From NCBI GenBank assembly GCA_022712915.1, contig JAFLJQ010000100.1, positions 1-41,083 on the forward strand: DNA of 41,083 bases, given 5' to 3'. Positions 1 to 41,083 of the stretch are shown piece by piece; position 1 is the first letter of the stretch; every line of letters begins with the position of its first letter. The position numbers and the translations under genes are program-made. The stretch is from Gammaproteobacteria bacterium. GTDB taxonomy: Bacteria; Pseudomonadota; Gammaproteobacteria; UBA6429; Thiohalophilaceae. The notes under the pieces were generated by a model. That model was not told the origin of the DNA, did no database searches, and saw only the letters and a program-made list of their open reading frames with translations.

Positions 1-74
1 TCTACCATTAATTTTGCATAGTCCAATTTCTGTTCAGGGCTGAAACTGACTCTCGCTTTTCGTGTCTTCGTCAT
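1..74 (-). CDS. IS3-type transposase OrfA, N-terminal fragment (runs off window)
   Basis: Only about 24 codons are visible, starting with an ATG at 74 on the minus strand. The translated start, MTKTRKARVSFSPEQKLDYA, is basic and then enters the first helix of a helix-turn-helix. It resembles the N-terminus of OrfA proteins of IS3-family elements, which bind the IS ends and form OrfAB by frameshifting. I recognise it from general resemblance, and too little is visible to place it in a subgroup. It lies just upstream of, and divergent from, the hypothetical gene at 158. The IS may therefore have inserted into the promoter region or 5' end of that gene. Confidence 0.5.
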   Translation of the reverse strand, partial: MTKTRKARVSFSPEQKLDYAKLMV

Positions 75-134
75 AAGTACTCCACTAGTTTTTAGGTTTA
101 TTAAGCTATAATACCTTCCAACTTTATTAGACCA
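1..134 (-). mobile_element. 5' end of an IS3-like insertion sequence (partial)
   Basis: The minus strand opens a transposase-like frame that runs off the left edge. The sequence upstream of its start ends near position 134 in TGGTCTAATAAAGTTGG (read on the minus strand), which has the TG start common to IS3-family ends. The exact terminus is inferred, because the other end of the element is outside the window. Confidence 0.45.
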
Positions 135-157
135 CTATAGACATATTTCCAAAGATC

Positions 158-631
158 ATGGGCGGGCTTATCTTTATATTTATCATCCTTCCTCATTATA
201 TCATCCCCCTGTTTAGCAAAAAACACAGAGAAAATTTTATTGAGCGTATAACAAAACATAACGATGACGAGAACGAATCACATAAAAAATCATTTTATAG
301 AATGCTATCTTCAAAAATGAACCTTCTTAATCCCATTGGTTTATTGCTATGTGCAATTTACTTATTAACCATGCTAGCTTCATATATTTCAGTTGAAACA
401 AAATACCAATACTACACCATAAACAAAGGCAAGGAAGTTGTGCTACGAGTTTATGGCAAAAATGTAGTTACTGCGTTATTTGACAGAGATAAAAAGTTGA
501 TCAAAAGAGCCATTCGCGTGCGCCCCCTATCTACTTTTGATAGATTTATCTTAAGGAAAGAAAACATCGGCCCCCTCAAGCTTGAGCCGCGAGAAGAGGG
601 CAAGACTAAAAGTAAAGAGGTGAAACAATGA
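158..631 (+). CDS. Hypothetical membrane protein encoded just ahead of the serine recombinase
   Basis: I do not recognise this 157-residue protein. It has a hydrophobic N-terminus (residues 3-18), a polar, charged stretch, and a second membrane segment near residues 58-75 (NPIGLLLCAIYLLTMLAS). A basic, soluble C-terminal half ends in a Lys/Glu-rich tail. Its stop overlaps the recombinase start by 4 bp (ATGA), so the two are translationally coupled and belong to the same mobile element. The frame is open upstream only to a stop at 128, next to the presumed IS3 end near 134. The protein could therefore be truncated at the N-terminus by that insertion, or ATG 158 could be the original start. A regulatory or accessory role for the recombinase is possible, but nothing in the sequence shows it. 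Confidence 0.6.
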   Translation: MGGLIFIFIILPHYIIPLFSKKHRENFIERITKHNDDENESHKKSFYRMLSSKMNLLNPIGLLLCAIYLLTMLASYISVETKYQYYTINKGKEVVLRVYGKNVVTALFDRDKKLIKRAIRVRPLSTFDRFILRKENIGPLKLEPREEGKTKSKEVKQ

Positions 632-2370
632 AAGCCGCAATCTACGCCAGAAAATCAAACGATGACAATGACAAGTCAGATGATAACAAGTCGGTCACCC
701 GTCAAATCAAACATGCCAAGGCTTACGCAAAATCCAAAGGTTGGACGGTGGATGAAGAACACATCTACGTGGACGATGGCATCAGCGGCGCTGAATATCA
801 GAATCGTCCCGGCCTGATTAATTTGCTTGCCCATGTAAAGGAATTTGATTTTTTAGTGATGTCCGAGTCTGCCCGCTTTGGCCGTGACATGCTGAGGAAT
901 GCGACCTACTTGAGCAATGTTCTTGATAGTGATGTGCGTGTGTTTTACTACCTTACCAACGATGAAGAACTGGCAGGCACCCCTGAGCAAAAAATGATGA
1001 TGCTATTCAAAGGCTATGCGTCCGATGTTGAAAGACAAAAGGCAAGCCACCGCAGCCGAGACAAAGCAAAGCAGCAATTTGATAATGGTAAGGTCACTGG
1101 CGGGCGTGTTTATGGATATGATAATTGCTGGGTGTTTAAGGATGGGCATAAAGAAATTGCCCCTGTTGGTGCCGAAAAACCCTCTGACGTATCGCATGCC
1201 ATCTATGCCATTAATGAAGAGCATGCAAATATAATCTGTAGTATTTACAAAATGTATTGTGACGGGTTTGGTATTACCCGCATTGCTAAAACATTAAATG
1301 GCGATCCCAAGTATCAGGATTTGAGCCTAAAATATTTTAATGGTCAGAGCCCCAATGCCCCGGCCCATGGCACCAAGAAAGGTGTAAGCTCTTGGCCGCC
1401 CTCCTCCATCCGCAAAATTCTAAATAATGAGCGTTACATCGGCCAAATTCCTTGGGGGTTGCATCGCAAAGAATACAAGCACGGCACCAAGGTCCGCACC
1501 AAGCAAGAGAACCCACAACAAAAATTTGATGAAAATCTAGTTATCATAAAACCAGCGCTATGGGATAAAACCCAGAAACGTCTCAAAGCCGTCAGAGGAA
1601 CTTACGTAAGAGATAACAATGGCAACCTATGGGGTCGGCCTGATACTGGTCGTGAGTCTAGGTACTTGCTTACAGGCTTTGCCCGTTGCGGTTGTTGTAA
1701 GTCGAGTATGACCGCCTCCTATTTTAAAAGCGGGAACAAGAAGGTATATCACTACATATGCGGCCACTATAAAAAACGTGGTTCAACCGTATGTAGTAAT
1801 AACGTAAAACCCAAGATGGGTGAACTGGATGACATTGTGCTGAGCAATATTGAACAGACAATCCTCACACCCGATAACGTTATGTATGTTGTAAAACAGG
1901 CGGCACACAAAATAAAAGAACAACAGCAGGCCAACCCCAACAAACCGAAACAGCTACAAAAAGAAATTACCAAGCTGAAATTGGAAGTGGAACGGTTTAT
2001 GGCAGTCATTGCCACAGGTAATGCACCAGACAGCATCTTGCAGCAAATTACAGAACGTGAATCCCGCATTAGCCTATTAGAAGCTGAACTAGTTAAATAT
2101 TCAGCACCCACTGATTTTAGTGAGCTAGATAATAAGAGACTTGAAAAGGAGCTATCTGGGAGGCTGAGCCGTTTTAGAGAGTTGATATATAGTGATGTTC
2201 CCAAAGCGCGGCAAGCATTTCGGAAATTACTGAATGGTTCTATAGTGATAACACCAGAGCCGGACGGCTACAGCGTGAGTGGTGAAACTAGGCTGGGTGC
2301 ATTACTACACCCAGCAACTAGCGCCTGTATGGCGTCCCCAAGGGGGTTCGAACCCCTGTTACCGCCGTGA
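628..2370 (+). CDS. Large serine recombinase (site-specific integrase) of a tRNA-Glu-associated element
   Basis: This 580-residue protein has the large serine recombinase layout. An N-terminal resolvase domain carries YARKS, with the probable catalytic Ser at residue 10, and the downstream SARFGRD arginine motif. The recombinase domain follows (about 180-310), then a zinc ribbon with Cys clusters (CGCC near residue 353, later Cys residues near 377 and 389) and a coiled-coil stretch around 425-490. Such enzymes integrate and excise phages or mobile islands at att sites. The last 13 or so codons (starting MASPRGF) lie inside the antisense of the 3' part of tRNA-Glu. The stop codon at 2368-2370 lies opposite the tRNA anticodon loop. 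The present C-terminus is therefore partly host-derived, and the phage or plasmid form probably ended differently. The element extends leftward beyond the window. Confidence 0.9.
   Translation: MKAAIYARKSNDDNDKSDDNKSVTRQIKHAKAYAKSKGWTVDEEHIYVDDGISGAEYQNRPGLINLLAHVKEFDFLVMSESARFGRDMLRNATYLSNVLDSDVRVFYYLTNDEELAGTPEQKMMMLFKGYASDVERQKASHRSRDKAKQQFDNGKVTGGRVYGYDNCWVFKDGHKEIAPVGAEKPSDVSHAIYAINEEHANIICSIYKMYCDGFGITRIAKTLNGDPKYQDLSLKYFNGQSPNAPAHGTKKGVSSWPPSSIRKILNNERYIGQIPWGLHRKEYKHGTKVRTKQENPQQKFDENLVIIKPALWDKTQKRLKAVRGTYVRDNNGNLWGRPDTGRESRYLLTGFARCGCCKSSMTASYFKSGNKKVYHYICGHYKKRGSTVCSNNVKPKMGELDDIVLSNIEQTILTPDNVMYVVKQAAHKIKEQQQANPNKPKQLQKEITKLKLEVERFMAVIATGNAPDSILQQITERESRISLLEAELVKYSAPTDFSELDNKRLEKELSGRLSRFRELIYSDVPKARQAFRKLLNGSIVITPEPDGYSVSGETRLGALLHPATSACMASPRGFEPLLPP
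2292..2315. repeat. Perfect inverted repeat next to the tRNA-Glu/element junction
   Basis: GCTGGGTG (2292-2299) and CACCCAGC (2308-2315) form an 8-bp stem with an 8-nt loop, only 14 bp before the CCA end of tRNA-Glu. It lies inside the recombinase frame. It could be the transcription terminator of tRNA-Glu, although the T-run on the minus strand is weak, or part of the recombinase binding site at the att junction. Confidence 0.5.
2330..2370. other. Probable attachment site (att) shared by the mobile element and tRNA-Glu
   Basis: The recombinase frame continues without interruption into the tRNA 3' half (T arm and variable region, up to the anticodon loop) and stops there. An integrase gene directly abutting a tRNA 3' end is the usual sign of an att site. 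A duplicate of this segment is expected at the far, left end of the element outside the window, so the exact core cannot be defined here. Confidence 0.5.
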
Positions 2371-2405
2371 AAGGGCGGTGTCCTAGGCCTCTAGACGATG
2401 GGGAC
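2330..2405 (-). tRNA. tRNA-Glu (anticodon UUC)
   Basis: Read on the minus strand, the gene begins GTCCCCATCG and ends TGGGGACGCCA with an encoded CCA. It is 76 nt long and folds as a cloverleaf with a 7-bp acceptor stem. The anticodon stem is CCGCC/GGCGG around loop CTTTCAC, giving UUC. The T arm has the GTTCGAACCCC pattern. It lies downstream of gltX (which makes glutamyl-tRNA), glnS and tRNA-Ala on the same strand. Its 3' half is overlapped in antisense by the recombinase frame. Confidence 0.95.
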
Positions 2406-2424
2406 GGAAATTTTTACTTCCGTT

Positions 2425-2640
2425 CTAATCCAAATCTGGTCGGTTGTCATCCTTGCTTGAGCCCGATAACTGAGTCATAACAGTACCCAGTAGTAGTACA
2501 ACAAATCCTATCGGGACAATACCCAGCCAGTTAATGGCATGTCCATCAGCATCCAGCCACATGGCTCCAAATCCAACCAGCATGCCCGCTGTAATCAGGA
2601 TAATTCCAAGGTAAACTGCAACTAGACCAACCTGATACAT
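2425..2640 (-). CDS. Small two-helix membrane protein between tRNA-Glu and tRNA-Ala
   Basis: This 71-residue protein has two clear transmembrane segments, at about residues 5-27 (VGLVAVYLGIILITAGMLVG) and 38-57 (WLGIVPIGFVVLLLGTVM). It ends in a short, acidic, polar tail. The start is supported by an AGGAA Shine-Dalgarno-like sequence about 8 nt upstream of ATG 2640. I cannot assign a function. Its position between two tRNA genes on the same strand suggests co-transcription with them or a local promoter. Confidence 0.65.
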   Translation of the reverse strand: MYQVGLVAVYLGIILITAGMLVGFGAMWLDADGHAINWLGIVPIGFVVLLLGTVMTQLSGSSKDDNRPDLD

Positions 2641-2689
2641 CTCGCATTTCCTATCATAACAAAAACCGGCTTAAGGTTCCTATATGTTT

Positions 2690-2765
<76 letters not shown>

Positions 2766-2946
2766 TGAAACAGGACGCGCAATTTACGACAGAGAGGATT
2801 ATATGTCAATAACAAGGCATCATAAATTGCGAATATTAATGACTTTGTTTTTATAGCACACAAACAAAGCTACATATTCTGTTCATATTCCTACCCACTC
2901 CCATTCCTGACCAAAAAATATAAATGCTAGCAATAACACTTGCTTG

Positions 2947-4647
2947 CTATGAATTATGTTCTTGTTCGAGCTTAGCCCAGGTGTCCCGCAGAGTGACGGT
3001 GCGGTTAAAAATCAACCGTTCGTGGCTATTCAATACGCTATCCAGACAAAAATAACCCTCCCGCTCAAACTGATAAGTCACACCTACCCGCACCTCGGCC
3101 AAATCAGGTTCGACATAGCAATTTGTGAGGGTTCGCTGGGAATCGGGGTTGATGTGGTCTTTGTAGTCCTTGCCGTCTTTGGTGGCATCCGGGGTGGGAT
3201 GGCTGAAGAGGCGATCACAGAGCCTGATTTCGGCCTCCAGGGCATGAGGTGCAGAGACCCAATGAATTACCCCTTTGACCTTACGCCCCTCAGGATTAGC
3301 TCCCAGGGTGGCTGCATCGTGACTGCAATGTAATTCAATAACCTCGCCCTTTTCATCCTTGATGATCTCATCACAACGGATCACGTAAGCTCCCCGAAGG
3401 CGTACCTCACCATTGGCAATCAAGCGTTTGAACTTCTTGTTAGGCGGAACCTCTTCGAAGTCATGTCGGTCGATATAGATCTCACGACTAAAAGGGATCT
3501 GCCGTTTCCCCATAGACCCATCCTGAGGGTGATTCGCCATGCTCAGTTGTTCTATCTTATCTTCAGGGTAATCGGTTATCACCACTTTTAAGGGGTGCAG
3601 TACGGCCATACGGCGCGGTGCATGGATATTTAAATCGGTGCGGATACAATCTTCCAGCACGCCCATTTCAATCAAGTTGTCTGATTTAGTCACGCCAATA
3701 CGTTCACAGAACTCACGAATCGATGCAGCGGTAAAACCACGACGACGCAGACCGGCGATGGTTGGCATACGTGGGTCGTCCCAACCCTCGACCAGCCCTT
3801 CACTGACCAGTTCGGTCAGCTTGCGTTTGCTCATCACGGTGTATTGCAGATTGAGGCGTGAAAATTCAATCTGCCGAGGATGACAAGAGATGCTAACATT
3901 ATCTAGGATCCAGTCGTATAAAGGGCGATGATCCTCAAATTCTAGGGTACAAAGGGAATGGGTGATCCCTTCCAGGGCATCAGAAATGGGATGAGTAAAG
4001 TCGTACATGGGGTAGATACACCAGGCCTCACCGGTCTGGTGGTGTATCACACCATGGCGAATGCGATACAGGGTTGGGTCGCGCAGGTTGATATTGGCTG
4101 AGGCCATATCGATCTTGGCACGTACCACTTTCATGCCGTCCCCAAACTCCCCGGCCTTCATGCGGGCAAACAGATCGAGGTTTTCTTCCACGCTACGTGT
4201 GCGATAGGGACTGTCCCTACCTGGCTCTTTAAGCGTACCGCGATAAGTACGTATTTCATCGGCATTTAGATCACAGACATAGGCCTTGCCTGCTTTGAAC
4301 AGTTCCACGGCAAAATCATGTAACTGTTCAAAATAATTGGAGGCATAATAAAGCCTGTCATCCCAATCAAAACCCAGCCATTTCACATCATCCTGGATCG
4401 CCTCAACGTACTCGATATTTTCCTTATGCGGATTGGTATCGTCAAAGCGCAGATTACATATGCCCTGATAGTCCGCTGCAATACCGAAGTTCAGCACAAT
4501 GGATTTGGCATGACCGATATGCAAATAGCCATTGGGTTCCGGCGGAAAACGTGTCACCAGCCTGCCACCATTCTTATTGGCCTTGATGTCTTCTTCGACG
4601 ATCTGGCGAATAAAATTAGTTGGCTTGTGTTTCTGTTCCTGAGTCAT
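2947..4647 (-). CDS. glnS: Glutaminyl-tRNA synthetase
   Basis: The cytoplasmic enzyme charges tRNA-Gln with glutamine using ATP. The 566-residue length matches bacterial GlnRS (E. coli about 554). The class I signature is seen in [15 protein letters not shown] (HIGH motif, around residue 40), and the KMSKS equivalent as MSKRKL near residue 273. The C-terminal third has the paired beta-barrel anticodon-binding region typical of GlnRS. It starts at ATG 4647, 33 bp after the gltX stop, so it is probably in one operon with gltX. A dedicated GlnRS means this organism need not rely on the GatCAB route for Gln-tRNA. Confidence 0.97.
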
Positions 4648-4680
4648 AAATATAAAAACGCCTTGAAATAATAAACGGTG

Positions 4681-6087
4681 TTAATCAGTTGCACGTTGTT
4701 GAATGTAGCCCAGCGCCTTGTCGATACGTTCCAGACTAGCCTCTTTGCCGGTGAGGTAGACGGTTAGATCCAGATCGCCGGAAGGTACACCCCCGGTAAT
4801 CGCGAAACGTAGCGGCATCCCAACCTTACCCATTTTCACGCCCAGTTCATCGGCCACACCGTGAATGATGGCGTGAATGTTCTCGCGTGACCAGTCTTCA
4901 AGACTGGCTAGTTTCTCTCTAACTTTATTCAGAGGTTTTACAGCGACAAGCCGTAATTGCTTTTTGGCCCCGGCTTCACCGTATTCCACCTCATCCCGGT
5001 AGAAAATGGCGCAGATATCGGCCAGTTCAAGCAGGGATTTGGCCCGCTCCGCCTGCATGGCAACCACCTGTACCAGCGGAGGCCATTTGGCAGGGTCAAT
5101 ATTTAATTTACCCATATGCGAACTTAACAAATGAGCCACTCGGGCCGGATCATCGGATTTAATATAGTTCTGATTCAGCCAAAGAAGCTTTTCGGTATTA
5201 AAAGATGAGGGTGCCTTGTTGACATTCTCAATATCAAATAGCTCAATCATCTCATCGAGGGAAAATATTTCCTGGTCACCGTGGGACCACCCCAGGCGTA
5301 CCAAATAATTCAACAGAGCCTCGGGCAGATAACCATCATCACGGTACTGCATGACCCCCACCGCGCCGTGGCGTTTGGACAATCTCGCACCATCGTCACC
5401 GAGAATCATGGGCACATGGCTATAGCGAGGTGCTTGCTTGCCCATGGCCTTGAGGATATTGATCTGTCGCGGGGTGTTATTCAAATGATCGTCACCGCGA
5501 ATCACATGGGTAATGTCCATATCGAGATCATCCACCACGACGGTGAGGTTGTAAGTCGGAGAGCCGTCTGTGCGACGGATGATCAGATCATCCAGTTCAC
5601 TGTTTTGAAAGGCCACCTTGCCGCGAACCATGTCGTCAAAAACCACCACACCGTCCTGAGGATTCATAAAACGAATGACATGAGGCGCATCAGGATCAAC
5701 GTGCTGGCCCCGGCACTGACCATCATAGCGAGGCTTTTGCTTATTGGCCATTTGTGCTTCACGTAGTTTTTCCAGGCGTTCCTTCGGGCAATTGCAACGG
5801 TAGGCCTTGCCCGCGTCCAGAAACTGTTCAATCACCTCGTTATAGCGGTCAAACCGGTGTGTCTGATAAAACGGCCCTTCATCGTATTCCAGCCCCAGCC
5901 AGGTCATGCCCTCAAGAATGGCATTAACGGACTCGGTGGTCGAGCGTTCCAGATCGGTGTCTTCTATACGCAAGATAAACTTGCCACCGTGCTTACGAGC
6001 ATAGAGCCAGGAAAATAACGCAGTGCGAGCACCACCTACATGCAGAAAGCCCGTCGGGCTGGGAGCAAATCGAGTTCGGATAGTCAT
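4681..6087 (-). CDS. gltX: Glutamyl-tRNA synthetase
   Basis: This cytoplasmic class I synthetase makes Glu-tRNA(Glu) for translation, and also for haem synthesis by the C5 pathway. The 468 residues match the discriminating bacterial GluRS. The HIGH region is [17 protein letters not shown] near the N-terminus. A Cys/His cluster, CNCPKERL, lies near residue 98. The KMSKS equivalent is ARLSKRHG near residue 238. The C-terminal half is the alpha-helical anticodon-binding cage. The gene is the first of the gltX-glnS unit and shares its upstream region with the divergent DUF2892 gene. The nearby tRNA-Glu is its substrate. Confidence 0.97.
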
Positions 6088-6391
6088 CAGGGGATTGAAT
6101 TCATTGCCATTTATGGAAACAGAGCATTGTACTCATCCATTGAAAAAAAAACAGCATCTAGTTAGGAAAATGGCTAGATCTCCACTCCGACCCATTTTTC
6201 GATTTCGATGACAAGAGCCAAATTGGGCGGCGCAGAATCAAAGCATGAGAGTGAAAAAAGCCACGTTGTGACTATCATCGTAGCAATAGCATCATTAATA
6301 GTGATACAATTATTTTGCTTGGCAAAAGCAAGAAAAATTTCATACTTATTTACTATGCTACTATGCGCATAAACAGATAATAGAGGTTAGC
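6088..6391. other. Divergent intergenic region between gltX and the DUF2892 gene
   Basis: This region of about 300 bp is AT-rich and has no convincing gene. It must carry the gltX promoter (minus strand) and the promoter for the DUF2892/GGDEF-EAL unit (plus strand). AGAGG lies 6 nt ahead of ATG 6392 as a Shine-Dalgarno. I saw no clear sigma-70 pair worth asserting. Confidence 0.5.
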
Positions 6392-6619
6392 ATGATCTTA
6401 AAGCGTAACATTGGGGGCATAGACAGAGCACTTCGGGTCAGCTTCAGTTTACTGATGCTTTATTTTGGCTTTAGTGATAACACCATCATTACCGATCAGA
6501 TGGCCGGTGTTATCATTGGTATAATCGGTCTGGCAAGTCTCTTAGTTGCTGTGGTAGGAATCTGCCCCCTCTACACAGTCATTAAACTTAATACCCTTGA
6601 CTCGACAGATAAATCTTAA
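6392..6619 (+). CDS. DUF2892 family inner-membrane protein
   Basis: This 75-residue protein starts with the family-typical MILKRNIGGIDRALR. Two hydrophobic helices follow, at about residues 15-28 and 36-60, with the short VGICPLYTVI signature near the end. DUF2892 (the membrane part of YgaP-like proteins) often accompanies rhodanese or sulfide-related genes, but no rhodanese domain is present here. AGAGG before the start supports ATG 6392. The GGDEF-EAL frame opens just 20 bp after its stop, so the two are probably co-transcribed. The biochemical role is unknown. Confidence 0.8.
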   Translation: MILKRNIGGIDRALRVSFSLLMLYFGFSDNTIITDQMAGVIIGIIGLASLLVAVVGICPLYTVIKLNTLDSTDKS

Positions 6620-6685
6620 TTCAATTTGCAGGCATAACCCATCTCCTTACGCGGCCAACTACTTGTTTATTTTACGTCGATCATT

Positions 6686-8551
6686 TTGATCGCCATGCTG
6701 ACCTTTGGGCTGATTGCCTACGAAATAGCTCATGACTCTGCCATCGAAAAAGAAAAGCACCTGCTAAAAGGTATCGTCAAAGTGGAAAGTTCTTACTTGG
6801 CTAGCCATTTTAAAAGAACTCCTTCACTGGATAATCTGCAAACATACCTCTCAAACGGTGTGAACAGTGACCACCTTTCTCTATTGCTTAATAACAATGG
6901 CCCGCTTCTCATCCCGGCCCTGATGGACATAGAAAATCATCATCAAACATTTCCACTCAAAAAGATCCTCACAGAAAAAACCCCTGACGGCCAAGTTAGT
7001 ATTGATGGCAAACTGTATCTTTGGGTAAAACTACCTATTTCTGGCAGCCCTTATGATTTAATTCATATCTTTCGCAGTAGTTACCAAATTAGCACCCCCT
7101 TTAGCAGTCTCGCTGCGCGGCTAGTCGCAGTAGGTATCTTTATTCTCTGGGTTGCCGTGTGGGTGGCACTAATCATATCTACGGCAGTAACTCGCCGCCT
7201 GAAAGCACAAAATGATGCATTGGAACATCAGGCTCTGCATGACAGCCTCACTGATTTACCTAACCGCACCTTGTTACACAACCGCCTTGAATATGCCATC
7301 AAGTCAGCAAAACGTGATAAACATCAGGTCGCCCTGATTATGATGGATCTGGATCGTTTCAAAGAAATTAATGACACTCTGGGTCATCACATCGGCGATC
7401 TATTATTACAACAAGTAGGCATTCGTCTGACTAAAAACTTGAAAAAAACAGATACCATTTCACGCTTTGGTGGTGATGAATTCGCCATACTATTACCCAA
7501 AGCAGAATTATCCCATGCTAGGCTAGTGGCGAATAGAATTATCAAGGCTTTACACGCGCCATTTCAACTGGAAGACTCTTCAATAGAAATTGATGCCAGC
7601 TTTGGGGTTGCCCTCTACCCACAGCATGCTAATGATTGCACAACCCTGATCCTGCGCGCAGATGTCGCTATGCATCTGGCCAAAAGCACTGATAATGAAT
7701 TTGCAATATATGATCAAGACAAAGATCCACATAGTCTGGCAAGATTGACCCTGACGGGAGACTTGCGTCATGCAACTGAACATAATGAAATGGTTTTATA
7801 TTACCAACCAAAGGTAGATATCAAAACCGGTTTTATTCTAGGTGTTGAGGCCCTAATGCGATGGCAACACCCACAACTCGGTCAGATAAAACCCGATGAA
7901 TTTATCCCACTTGCGGAGCAAACAGGCATGATCAAGTCTCTGACCTTATGGTCTCTGCGTGCCGCCGTAAAACAATGTGCACTTTTACATCAGGCCAATT
8001 ATCCCATCACAGTATCAGTTAACCTGTCCGCCAGTATCCTCCAGGATCTACAGGTGCCCTCTCAGGTCATGGCCATTCTTAACAGGCATAATCTTCCTCC
8101 TCGCTATCTGGAGCTAGAGATCACTGAAACCACCATTATGAAAGATCCACAACAGGCACTTGATATCCTGACCCGCCTTAATCATTTAGGCGTACGGCTC
8201 TCAATTGATGACTTCGGCACGGGCTACACATGCCTGTCTTACCTCAAACAATTGCCAGTTGATGAAATAAAAATTGATAAATCATTTGTTGTAAATATGC
8301 TTAACGATGAAAATGACGCAATGATTGTACGCTCTATCGTCGATCTTGCTCATAATATGGGACACAAAGTCACAGCAGAAGGCGTAGAAACACTCGCAAT
8401 ACTGGCTTCACTTAAAGAGCAACAATGCGATAAGGCTCAGGGCTTTTATTTTTCGCCGCCAATCCCATATGATGAACTTGAGCAATTATTAGCAAGTTCA
8501 ATGTACGGGGCGACAAAAAACATAGCCACGATGCTACGCCCGGTGAACTGA
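6686..8551 (+). CDS. Membrane-bound GGDEF-EAL cyclic-di-GMP protein
   Basis: The protein has an N-terminal membrane helix, a periplasmic stretch (about residues 20-135) and a second helix (RLVAVGIFILWVAVWVAL). A GGDEF domain follows with intact RFGGDEF (about residue 260), then an EAL domain with GVEALMRW (about 387) and the DDFGTGY motif. Both motifs are complete, so it could make or degrade c-di-GMP; the sequence does not say which dominates. The start is uncertain. TTG 6686 is the first usual start codon, but it cuts the first membrane helix in half. The frame stays open back to a stop at 6635-6637 and encodes ISLRGQLLVYFTSIILIAML, beginning with ATC 6641 that has GCAGG 8 nt upstream. The true product may be 636 residues starting at an unusual codon. 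Confidence 0.88.
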   Translation: MIAMLTFGLIAYEIAHDSAIEKEKHLLKGIVKVESSYLASHFKRTPSLDNLQTYLSNGVNSDHLSLLLNNNGPLLIPALMDIENHHQTFPLKKILTEKTPDGQVSIDGKLYLWVKLPISGSPYDLIHIFRSSYQISTPFSSLAARLVAVGIFILWVAVWVALIISTAVTRRLKAQNDALEHQALHDSLTDLPNRTLLHNRLEYAIKSAKRDKHQVALIMMDLDRFKEINDTLGHHIGDLLLQQVGIRLTKNLKKTDTISRFGGDEFAILLPKAELSHARLVANRIIKALHAPFQLEDSSIEIDASFGVALYPQHANDCTTLILRADVAMHLAKSTDNEFAIYDQDKDPHSLARLTLTGDLRHATEHNEMVLYYQPKVDIKTGFILGVEALMRWQHPQLGQIKPDEFIPLAEQTGMIKSLTLWSLRAAVKQCALLHQANYPITVSVNLSASILQDLQVPSQVMAILNRHNLPPRYLELEITETTIMKDPQQALDILTRLNHLGVRLSIDDFGTGYTCLSYLKQLPVDEIKIDKSFVVNMLNDENDAMIVRSIVDLAHNMGHKVTAEGVETLAILASLKEQQCDKAQGFYFSPPIPYDELEQLLASSMYGATKNIATMLRPVN

Positions 8552-8678
8552 TAATTAGGCTTAGGTTTGCATCCGCAGTAAACAATCATACTGAACCCGC
8601 TTTACAAGCACAGCCAGTGCTGTTGCTCTAATACCATTTACTTAAGCTTGCCCTTTTGGCTGGTGCTTTTACCAATGA

Positions 8679-9215
8679 ATGCTATATTTAGCCAAAAAAG
8701 GAATCATTGTGCTCGGCCAGATCAGCAAACTTATCAAGGCTTTCAATTCTGATGTCGCCCCGGAGCAAATCAGTCTGGGCATAGCCTTTGCCATGTTCCT
8801 TGGCTTTACCCCATTGTGGAGTTTGCATAACCTGCTGGTTATCGTTCTGGTGATGATCCTGCGCGTCAACGGAGCGGCCTTCATGGCCGGTATTGGCCTA
8901 TTCGCGCTCTTAGGCTATTTATTAGATCCATTTTTCCATCAACTTGGTTATTTTCTTCTTAATCTGGAACCACTGCATGGCTTGTGGGTGATGCTCTATA
9001 ACTCAACTCTGTGGCGTATTGAGAATTTTAGCAACACCATTGTCATGGGCAGTGTGGTGTTCTCAATTGTGTTTTTTGTTCCTGTTTATCTGGGCAGCAT
9101 CTGGTTCATAAACAAATACCGAGACCACATAATGGCCTGGATCAACAAACTCAAACTAACCCGACTCCTGAAGGTCCAAAACTGGGCGGATAAGATCAGT
9201 TCATTTATAAAATAA
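8679..9215 (+). CDS. DUF2062 / TIGR03546 family membrane protein
   Basis: This 178-residue protein has several hydrophobic helices: about residues 35-62 (FAMFLGFTPLWSLHNLLVIV), 70-90 and 125-145. The FLGFTPLWSLHN segment is characteristic of DUF2062 proteins. Of these it best fits the TIGR03546 subgroup, whose genes lie immediately upstream of TIGR03545 genes, as here with 8 bp between. No biochemical function is established for the pair. With an AsmA-like partner, a role in envelope lipid or biogenesis processes is a reasonable inference. The start ATG 8679 has no strong Shine-Dalgarno. The stop is at 9213-9215. Confidence 0.82.
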   Translation: MLYLAKKGIIVLGQISKLIKAFNSDVAPEQISLGIAFAMFLGFTPLWSLHNLLVIVLVMILRVNGAAFMAGIGLFALLGYLLDPFFHQLGYFLLNLEPLHGLWVMLYNSTLWRIENFSNTIVMGSVVFSIVFFVPVYLGSIWFINKYRDHIMAWINKLKLTRLLKVQNWADKISSFIK

Positions 9216-9223
9216 GCAGAAAC

Positions 9224-11056
9224 ATGATGAAAAAGTGGGTTCGCTGGAAAGGACTAATTGGATTTGCCGTTACGGTAGTCTTACTCATGTTATTTTTCAT
9301 TCTATTCATTGATTCCATTATCAAAAGCAGCATCGAATATACTGGTACCCGCATGGCCGGTGCCAAAGTCGAGCTGGACAATGCCGAATTTCACTTTTCC
9401 CCACTGGGTATGCAAATAAATCGCCTGCAAATCACTAACCCAGACTTACCAATGCAAAACATTATTGATATCAAAAATATTCACTTTAATCTGGATGGCT
9501 TGAACTTGCTACGACGCAAAGTTCTAATTAATGAAATGCAGGTAGACGGCATCCGACTAAATACCGCACGTAAAATAAGCGGTGCAATCAAACAAGAAAA
9601 TAAATCACGGGCCCCGGCAAAAATCACAAAATCCGATGAAGGAAAGGACTTCAAATTACCGAACATCAACATTCCCAATGCAGATCAAATTCTTGCAAGA
9701 GAAGAAATTAAAACTGCCAAACTGGCAACCCTATATAAATCGAATATCAAGGCCAGTCAGGACAACTGGAATAAGATTAAGCAGGACATACCGGGAGAGA
9801 AAAAAATCAATGATTATCAGCAACGCATTGATAAAATAAAACAGGCCGATACAAAAGATATACAGCAACTCTCTGCTACTATAAAGGAACTCAAGTCTAT
9901 CAAGAAAGAGATCAAGGCAGATATTATTTTTGTAGAAACATCCAAGAATAAAATCAATGGTGATATTAATAAACTTGATCGTGATCTGAAAGTACTTAAA
10001 AACTCCCCACAGGAAGAATTTTCCCGGCTAAGCGACAAATACTCGGCAAATACCTCAAACATAGGCAATGTCAGTCATCTATTATTTGGCCATGAGGCAA
10101 AAAAATATACTGAACTGGCCATGGGCTGGTACAAAAAAATTGAACCCTGGCTTGCCTATGTCGACTTCTCTGGCAGTAACACACCAACAGTAGACCGTCG
10201 CAAAGGTATAGATGTTAAATTCAGGGAAGACAAACCAACGCCGGACTTTTTTATCAAACTCATCCGCGCCACAGTTGAAATAGAACAAGGCAATTTTAGT
10301 GGTGAGATCAAGAACATCACTAATGAACAAAACATTACTCACAAACCCATCACATTACACTTTACTGGCGCAAAGATGCAGGGCCTTGACTCAATTTTAT
10401 TAACTGGTACGTTTAATCACATCAACCCTGGCAAGGCCATAGATCAGCTAAACTACAGTATGATAAATTATGAATTAAACAAGTACCGTTTAATCAACAA
10501 TGATGACATGACAATCTATCTTGATAAAGCAAAATCTGACATCACACTTGTTGCACAACGCAAGAACAATAAAATCCATGCCGATTTCAAGTCCCATATT
10601 CATTCTATAAAATATAACAATCAGGCTAGCGGCAATGAGTTGTCGATGATGTTCCTATCATCCCTCAATAAAACACGTAATTTTAATATCTATGGGGATT
10701 TACGTGGTACTTTTGACCATTACACGACAAAAGTCAGTTCTGATCTGGACAATCGTCTAAAAGACAATATGAAACATCACATGAATCAAAAAATGGTCGC
10801 GTTCAGAAAAACCTTAAAAGACAAAATATCTTTGCAAGCACGTCAGCCAATTCAGGATGCTGAAGGTAAATTCAACAACCTCAACTCTGGTATAAAAAAT
10901 GACATTGCCATTCGCAAGGCCCGATTCAACCAACAATTAAACACAACGCAAGCAGACATCGAACAAAAAGAACAACAAATCAAGGCCAAATCAGACGTAA
11001 AAAAACAACAGTTAAAAAACAAAGCAAAAGATAAACTAAAAAATCTATTCAAATAA
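9224..11056 (+). CDS. TIGR03545-like envelope protein with AsmA-like N-terminal region
   Basis: The 610-residue protein has one N-terminal membrane anchor (residues 10-32) followed by a long periplasmic part. Residues about 40-115 (VELDNAEFHFSPLGMQINRL and onward) have the alternating beta pattern of AsmA/DUF748-type proteins. Residues about 150-270 are Lys/Glu-rich and predicted coiled coil. A second beta-rich region covers about 330-500, and the last 100 residues are again helical and Lys-rich. It forms a tight pair with the DUF2062 gene upstream. The family has no proven function. AsmA-like folds point to lipid movement or outer-membrane assembly, which is inference. Confidence 0.75.
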   Translation: MMKKWVRWKGLIGFAVTVVLLMLFFILFIDSIIKSSIEYTGTRMAGAKVELDNAEFHFSPLGMQINRLQITNPDLPMQNIIDIKNIHFNLDGLNLLRRKVLINEMQVDGIRLNTARKISGAIKQENKSRAPAKITKSDEGKDFKLPNINIPNADQILAREEIKTAKLATLYKSNIKASQDNWNKIKQDIPGEKKINDYQQRIDKIKQADTKDIQQLSATIKELKSIKKEIKADIIFVETSKNKINGDINKLDRDLKVLKNSPQEEFSRLSDKYSANTSNIGNVSHLLFGHEAKKYTELAMGWYKKIEPWLAYVDFSGSNTPTVDRRKGIDVKFREDKPTPDFFIKLIRATVEIEQGNFSGEIKNITNEQNITHKPITLHFTGAKMQGLDSILLTGTFNHINPGKAIDQLNYSMINYELNKYRLINNDDMTIYLDKAKSDITLVAQRKNNKIHADFKSHIHSIKYNNQASGNELSMMFLSSLNKTRNFNIYGDLRGTFDHYTTKVSSDLDNRLKDNMKHHMNQKMVAFRKTLKDKISLQARQPIQDAEGKFNNLNSGIKNDIAIRKARFNQQLNTTQADIEQKEQQIKAKSDVKKQQLKNKAKDKLKNLFK

Positions 11057-11089
11057 TCTGACAACGCTATTCTATACTGCAGCCTTAAT

Positions 11090-11998
11090 TTAACGCCATG
11101 CCGATTTTTTTTGTTTGTTTTTTTTATTTAATTTTGATGCCACAGACACATTGGTGATTTTTCGTTTTTTGTTCGGCTTTTGATGTCCCAGTTCTTTTTC
11201 CATATCACGGATGGCCTGCTCAATTTGTTTTCCTCCCAGGACATGCACATCTTCTACATAACCAAGCAGTAGTAATCTATCAAATAGCAGGTTAATACGA
11301 CGAGGAATACCACCAGTCCACTCCTGCACGAAGTCAAATACAACTGGGCGTATTTCCGGATCATTATCCCAACCAGCCTCATTCAAACGGGTCATAACAT
11401 ACTTTTCAGTTTCAGCCCGGGTCAGTGGTTCAATATTGTAGGATGCAATAATACGCTGGCGGAGATGTTCAAATTTAGGCATCATCAGCGTATCGCGTAA
11501 TTCAATCTGGCCGACCAGAAAAATCTGTACTGCCGCCTTACCCCCTTCCTCAATATTGGTCAGGATACGCATCTCTTCCAGGGCCTCATCGGTCAGTGTC
11601 TGAGCCTCATCAATTACGAGTAATACCCGAATATTTTTTGATTTTCTCTTCCGTAAGTAATCTTCCAGGGCCTTAAAAAGGCCAATCCGACTCTTACCCT
11701 CTATTGGGATGTCAAGAGAAGCACAGACCAGTTCGAGGATACTCTCAGCATCCAGATTGGCGGCAGCGATGCGAGTGACTTCGACCTTCCGAGCCTTCAC
11801 CTCCTTACTGAGACGTTGAATTAGTGTGGTTTTACCATGACCCACTCCACCAGTAATCACCACAAATCCCTCGCCCTGCTCAATTCCATACAAGAGATAG
11901 GCCAAGGCCTTTTCCTGACACAGACTCGGGAAGAAAAACCGCATATCCGGTGTTAACTTGAAGGGTCGGGCTATTAAATTATAAAATTTTAAATACAT
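11090..11998 (-). CDS. ExeA/GspA-like AAA ATPase
   Basis: This 302-residue P-loop ATPase begins MYLKFYNLIARPFKLTPD, the usual N-terminus of ExeA/GspA/MshM-type and PEP-CTERM-associated ATPases. Walker A is GGVGHGKTT (residues 50-58) and Walker B is VLLVIDEAQ (125-133). A C-terminal lid follows, then a very basic tail (Lys/Asn-rich, residues 270-302). ExeA relatives energise secretin or pilus assembly through peptidoglycan. Here there is no GspB-like peptidoglycan-binding domain and no secretin gene nearby, so its partner is unknown. It converges with the TIGR03545 gene, 33 bp apart, and seems monocistronic. Confidence 0.82.
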   Translation of the reverse strand: MYLKFYNLIARPFKLTPDMRFFFPSLCQEKALAYLLYGIEQGEGFVVITGGVGHGKTTLIQRLSKEVKARKVEVTRIAAANLDAESILELVCASLDIPIEGKSRIGLFKALEDYLRKRKSKNIRVLLVIDEAQTLTDEALEEMRILTNIEEGGKAAVQIFLVGQIELRDTLMMPKFEHLRQRIIASYNIEPLTRAETEKYVMTRLNEAGWDNDPEIRPVVFDFVQEWTGGIPRRINLLFDRLLLLGYVEDVHVLGGKQIEQAIRDMEKELGHQKPNKKRKITNVSVASKLNKKNKQKKSAWR

Positions 11999-12116
11999 AG
12001 GTCTGTCTTTTTCTGATTAGAATACCCTTGGTAAACCACACAGATTCTCCCCTCACGCACCTCATTGATGTATCGACTCCAACCAGTAAAGCATTAATAT
12101 TTTCCTTTATTTTACA

Positions 12117-12145
12117 TTGTCAAAGCACGAACAAAAATTTATTCA
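12117..12145 (+). promoter_or_regulatory. Possible sigma-70 promoter for gnd-zwf
   Basis: TTGTCA (12117-12122) and TATTCA (12140-12145) are separated by 17 bp in the AT-rich gap between the ATPase gene and gnd. The match is reasonable but not unique in such AT-rich DNA. The rest of the gap (11999-12260) holds nothing else I can support. GGAG 8 nt before ATG 12261 is the gnd Shine-Dalgarno. Confidence 0.3.
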
Positions 12146-12260
12146 ATATATTTATAAAATGTAATAAAAAACCATTTTTCCTGTATAAGATAGTCGTACA
12201 ACCATTTACTATAGTTCAAAGTAATAATGAAACTTTAAACATTCGTCTGGAGCAAGCACC

Positions 12261-13169
12261 ATGCAATTAGCTATGATCGGTTTGGGGAAAATGGGGGCCA
12301 ACATGACGCGACGGCTCTGCCGGGGTGGTATCGAGGTAATCGGATATAACCGTTCAAGTGCGATCATTGAACAACTGGTGAAGGAAGAGGGCATGAAACC
12401 GGCCTCATCCCTTGCCGATGCCATTCAGCAACTATCTACACCCAGGATCATCTGGCTGATGTTGCCAAGTGGCGATCCCACGGAAACAGCCATTAACGAT
12501 ATCATCAAACTGCTAGACCCCAATGATGTAGTCATTGATGGTGGTAATTCAAATTACCATGATACGCAGCGTCGAGGTCAGTTGTTGCAAAAACATAACA
12601 TAGGCTTTATTGATGCCGGTACTTCAGGCGGTGTCTGGGGACTGGAGAATGGTTACTGTCTGATGGTTGGTGGTGAGAAACAATATGTCCACCTAATCGA
12701 ACCAACCCTGAAGGTTTTAGCTCCAGCTGCCGATCGTGGCTGGGCCCATGTTGGCCCCGTTGGTGCGGGGCACTTTAGTAAAATGATCCATAATGGCATT
12801 GAATACGGCATGATGCAGGCCTATGCAGAAGGATTTTCCCTATTAAAAGGTAAGCCTGAGTTTGATCTCGATCTGGCACAGCTTTCTGAATTATGGCGTC
12901 ACGGTTCAGTGGTGCAGAGTTGGTTACTGGACTTAATGGCAGATTTCCTAAAAGGTGATCAGCAATTGGAAAATATACAACCCTTTGTTGCCGATTCGGG
13001 TGAAGGTCGTTGGACTGTCGATGAAGCCACGGCACAAGGCACCCCTGCTCCAGTTCTGGCACTCGCACTACACATGCGTTTTGCCAGCCAGGGCAGCTCC
13101 GATTATGGCAATAAATTACTGGCCATGATGCGTAATAGCTTTGGTGGCCATGCCATCAAAGACAAATAA
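12261..13169 (+). CDS. gnd: 6-phosphogluconate dehydrogenase (decarboxylating), short type
   Basis: The enzyme oxidatively decarboxylates 6-phosphogluconate to ribulose 5-phosphate in the cytoplasm. The Rossmann start is MIGLGKMGANM. The substrate motif is DGGNSNYHDTQRR (about residues 93-105), and the catalytic Lys/Asn region is HFSKMIHNGIEYGMMQAYAE (about 173-192). At 302 residues it is the short, GndA/YqeC-type form rather than the 470-residue E. coli Gnd. Many members of the short group prefer NAD, but I cannot read cofactor choice with certainty. It precedes zwf by 11 bp, so the two form an operon. Confidence 0.94.
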   Translation: MQLAMIGLGKMGANMTRRLCRGGIEVIGYNRSSAIIEQLVKEEGMKPASSLADAIQQLSTPRIIWLMLPSGDPTETAINDIIKLLDPNDVVIDGGNSNYHDTQRRGQLLQKHNIGFIDAGTSGGVWGLENGYCLMVGGEKQYVHLIEPTLKVLAPAADRGWAHVGPVGAGHFSKMIHNGIEYGMMQAYAEGFSLLKGKPEFDLDLAQLSELWRHGSVVQSWLLDLMADFLKGDQQLENIQPFVADSGEGRWTVDEATAQGTPAPVLALALHMRFASQGSSDYGNKLLAMMRNSFGGHAIKDK

Positions 13170-13180
13170 GGATAAGAATT

Positions 13181-14662
13181 ATGCTCGCTCCCTGTACATT
13201 TATCGTCTTTGGCGCAACCGGTAATCTGGCCCGCATAAAGCTATTGCCGGCAATTTATCACCTGGAAGAAGTAGGACGCATTCCCGATGGCTCGGCCATT
13301 GTCGGCTTTAGTCGCCGCAAATTCTCTAACGATGAATGGCGAGAACACGTCGCCAGCACACTTAAAGACAAGGCCAGGGGAGGCCTTAAAAATGAGGTCT
13401 TTGAACGGCTGTCAAAACGCCTACATATGGTCAGTGGCGAGATGACCGATGCCGATTCACTACAGAATCTGAAAACATATATTGACGCAAATAACCTGCC
13501 GAAGAATCTAATCTTCTACATGGCCATCCCTCCGACACAATACACCAAGGTCAGTCAAGCCATAGCTGATACGGGTTTACATCAGGAGGAACAAGGCTGG
13601 CGGCGTCTGGTCATCGAAAAACCCTTTGGCTATGACTCAGAAAGTGCCCAAGTACTAAATGCCAAATTACATGAACATTTTACTGAAAAGCAGATTTTCC
13701 GTATCGACCATTATCTTGGCAAAGCAATGGTGCAAAACGTGCTCATATTTCGCTTTGCCAACCTGATGCTGGAACCTTTATGGAACCGGAACTATATCGA
13801 CCACGTGCAAATTACCCACTCTGAGTCTCTGGGTATCAGCGGCCGCGCTGCCTTCTATGATGGTGTTGGTGCTATGCGCGACATGATCCAAAGCCACTTG
13901 TTACAAATGTTGACGCTGGTCGCCATGGAACCCCCACCCAATCTGGATGCCGAATCCTTGCGCGATGAAAAGGTCAAGGTTCTCAAATCTATCAGACCGA
14001 TTGCTAAACGTGCCGTCAATGCCCATGCCTTTCGCGCCCAATACGGCGCCGGTGAAGTCAATGGTGAACATGTCCAGGCTTACCTGCAGGAAGAAGGAGT
14101 ACCGGCACACAGCACCACAGAAACCTATGCGGCACTCAAGCTCTATATCGATAACTGGCGCTGGCGTAATGTGCCGTTTTATTTACGTACCGGTAAACGC
14201 ATGGCACAAAACAGCTCAGTGATCAGCATTCGCTTCAAGCACCCACCGCAGCAACTTTTTCGCCAAACTCAGATCGAAAAGATCAAACCCAACTGGATCA
14301 TTCTCGGTATTCAGCCACACGAGTGCATGCGTATAGAAATGCAGGTTAAACAACCGGGGCTGGAACTGAACACCCATACTACCAGTCTGGATGCCAGTTA
14401 TTGCACTCACACTGATTACCAACTAGATGCTTATGAAGCACTGCTGCTGGATATTATCGAAAATGATCGTTCTCTGTTTTTGCGTTATGACGAGATTGCC
14501 TGGGCCTGGGGTGTGGTCGACCCTGTTATCAAGCAATGGGATATAGAACGAGATTATATTCACACCTACCCTGCTGGCAGTTGGGGGCCACCTGAAGTTA
14601 ATAAGCTATTTGATCGGGACGATCACTATTGGCGAGATGCCCTTGATCAGAAAGAAGACTGA
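13181..14662 (+). CDS. zwf: Glucose-6-phosphate 1-dehydrogenase
   Basis: This enzyme catalyses the first step of the oxidative pentose phosphate pathway, glucose 6-phosphate to 6-phosphogluconolactone. At 493 residues it has the normal bacterial length. The nucleotide-binding start is FGATGNLARIKLLPA. The signature active-site segment is RIDHYLGKAMVQN (about residues 174-186), and the preceding VIEKPFGYD is also intact. It is second in the gnd-zwf operon. Its 3' end overlaps the convergent pgl gene by 16 bp, so the next enzyme of the pathway is read from the opposite strand. Confidence 0.97.
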   Translation: MLAPCTFIVFGATGNLARIKLLPAIYHLEEVGRIPDGSAIVGFSRRKFSNDEWREHVASTLKDKARGGLKNEVFERLSKRLHMVSGEMTDADSLQNLKTYIDANNLPKNLIFYMAIPPTQYTKVSQAIADTGLHQEEQGWRRLVIEKPFGYDSESAQVLNAKLHEHFTEKQIFRIDHYLGKAMVQNVLIFRFANLMLEPLWNRNYIDHVQITHSESLGISGRAAFYDGVGAMRDMIQSHLLQMLTLVAMEPPPNLDAESLRDEKVKVLKSIRPIAKRAVNAHAFRAQYGAGEVNGEHVQAYLQEEGVPAHSTTETYAALKLYIDNWRWRNVPFYLRTGKRMAQNSSVISIRFKHPPQQLFRQTQIEKIKPNWIILGIQPHECMRIEMQVKQPGLELNTHTTSLDASYCTHTDYQLDAYEALLLDIIENDRSLFLRYDEIAWAWGVVDPVIKQWDIERDYIHTYPAGSWGPPEVNKLFDRDDHYWRDALDQKED

Positions 14663-15402
14663 TCCAGTTGACTGGCTGCTGCATGATCAATAAACCAGTG
14701 CACTTCACCCGTAGGTAAAACAGCCTGAATGGGATAAAGAGTTTCGCTGTCTTTTTGTAAAATATGGGCCAGGATAGCGGCCTTGCTCCCACCACTCACC
14801 ATCACCATGATCTGTCGTGCCTGATTCAGGCACGGGTAGGTCATACTGACGCGCCAACTGGCCAGTTTTTCAACATACACCGCCGCGACACTCTTATCAT
14901 CACAGCGCAAGATATCGGTGCCAGGAAACAAGGAGGCGGTATGACCATCATCCCCCATACCGAGCATAATCAAATCAAATATCGGTGCTTGCCCTCCTGA
15001 CAATGGGACGATGGCGTTTATTAAGTTGGCATATTGCTCTGCCGCTTCACAGGCATGTTCATAATGCGTCGGTATGGGATGTATATTTCCCTCTGGGATG
15101 GAAACGTGATCCAGTAAACAGTCCCTGGCCATACCAAAATTACTATCAGGATGATCATGGGCAACATAACGCTCATCACCAATAAAGATATGTACACAGG
15201 ACCAATCAATTCTTTCTGTCATATCCGGCCTAGCCAGTAAACGATAAAGAGGCTGAGGGGTTGAACCACCAGTAAGCGCCACATGAAAGACACCGCGTTG
15301 CTCTATGGCCTGTTGAGCTTGTTCCAACCAATAAAGGGCGGCAGACTGACTAAGTGCAGCCAAATCAGCGTCGGTATGTAAAATATATCGCGGGTCTAAC
15401 AT
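14647..15402 (-). CDS. pgl: 6-phosphogluconolactonase
   Basis: The enzyme hydrolyses 6-phosphogluconolactone, linking Zwf to Gnd. Family motifs are ALTGGSTPQPLY, IGDERYVAHDHPDSN and LGMGDDGHTASLFPG. I choose ATG 15402 (251 residues, starting MLDPRYILHTD), which matches the family's usual N-terminus and has AGAGGTG 5 nt upstream. The frame stays open 22 codons further to ATG 15468, but that extension lies entirely in a MITE-like element. The Shine-Dalgarno for ATG 15402 is itself part of that element's terminal repeat. The gene converges with zwf, overlapping it by 16 bp. Confidence 0.93.
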   Translation of the reverse strand: MLDPRYILHTDADLAALSQSAALYWLEQAQQAIEQRGVFHVALTGGSTPQPLYRLLARPDMTERIDWSCVHIFIGDERYVAHDHPDSNFGMARDCLLDHVSIPEGNIHPIPTHYEHACEAAEQYANLINAIVPLSGGQAPIFDLIMLGMGDDGHTASLFPGTDILRCDDKSVAAVYVEKLASWRVSMTYPCLNQARQIMVMVSGGSKAAILAHILQKDSETLYPIQAVLPTGEVHWFIDHAAASQLDQSSF

Positions 15403-15624
15403 ATGGGCACCTCTAAAAATCCACTGAAGCAGCACTGGCTGCGTTAAAAGCAAGCTCAAGATGCTCATTGACTACGTATAAACTGCGCGTTCTGCTCATC
15501 ACATCCCTCTGATAAGCCCCTTCGGGGCCATGCTATCGCATGTCCAAAATCATTCCTGATGATTTTGTCGCTTGTTTTTGCCTTACCATCATATGTTTGA
15601 TTGAATTTTTAGAGGTGCCCATAT
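15401..15624. mobile_element. MITE-like element 1 (216 bp) with 4-bp target duplication ATAT
   Basis: GGGCACCTCTAAAAAT (15405-15420) is repeated perfectly inverted at 15605-15620, and ATAT flanks both ends (15401-15404 and 15621-15624). The 216-bp interior has no transposase. It has two small hairpins: GCCCC-TTC-GGGGC (15516-15528) and AAAATCAT-N5-ATGATTTT (15546-15566). The perfect 16-bp ends and intact target duplication suggest a fairly recent insertion mobilised in trans. It fell between pgl and the divergent glycosidase gene, touching the pgl start codon. The ends resemble those of element 2 at 20401-20668. Confidence 0.85.
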
Positions 15625-15709
15625 CGCAATCCAGTGTATACTAAAATATTGGTACACAGTCTACTCAAGACTTCAATGCATATCCACCCTGCATTCTGAT
15701 AACAAACAA

Positions 15710-16981
15710 ATGACCCACTCACAACAGATTGAACAAAACACTTTACTTCAAGATGGCCATGATCAGGCCATCCATTTATTGCGTCGATGTTGCTGTGCGG
15801 ATGGTTTTCTAGCCTCATTGTCAGAACGAGATAATTATCGCCGCATCTGGGCAAGAGATGGCGTGATATGCGGTCTCGCAGCCCTACTCTCTGGTGAACA
15901 GGATTTAATTAAGACGTTTAAACAAACACTGCTAACACTGACACAATATCAGGGGCCTCACGGAGAAATCCCAAGTAATGTTGATACCATGAGTGAGCGA
16001 GTCAGTTATGGTGGTACCACAGGTCGCATCGATGCCGACCTGTGGTTTGTTATTGGCTGTGGAGAATACTGGGCCGCCACACAGGACAATGAGTTTATCG
16101 ATACCGTTTTTCCTGCCCTGGAAAAAGTTCGCCACCTGCTCGGGGCCTGGGAATTTAATAATCGTGGCCTGCTGTATGTGCCACCCGCTGGCGACTGGGC
16201 CGATGAGTATCTGCATTCAGGTTATGTATTATATGATCAACTACTTTACCTACAAGCCCATCGCAGCTTTTGCGCTATCCACCACTATGTGCACAATTCT
16301 ATCGATCACAGTTTACTGGAACGAAAAAATCACCTGAAGCATCTGCTGCGAGCCAATTACTGGTTCCATGACGGCAATGACATCCCTGATGATATCTATC
16401 ATGAAGTGCTTTACCGCAAGGGACATGGCGCCGCACCGCACTGTGCCGGTGATTACTGGCTGCCGTTTTTTTCACCTACGGGTTATGGTTATCGGTTTGA
16501 TGGCTTTGCCAATGTATTGGTCTCCCTGTTAGATATCGCGGATGAAGAGCAACGACAAGCGGTCGATACGTTTATCAGTGATCTGGTAAATGACGACATG
16601 CCCCTGTTACCCGCCTTTCATCCCGTGATCCAACCCCTGGATGAAGACTGGAAAGAATTGCAAATGACCTTTTCCTACAGTTTCAAAAACAAGCCCTATG
16701 AATTTCATAATGGTGGTCTGTGGAGTATGATCAGTGGTTTTTATGTTGCTGACCTAGCCAAACGAGGACAAACTGATCTGGCCAAAAAATATCTCACCGC
16801 CATTCACCGAGCCAACAAAATGAGTTCGGTTGATGCCGAATGGGGATTTTATGAATTTGTGCATGGTCAAACCCTGCATCCGGGTGGAACGCCATATCAG
16901 GCCTGGAGTGCAGCCGGGGCATTAATCGGCCATTATGCCCTGCAAGGCAAACCAGTATTTCAGATCGATGGCATCGAATAA
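15710..16981 (+). CDS. Six-hairpin glycoside hydrolase, amylo-alpha-1,6-glucosidase / GH100 invertase-like
   Basis: The 423-residue soluble protein has the (alpha/alpha)6-barrel pattern. An RRIWARDGVICG segment lies near residue 43. GGTTGRIDADLWFVIG follows near residue 101, with an acidic pair where related glycosidases place a catalytic Asp. EFHNGGLWSMISGFY lies near residue 328. Automatic pipelines would likely call it a glycogen debranching enzyme. The short length and the NGGLW and DADLWF motifs also recall GH100 neutral invertases. It overlaps the downstream sucrose-phosphatase-like gene by 14 bp, which favours a sucrose-related or glucoside-related substrate. There is no signal peptide. 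No good Shine-Dalgarno precedes ATG 15710. Confidence 0.75.
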   Translation: MTHSQQIEQNTLLQDGHDQAIHLLRRCCCADGFLASLSERDNYRRIWARDGVICGLAALLSGEQDLIKTFKQTLLTLTQYQGPHGEIPSNVDTMSERVSYGGTTGRIDADLWFVIGCGEYWAATQDNEFIDTVFPALEKVRHLLGAWEFNNRGLLYVPPAGDWADEYLHSGYVLYDQLLYLQAHRSFCAIHHYVHNSIDHSLLERKNHLKHLLRANYWFHDGNDIPDDIYHEVLYRKGHGAAPHCAGDYWLPFFSPTGYGYRFDGFANVLVSLLDIADEEQRQAVDTFISDLVNDDMPLLPAFHPVIQPLDEDWKELQMTFSYSFKNKPYEFHNGGLWSMISGFYVADLAKRGQTDLAKKYLTAIHRANKMSSVDAEWGFYEFVHGQTLHPGGTPYQAWSAAGALIGHYALQGKPVFQIDGIE

Positions 16982-17819
16982 TAACATCCTGATTTGTACA
17001 GATCTGGATCGCACCCTGTTACCTAATGGGTCGCAAAGTGAATCAAGCAATGCTCGCCCCCTGTTTCATGAACTGGTAAATCATCCAGATATTTACCTCG
17101 CATATGTCAGTGGCCGTGACAAACAACTTCTACTTGATGCTATTGAACAATATAAACTCCCTATTCCAGATTTTGCAATTACCGATGTTGGATCAACAAT
17201 CTATGCCACTAACCATGATGGCTGGCAGATATGGGATAAATGGCATACAGAAATTGCAAAGGACTGGGGCCAGTACCAGCAACAGACACTAGCTAAGCTT
17301 TTAAAAGATATAACGAAACTGCAACTTCAGGAACCCGATAAACAAGGAAAATACAAGCTCAGTTATTATGCCGATGAAAAAACAGAAACGACAAGACTGT
17401 TTCATGACATCAATACGCGCCTCAACCCACACCACATCAAGGCCAATCTGATATGGAGTATTGATGAAACCAGCCATACCGGCCTGCTGGATATCCTGCC
17501 ACAAAGTGCAAACAAGTTGCATGCCATCCGTTTTTTAATGGCAGAAAAAGGTTTTACAAACAAACAAGTCGTATTTTCAGGTGATAGTGGTAATGACCTG
17601 GAAGTACTGTGCAGTGATTTGCAAGCCACCCTGGTTGCAAATGCCACTATCGAGGTGCGTGAACAAGCCATTATACAAGCCATAGATAACAATTTTGAAT
17701 CTCTCCTCTATTGTGCAAAAGGTGAATTCATGGGCATGAATGGCAATTATGCTGCAGGAATTTTGGAAGGTGTAGCCCATTATCTACCCCACACCCTCAA
17801 TTTGCTAAAGTCCAAATAA
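16968..17819 (+). CDS. HAD-IIB phosphatase, sucrose-6-phosphate phosphatase-like
   Basis: This 283-residue cytoplasmic enzyme has HAD motif I ICTDLDRTLLP, motif II in YVSGRDKQLL, and motif IV GDSGNDLEVL. DFAITDVGSTIY, just after motif II, closely resembles sucrose-phosphate phosphatases. Mannosylfructose-phosphate or glucosylglycerol-type phosphatases are alternatives. I choose ATG 16968 (MASNNNILICTDLD) because it brings motif I to the N-terminus as usual; an in-frame ATG at 16935 would add 11 residues. It is coupled to the glycosidase gene upstream. No sucrose-phosphate synthase is visible in the window. It ends 7 bp before the convergent Crp-type gene. Confidence 0.78.
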   Translation: MASNNNILICTDLDRTLLPNGSQSESSNARPLFHELVNHPDIYLAYVSGRDKQLLLDAIEQYKLPIPDFAITDVGSTIYATNHDGWQIWDKWHTEIAKDWGQYQQQTLAKLLKDITKLQLQEPDKQGKYKLSYYADEKTETTRLFHDINTRLNPHHIKANLIWSIDETSHTGLLDILPQSANKLHAIRFLMAEKGFTNKQVVFSGDSGNDLEVLCSDLQATLVANATIEVREQAIIQAIDNNFESLLYCAKGEFMGMNGNYAAGILEGVAHYLPHTLNLLKSK

Positions 17820-17826
17820 CTGTTCT

Positions 17827-18393
17827 TTACTGTCTATGCTTCATGCGACTTAAAGCAATAGGTGTGACTCCCAGGTAAAGTGCCAAGTCAGCCTGTTTTA
17901 TCCTTTCGACGATCTCTGGATTTTTTTGACAAAATTTTTCGTAACGTTCCTGTGCTGAAAGGCAAAGAAATTCATATTCCCTTATCTCTTTTTTCAACGC
18001 AAGTTGTTGAAAAAAGCTCAATGCAAATTGCTGCAACGCAGGATATTTTTCTATTAAGCCTTGCAATATAGAAAATGGCATAACCTCTACTTCTATATCC
18101 TCCAGAGCCACAATGCTGAATGTCGAACCGCCCCCGGTTAAGTGGCTATACAAAGAACCAAACATCTCACCGTCACGGATAAATGACTTAATAAACTCCT
18201 TGCCCTCTAAGGTTGAATAACTGAGTTTTACAAGGCCTGTGCGCATGAAATATATGTCGGAGCAAACCTCTCCCTGATGAGTGATCGTGTCATTCTTATT
18301 GAAGCGCAACACCTTAACTGATTGTTTAACAAGGACATTATCGCTTACAGAGATGGGGAATTTTTCAAAACCTGAGAGTGAAAATATTTTCAT
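17827..18393 (-). CDS. Crp/Fnr family transcriptional regulator
   Basis: The 188-residue protein has a cyclic-nucleotide-binding-like beta-roll. ITHQGEVCSDIYFMRTGLVK lies near residues 36-57 and FIRDGEMFGSL near 70-80. A dimerisation helix follows, then a compact C-terminal helix-turn-helix (QADLALYLGVTPIALSRMKH). The HTH wing is very short, so the protein is smaller than typical Crp (about 210). No FNR-type N-terminal cysteine cluster is visible. It is divergent from the SDR operon and separated from it by 69 bp containing a perfect palindrome, the natural candidate for its operator. The effector is unknown. Confidence 0.88.
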   Translation of the reverse strand: MKIFSLSGFEKFPISVSDNVLVKQSVKVLRFNKNDTITHQGEVCSDIYFMRTGLVKLSYSTLEGKEFIKSFIRDGEMFGSLYSHLTGGGSTFSIVALEDIEVEVMPFSILQGLIEKYPALQQFALSFFQQLALKKEIREYEFLCLSAQERYEKFCQKNPEIVERIKQADLALYLGVTPIALSRMKHRQ

Positions 18394-18395
18394 TA

Positions 18396-18413
18396 AATTA
18401 ACCTCGGTTAATT
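18396..18413. promoter_or_regulatory. 18-bp perfect palindrome between the Crp-type gene and the SDR operon
   Basis: AATTAACC-TC-GGTTAATT is a perfect inverted repeat with a 2-bp centre. Its core TTAAC-N4-GTTAA has the TTGAN-N6-NTCAA-like architecture of Crp/Fnr sites. It ends 2 bp before the regulator's ATG on the minus strand and contains that gene's Shine-Dalgarno (GAGG). Binding here would repress the regulator gene directly and could control the divergent operon. Confidence 0.6.
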
Positions 18414-18462
18414 ATCTTTATCCGCTGCCAGGATAAGCTTAAGAGCACTTGAGGAGGCTGTT

Positions 18463-19197
18463 ATGAAGCTATCGCAAAAAACCATTTTAGTCACAGGAGG
18501 CAACTCCGGTATAGGTCTTAATTTAGTCAAGCAATTACACGCACTGGACAACACTATAATTGTTGTTTCGCGCTCGCAAAATAACTGGCCACAGTTGACT
18601 CAGTTTCAACCTGCTGTGTTAATGATGCAATGTGATGTTAGCAAGAAAGATGATGTCGTGCATCTGGTAAAAATATTAAAGGCTGACAAAATACCCATTG
18701 ATGTGGTTATTAACAGTGCTGGCATTCAATTTACTCCAAAAATTATCGATAATGATTTTAATTTTGATGGTATCGAGAATGAAATAGCGACCAATTTCAC
18801 CTCAATTGTGTGGCTCAGTTATCTGCTCTTACCCATTCTCCTGTCTCGACCCAAAAGTGCCATTGTCAATTTGTCATCGGGTCTAGCCTTTTTCCCTAAA
18901 TCAGGTTCAGCGGTCTATTGCGCGACCAAAGCCGCCATGCACAGTTTTTCACAATCATTGCGCTATCAGCTCACTAGTACATCAGTTCAGGTAACGGAAA
19001 TATTATTACCTCTTGTGGATACGCCAATGACGGAAGGTAGAGGCAGCGGAAAAATAAGCCCCGCGTTTGCTGCACAAGCCATCATCAAAGGCATACAACA
19101 AAGGAAAGATGAGGTTTATGTTGGGAAAAGTAAGTTACTACCAATAATGATGCGCGTGTGGCCGGGACTGGTTAAACGCATTTTAAGTAAATATTAG
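18463..19197 (+). CDS. Short-chain dehydrogenase/reductase, DltE-like
   Basis: This 244-residue classical SDR has the NAD(P)-binding motif VTGGNSGIGLNL (TGxxxGIG, residues 10-21), the NNAG equivalent VINSAGIQ, and the catalytic Ser region NLSSG. The YxxxK motif is present as YCATK (about residue 150). It belongs to the small SDRs often labelled DltE or putative oxidoreductase; the substrate is not evident. A strong GAGGAGG Shine-Dalgarno lies 6 nt before ATG 18463. It is the first gene of a unit with the DUF2141 and VTT genes and is divergent from the Crp-type regulator, which probably controls it. Confidence 0.9.
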   Translation: MKLSQKTILVTGGNSGIGLNLVKQLHALDNTIIVVSRSQNNWPQLTQFQPAVLMMQCDVSKKDDVVHLVKILKADKIPIDVVINSAGIQFTPKIIDNDFNFDGIENEIATNFTSIVWLSYLLLPILLSRPKSAIVNLSSGLAFFPKSGSAVYCATKAAMHSFSQSLRYQLTSTSVQVTEILLPLVDTPMTEGRGSGKISPAFAAQAIIKGIQQRKDEVYVGKSKLLPIMMRVWPGLVKRILSKY

Positions 19198-19205
19198 GAT
19201 ATGTT

Positions 19206-19649
19206 ATGAAAAATATGATGATACTTTTTTTATTAATGGCCTCAATGAACATATATGCCATGGAGACAAAAACTATGGAAACCAAAACCGTCTCCGTCAC
19301 TATTGATAATATTCAGGTTGCACGAGGTGGACAGTTGATCGTATTCGTATTTTTAAAACCCGGCTTTCCCAAAATTCATGATCAGGCACTCTCAAAGTAT
19401 GCGGCTATGATCGCATATGAAGAAGTGGAAATAGATGTTGAGGTTCCCGCCACGGGGGGATTTGCCTTGAAAGTATTACATGATGAAGACATGGATGGGA
19501 AGGTCACCAAGAACTGGACCGGCATAATCCCAAAAGAAGGTCTCGGATTTTCTAATGGTGCCCGGATTAGCTTTGGCCCTCCAAGTTTTACGGATGCACG
19601 CATCCAGTATACCGATGATCTGGAACCTGTTATTTCTATACTATATTAG
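19206..19649 (+). CDS. DUF2141 family exported protein
   Basis: The 147-residue protein begins with a signal peptide (KNMMILFLLMASMNIYA, cleavage expected near residue 18). A beta-sandwich-like domain follows with the DUF2141 pattern: TVSVTIDNIQVARGGQLIVF, then FALKVLHDEDMDGK, and the GLGFSNGA motif. DUF2141 proteins are periplasmic or outer-membrane-associated and of unknown function. The gene lies 8 bp after the SDR and 13 bp before the VTT gene, so it is in the same operon. The HDEDMDGK segment resembles a calcium-binding loop, but that is only suggestive. Confidence 0.82.
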   Translation: MKNMMILFLLMASMNIYAMETKTMETKTVSVTIDNIQVARGGQLIVFVFLKPGFPKIHDQALSKYAAMIAYEEVEIDVEVPATGGFALKVLHDEDMDGKVTKNWTGIIPKEGLGFSNGARISFGPPSFTDARIQYTDDLEPVISILY

Positions 19650-19662
19650 GATTAGGTGCAAT

Positions 19663-20319
19663 ATGAACTTATTAATCAAATCGGCTTTAATATTGGCCGT
19701 CCTATTCGCCACTACCTTCTTGCTGGTCAAGTTAACCGGGATACTCTCGGTTGATGACATAAAGGCCGGTTTTCAATCACTAAGCTCCCAACCCGTTTAT
19801 TTTATAGGTGGCCTGGTGATATTATTGCTGTTTGCTGACCTGTTTATTGCTGTGCCAACCATGACTGTGATTATTTTGGCTGGTTTTTTTCTCGGGTTTC
19901 AGGCTGCGGTGGTATTTGCATTTATAGGCCTGGCCTGTGCTGCCTTGACAGGGTATTTTATTAGCCTCCACTGGGGCGACCACTTGTTAAAAAAAATCAA
20001 TAATGATGAGGGCCAACGAATACAAATGCAGACTTTATTCCACAAACACGGAGTACTGATGCTGATTTTATGTCGGGCGATGCCGATCTTACCTGAGGTG
20101 TCCGTATGTCTTGCAGGTGCAAGTAAAATGCCCTTTGCTCGATTTTTGCTGGGCTGGAGCCTGGGCAGTATCCCGTATTTAGTCATTGTGGCTTATGCGG
20201 CTTCGATTAGTGACCTGGAAAATCCACTTCCCATTATATGGGCCGCAATTGGAATTGTTTCCACACTTTGGTTGGCATGGGCATGGTTTATACGTGCCAA
20301 GGTTAGAACGGCCGATTAA
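19663..20319 (+). CDS. TVP38/TMEM64 (VTT domain) membrane protein
   Basis: This 218-residue integral membrane protein has at least five helices, at about residues 4-22, 45-70, 76-100, 165-185 and 190-210. The VTT/SNARE-assoc region contains FLGFQAAVVFAFIGLACAAL and the CRAMPILPEVSVCLAGAS stretch with the family's R-x-x-P motif. Related DedA/VTT proteins act in lipid scrambling or undecaprenyl phosphate and phospholipid transport. I start at ATG 19663, preceded by AGGTG, instead of an in-frame ATG at 19555 that would overlap the DUF2141 gene by 95 bp. It is last in the SDR-DUF2141-VTT operon. Confidence 0.88.
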   Translation: MNLLIKSALILAVLFATTFLLVKLTGILSVDDIKAGFQSLSSQPVYFIGGLVILLLFADLFIAVPTMTVIILAGFFLGFQAAVVFAFIGLACAALTGYFISLHWGDHLLKKINNDEGQRIQMQTLFHKHGVLMLILCRAMPILPEVSVCLAGASKMPFARFLLGWSLGSIPYLVIVAYAASISDLENPLPIIWAAIGIVSTLWLAWAWFIRAKVRTAD

Positions 20320-20396
20320 GGTAACATCAGGCAATAATTAAATAAGACCTCCCCCTTTAAGCTCCACAGAGAAAACTTAATTATTACTTAATTAAC

Positions 20397-20672
20397 TTAA
20401 GGGCACTTCTATAAATGCACTTTTCCCCCAAGGGGAACAAGTCCGCGATAGCGGCATCAGCGCCGTACCTGGACAGCACCTTGTCCTCAAGTATTCCATA
20501 TACACTGCGGTTCTAGAATTCTGGCTCCATGCTTCATCCAATCTCCTGCTCTGACCTCCATGGATGAAGGAAACGCAAAAGAATTGTCTGGAACAATCCT
20601 TACTATGCAGTCGTGCGTACGATGCTTTCTTGCTCTCGCAAAAAAAATCACTATTTATAGAAGCGCCCTTAA
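20397..20672. mobile_element. MITE-like element 2 (268 bp) with 4-bp target duplication TTAA
   Basis: GGGCACTTCTATAAAT at 20401-20416 and its inverse at 20653-20668 (ATTTATAGAAGCGCCC) match at 15 of 16 positions. TTAA flanks both ends (20397-20400 and 20669-20672). The interior has no intact transposase gene. The ends differ from those of element 1 at 15405-15620 by only two bases (C/T at position 7, A/T at position 12), and both elements duplicate 4 bp. They therefore look like members of one mobilisable group with different interiors. Confidence 0.82.
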
Positions 20673-20769
20673 TTGTATTTTCTATTATTTCATCGCAAAC
20701 AGCTCTGGTTAAATCAATAGCGTTCAATTTTCTTTTCAGGATTACGTTAATGTAAAGGGGAGAACTTAA

Positions 20770-20806
20770 ATAAACGGCGGATTATATTTTCGAATCCGCC
20801 GTTTAT
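20770..20806 (-). terminator. Rho-independent terminator for the exported-protein gene
   Basis: ATAAACGGCGGATT (20770-20783) and AATCCGCCGTTTAT (20793-20806) form a perfect 14-bp stem with a 9-nt loop, 60 bp downstream of the minus-strand stop at 20867. Short A/T tracts flank both sides, so it may act in both directions and shield the gene from the MITE and the upstream VTT operon. Confidence 0.75.
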
Positions 20807-20866
20807 CCATTTTTATCACTTCCTTATTGAGGATTACTCATGAAAATACAATCACCAACAGCAGTT

Positions 20867-21601
20867 TTAATTTTTATTGCATCTTAAACAGGGTGGTGTA
20901 GGTGTGCCGGTCACTATTGTATCTCCAAGAATCAACGTTGGCGTAGTGTAAGTACCATCAGATACAATAGCACTTATGGTATAAACATCTGCTCCAGATC
21001 CTAGCGAGAAGGTATGGCTAACATCACCTGAGAGTGCGGAAACTGTAACGGTTCCAGCAGATCCACTGGTCCCCCAAAAATCAGATGTCCAGGTAAAGTT
21101 AATGACAATGGGACCACCTGACCTTCCTACTTTTGAAAACTCATCGATATTGTAGTTCACTGTTGCACTACGATTTACCGCATCAAAACTCTTTACACTC
21201 AAAGAAGGTAGATTCTGGACGATGACATTCTTACAAAAAATAATATTAAGCTTAGGTTCGTTCATAGCAACCCATGCCGCACCCCTACTTGAGAATGAGT
21301 TAAATGTCATATGAAATCGTGCAACTGCAAATATTATGTCTTGCGTATTGTATTCATCATAACCAAGATACCAATTTTCCGAATTATAAAAATCTGCTCT
21401 CTCTCCACGGTAGCTTAGATCACCTGTATGGGTATAAGTTACACTGGCATTAAGAGCAACATAGTCGGGACCCTTGGGGGATGACCCAGAAGTCCACCCT
21501 CTTACTTCACAGGTTTCACCATAGGATAGAGACAATACCGCAGGAAACATTATTATACAAAAAACAAAACGTGCAATTAATATGATGTATTTATTTTTCA
21601 T
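20867..21601 (-). CDS. Orphan exported protein of unknown family
   Basis: I do not recognise this 244-residue protein. It has a clear signal peptide (residues 1-29: KNKYIILIARFVFCIIMFPAVLSLSYG) followed by a mature part rich in Ser, Thr, Gly and aromatic residues with alternating beta pattern, like a beta-sandwich adhesin or carbohydrate-binding fold. Residues about 145-235 look like one Ig/PKD-like module (NYNIDEFSKVGRSGGPIVIN, then VSHTFSLGSG). Cys residues near 31 and 123 could pair, and the C-terminus ends PPCLRCNKN with a Cys-x-x-Cys. It stands alone between a strong terminator and a long AT-rich upstream gap. Confidence 0.7.
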   Translation of the reverse strand: MKNKYIILIARFVFCIIMFPAVLSLSYGETCEVRGWTSGSSPKGPDYVALNASVTYTHTGDLSYRGERADFYNSENWYLGYDEYNTQDIIFAVARFHMTFNSFSSRGAAWVAMNEPKLNIIFCKNVIVQNLPSLSVKSFDAVNRSATVNYNIDEFSKVGRSGGPIVINFTWTSDFWGTSGSAGTVTVSALSGDVSHTFSLGSGADVYTISAIVSDGTYTTPTLILGDTIVTGTPTPPCLRCNKN

Positions 21602-22041
21602 TTATAACTCCATTTATTTTGTAACTAACATTAAGATACTTCTATTGCATGAACCACCAACTTTACCCTTTCATTATAAAATATAAAGTTAACAAAGGTG
21701 ACAAATATATTTATTGTGTAGCCCATCGCAAAAACACTTCGTTAAATCATCAATAGCATTCTTTATTATTCCCTGTAAAAAATGTCTTGCAGTCAACTAT
21801 ATTCAGTTCATCACCGTAATTTTATCGCTCTACAATATTGGCTGTTTTTTTGGCCTCATAAAGTAATATTTAATGAATTTATAATCTCTCACTGCGGTTA
21901 TTTTTTGTCTTCAAAAACAAACTTTTCTACCCTTGATCAACCGTTAAAGCGGGTCGAAATGCCTGTTTTCGAGTGATAAATGACCGGAGCATCACTGTTC
22001 CATCAAAAATATTGGACCTTATAACGCACTTTTTCCAAATT
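21602..22041. other. AT-rich intergenic region without a supported gene
   Basis: About 440 bp separate the exported-protein gene from the operator region of the cytochrome operon. A 64-codon frame at 21782-21976 lacks a Shine-Dalgarno and protein-like composition, so I do not call it. The region must hold the promoter of the exported-protein gene on the minus strand, but I see no site strong enough to name. Confidence 0.5.
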
Positions 22042-22084
22042 TTCAGCTTGATTTCAGCTTCGTTGACTAGCCTACAAGTATACA
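22042..22084 (+). promoter_or_regulatory. Direct-repeat operator and -10 element upstream of the cytochrome/two-component operon
   Basis: TTCAGCTT occurs at 22042-22049 and again at 22053-22060, an 11-bp period that places both copies on one DNA face, as for OmpR-family regulators. A TATACA -10-like sequence follows at 22079-22084 with no matching -35 at 17 bp, as expected for an activator-dependent promoter. The operon encodes an OmpR-type regulator, so autoregulation is likely. Confidence 0.5.
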
Positions 22085-22108
22085 AATAGTTTTATGAGGA
22101 TTAAGACA

Positions 22109-22702
22109 ATGCGCAAGACAACTCAAATCAAGGTGTGGGATCCGCTAGTGCGAATATTCCATTGGTCATTAGTGGCATGCTTCATTATTGCCTATGCCAG
22201 TGGTGAGGATTTTCTCACCCTACACAGTTGGGCAGGATATATCATCTTCGGTCTATTATTGATCCGTATCATCTGGGGTGTCATCGGCACTCGCTATGCA
22301 CGATTCAGTGATTTTATCTACCGACCCATAACCATCAAACAATTCTTGAAAGATACCGTAAAGTTCAAGGCCAGACGCTATCTCGGGCATAACCCAGCCG
22401 GTGGGGCTATGGTAATGTTATTAATGCTGAGTCTGTTACTGGCTACCTTTACCGGTCTACTGATCTATGGCGCAGAGGAACATGCCGGGCCACTAGCAAG
22501 CTGGTTTGGTAATACTCATAGCATATGGGCTGAAATTTTCGAAGAAACCCATGAATTTTTCGCCAACTTCACCCTGCTGCTGATATTTATCCACGTTATC
22601 GGTGTGCTAATCGAAAGCCTGATCCATAAAGAGAATCTGGCCGCCGCCATGATCAGTGGATTTAAATCCGATAAAACCCCAACACAAACACAAACACAAT
22701 AA
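22109..22702 (+). CDS. Cytochrome b561-type membrane protein
   Basis: The 197-residue di-haem-type cytochrome b has four membrane helices. Likely haem ligands are His in VRIFHWSLVA, LTLHSWAGY, ETHEFFANF and LIFIHVIGV. The N-terminal VWDPLVRIFHW and later RYLGHNPAGG motifs are typical of the b561/Ni-Fe-hydrogenase cytochrome b group. It passes electrons between the quinone pool and periplasmic carriers. I use ATG 22109, with GAGGAT 7 nt upstream, instead of the in-frame ATG 22094. The diheme cytochrome c gene 19 bp downstream is its probable redox partner. Confidence 0.9.
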   Translation: MRKTTQIKVWDPLVRIFHWSLVACFIIAYASGEDFLTLHSWAGYIIFGLLLIRIIWGVIGTRYARFSDFIYRPITIKQFLKDTVKFKARRYLGHNPAGGAMVMLLMLSLLLATFTGLLIYGAEEHAGPLASWFGNTHSIWAEIFEETHEFFANFTLLLIFIHVIGVLIESLIHKENLAAAMISGFKSDKTPTQTQTQ

Positions 22703-22721
22703 CACCCTCTGGAGGTGCAAC

Positions 22722-23279
22722 ATGAAAACAATACCTATAATATCAAGCTGGCTAATTCTGACGAGTCTTGTAACGGCCCCACTTGTGTGGAGCGATGATG
22801 ACCATGAATACGGGGGAAAATATTCCCGCCAATCAACCGGTGTAGCTCTCGTGGCTAATCCCCTCTATCAGACCGAGTGTGGTAGCTGCCACATGGCCTA
22901 CCCACCCGGTCTGCTGCCTGAACGTTCCTGGTTGAAGCTGATGGCCGGTCTTGAGAATCACTTTGATGATAGTGCTGAGCTGGATGCCGCCAACCACCAA
23001 ACCATCACTGATTTTCTTGTCAATAACAGTGCCGACAAATCCAACTATCGCCGCTCACAAAAATTTGCCAATATTGATAGCGGCACAAATGTACCGATTC
23101 GGATATCAGAAACGCCATACTTCATACACGAGCATAATGAAATACCGGCGCGCCTTGTCACCGGTAATCAGGATGTTCTTAGTTTTAGCCATTGTAATAG
23201 CTGCCATCGTAAGGCAGAACAAGGCTCATATAAAGAACGTGATATCTATATTCCCGGCCATGGGAAATGGGACGACTAA
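22722..23279 (+). CDS. Periplasmic diheme cytochrome c (DHC family)
   Basis: The 185-residue protein has a signal peptide (to about residue 23) and two CXXCH haem sites, CGSCH near residue 50 and CNSCH near residue 159. The sequence around them (ECGSCHMAYPPGLLPERSW) is characteristic of the DHC diheme cytochromes. ATG 22722 is preceded by GGAGGTG and is clearly better than upstream in-frame starts inside the b561 gene. DHC proteins are usually encoded beside a b-type cytochrome, as here, and carry electrons between membrane and periplasm. The physiological oxidant or reductant is not evident. Confidence 0.93.
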   Translation: MKTIPIISSWLILTSLVTAPLVWSDDDHEYGGKYSRQSTGVALVANPLYQTECGSCHMAYPPGLLPERSWLKLMAGLENHFDDSAELDAANHQTITDFLVNNSADKSNYRRSQKFANIDSGTNVPIRISETPYFIHEHNEIPARLVTGNQDVLSFSHCNSCHRKAEQGSYKERDIYIPGHGKWDD

Positions 23280-23304
23280 TGGACATTAAGGCTATACTTT
23301 AGTT

Positions 23305-23619
23305 ATGAAATGTAAAGCAAACTTTCTACTACAGATCGTGATCATTATCGGGTTAGGTATACCATTATCTATGGCCCTTGCCGATGATGATCACAATAAA
23401 GCCCGACATTTACTCCAATCAGGCGAGGTTTTGCCACTAGAGATTATCCTGGAGAAACTACGCCCCCGCTATCTAGGCAAAGTTCTTGAGGTAGAACTAG
23501 AGCAAAAGTCAGGCAAAATTATCTATGAAGTTGAAATACTGGCAGAAGATGGCGTTGTGCATGAGCTGTATATCGATGCAAAAACCGGCGATGTACTGCG
23601 CAGCAAGGTGGAAGACTAA
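23305..23619 (+). CDS. PepSY domain periplasmic protein
   Basis: The 104-residue protein has a signal peptide ending near ALA at residue 26. A single PepSY domain follows: LPLEIILEKLRPRYLGKVLE, then KIIYEVEILAEDGVVHELYI, and the terminal DAKTGDVLRSK typical of the fold. Small PepSY proteins are commonly encoded next to OmpR-type two-component systems and may sense or modulate periplasmic signals. It starts 25 bp after the diheme cytochrome gene and ends 2 bp before the response regulator gene, so it belongs to the same operon. The ligand is unknown. Confidence 0.9.
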   Translation: MKCKANFLLQIVIIIGLGIPLSMALADDDHNKARHLLQSGEVLPLEIILEKLRPRYLGKVLEVELEQKSGKIIYEVEILAEDGVVHELYIDAKTGDVLRSKVED

Positions 23620-23621
23620 AT

Positions 23622-24284
23622 ATGCGTCTACTGTTAGCAGAAGATGATCAGGAATTAGTAGCGACGCTCAAAAAAGATCTGCAAGCAGCAGGATACGCAG
23701 TGGATCTAGCTGACAATGGCGTCGATGCTGAATTTCTGGGCAATGAGGCGATCTATGACATAGCCGTTCTCGATCTGGGTTTGCCGAGGCGCAATGGTAT
23801 TGAAGTACTGCAAAACTGGCGTAAAAAAGCCAATACCTTGCCGGTACTTATCTTGACCGCACGTGATGCCTGGCATGAACGTGTTGAAGGCTTTAAGGCC
23901 GGTGCCGATGATTATCTGGGTAAGCCCTTCCATATTGAAGAACTCCTTGCCAGATTGACTGCTCTGTTACATCGAGCCAGCCAGCAACCAACTGGCAGCT
24001 TAACAGCCAGCAATCTAACACTGGATGAAGAACGGCAAACTCTGACCACAGGAGATGGGCAAAATCATAAACTAACCGGTACTGAATTTCGTTTACTACG
24101 TTGTCTGTTATTAAATCCGGGCAAAATTCTCTCCAAATCACAACTAATGGATCACATTTACGATCTGGATTCCGATAAGGACAGCAATGTCATTGAGGTC
24201 TATATCCGACGTCTTCGCCAATTGATAGGCAGTAACCGCATCGAAACTCGGCGCGGTCAAGGTTATGTCTTTAAGGATAACTGA
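23622..24284 (+). CDS. OmpR-family response regulator
   Basis: The 220-residue regulator has an N-terminal receiver with the acidic pair in LLAEDDQEL, phospho-acceptor Asp in IAVLDLGLP (about residue 51) and conserved Lys in YLGKPF. The C-terminal winged helix includes LTGTEFRLLRCLL and NVIEVYIRRLRQLIG. It belongs to the PhoP/QseB/PmrA-like branch. The stop and the kinase start share one base (TGATG). It probably controls its own operon through the 11-bp-period repeat at 22042-22060. Its sensed signal likely concerns periplasmic redox or metal state, given the cytochromes and PepSY protein. Confidence 0.94.
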   Translation: MRLLLAEDDQELVATLKKDLQAAGYAVDLADNGVDAEFLGNEAIYDIAVLDLGLPRRNGIEVLQNWRKKANTLPVLILTARDAWHERVEGFKAGADDYLGKPFHIEELLARLTALLHRASQQPTGSLTASNLTLDEERQTLTTGDGQNHKLTGTEFRLLRCLLLNPGKILSKSQLMDHIYDLDSDKDSNVIEVYIRRLRQLIGSNRIETRRGQGYVFKDN

Positions 24285-25627
24285 TGCAATCTTTACAAAC
24301 AAAACTTGGTAGCGGTCTGATTATCAGTCTCATAGCAGTTTTTACAAGCCTCTGGTTTCTAATCAGTTTTAATATCCACTATCTCGCCGAAGAATACATT
24401 GCCTCGCGCCTACGTCATGATGCAGAAATGTTACTAGGTAGCCTCCGCTTTGATAAAAATGCACAAATAAGTCTGGATGAAATAGCTGTTAATCCTGTTT
24501 ATAATCAACCTTTCTCAGGCCACTACTATCTAATCACAGCCAATCAGCAAACCATCAACTCACGCTCACTATGGGATCAGCAATTGCGTAATATGCCAGC
24601 CACCTCAGGAGAACAAATACGCGATCATCAAACGGGACCAAATCAACAGGCATTATTGATCATCAATAACGGGTTTGTTAAACAAGGGCATGAGCTGATT
24701 ATCACGGTGGCGGAAGATCTTAACCCGGTCAAACAAAACATCAAACAGTTCCAGACGCGCTTTACCATCACAGCCATCACAATGCTTTTGCTATTGGTCA
24801 TATTGCAGGCCTTTATCCTGCGCCACAGTTTGAAAACCATTGCCCGCATTCGTAGTGAATTACGCGCACTTCAACAAGGCGAGACCCGTCAGTTAAATAC
24901 CGATGTGCCAATAGAATTACGTCCCTTGGTCAATGAGGTCAATCATTTACTTGGCATCATGGCGCAACGCCTGCACCGTTCACGTCATGCGCTCAGTGAT
25001 CTGGCCCATACCATCAAGAAGCCCTTGACGATCATGCAGCAACTAACTGATAAATATCAAGAAACCTTACCCGATGATTTGCATATGGGCATGAGTCGAC
25101 AGACCACTGAAATTAATCAACTCACCGATCGTATTCTCAAACGTGCCCGTCTGGCTGGGCAAGATCACCGTGGCGCACGCTTTTCATTTAGCGAAGATCT
25201 GCCCGCGCTGATCAAAACACTTAATCTGATGTATCACGATAAAGCCATCACAACACAGTTTAATATACCGGATGAGATCACCTGTACCATTGATCGTGAA
25301 GACATGCTGGAATTATTAGGAAATATTCTAGATAACGCTTATAAATGGGCCAAACAACAGATCAAACTCACGATCACATCCAATACAGAACTTGGCCTCT
25401 GCATCGAAGACGATGGCCCTGGTGCTGAACTCGAACAATTATCACAACTCGACAAACGTGGTGTGCGTCTGGACGAAGCAACCCATGGTTATGGATTTGG
25501 TCTGGCCATTGCATCAGATATGGTTCAAGAGTATCAAGGTAAGATTTCTTTCAGCCGATCAAACGATCTAGGCGGATTCAGGGTGGACATTCATCTACCC
25601 GTTAATCAACTTCACACTGTTGAATAG
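24284..25627 (+). CDS. Sensor histidine kinase (PhoQ-like)
   Basis: The 447-residue kinase has two membrane helices (about residues 8-30 and 162-184) enclosing a periplasmic sensor of about 130 residues, then a HAMP-like linker. The H-box is SDLAHTIKKPL (about residue 245), which departs from the common HELRTPL but resembles PhoQ-type boxes. The N-box is NILDNAYKWAK. The G-boxes are EDDGPGA and HGYGFGLAI. It pairs with the response regulator directly upstream. The periplasmic domain has no recognised fold that I can read. Its 3' end overlaps the convergent amrS gene by 16 bp. Confidence 0.93.
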   Translation: MQSLQTKLGSGLIISLIAVFTSLWFLISFNIHYLAEEYIASRLRHDAEMLLGSLRFDKNAQISLDEIAVNPVYNQPFSGHYYLITANQQTINSRSLWDQQLRNMPATSGEQIRDHQTGPNQQALLIINNGFVKQGHELIITVAEDLNPVKQNIKQFQTRFTITAITMLLLLVILQAFILRHSLKTIARIRSELRALQQGETRQLNTDVPIELRPLVNEVNHLLGIMAQRLHRSRHALSDLAHTIKKPLTIMQQLTDKYQETLPDDLHMGMSRQTTEINQLTDRILKRARLAGQDHRGARFSFSEDLPALIKTLNLMYHDKAITTQFNIPDEITCTIDREDMLELLGNILDNAYKWAKQQIKLTITSNTELGLCIEDDGPGAELEQLSQLDKRGVRLDEATHGYGFGLAIASDMVQEYQGKISFSRSNDLGGFRVDIHLPVNQLHTVE

Positions 25628-26718
25628 CCACCTAAACGAACCGGCTGACGTTTTTCCCCCCACTCTCCTGCCGGGCCATCGAATACACCAGCACAGGCTG
25701 TACCACATTGCATACAATGACCATCATCGGTCAGGTTCCAGTCAGACAGTACATACCAATCACGACCGATAAGTATGTTACCGCACTGATGGCAGTAGGT
25801 ACTGCTGCCTGACTTGTCATGCACATTACCGGTATAGACATAACGCAGACCATTCTTCATGGCGATATCACGCGCCCGTACTAGCGTGGCTATCGGTGTC
25901 GGCGGTATATCCAGCATCTTGTAATCAGGATGAAAAGCAGAAAAATGCAGCGGCACATTGGGGCCGAGTTTATCCATCACCCACTGGCTAAGTTCATTTA
26001 ACTCTTGTTCAGAATCATTTTCACCGGGGATGAGCAAGGTCGTAATCTCCAGCCAAACATTTGTTTCGTGTTTAATGTATTGCAATGTATCCAACACGGC
26101 CTGTAAATGGCCCCCCGTCAGTTTATGGTAAAAACGCTCGGTAAAGGCCTTCAGATCAACATTGGCTGCATCCATGTATTGATAAAATTCGGCACGGGGT
26201 TCAGAACAAACATAACCAGCGGTGACGGCCACAGATTTAATATCAACGGCCCTGCACGCCTTAGCGACATCGATGGCATACTCATGAAAAATAACCGGGT
26301 CATTGTAGGTATAGGCAACACTACGGCTATGATGGGCCTTTGCCGCATTGGCGATCATCTCCGGTGTGGCCTGATCAGCCAGGGTATCAAACTCGCGTGA
26401 TTTGCTGATGTCCCAGTTCTGACAATACCGGCAGGCTAAATTGCAGCCCGCCGTACCAAAGGAAAACACAGGGCTACCGGGTAAAAAGTGATTTAAGGGT
26501 TTTTTCTCTATCGGATCGATACAAAAGCCACTGGAGCGGCCATAGGTGGTTAAGACCAGGGTATCGCCCAATCGTCCTCGCACAAAACATAAGCCACGCT
26601 GTCCATCATGCAGTTTACAAAAACGCGGACAGAGATCACACTGAATGCGGTCATGATCAACCTTATGCCAGTATTTCACGGGCACGCTACTAATGGGATC
26701 AATAGGGAAATCAGTCAT
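25612..26718 (-). CDS. amrS: AmmeMemoRadiSam system radical SAM enzyme
   Basis: The 368-residue protein has a radical SAM cluster site AGCNLACRYCQNW (CX3CX2C, about residue 92) and an N-terminal Cys set CDLCPRFC...GLC near residues 27-44. A C-terminal Cys ribbon (YCHQCG, then CMQCG) probably binds another metal. This architecture is that of the AmrS protein, related to pyruvate formate-lyase activating enzymes. Its proposed partners are AmrB (Memo) and AmrA (AMMECR1), encoded here at 36.2-37.5 kb beyond the pst-pho genes. The reaction and substrate of the system are unknown. It is transcribed in the same direction as pst-phoU. Confidence 0.9.
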   Translation of the reverse strand: MTDFPIDPISSVPVKYWHKVDHDRIQCDLCPRFCKLHDGQRGLCFVRGRLGDTLVLTTYGRSSGFCIDPIEKKPLNHFLPGSPVFSFGTAGCNLACRYCQNWDISKSREFDTLADQATPEMIANAAKAHHSRSVAYTYNDPVIFHEYAIDVAKACRAVDIKSVAVTAGYVCSEPRAEFYQYMDAANVDLKAFTERFYHKLTGGHLQAVLDTLQYIKHETNVWLEITTLLIPGENDSEQELNELSQWVMDKLGPNVPLHFSAFHPDYKMLDIPPTPIATLVRARDIAMKNGLRYVYTGNVHDKSGSSTYCHQCGNILIGRDWYVLSDWNLTDDGHCMQCGTACAGVFDGPAGEWGEKRQPVRLGGYSTV

Positions 26719-26894
26719 AGTGATTCATGAATGTTAAAGGGAGACTCAAAAAATAGTATCCCATTAAAAGGAAATCAAGAGCTGATGCTGTACGAAATTT
26801 TGCGTTTTTTTCGCAAAAATAACAATGTTCTGTGTCAGATTCAAGCGGGAGCTTGATGCGACCCGTTCATGTAATGGATAAAGCGAGTAATAAC
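26719..26894. other. Intergenic region between phoU and amrS
   Basis: This gap of 176 bp has no gene. TTTTGCG (26798-26804) and CGCAAAA (26812-26818) enclose seven T residues, a small stem-loop of unclear use. It may help end phoU transcription on the minus strand, but it lacks a classical GC-rich stem. Confidence 0.35.
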
Positions 26895-27608
26895 TCAGCC
26901 TTTGACTTCCTTCGCCAATTCACCAATGCCAGTATGGCGCACGTCCTTACCCTTAACGAGATAGATAACATATTCACAGATATTCTTGGAATGATCACCA
27001 ATGCGTTCGATGGCACGAGCTGTCCACATAACATCAAGCATACGGGTAATAGAGCGCGGGTCTTCCATCATAAAGGTCAGGGCCTGCCGCATAACACCGT
27101 CATATTCCTGATCAATGACCAGATCCTGTCGCGCGACTTCTAGCGCCGCCTCAGCATCCATACGGGCAAAGGCATCCAGAGTGTCATGCACCATTTTTGC
27201 GACCAGTTCACCAATATGGCGTAGTTCACCGTACTGGTTTTTGGGACGTTCCTTCTCAGCCAGACGCTGTCCCATGCGAGCAATACGCTCCGCCTGATCA
27301 CCGATACGTTCCAGATCGGTAATGGTTTTAATTACCGCTATAATCAAGCGTAAATCAGAGGCAGCCGGTTGGCGGCGGGCAATAATATGAGTGCATTCTT
27401 CATCAATAGCCACTTCCGCTGAATTGACCTTCATATCATTATCGATCACCATTTCAGCCAGCTTGATATCTCCTTCTACCAATGCTGTAATCGCCTGGAT
27501 GATTTGTTGTTCTACCAGTCCACCCATGGCCAAGACACTGTTTCGAACATCTTCCAACTCGGCATCAAATTGTTGCGAGATATGATGCCCCCGATTGCGC
27601 TGTTTCAT
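26895..27608 (-). CDS. phoU: Phosphate-specific transport system accessory protein PhoU
   Basis: The 237-residue all-helical cytoplasmic protein has two PhoU repeats, each with a metal-binding acidic motif: ITDLERIGDQAERIARM near residue 92 and TARAIERIGDHSKNICEY near residue 192. It connects the Pst transporter to the PhoR kinase and keeps the Pho regulon off when phosphate is plentiful. It is the last gene of the pst operon, 23 bp after pstB. Confidence 0.97.
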   Translation of the reverse strand: MKQRNRGHHISQQFDAELEDVRNSVLAMGGLVEQQIIQAITALVEGDIKLAEMVIDNDMKVNSAEVAIDEECTHIIARRQPAASDLRLIIAVIKTITDLERIGDQAERIARMGQRLAEKERPKNQYGELRHIGELVAKMVHDTLDAFARMDAEAALEVARQDLVIDQEYDGVMRQALTFMMEDPRSITRMLDVMWTARAIERIGDHSKNICEYVIYLVKGKDVRHTGIGELAKEVKG

Positions 27609-27631
27609 TTACTCTATCCTCTCAAATATTC

Positions 27632-28468
27632 TTAACCGTAACGACCGGTAATATAGTCTTCTGTCTGTTTTTTGCGTGGATTGGTGAAAATCCTGTCAGT
27701 ATCACCAAATTCAATCAATTCACCCAAATACATAAAGGCCGTGTAATCCGAAACACGCGCCGCCTGCTGCATGTTGTGGGTCACGATTACAATAGTATAG
27801 TTATTTTTCAACTCATGGATCAGTTCTTCAATCTTTAGAGTAGAAATGGGATCCAGTGCCGAAGCGGGTTCATCGAGTAACAAAACTTCCGGTTCGATGG
27901 CAATCGCACGTGCAATCACCAAACGTTGTTGCTGGCCGCCAGACAATCCCAAGGCACTATCATGCAGGCGATCCTTAACCTCTTCCCACAATGCGGCACT
28001 CTTTAATGATTTTTCGACCCTCTCATCAATAAGGCGGCGATTTTTAACACCCTGCAGGCGTAAACCATAGGCTACATTTTCATAGATCGATTTTGGAAAA
28101 GGGTTTGGTTTCTGAAACACCATGCCGACCCGGCGACGCAGATTAGCAACATCGATCTTTTTATCATGAATATTTTCACCACTCAGTAAAATATTACCTT
28201 CGATGCGACAGGTATCCACCAGGTCATTCATGCGATTAAAGCAACGCAATAGCGTTGATTTACCACAACCACTAGGGCCAATGAAGGCTGAAACCCGTTT
28301 TTCAGGCAGACGAATACTAATATCGCTAAGGGCCTGTTTTTCAGCATAAAAAAGATTTAGCGCGTCCGTCTCCAGACAGATGGTTTCATTATTAATATCC
28401 ATCGCCTGTTGTTTGCGATTCAGTGCATCCAGATTGATGCCGTGTGTTAACCCATTTTTGGATACCAT
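27632..28468 (-). CDS. pstB: Phosphate ABC transporter ATP-binding protein PstB
   Basis: The 278-residue ABC ATPase has Walker [20 protein letters not shown], signature [16 protein letters not shown], Walker [14 protein letters not shown] and switch His in [11 protein letters not shown]. The extended FNRMNDL after the P-loop is a PstB hallmark. It carries about 25 extra N-terminal residues; a start at the ATG encoding MDINNE would give a length closer to E. coli PstB (257). It lies 31 bp after pstA. Confidence 0.97.
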
Positions 28469-28499
28469 AACTGACTACCTCAATACCAACAAATTCATA

Positions 28500-30155
28500 T
28501 TACGATTCCATGCCCTTATACTGTTCACGCAAGCGGTTGCGAATATAAATCGCGGCCAGGTTCAAAATAATAATGACAACCACTAACAACAAAGCCGTGG
28601 CATAAACCAGTGGTCTTGCCGCCTCAACATTAGGACTCTGGAAACCCACATCGTAGATATGAAAACCCAGATGCATAAACTTTCGATCCAAATGTAAAAA
28701 GGGTGCATTACCATCGAGAGGCAATGACGGGGCCAGTTTAACCACACCCACCAACATGAGCGGCGCCACCTCTCCTGCCGCCCGGGCAATGGCCAGAATC
28801 ATACCGGTCATCATTGCCGGAGTCGCCATAGGTATAATGGTACGCCATAGGGTTTCGGCCTTGGTTGCGCCCAGAGCCAATGAACCTTCACGAATGGCAC
28901 GCGGGATGCGTGACAAGCCTTCTTCAGTGGCAACAATCACGACAGGTACCGTGAGGATCGCCAGCGTCAGTGAGGACCAAAGTATACCTGGGGTACCAAA
29001 CGTTGGCGCTGGCAGGGCCTCAGGGTAAAATAAATGATCGATATTACCACCCAGAAAATAGACAAAAAAGCCCAGACCAAATACACCATAGACAATAGAA
29101 GGCACACCGGCCAAATTATTAACCGCGATACGAATGGTGCGTGTTACCGGCCCCTGCTTCGCATACTCGCGCAAATACACCGCAGCGATCACACCAAACG
29201 GTGTCACCATCATCGACATGATTAAAACCATCATCACCGTGCCAAAGATAGCCGGGAAAATACCCCCTTCAGTATTGGCTTCACGAGGCTCATCAGAAAC
29301 AAACTCCCATAACCTTACGAAGTAAAAACCAACTTTGCCAAGCACAGACAAATCATTCGGTCTATAAATACGGACAAGTTTAGCCAACGAAATGTCAATA
29401 ACACGGCCATCCATCACCTCGGCGGTGAGACTGTCACGATTAATGATACGGTAGAGTTCATTCAGTTGTATTTGTAAAACTTCATATTCTTTTTGAAATT
29501 GCTGACGTTTAACAACAAGGGCCTTGAGGTTTTCAGGCGTATCTTCACCACCCAGTTCAAGACGGCGTCTTTCAAGTCTCAGGTCTTCAATAGCATAGTT
29601 AACATCACCAATAGCCCCCTTTTCAATCTCACGTATCTGCTCGAAGATATCGAGAACGCGTTCCAAACGTTGCTCAAGCTCAGACCAGCTTGCATCGCCT
29701 TCGGCCACGACTTTGCCATCTTCTTTAATCGTCTTCAGGTAACCATAAAAATTGCCCCATTCACGGCGCTCAAGTGCAATGATGTTTTGTGGATAAGATA
29801 CGTCCGACAAATAAGCTTCGAGCAACCAACGAAAATCACTGCCAATCACGTCACGGTTACCCGTTTTGATCAAATGACGATCGACTCGTAATTTATCTGT
29901 CTTCAGGGTATAACCCGCACTATGCAAATCCTCCAATGATACCGATTCTGTATCTGTCAGCTCACCAATGACTGTCACTGCACTGCTGCCCGGCACAGTA
30001 TACTGAGCTTGCATGACGTCAGCAGGCCAAAAATGTCCCAAACCACGCACAGCAATCAGAGCTAACAAACCCAGCACGATAATCAAGCTAGCGCTAACGG
30101 CTGCCGCATTCAGCCATATCCAGGGAGTACCACTTTTAAACCAGTCGCGTATCAT
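28500..30155 (-). CDS. pstA: Phosphate ABC transporter permease PstA, large type
   Basis: At 551 residues it is nearly twice the E. coli PstA. After the first membrane helix (about residues 17-38) comes a periplasmic insertion of some 250 residues. This contains a charged coiled-coil stretch, about residues 155-245 (VLDIFEQIREIEKGAIGD, then LEDLRLERRRLELGG-like). The standard six-helix permease core follows, with the EAA-like loop EGSLALGATKAETLWRTI. It starts 4 bp inside the end of pstC (ATGA overlap). Such long forms occur in several marine and environmental gammaproteobacteria. The role of the insertion is not known to me. Confidence 0.93.
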   Translation of the reverse strand: MIRDWFKSGTPWIWLNAAAVSASLIIVLGLLALIAVRGLGHFWPADVMQAQYTVPGSSAVTVIGELTDTESVSLEDLHSAGYTLKTDKLRVDRHLIKTGNRDVIGSDFRWLLEAYLSDVSYPQNIIALERREWGNFYGYLKTIKEDGKVVAEGDASWSELEQRLERVLDIFEQIREIEKGAIGDVNYAIEDLRLERRRLELGGEDTPENLKALVVKRQQFQKEYEVLQIQLNELYRIINRDSLTAEVMDGRVIDISLAKLVRIYRPNDLSVLGKVGFYFVRLWEFVSDEPREANTEGGIFPAIFGTVMMVLIMSMMVTPFGVIAAVYLREYAKQGPVTRTIRIAVNNLAGVPSIVYGVFGLGFFVYFLGGNIDHLFYPEALPAPTFGTPGILWSSLTLAILTVPVVIVATEEGLSRIPRAIREGSLALGATKAETLWRTIIPMATPAMMTGMILAIARAAGEVAPLMLVGVVKLAPSLPLDGNAPFLHLDRKFMHLGFHIYDVGFQSPNVEAARPLVYATALLLVVVIIILNLAAIYIRNRLREQYKGMES

Positions 30156-32422
30156 AATGAGCTGTACTTTTTGCGTAAGCGATGACGGACGATCTCCGCC
30201 ACGGTATTAAACATAAAGGTAAAGGCAAACAGCACCAGGGCTGCAAGGAACAAGATCCGGTAATGCGTGCTATCGACTTCCGACTCAGGCATTTCGACGG
30301 CGATATTGGCTGACAAGGTGCGCATTCCCTGGAAAATACTCAAATCCATTACAGGGGTATTGCCCGTCGCCATCAGCACGATCATGGTTTCACCCACCGC
30401 ACGCCCCATGCCAATCATCACCGCAGAAAAAATGCCAGGACTGGCCGTTAACAACACAACTCTCGACATGGTCTGCCAGGGTGTTGCGCCCAGGGCCAGT
30501 GAACCAAAGGTCAAATGTTTAGGGACGCTAAAAATAGCATCTTCAGTGATGGAAAATATCGTTGGAATAACGGCCACCCCCATGGCAATACCGACAACCA
30601 TGGAATTACGCTGGTCATAGCCAAGACCAAAATGCCTGTCCAGCCAACCTTTCATATCGCCCGAAAATAAAACCGATTCCATAGGTGCACTAAACGACAG
30701 AGCCATCCAACCAAGGATAAACAAGACAGGGATTAACAGGGCCGCTTGCCATCCATCAGGGACAAGACTACGAATAGATGCCGGTAATTGCTGCCAGGCC
30801 AGGGCAAAAATCAGTACGCCTAATGGTAAAAGAAGCAACATGGCAAACACGCCGACCAAATGACTTTCAATCACCGGTGCCAACCATAAGCCTGCAAGGA
30901 AACCAAGAATAACCGTTGGCAGAGCCTCCATAATTTCGATGGACGGTTTAACATAGGTGCGCATCTTCGGGGCCATAAAGTAGGCGGTATAAATTGCCCC
31001 CATGATAGCCAGCGGTACAGCAAACAACATGGCATAAAATGCTGCTTTTAAGGTACCAAAGGCCAGCGGCATCAAACTATATTTGGGTTCAAAATCATTA
31101 CTGGCCGACGAAGACTGCCAGGTGTAATCTGGCTGCTCATAACTTTCATACCAAACCTTGTCCCACAACACTGCCCAGGAAATTTCCGGGTGCTCATTGT
31201 CCACATGTACAAATTGAATATGGTGGTCAGCTGACTCAGCCAGAACATAATCTGCACGGGGAGAAATGGCTACATGTTGTATTGTGTAGTCACTGACCTT
31301 TTTAGATACGATGGTGCTGTGAGCCGTTGAGTGGTGAATGGCCACAACACCTTGGCCACTGGACGTGACAAATCCCTTACGGCGCTGTTCCGTCTCAATA
31401 TCCCGGATACCACTTTTCTCCTCCGTTATAAAGCTTCGAATATGGGTCAACTCTGTATTTTCACCGCGGCGCACCGGAAACCATTGCACAACATCCCCGG
31501 AAGATGTGGCGATCAAAAGTGAGATACCCCCGGTTAAAAATGTCATGTGGTTGATCTGTATCCCTTCCGCAACAACCTGTTTGCGTTCAACAAAACGGGG
31601 TTCAGTTTTTTCACTGATATCAATAACGGTGATATAACCTGACTGCTCGGCCACATACAGGTACCGTTGGCCATATTCAATCAGCAGTGACTTAATATTT
31701 TCCACCACCGGCAACATAGCCGATGAGATTTGAACGCTGGCTGAATCCTCTTCATCGCTCAGCATAGATTCTTCTTTTTGCAAATGGGTCAGTTGCAGTT
31801 GCCCATCTTCAGTCACCACGACAATCGTGGTTTGATCTTCATCACTGCGCAGGGCCAATTGTTGGATAGCCCGTTTCTGAGCATCAGCAACAATGGGCTT
31901 TGCACCAAATGGATACTCGATACGGGGTGTAATCTTACGTTTGTCATTAGGGTAACTGACATCATATTGATGTTGCCCTACCACAACCTGGCCATTATCC
32001 AGGCCATAAATAAACAGACCACTTGATAGTCGGCCATGGGTAAAGGATGACACCTTGGCCTTTGCCGGAAGAGGTAAGCGAACCTCATCTATAACTTCGC
32101 CAGATCTGGCCTTGAAAAAAACAGCATAAGCCTGATCTGTCAGACGCACTGCCACTTCATTTTGCTCTTCCATGGCAAAATGCAGGGTTTGCCCCAGTTG
32201 CGCGGCTGGACGAGGGTAACTGGCAACCGTATCCATCTTCGCCGGAAGAAACATGGGGAAGACAACATACAACAGATAGAAAAAAATCAGTACGATGGCA
32301 ATAATGACACTAATGCCGCCGACCCCCATGCAGATCGACATAAGTCGATCCTTGATACCGCGCCACTGGAAGCGGCTGGTACCCGTATTAGTAAAAAATC
32401 GGTTCAATGATTGAATTAACAT
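30152..32422 (-). CDS. pstC: Phosphate ABC transporter permease PstC, large type
   Basis: The 756-residue protein has a first helix at about residues 29-55. A periplasmic domain of roughly 370 residues follows, with repeated beta-propeller-like segments (for example RYLYVAEQSGYITVIDI and GISLLIATSSGDVVQW). The permease core from about residue 450 carries the loop SLALGATPWQTMSRVV. It is the large PstC type that pairs with large PstA. The periplasmic beta-propeller could contact PstS or sense a ligand; this is inference. A Pho-box-like site lies 25 bp upstream of the start, so pstC-pstA-pstB-phoU has its own regulated promoter. Confidence 0.93.
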   Translation of the reverse strand: MLIQSLNRFFTNTGTSRFQWRGIKDRLMSICMGVGGISVIIAIVLIFFYLLYVVFPMFLPAKMDTVASYPRPAAQLGQTLHFAMEEQNEVAVRLTDQAYAVFFKARSGEVIDEVRLPLPAKAKVSSFTHGRLSSGLFIYGLDNGQVVVGQHQYDVSYPNDKRKITPRIEYPFGAKPIVADAQKRAIQQLALRSDEDQTTIVVVTEDGQLQLTHLQKEESMLSDEEDSASVQISSAMLPVVENIKSLLIEYGQRYLYVAEQSGYITVIDISEKTEPRFVERKQVVAEGIQINHMTFLTGGISLLIATSSGDVVQWFPVRRGENTELTHIRSFITEEKSGIRDIETEQRRKGFVTSSGQGVVAIHHSTAHSTIVSKKVSDYTIQHVAISPRADYVLAESADHHIQFVHVDNEHPEISWAVLWDKVWYESYEQPDYTWQSSSASNDFEPKYSLMPLAFGTLKAAFYAMLFAVPLAIMGAIYTAYFMAPKMRTYVKPSIEIMEALPTVILGFLAGLWLAPVIESHLVGVFAMLLLLPLGVLIFALAWQQLPASIRSLVPDGWQAALLIPVLFILGWMALSFSAPMESVLFSGDMKGWLDRHFGLGYDQRNSMVVGIAMGVAVIPTIFSITEDAIFSVPKHLTFGSLALGATPWQTMSRVVLLTASPGIFSAVMIGMGRAVGETMIVLMATGNTPVMDLSIFQGMRTLSANIAVEMPESEVDSTHYRILFLAALVLFAFTFMFNTVAEIVRHRLRKKYSSL

Positions 32423-32446
32423 AGGGCGTGATTTTAACTGTCAAAT

Positions 32447-32464
32447 ATGACAGAAATGTTACAC
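32447..32464 (-). promoter_or_regulatory. Pho box upstream of pstC
   Basis: Read on the minus strand, GTGTAACATTTCTGTCAT has the second CTGTCAT half-site perfect and the first half degenerate, with 4 bp between halves as in PhoB sites. It lies 25 bp before the pstC start and suggests PhoB-dependent expression of pstCAB-phoU separately from pstS. The neighbouring CTGTCATATTTGACAG is also palindromic. Confidence 0.65.
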
Positions 32465-32483
32465 AACAACTTTACCATAAAAA

Positions 32484-32642
32484 TCAATCAGTTAAAGATC
32501 CATCTGTACCAGCAGATGAGTACAATGCCTGTGGTAATTTGTCATGCAAGGGAAGATTTGTAAAAACAATAATATAAAGTAATACGACAGACAGATAAAC
32601 GAGTGCCCTTTTGCTTGAATTGCTTACGCGCCGTGGTTTCAT
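32484..32642 (-). CDS. Small membrane protein between pstS and pstC
   Basis: This 52-residue frame starts at ATG 32642 with AGAGGT 5 nt upstream. An in-frame upstream ATG at 32672 has no such site. It encodes a basic N-terminus (MKPRRVSNSSKRALVYLS) followed by one membrane helix (LVYLSVVLLYIIVFTNLP) and a short polar tail. It is on the same strand as pstS and pstC, between the pstS terminator and the pstC Pho box. No family is recognised. The good ribosome site and coherent topology make it more likely real than chance, but conservation would have to be shown. Confidence 0.5.
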   Translation of the reverse strand: MKPRRVSNSSKRALVYLSVVLLYIIVFTNLPLHDKLPQALYSSAGTDGSLTD

Positions 32643-32807
32643 ATTAACCTCTATTATAAAATGGAAAATCATGGCTCAAGGCTAAGAAGTTTGTCTTGCG
32701 ACTTCATAACACTGAGATGAAATAAATAAGGAATCTTTGTTTAATTTAATCAGACGCCTTACCAAGGTAGTCTCGGCAAATGAAGAAAAGGTTCAAATAA
32801 ATAAAAA
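32643..32807. other. Gap between the small membrane ORF and the pstS terminator
   Basis: This stretch of about 165 bp holds no supported gene and should contain the promoter of the small ORF on the minus strand. I see no convincing Pho box in it. Confidence 0.35.
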
Positions 32808-32828
32808 AGCCCCGCATAAAGCGGGGCT
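32808..32828 (-). terminator. Rho-independent terminator of pstS
   Basis: AGCCCCGC (32808-32815), loop ATAAA, GCGGGGCT (32821-32828), followed on the minus strand by a T-tract. It is 30 bp after the pstS stop. It separates pstS from pstCAB and would allow a pstS message more abundant than that of the permease genes. Confidence 0.9.
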
Positions 32829-32857
32829 CAAAAGGGGAGAAGTTTATTATTATTATT

Positions 32858-33829
32858 TTAATTTAGTCTACGTAACTGCTTCTGTACCATTTTGCTATCC
32901 ATCGGGATATAACCATCTTTGATAACAACCTTCTGGCCAGTCTTTGACAGTACCATTTTAATAAACTCTTTCTCGATTGGCGCCAGTTGCTTATTCGGCT
33001 TTTTATTAACATAGACGTACAAAAAACGACTCAGAGGATATTTACCAGAGGCCGCATTTTCAGTCGATGCATTAATAAATGGCTTGCCTGATTTTTTGGT
33101 CAAAGGTACCACACGTACTCCGGAGGTCTTGTAACCAATACCGGAATAACCAATACCATTCAGGGATGAAGAAATGGATTGTACAACCGAGGCAGAACCA
33201 GGTTGTTCATTGACCGTCTTCTTGTAATCACCCTTACACAGAGCCTTCTTCTTAAAATATCCGTATGTACCTGAAACCGAGTTACGGCCATACAGCTGTA
33301 CAGTACGATTTTTCCAGCTACCACCGAGACCCAGATCGCCCCAACGGCTAATGTCCTTACCGTAACCACACTTACGCACAAAAGAGAATATCGCATCAAC
33401 TTGCGGAATGGTCAGGCCCTTGATGGGGTTATCTTTGTGTACATATACCGCCAAAGCATCGATGGCCACCGGAATGGCTGTTGGTTTGTAACCGTGTTTC
33501 TTTTCAAAGGACTGTAATTCCTTGTCTTTCATCTTACGGCTCATTGGACCAATGTTTGACGTTCCTTCAGTCAAGGCAGGTGGCGCAGTTGAAGAGCCAG
33601 CAGCCTGAATCTGAATATTTACATTCGGATATAAACGTTTAAATTCTTCGGCCCACAAGGTCATCAGGTTCGCCAGGGTATCAGAACCGACACTGGACAA
33701 GTTGCCCGAAACGCCACTGGCTTTGGTATATTCAGGCAATTTCTTGTCTAAACTGCTGGCGGCTATAGCACTGGATGCGCCAACTGTCAGCATGGTGGCA
33801 CTTAGCATATAAATACTTTGTTTGATCAT
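32858..33829 (-). CDS. pstS: Phosphate ABC transporter substrate-binding protein PstS
   Basis: The 323-residue periplasmic protein has a signal peptide (residues 1-24, ending SSAIAAS). The PstS-like binding lobes include [21 protein letters not shown], the [23 protein letters not shown] phosphate loop, and [18 protein letters not shown]. It captures phosphate for PstCAB. It is monocistronic, bounded by its own terminator and three tandem Pho half-sites. TTGGAGA precedes ATG 33829 as the Shine-Dalgarno. Confidence 0.95.
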
Positions 33830-33891
33830 ATGTTTTCTCCAAATAACGATTTTGTTTTCAAATTTCTATGCTGTCATAATCGTTTTTTAAT

Positions 33892-33920
33892 ATGTCAGTC
33901 TGATGATCAAAAGATGACAG
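33892..33920 (-). promoter_or_regulatory. Tandem Pho half-sites upstream of pstS
   Basis: On the minus strand three 7-mers follow each other at exact 11-bp spacing: CTGTCAT, TGATCAT and CTGACAT. This is the arrangement of PhoB boxes, the first being a perfect half-site. The cluster lies about 63-91 bp upstream of the pstS start. Confidence 0.7.
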
Positions 33921-33934
33921 TTTAGTGAAAACGA

Positions 33935-35272
33935 TTAATTTGCGTTTTGTTTATGATCAAGAGCCTTTTTTTTAGCCATCACTCGCTCGGCAGGAAAACG
34001 GCAACTGAAAGTACTGCCTTTATCCAATGCACTGTCTATGACTAACTGACCATCGTGGCGTTCGAGCACATGTTTTACAATAGCCAAACCAAGTCCGGTA
34101 CCACCGGATTCCCGGGAGCGGTCAATATCCACCCGGTAAAAACGCTGAGTAAGGTTTGGAATATGATGTGCAGCGATGCCAGACCCGGTATCGATGACAT
34201 CAAACCGTGCTTTGCCATTATCTTTATACCACTTAACACTAATATGTCCTTTTTCAGGAGTATACCGTATGGCATTAGTGAGCAGGTTAATGAACAAACT
34301 GCGTAATTCTTCCTGATTGCCAAGTAGATCTAAATTTTCATCAATCTCAAAATTAAGCTCGTGCTGTTTCTTGCGGCATAACAATTCGACTGATTCTTTT
34401 ATCAGCGATAACATACCCGACATATTGACAATATTATTTGTTAATTTAACGGGTTCAGTTTCAAGTTTGGACAGTGTTAACAGATCAGTTACCAGCCTTT
34501 CCATGCGTTTAACCTGATCAGTCATATTATATAGGGGTCTTTCAAGATCCTTGCTGCTTCTAATGGGAATATTTTGCAAGGTTTCAAGATAACCGGATAA
34601 TACTGTAATGGGTGAACGCAGCTCATGCGACACATTACCGACAAACTGACTGCGCATAACCTCCAACTTGGTCACATGGGTTACATCCCGACAAATAATC
34701 AGCTTCTGGCTGCTGCCATATGGAATGATCTGCAATAACAGGGATTGTTCACCTTTACGTAGCGATGACAACTTGATCTCCTGGCTAAAATCATTCGCCA
34801 GCAAATACTGTAAAAAATCCGGATGGCGCAATAGATTATTGATCGATTGCCCTACATCCTTAGGAAAGGCAAGACCCAGCATACGGCAAGCTGCCGGATT
34901 GGCCCATTCAATCTTGTTATGTTTATTCAAAATGACCATGCCGTCAGGCAAGGCTTCGGCCGCATCCTGAAAACGGGTCAACATATTGGTCAGGTGCGCG
35001 CGGTTTATTTTCTTTTCTTTCTCCATGAGAAAGATCTCGTTAAAGATCTCACCCCAAAAGCCTGACGCCCCAGGTAATTCTGTTTCATTTCGATTGATAA
35101 ACCAGAAGTGCAACTTAAACACATTACGTAAAGTAATGAAAATATAGATAAACAGTGCTATAGCAATAAACAACACGGCGTTGTCAAAAAAGATGCCTCC
35201 AAACAAACCTGACACGCCAGTAATGAAGAGCAGTAACCAAATTTCATTTTGATGGTAAGGATGGGAACGCAT
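33935..35272 (-). CDS. phoR: Phosphate regulon sensor histidine kinase PhoR
   Basis: The 445-residue kinase has two N-terminal helices (about residues 10-50) and a PAS domain (DAAEALPDGMVILNKHNKIE, about 92-190). The H-box is VSHELRSPITVLSGYLETL with the phospho-His near residue 215. N and G boxes are LLTNAIRYTP, DTGSGI and GGTGLGLAIVKH. It phosphorylates PhoB when phosphate is scarce. It starts at the last base of phoB, forming a phoB-phoR operon downstream of which pstS lies on the same strand. Confidence 0.96.
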   Translation of the reverse strand: MRSHPYHQNEIWLLLFITGVSGLFGGIFFDNAVLFIAIALFIYIFITLRNVFKLHFWFINRNETELPGASGFWGEIFNEIFLMEKEKKINRAHLTNMLTRFQDAAEALPDGMVILNKHNKIEWANPAACRMLGLAFPKDVGQSINNLLRHPDFLQYLLANDFSQEIKLSSLRKGEQSLLLQIIPYGSSQKLIICRDVTHVTKLEVMRSQFVGNVSHELRSPITVLSGYLETLQNIPIRSSKDLERPLYNMTDQVKRMERLVTDLLTLSKLETEPVKLTNNIVNMSGMLSLIKESVELLCRKKQHELNFEIDENLDLLGNQEELRSLFINLLTNAIRYTPEKGHISVKWYKDNGKARFDVIDTGSGIAAHHIPNLTQRFYRVDIDRSRESGGTGLGLAIVKHVLERHDGQLVIDSALDKGSTFSCRFPAERVMAKKKALDHKQNAN

Positions 35273-35979
35273 CAGCGAAAAGCGGAAAAACGATAACCAG
35301 CACCACGTACGGTTTGCACTAACTGATCATGTTCAAAAGGTTCCAATGCCTTGCGTAAACGCCGGATATGGACATCAACGGTGCGCTCTTCCACATAAAC
35401 ATGATCACCCCAGACATTATTCAGCACCTGTTCGCGGCTATAGACCCGTTCTGGGTTTTCCATAAAAAATCTTAATAACTTATATTCAGTAGGCCCTAAA
35501 TCTATCACACTCCCCTGACAAGAGACACGGTGAGCAGACATATCCAGATGCAAGCTACCCGCCTGCAATACTGTATTTTCAGCATGTCCTCCTGTTCGTC
35601 TTAATAGGGAGTTTATCCTAGCCACCAGTTCACGCGTGGAAAAAGGCTTGGTAAGGTAATCATCAGCCCCACTTTCAAGGCCCCGGATCATATCTTCTTC
35701 TTCCACCTTGGCTGTCAACATGATAATGGGGATATCACGTGTCTCTTCCTTGCGACGCAGGCTACGGGCAAAATCCACCCCACTGATACCCGGCATCATC
35801 CAGTCAAGCAGGATCATGTCGGGCCGCTGTTCACGCAACAAGGATCCGGCTTTATGGGCATCACTTGCCTCCAGACACCGAAAGCCTTCACTGGACAAAG
35901 CCAAGCAGACCATTTCCCGAATCGCCCGCTCATCATCAACGATCAATACCCGTCGAGTGGTTTGTAACTGTTCTGTCAT
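35272..35979 (-). CDS. phoB: Phosphate regulon response regulator PhoB
   Basis: The protein of about 235 residues has a receiver domain with [14 protein letters not shown], phospho-Asp in [13 protein letters not shown] and Lys in [11 protein letters not shown]. The winged helix includes [26 protein letters not shown] and [12 protein letters not shown]. It activates the Pho regulon at Pho boxes. I prefer ATG 35979 ([10 protein letters not shown]); a GTG four codons upstream (35991) is also possible. A Pho box upstream implies positive autoregulation. Confidence 0.96.
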
Positions 35980-36013
35980 TTCTCTTATCACAAAGGCATT
36001 AAATCAGAATATC

Positions 36014-36031
36014 ATGACAATATTGTTACAG
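36014..36031 (-). promoter_or_regulatory. Pho box upstream of phoB
   Basis: On the minus strand, CTGTAACAATATTGTCAT matches the two CTGTCAT-like halves separated by 4 bp with few deviations. It lies 35 bp upstream of ATG 35979. The divergent amrB gene starts at 36154, so PhoB bound here could in principle also affect amrBA. Confidence 0.7.
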
Positions 36032-36153
36032 TTGCACAACAAACTACCAGGACAATAAATTTTACCATCAAACAATAACCGACTAAAATACTGCTATATT
36101 TTATTTACCACTGCTCCTTGAAGCCATCGACTTAAAACTCTATATTTAGTTCT

Positions 36154-36945
36154 ATGGACAAGCGAATTAGACTACCGGTCGTGGCCGGAATGTTTTATCC
36201 CGCCGATGCCAACGAGCTGGCCAATACGGTTCAAAGGTTGCTGGACGAGGTAGAGCCGCAAGATGGGCCGATTCCCAAAGCCTTAATTGCCCCCCATGCC
36301 GGATATATATATTCAGGGGCTATTGCGGCCAGTGCCTATGTCCAGCTAATACCGGCAAAATTTACCATTAAACATGTCATCTTGCTTGGCCCTTCCCATC
36401 ATGTACCCTTACACGGTCTAGCCGCAAGCAGTGCCACCCATTTTGAAACACCCCTTGGTTTAATCCCTATTGATACCCGGGCCATCTCACAAATCAGCCA
36501 TTTTCCCCAAGTGTCCATTAATGATGAAGCCCATGCCAAAGAACATAGCCTGGAGGTTCATTTACCCTTTTTACAACTAATCCTGGATGAGTTCAGTCTG
36601 ATACCCTTAGTGGTTGGCCAAAGTACCCCGGAAGAAGTCAATCAAATATTGGCAGATCTATGGGATGGCCCGGAGACATTGGTCGTCATCAGTTCAGATT
36701 TAAGTCACTATCATGACTATTTGGTCGCCAAACAACTGGATCAGAAAACATCTAGTGCAATAGAACATCTCGATTATCAGCACATTAATTATGAAAATGC
36801 CTGTGGTCGTGATCCCGTCAATGGCCTACTGCACTTCGCTAAACAGATCGGCATGAATGCCAGCACTATTGATGTACGTAGCTCCGGTGACACAGCAGGT
36901 AGCCATGATCAAGTTGTTGGTTATGGTGCCTACATGTTTCATTGA
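36154..36945 (+). CDS. amrB: AmmeMemoRadiSam system protein AmrB (Memo family)
   Basis: The 263-residue protein of the Memo/LigB-like fold has the family motifs MFYPADANEL, APHAGYIYSGAIAASAYV with a metal-ligand-type His, LLGPSHHVPLHG, EHSLEVHLPFLQ, VISSDLSHYHDY and a Cys-Gly-Arg-Asp segment near residue 214. Human MEMO1 relatives bind metal; the bacterial role is unknown. It is divergent from phoB and 11 bp ahead of amrA. The corresponding radical SAM gene amrS lies 10 kb away across the pst-pho cluster. Confidence 0.92.
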   Translation: MDKRIRLPVVAGMFYPADANELANTVQRLLDEVEPQDGPIPKALIAPHAGYIYSGAIAASAYVQLIPAKFTIKHVILLGPSHHVPLHGLAASSATHFETPLGLIPIDTRAISQISHFPQVSINDEAHAKEHSLEVHLPFLQLILDEFSLIPLVVGQSTPEEVNQILADLWDGPETLVVISSDLSHYHDYLVAKQLDQKTSSAIEHLDYQHINYENACGRDPVNGLLHFAKQIGMNASTIDVRSSGDTAGSHDQVVGYGAYMFH

Positions 36946-36956
36946 TTTAACTGTCC

Positions 36957-37511
36957 ATGTTAGAAGATTCACACAAACGACAACTGCTCAAACTTGCAGC
37001 AGCCTCCATCAAATACGGTCTGGAACACCACGTTGCCTTACCCGTCAATCTTGTTGAGTACCCCGCTGCCATGCAGCAAATTCGGGCAAGTTTTGTCACA
37101 CTGACCATCAATCAACAACTGCATGGTTGTATTGGCACGCTTGAAGCGCAACACCCCCTGGTAGAGGATGTCGTCAACAACGCCTTTGCTGCCGCCTTTC
37201 ATGATCCCCGTTTTAATCCATTGCAACGGAATGAATATCCACGGCTTCATTATCATATATCCCTGCTCAACTCACCCAGCCCCATGCAATTCAGCTCCGA
37301 GGCCGACTTTATTTCCCAATTAAGGCCGGGGATTGACGGCCTCATTCTGGAAGATCTGGGACGGCGTGGGACATTTTTACCCTCAGTTTGGGAAAGTCTA
37401 CCCAAACCGACTGATTTTATCCGCCATCTCAAGAGCAAGGCAGGTCTCAATCCAACGCACTGGTCACCCTCCCTGAAAGTGCAACGCTATACCGTAGAAG
37501 ATATCGAGTGA
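36957..37511 (+). CDS. amrA: AmmeMemoRadiSam system protein AmrA (AMMECR1 domain)
   Basis: The 184-residue AMMECR1-domain protein has FVTLTINQQLHGCIGTLEAQ, a slight variant of the family's LRGCIG signature. The rest matches the family: AAFHDPRFNPL, YHISLLNSPSPMQF and the C-terminal LPSVWESLPKPTDFIRHLKSKAGL. The conserved Cys in GCIG is present and may be catalytic. It forms an operon with amrB. No function is established for bacterial members beyond co-occurrence with Memo and a radical SAM enzyme. Confidence 0.92.
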   Translation: MLEDSHKRQLLKLAAASIKYGLEHHVALPVNLVEYPAAMQQIRASFVTLTINQQLHGCIGTLEAQHPLVEDVVNNAFAAAFHDPRFNPLQRNEYPRLHYHISLLNSPSPMQFSSEADFISQLRPGIDGLILEDLGRRGTFLPSVWESLPKPTDFIRHLKSKAGLNPTHWSPSLKVQRYTVEDIE

Positions 37512-37544
37512 GACTGAGATGATAACCATAATAATCACTCCGGC

Positions 37545-37572
37545 TAAATCATAAACCTTCCACTGCCCATAT
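37545..37572 (+). promoter_or_regulatory. Weak candidate flagellar (sigma-28-like) promoter before fliK
   Basis: TAAATCAT (37545-37552) and GCCCATAT (37565-37572) are 12 bp apart and loosely resemble TAAAGTTT-N11-GCCGATAA. The fit is poor at several positions, and fliK is often transcribed otherwise, so this is only a pointer. Confidence 0.2.
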
Positions 37573-37659
37573 TTTTCTTAATCACACCTATTGATTAATA
37601 TCAATTTTTACCGCTAATAATCGTACACCAGACAACAATGTTACAAACATATTTTATTT

Positions 37660-39237
37660 ATGAACATAAAAGGCCTAACCACAAACATAGTCGGTAAAAC
37701 ACAGGGCGACAGCAAGGGTATAAAACCTTCCGTAGCATCAGGTGATCATGCCCCGCATACCAATCCCCCTATACAAGCACAAACACTCAAGGCCTTGCAA
37801 ACCATGATCCAGAGCCTGCAATTAGGCAAGGTTTTTGACGTCATCGTAACGCGTGTAGAAGGTTCAATGATCACCCTGCAAATACCTGGTTCCCCAGCCG
37901 ATGCACCGGTATTACAGGCCGAGATGAAATCACCTCCAGCACTAGGTACCCGGCTGACCTTGCAATTAACCGACGATATCACTAAACCGGAACTCAAAGT
38001 CATCGCAACACCAAACTCACCGCAAGATGCCGTATCACGCAATCTTCGCACCACGCTGCAACAACAACAGGCCATGACACCTTTGTTGGCCAATCTTGCC
38101 TTGCTGGCCAAAAATACAAACATGGCATCAGCAGCTCTGCCAAAAGAAGTGATCGAGACGGTGCACCAACTCGTACAACAATTTTCCCATGCAGTACAAA
38201 TCAAAGAAGCACAAGGACTCAAACAGGCCATGCAACAATCCGGCCCCTATCTTGAATCAACCCTCGCCAAACAAAGCCTGCCCGCAGGATCAAAAGTAAC
38301 GGAGGTGACTCCCACGCAAACCATGAATATGATACCCGGCAGCACCGTTGATAAGACAAACAGCGAAGCAGGCAAACAAGCTCGCATCGATATGGTTACC
38401 CAAACCATTCAAAGTATGAGCAGGGCAATGCAACAACAACCTGTACCGGATGTACGAGCCAATCTGTTACGCCTGGCAACCGTCATACGCGCCACTGCCG
38501 AACTACATAGCATGCAACAAAATACCGCCAATGGAGATAATAAAACAACAGGCAATACCACAAGACCCGTAGTGACACCCTTGCCTGAGAGCCTGCTAAA
38601 CAGCAAACCCCTGGCACCACTGGATACAGCCAGCTCTATACTCACGACAAAACCTGCCAGCTATAGTTCAGAGCAGATCTTGCCCCAAAATCTGGGCATG
38701 ATCCGCAGCCAAACCCCTCAGCCTCAGGCAGCAGCCCAGGCCAGCCTGGTCAATATTCTCAATACAGGGGCGGCCCTCGATGAATTACTCGGTCAGGTTG
38801 AGGGTGCCCTGGCACGTATCCACGTACAACAATTACAAAGCGCTGCAACCGAACAGCAAAATCGACCGGTCTGGGCCATGGAGCTACCAATACGAACAGA
38901 ACAAGGCATCGACCTGTTTGATATGCGTATCCAGCGCGACACAGAAGAGCATGCCGAAGGTGATCCGAAGGCACCCTGGACAGTCACACTGGCCTTTGAT
39001 CTAGAAAAACTGGGGGCCATCAGGGCACAAGTCACTCTTTATGGCGAAGACCGGGTCAGCACTATTTTCTGGGCAGAACAGCAGGAGACCAGCACCTATT
39101 TTAATCAACACCTGGACAAGTTGGAGAGCCGACTAAAACATGTTGGATTAGATGTAGCCCGACTGGATTGCCGCCATGGGAAACCCGATCCCCCTTCCCC
39201 TTCACGGGAACCCCGCTTGGTGGATGAAAAAGTATGA
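37660..39237 (+). CDS. fliK: Flagellar hook-length control protein FliK
   Basis: The 525-residue protein has a low-complexity, Gln/Thr/Ala-rich central region (about residues 90-370) acting as the ruler, and a C-terminal Flg_hook domain (about 400-500). The domain contains WAMELPIRTEQGIDLFDMRI, WTVTLAFDLEKLGAIRAQVTL and STIFWAEQQETS. It controls hook length and the switch in export specificity through FlhB. It is followed with a 4-bp overlap by a FlhB C-terminal-like gene, which supports a type III export role. No other flagellar genes are in the window. Confidence 0.9.
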   Translation: MNIKGLTTNIVGKTQGDSKGIKPSVASGDHAPHTNPPIQAQTLKALQTMIQSLQLGKVFDVIVTRVEGSMITLQIPGSPADAPVLQAEMKSPPALGTRLTLQLTDDITKPELKVIATPNSPQDAVSRNLRTTLQQQQAMTPLLANLALLAKNTNMASAALPKEVIETVHQLVQQFSHAVQIKEAQGLKQAMQQSGPYLESTLAKQSLPAGSKVTEVTPTQTMNMIPGSTVDKTNSEAGKQARIDMVTQTIQSMSRAMQQQPVPDVRANLLRLATVIRATAELHSMQQNTANGDNKTTGNTTRPVVTPLPESLLNSKPLAPLDTASSILTTKPASYSSEQILPQNLGMIRSQTPQPQAAAQASLVNILNTGAALDELLGQVEGALARIHVQQLQSAATEQQNRPVWAMELPIRTEQGIDLFDMRIQRDTEEHAEGDPKAPWTVTLAFDLEKLGAIRAQVTLYGEDRVSTIFWAEQQETSTYFNQHLDKLESRLKHVGLDVARLDCRHGKPDPPSPSREPRLVDEKV

Positions 39238-39530
39238 GTGATGACCATCCCATAACACGACCAACCATTGCCGTCGCTCTCAACTACAATGAGGAATCGG
39301 CTCCCCGTGTCACCGCCAAAGGGGTAGGTGATATGGCTGAACACATCATGGCCATTGCCAAAGCTAATAATATCCCCTTGCAAGAAAACCCCGAACTGGT
39401 CAAAGTACTGGTCGAACTCGAACTGGGCACACAAATACCCGAAGCCCTGTACCTAGCCGTCGCAGAAGTGATCGCCTTTGCCTATTTATTGCGTGGCAAA
39501 TTCCCCAAAAACTGGAATACGAATCACTAA
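39234..39530 (+). CDS. Stand-alone FlhB/EscU C-terminal domain protein
   Basis: The 98-residue protein corresponds to the cytoplasmic cleaved fragment of FlhB: RPTIAVALNYNEESAPRVTA, AKGVGDMAEHIMAIAKANNI and PLQENPELVKVL all align with FlhB after its NPTH site. The autocleavage Asn is absent (RPTI in place of NPTH), so it is not self-processing. No membrane part is present. It is translationally coupled to fliK (ATGA overlap). Such FlhB-like proteins can partially replace FlhB C-terminal function in hook-length switching, so direct cooperation with FliK is likely. Confidence 0.9.
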   Translation: MSDDHPITRPTIAVALNYNEESAPRVTAKGVGDMAEHIMAIAKANNIPLQENPELVKVLVELELGTQIPEALYLAVAEVIAFAYLLRGKFPKNWNTNH

Positions 39531-39599
39531 CCTATTCATCCCACCTTAATATAGAGTCTCCGCATAAACTAATACCTGATAATAAACCATAAGATAAGA

Positions 39600-40189
39600 C
39601 GTTATATGTTAAGGATTAGGAGTACAAGAATCCACACAACCCCCAGAAAAATCGTGCACTGTGATCCGTTTTTTAATGATAAACAACGGCCCTTATCAGA
39701 ATTAAAAAACGCCGTTTGACGTTTGCCTTGATGAAAACAACCGTTGGGTAAATCTGGCACAGGTTATTTCCCAGAGATGAACTTACCCTGGCCTAATACT
39801 CAAGTCTTAATGCCACACAGGGTTGTCCCACCAAGGATGCATGTATCGTAATTGGTGCCGTCATCATCAAACATGAGCGGTGCCTGAGCGAAGCAGAAAC
39901 AATAATACAGATCCAGGAGAACATGTATTTGCACTATTTTCTTGGCTTAACCGATTTTCAAAGCAAGGCCGTTTTTGCACGGTCATTATTTGTTGACATC
40001 AGAAAAAGAATGGGGGAATAGGTCTTTAAGGCGTTTGAACAAAGCATCATTACGGCCCTAGAAACACAAAAATAAACGCCGACAATGAATCAGGCACAGA
40101 TAACGATGTCGATTTTGACAGCCAAACAATAGAAGAAACGACCATAAAGGTCACCACACATCAAGAAAACATAGTCCTGGATGTGACGG
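39600..40189 (+). pseudogene. Decayed DUF772-type (IS5/IS1182-like) transposase
   Basis: Fragments in several frames read like the N-terminal half of a DUF772 transposase: PLSELKNAV, NNRWVNLAQVIS, IVIGAVIIKH, IQENMYLHYFLGLTDFQSKA and ARSLFVDIRKRMGE, then a stop, then FKAFEQSIITALETQK. Further on, HQENIVLDVTV matches the start of its catalytic part. Several stops and frameshifts make it non-functional. The sequence switches to an IS4-type fragment near 40189, so the second half was lost when that element inserted or recombined. The left boundary is not defined. Confidence 0.7.
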
Positions 40190-40860
40190 TCATGGCTACC
40201 TGCCTGAATTGCCCACCATCACGGAAGGTAACATCAGCAATATTAAAATAGGTCGCACACTGACCTTCCCCAAAGGCAGCATTGTCGCTATCGGCCTAGG
40301 GTATAACTATAACCAACTGACTTCAAAAGGAGTACTCTTTGTCTCGCGTCTTAAGTCGGGTGCGAAAATACGTATTGTATGTCGCCATTCGCCATTCGGT
40401 ATTCGGTATTCGGTATTCGGTATTCAATGATAAAGGGATCACCCGTGATCAAACCATTGAATTCACGGGGAAGCAGATGGCATCGAGGTGTCACCTTTGA
40501 CTGCGCCGTATTGGTTAGCGTGATCCTGAGACCGGCAAGCACTATGTTTTTCTGACGAACCATTTCAAGCTAATGGCCAAGACCATTGCCGATATCTATA
40601 AAGTGCGGTGGCAGGTAGAATTGTTCTTTAAATGGATAAAACCGAACCTGAAGATCAAATCCTTTATCGGTACCAGTAAGAATGCCGTTATGACACAGAT
40701 ATGAATTGCTCTGTGCGTTTATTTGATCTTGGCCTTTATCAAGTTCCTGTCGGAATTTAACAAAAGCATGCAGCAAATTCTGCGAATATGACAGCTCAAT
40801 CTCTTTAATAAACAGGATCTGATGACCTTGCTGCGAGAGGTTCCTATTGGTGAGGCGCCA
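40190..40860 (+). pseudogene. Decayed IS4-family transposase
   Basis: The fragments match the catalytic part of an IS4-type DDE transposase: HGYLPELPTITEG, IKIGRTLTFPKGSIVAI, then GLGYNYNQLT where an intact enzyme would have the catalytic Asp in DRGY. NHFKLMAKTIADIY and VRWQVELFFKWIK (the YREK-type Glu motif) follow. Near 40704 a TGA replaces a Trp codon (MTQI-stop-IAL). A heptamer repeat tract interrupts it at 40383-40424. Missing catalytic residue, frameshifts and stops make it a pseudogene. The end reads LLREVP near 40853. Confidence 0.8.
40383..40424. repeat. Heptamer tandem repeat inside the IS4 remnant
   Basis: Six contiguous 7-bp units, two of CGCCATT followed by four of CGGTATT. The tract lies in place of normal transposase codons after RIVCRHS, so it arose by expansion or insertion after the gene was already dead. 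Confidence 0.9.
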
Positions 40861-40918
40861 TCAGCAAGAAATCAGTTGGAGTTAATATGAACGTTAACGG
40901 GACAGCAGTGATGTCATA

Positions 40919-41083
40919 TGTATTAGTCTCGACTTGATCTGGCACATCACTTGCAAAAGTGAGAGTTACCCGTTTTGATAAAGGTATCGAATCTTTAAAT
41001 CAAAACAACAAAAGGTAACTCTCAATGATCCATACTAACAATCCCATAATCAAACACAAAGCCGGTTTACTCAATTTAGCGGA
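40919..41083 (+). mobile_element. Left end of an IS481-like insertion sequence (partial)
   Basis: After the IS4 remnant the sequence changes to TGTATTAGTCTCGACTTGAT, which resembles IS481-family ends, and about 100 bp later a transposase-like gene starts. The left terminus near 40919 is inferred; the right end is beyond the window. Confidence 0.5.
41024..41083 (+). CDS. IS481-type transposase, N-terminal 20 codons (runs off window)
   Basis: The frame starts at ATG 41024 with AGGTAAC upstream and reads MIHTNNPIIKHKAGLLNLAE-like up to the edge. This matches the conserved N-terminus of IS481-family transposases, just before their helix-turn-helix. Nothing suggests damage in the visible part, unlike the two older IS remnants beside it. 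Only the first part is seen, so integrity cannot be judged. Confidence 0.6.

Follow-up and report, generated by a model that had tools for sequence, protein, structure and literature searches.

The left edge of the DNA analyzed here, one whole contig of 41,083 nucleotides from a draft genome of 274 contigs (hereafter the window), is very probably the right end of an element that a large serine recombinase (LSR) integrated at a tRNA-Glu gene serving as attB, with attP lying inside the LSR gene and the tail of the enzyme encoded by the host. The LSR gene (positions 628 to 2370, + strand), recognized from its ORF, Pfam matches, and an AlphaFold model, runs from an ATG start to a TGA end and codes for 580 amino acids. 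Its product contains the Pfam domains Resolvase (residues 3 to 155), Recombinase (197 to 320), and Zn_ribbon_recom (347 to 408), all above the cut-off, with PF00239 matched at an E value of 3.9e-20 and PF07508 and PF13408 matched too; the catalytic Ser10 is present, and S10 is nearly invariant in A2. Upstream, an ORF of 157 aa that matched no Pfam family (158 to 631, + strand) shares 4 bp (ATGA) with the start of the LSR, and the sequence to its left, at the very edge of the window, looks like the start of a transposase. Downstream, ARAGORN identified an intact tRNA-Glu(TTC) gene with an encoded CCA (2330 to 2405, − strand, 3′ end leftward), our proposed attR, half from the element and half from the host. 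Next comes the host flank with tRNA-Ala(GGC) (2690 to 2765, − strand; ARAGORN) and, to its right, ORFs that we take, from reading them by eye, to be glnS and gltX. An intact tRNA at one end with an integrase adjoining it, a feature of tRNA-integrated islands, is present in the window.

The original prediction that the recombinase frame enters the tRNA-Glu in antisense and stops opposite the anticodon was borne out. The frame meets no stop before the tRNA and reads 41 bp of its antisense strand, up to a TGA at 2368 to 2370 that overlaps the anticodon complement at 2369 to 2371; the C-terminal codons are M568 A S P R G F E P L L P P580. The 3′-terminal 16 bp of the tRNA, TGGCGTCCCCAAGGGG (2330 to 2345, + strand), partial copies of which are found in relatives, form the putative att core. 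We propose that the element, with the window LSR as its integrase, would enter at the 3′ end of tRNA-Glu by means of an attP located within the 3′ end of the LSR gene and bearing the last ~12 nt of the tRNA. Since attP would carry these 3′ nucleotides, integration would rebuild the tRNA. The crossover would fall between tRNA nt 65 and 66 (window 2340 to 2341), leaving the integrated LSR gene head-on to tRNA-Glu and without a stop codon of its own, so that the antisense host tRNA would write the end of the enzyme by supplying residues 572 to 580 and the stop.

A duplicated tRNA-Glu segment at the other boundary had also been predicted, and none was found in the assembly. A 34-bp segment of the tRNA-Glu 3′ end, searched with up to 3 mismatches, occurred a single time in the 274 contigs, as the tRNA itself, and TGGCGTCCCNNAGGGG and TGGCGTCCCCAA (16-bp and 12-bp searches) likewise gave one occurrence each, again in the tRNA. 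Since the contig begins only 627 bp left of the LSR, the other boundary lies outside the covered sequence, and the single occurrences indicate that this end of the element is absent from the assembly or falls in a gap. Comparison with relatives favors the tRNA-Glu, as predicted, as the probable attachment site of the window element, whose left end is missing. An empty-site relative still carrying the recombinase, which the prediction had named as evidence against itself, did not turn up: two genomes of the same genus (one of them 75% complete) keep the tRNA-Glu and the same neighborhood and have no LSR match at an E value of 0.001. One of them, G002, has the appearance of a clean empty site, its tRNA-Glu preceding a strong terminator hairpin (z of −8) that the window does not have; in the other, G001, 16 bp of the tRNA end recur once more, 195 bp downstream of the tRNA-Glu. 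Among 22 other tRNA-LSR loci, judged from the fetched flanks and many of them on short contigs, second copies were clear in two. In G128:C10, the 12-bp repeats TGGTAGCGGGGG are 6.7 kb apart, the left copy standing behind a hairpin that by eye resembles a terminator, and in G574:C6, at a tRNA-Ser, 14-bp repeats are 64 kb apart.

An LSR at a tRNA had been considered unusual, which holds for the literature found (PMC4383910) and fails in the genomes examined, where the arrangement is not rare. Within the bacterial family, 8 of 40 genomes contained 12 LSR places, seven of which overlap a tRNA: Glu in G000, G007, and G026, Met in G000, G023, and G025, and Arg in G000. Across the class, all 62 LSR places found in 48 of 369 gammaproteobacterial genomes were examined. 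A tRNA 3′ end recognized by ARAGORN overlaps 16 of them (Met in 8, Glu in 3, Ser in 3, Asn in 1, and Arg in 1), always on the opposite strand (convergent) and never at the LSR start, and one further place overlaps a tmRNA. By eye, one more LSR among the 62 runs into a tRNA truncated where its contig stops, and another ends in a partial tRNA-Asn; a frameshifted LSR copy terminates 364 bp before reaching a tRNA-Arg. In a further sample of 67 LSR places (27 loci returned plus 40 picked among the matches listed), 66 of them outside Gammaproteobacteria, seven had convergent tRNA overlaps and four more had a tRNA 187 to 245 bp downstream. As a control, 10 of 358 ORFs with 300 aa or more, taken from fetched loci of at least 10 kb that were partly chosen for their LSRs or tRNAs, end on a tRNA; all 10 are LSRs, and no ORF starts on one. 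The LSR-tRNA overlap exceeds chance, and tRNA use is, judging from these genomes, a recurrent habit of the LSR class. The same numbers bear on the idea that the window holds a decayed remnant, whose read-through merely reflects a lost stop codon and has no role. The left part of the element is missing, and the LSR copies of G003 and G347 are broken, as decay would have it, but the window LSR retains a full reading frame, Ser10, and the three domains, and many intact LSRs show the same overlap, making this explanation quite unlikely.

To place the window LSR among its relatives, we used a tree of 58 LSRs built with a quick method and supported by SH-aLRT values alone, in which it groups with G050 (50% identical, truncated by the contig end), L126 (42%), and G011 (37%). 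The LSR of L126, the closest relative with the gene end present, reads into a tRNA-Leu. Another full-length relative, G011:C106 (37 to 39%), has its end ~6 bp from a protein gene instead of at a tRNA. The LSR fragment of G003 (38% identical to the window LSR) ends in TGGCGTCCCGTAGGGGAGT, 19 bp identical to the variant tRNA-Glu end of its own host; this core sits 2.5 kb from the tRNA-Glu, with a repeat, not a tRNA, beyond it, and no second core copy was seen near the fragment in 72 kb. A separate clade (G026, G239, G007, and G096) likewise ends in tRNA-Glu, so this tRNA appears to be used by two distant clades, and the ten LSRs ending in tRNA-Met require two changes on the tree. Other searches added little: with the window LSR as single protein, no relative was retrieved from the genome contigs, an alignment-based search of the same contigs gave four loci, and viral sequences scanned with the window clade yielded one distant match at first and none afterward, with no window-clade attP found. 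The relatives among the matches listed for phage and plasmid records are ~22 to 25% identical to the window LSR, and a search of PDB sequences returned three chains that cover the catalytic domain only. The different sites of the nearest relatives (tRNA-Leu, tRNA-Glu, and the end of a protein gene) could mean that tRNA-Glu is a secondary site of the window LSR, its main target being elsewhere, as in G011:C106. We consider this very unlikely, given that the G003 relative is also at a tRNA-Glu end and carries its host's own core variant, albeit next to a repeat copy that lies 2.5 kb away from the tRNA.

The position of the crossover was approached through the clade that ends in tRNA-Met, for which viral forms are available. 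In the records of Rhizobium phage RR1-A and Microcystis phage Mae-JY30, a tRNA-Met-like end lies within the last LSR codons, and RR1-A shares 14 bp with the tRNA-Met adjoining the 46%-identical LSR of G448. Searched with this clade, IMG/VR gave 441 loci, of which the best 80 comprise 26 with a recognized tRNA-Met overlap, 38 with the LSR ending at the contig edge (most of them inside antisense tRNA-Met sequence), 12 with the core and no recognized tRNA, and four with neither. The LSRs of L346 and L347 are 93.7% identical in DNA over 1,560 nt and diverge directly after TGGTAGCGGGAGA, just past position 13 from the tRNA 3′ end. We take L346, which lacks the tRNA, as unintegrated and L347, which ends in tRNA-Met sequence, as proviral. 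Another pair, L310 and L311 (97.9% identical), diverges after TGGTAGCGGAGG.

In eight of the first nine putative attPs, the best inverted repeat was centered on tRNA 3′ positions 11 and 12. After the second scan, the dyad had this center in 13 of 16 putative attPs versus 14 of 91 integrated forms, the former count being made up of 12 of 15 viral loci plus RR1-A (13 of 24 without any drops). A rule had given 24 attP-like loci, from which we dropped by eye L310 and L400 (partial tRNA-like), L399 and L401 (contig edge), L410, L436, L456, and L459 (tRNA-coded tail), and L437 (duplicate of L346). RR1-A was added to the counts by hand; the rule had misfiled it, probably as the lone “integrated” tail ending in A. 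The putative attPs of L344, L418, and L454 lack the dyad at 11 and 12, as do the reconstructed attPs of G128 and G574. Individual dyad scores are often no better than those of shuffled sequences, and the weight of this evidence is in the common center, not in single scores. Counted from the 3′ end, position 11 corresponds to nt 66, which closes the acceptor strand, and position 12 to nt 65, which opens the T stem. By analogy with the dyads of the tRNA-Met clade, the crossover in the window most likely falls at the acceptor/T-stem junction, in the putative dinucleotide AA at 2340 to 2341 (+ strand), where the element would recombine.

The length of the repeats helps to tell which enzyme acted at the tRNA. 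Those linked to LSRs measure 12 bp in G128, 14 bp in G574, 16 bp in G026:C11, and 19 bp in G003. In G031 and G032, tandem repeats of the tRNA-Glu 3′ end of 45 to 49 bp extend to the anticodon region, the pattern expected for tyrosine integrases, and indicate that tRNA-Glu is also used in that manner; the notion that these 48-bp repeats were products of an LSR was dropped, since no LSR abuts them. A tyrosine integrase could likewise have inserted the window element at tRNA-Glu, with the adjoining LSR a mere passenger, and L126 does have a gene with Pfam Integrase_1, which we take to be of the tyrosine type, upstream of its LSR. Nevertheless, the LSR-linked repeats of 12 to 19 bp end near the junction, unlike the 45- to 49-bp class, LSR genes from several clades end in tRNAs, and two phage records contain the tRNA segment within the LSR gene itself, so that a passenger LSR seems highly improbable.

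Just past the tRNA-Glu, within the coding end of the LSR, the window has a hairpin (2292 to 2315, − strand; z of −3.0 and −4.1 in two runs) with no U tract. Over the 55 nt downstream of the tRNA, within the LSR gene, folding was better than in shuffled sequences, with z below −2.5, in 14 of 30 junctions versus 2 of 120 control windows. A strict rule combining a hairpin with a U tract was satisfied by 5 of 30 junctions and 16 of 180 controls, with no clear enrichment. Hence, the idea that the LSR end provides a full replacement terminator is weakened, the hairpin being enriched and the hairpin plus U tract not, although G003, G128, G581, and G482:C8 look like true tRNA terminators.

Regarding the protein, tRNA-coded tails were found by a motif rule in 91 of 134 distinct loci of the tRNA-Met clade, and 82 of these 91 end in L, while the unintegrated forms carry tails of their own. 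After the shared VIKLVAG, L346 continues with 55 viral residues and L347 with EGLEPPTRGL. By eye, the viral tails have no common sequence besides their ends. The comparison supports a swap of the LSR tail upon integration in this clade and agrees with the original prediction that integration changes the last residues, in that viral and proviral forms of the sister clade do differ; for the window, we infer the change at residues 572 to 580. A crossover at 2340 to 2341 implies that these final nine codons (RGFEPLLPP) and the stop (2341 to 2370, + strand) would be host-coded and that the circular form would have a different tail; with the 19 bp of G003 taken as the loosest bound, the last six residues still would be. 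The predicted effect on direction control appears unlikely. In the AlphaFold model (mean pLDDT of 76.3), the C-terminal part, where a coiled-coil insertion would be expected of an LSR, has long helices at 415 to 435, 439 to 462, and 468 to 492, the last modeled strand is at 547 to 551, and residues 562 to 580 have a pLDDT below 50; the swapped residues would belong to this low-confidence tail past the last strand, which, together with the lack of common sequence in the viral tails, argues against such a role.

The ends of the unintegrated tails suggest another consequence. In the tRNA-Met clade, 10 of 16 end in AA or VA, a class picked after viewing the tails, versus 83 of 1,131 other ORFs of the same contigs, and 11 of 16 versus 192 of 1,131 end in A alone. 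This tail count omits the open frames L314, L370, and L418 and adds L315, L417, and L427 (core variant by eye) and RR1-A. The remainder of the 19 loci with no motif was excluded, most having tRNA-like tails by eye; including the three ambiguous ones, L327/L387 (one contig, ends in AA), L330 (ends in G), and L360 (ends in W), gives 11 of 19. The reconstructed circular tails of G128 and G574 have no AA or VA end, and several LSRs without a tRNA end in A too, for which reasons we treat the enrichment as a lead only. Loss of a degron-like end would fit these tails better, as a consequence of the swap, than a change in direction control. Integration might even act as a switch of protein stability, in which an AA/VA tail resembling ssrA tags read by ClpXP is replaced by the tRNA-coded tail and its stop, a reading that we regard as unlikely. 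If true, crossing over at the acceptor/T-stem junction would remove the tag and leave a tRNA-coded tail (such as EEGFEPPTQGL) in its place, and the host tRNA, transcribed head-on into the LSR gene, would decide what becomes of the integrase.

Serine integrases are valued for their short att sites and one-way integration. If several LSR clades use tRNAs at a defined position, acceptor ends would make attB sites of a predictable kind, and LSR islands would escape island finders that seek only tyrosine integrases at tRNAs. A stopless gene also means that LSR entries in databases can have host-coded ends, which matters for cloning, and by comparing the free and integrated tails one could test clearly whether the enzyme itself is altered by integration. 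In the literature searched, largely without subscription journals, we found no description of LSRs at tRNA genes, of the crossover position, or of viral and proviral tails. The accessible part of the Islander paper describes serine integrases as not known to use tRNA genes (PMC4383910), and tRNAs go unmentioned in the main text, as available, of a survey of 6,207 LSRs (PMC10083194).

The closest known case is DsiB of the Dehalococcoides ssrA islands, a serine recombinase at a tmRNA whose gene, in the portions of that report consulted, always overlaps att and takes its stop codon from the neighbor, even ssrA itself; the repeats are of 20 bp, and its authors suggested functional relevance (PMC3146451). 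The window LSR resembles DsiB in that its gene overlaps the putative att and stops within the target RNA gene. DsiB differs in being CcrB-like, in targeting a tmRNA at the T-loop instead of tRNA-Glu, and in having a small partner, DsiA (PMC3146451). DsiA is a small serine recombinase adjoining DsiB; in the window, the 157-aa ORF next to the LSR has no Pfam match, and further genes are off the contig. A comparison of viral and proviral tails was not seen in the same portions for the DsiB islands (PMC3146451). For serine integrases of streptococcal ICEs in rumA, the sections at hand describe 2- to 21-bp repeats in target and integrase gene and an integration that alters the sequence and length of the C terminus (PMC4701971), so that, with DsiB, stopless LSR genes at their target were already known. 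There, however, the target is a protein gene, its end is exchanged, and no tRNA is restored (PMC4701971). In the integration-dependent immunity of mycobacteriophages, as far as the excerpted account goes, a C terminus is altered as well, and -AA ends of repressors and integrases were proposed as ssrA-type degradation signals; there the repressor is changed and the integrases are of the tyrosine type, while here it is the serine recombinase itself that would change (PMC8092301). Finally, the tRNA islands of tyrosine integrases, in the part of the Islander account available, are alike in that attP carries a tRNA 3′ fragment that restores the gene, with an unrelated enzyme (PMC4383910).

The tRNA-Glu gene of the window (2330-2405) differs from those of the two genomes of the same genus (G001 and G002) in both acceptor strands, with compensated changes, and is closer to the tRNA-Glu of other genera than to either of them. 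Pieces of transposase-like genes were recognized by eye at both window ends (1-72 on the minus strand and about 40400-40900) and are a likely cause of the assembly breaks.

A repeat that begins as the tRNA-Glu 3' end was located in genomes G009 (L017, at 1062 and 1315), G001 (L008, at 2209), and G003 (L085, at 1517), where it continues past that end approximately as ACTCGGC...CGCCTCGCCC. It lies close to tRNA-Glu in three genera, with two copies in G009, and contains the 16- to 19-bp core of the tRNA-Glu end. Longer copies of the tRNA 3' end (45 to 49 bp) were found in tandem in G032 (C44, L041, 622-670, 2125-2171, and 8207-8254) and G031 (C41, L039, 1-48 and 1537-1584), with different neighbors from copy to copy. 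These represent a second, longer class of att at the same tRNA-Glu, probably belonging to tyrosine integrases.

In genome G011, a 14.3-kb stretch (C107, L122, 413-14743) runs from tRNA-Glu to a 16-bp copy of the tRNA end, which sits behind a terminator native to the genus of G011. This stretch gave no large serine recombinase (LSR) match; RHS-like ORFs were noted there by eye. Inspection of another contig (C106, L078) showed three ORFs resembling type I restriction-modification genes (1-5464) upstream of the relative of the window LSR. The G026 contig with the LSR/tRNA-Glu junction (C20, L047) also carries Cas9 and Cas1 genes (3083-7158, minus strand, by Pfam) and, upstream of the LSR, repeats around 1-1700 that look by eye like an array.

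Four LSRs from outside the class of the window (L257, L258, L261, and L274) stop 187 to 245 bp ahead of a convergent tRNA (Tyr, Ser, Ser, and Gln, respectively), and their att may perhaps lie outside the LSR gene. Within the class, one LSR (G050:C158, L174, 1989-2341) reads into the 3' end of a tmRNA, resembling in this respect DsiB, the serine recombinase of Dehalococcoides islands at ssrA.
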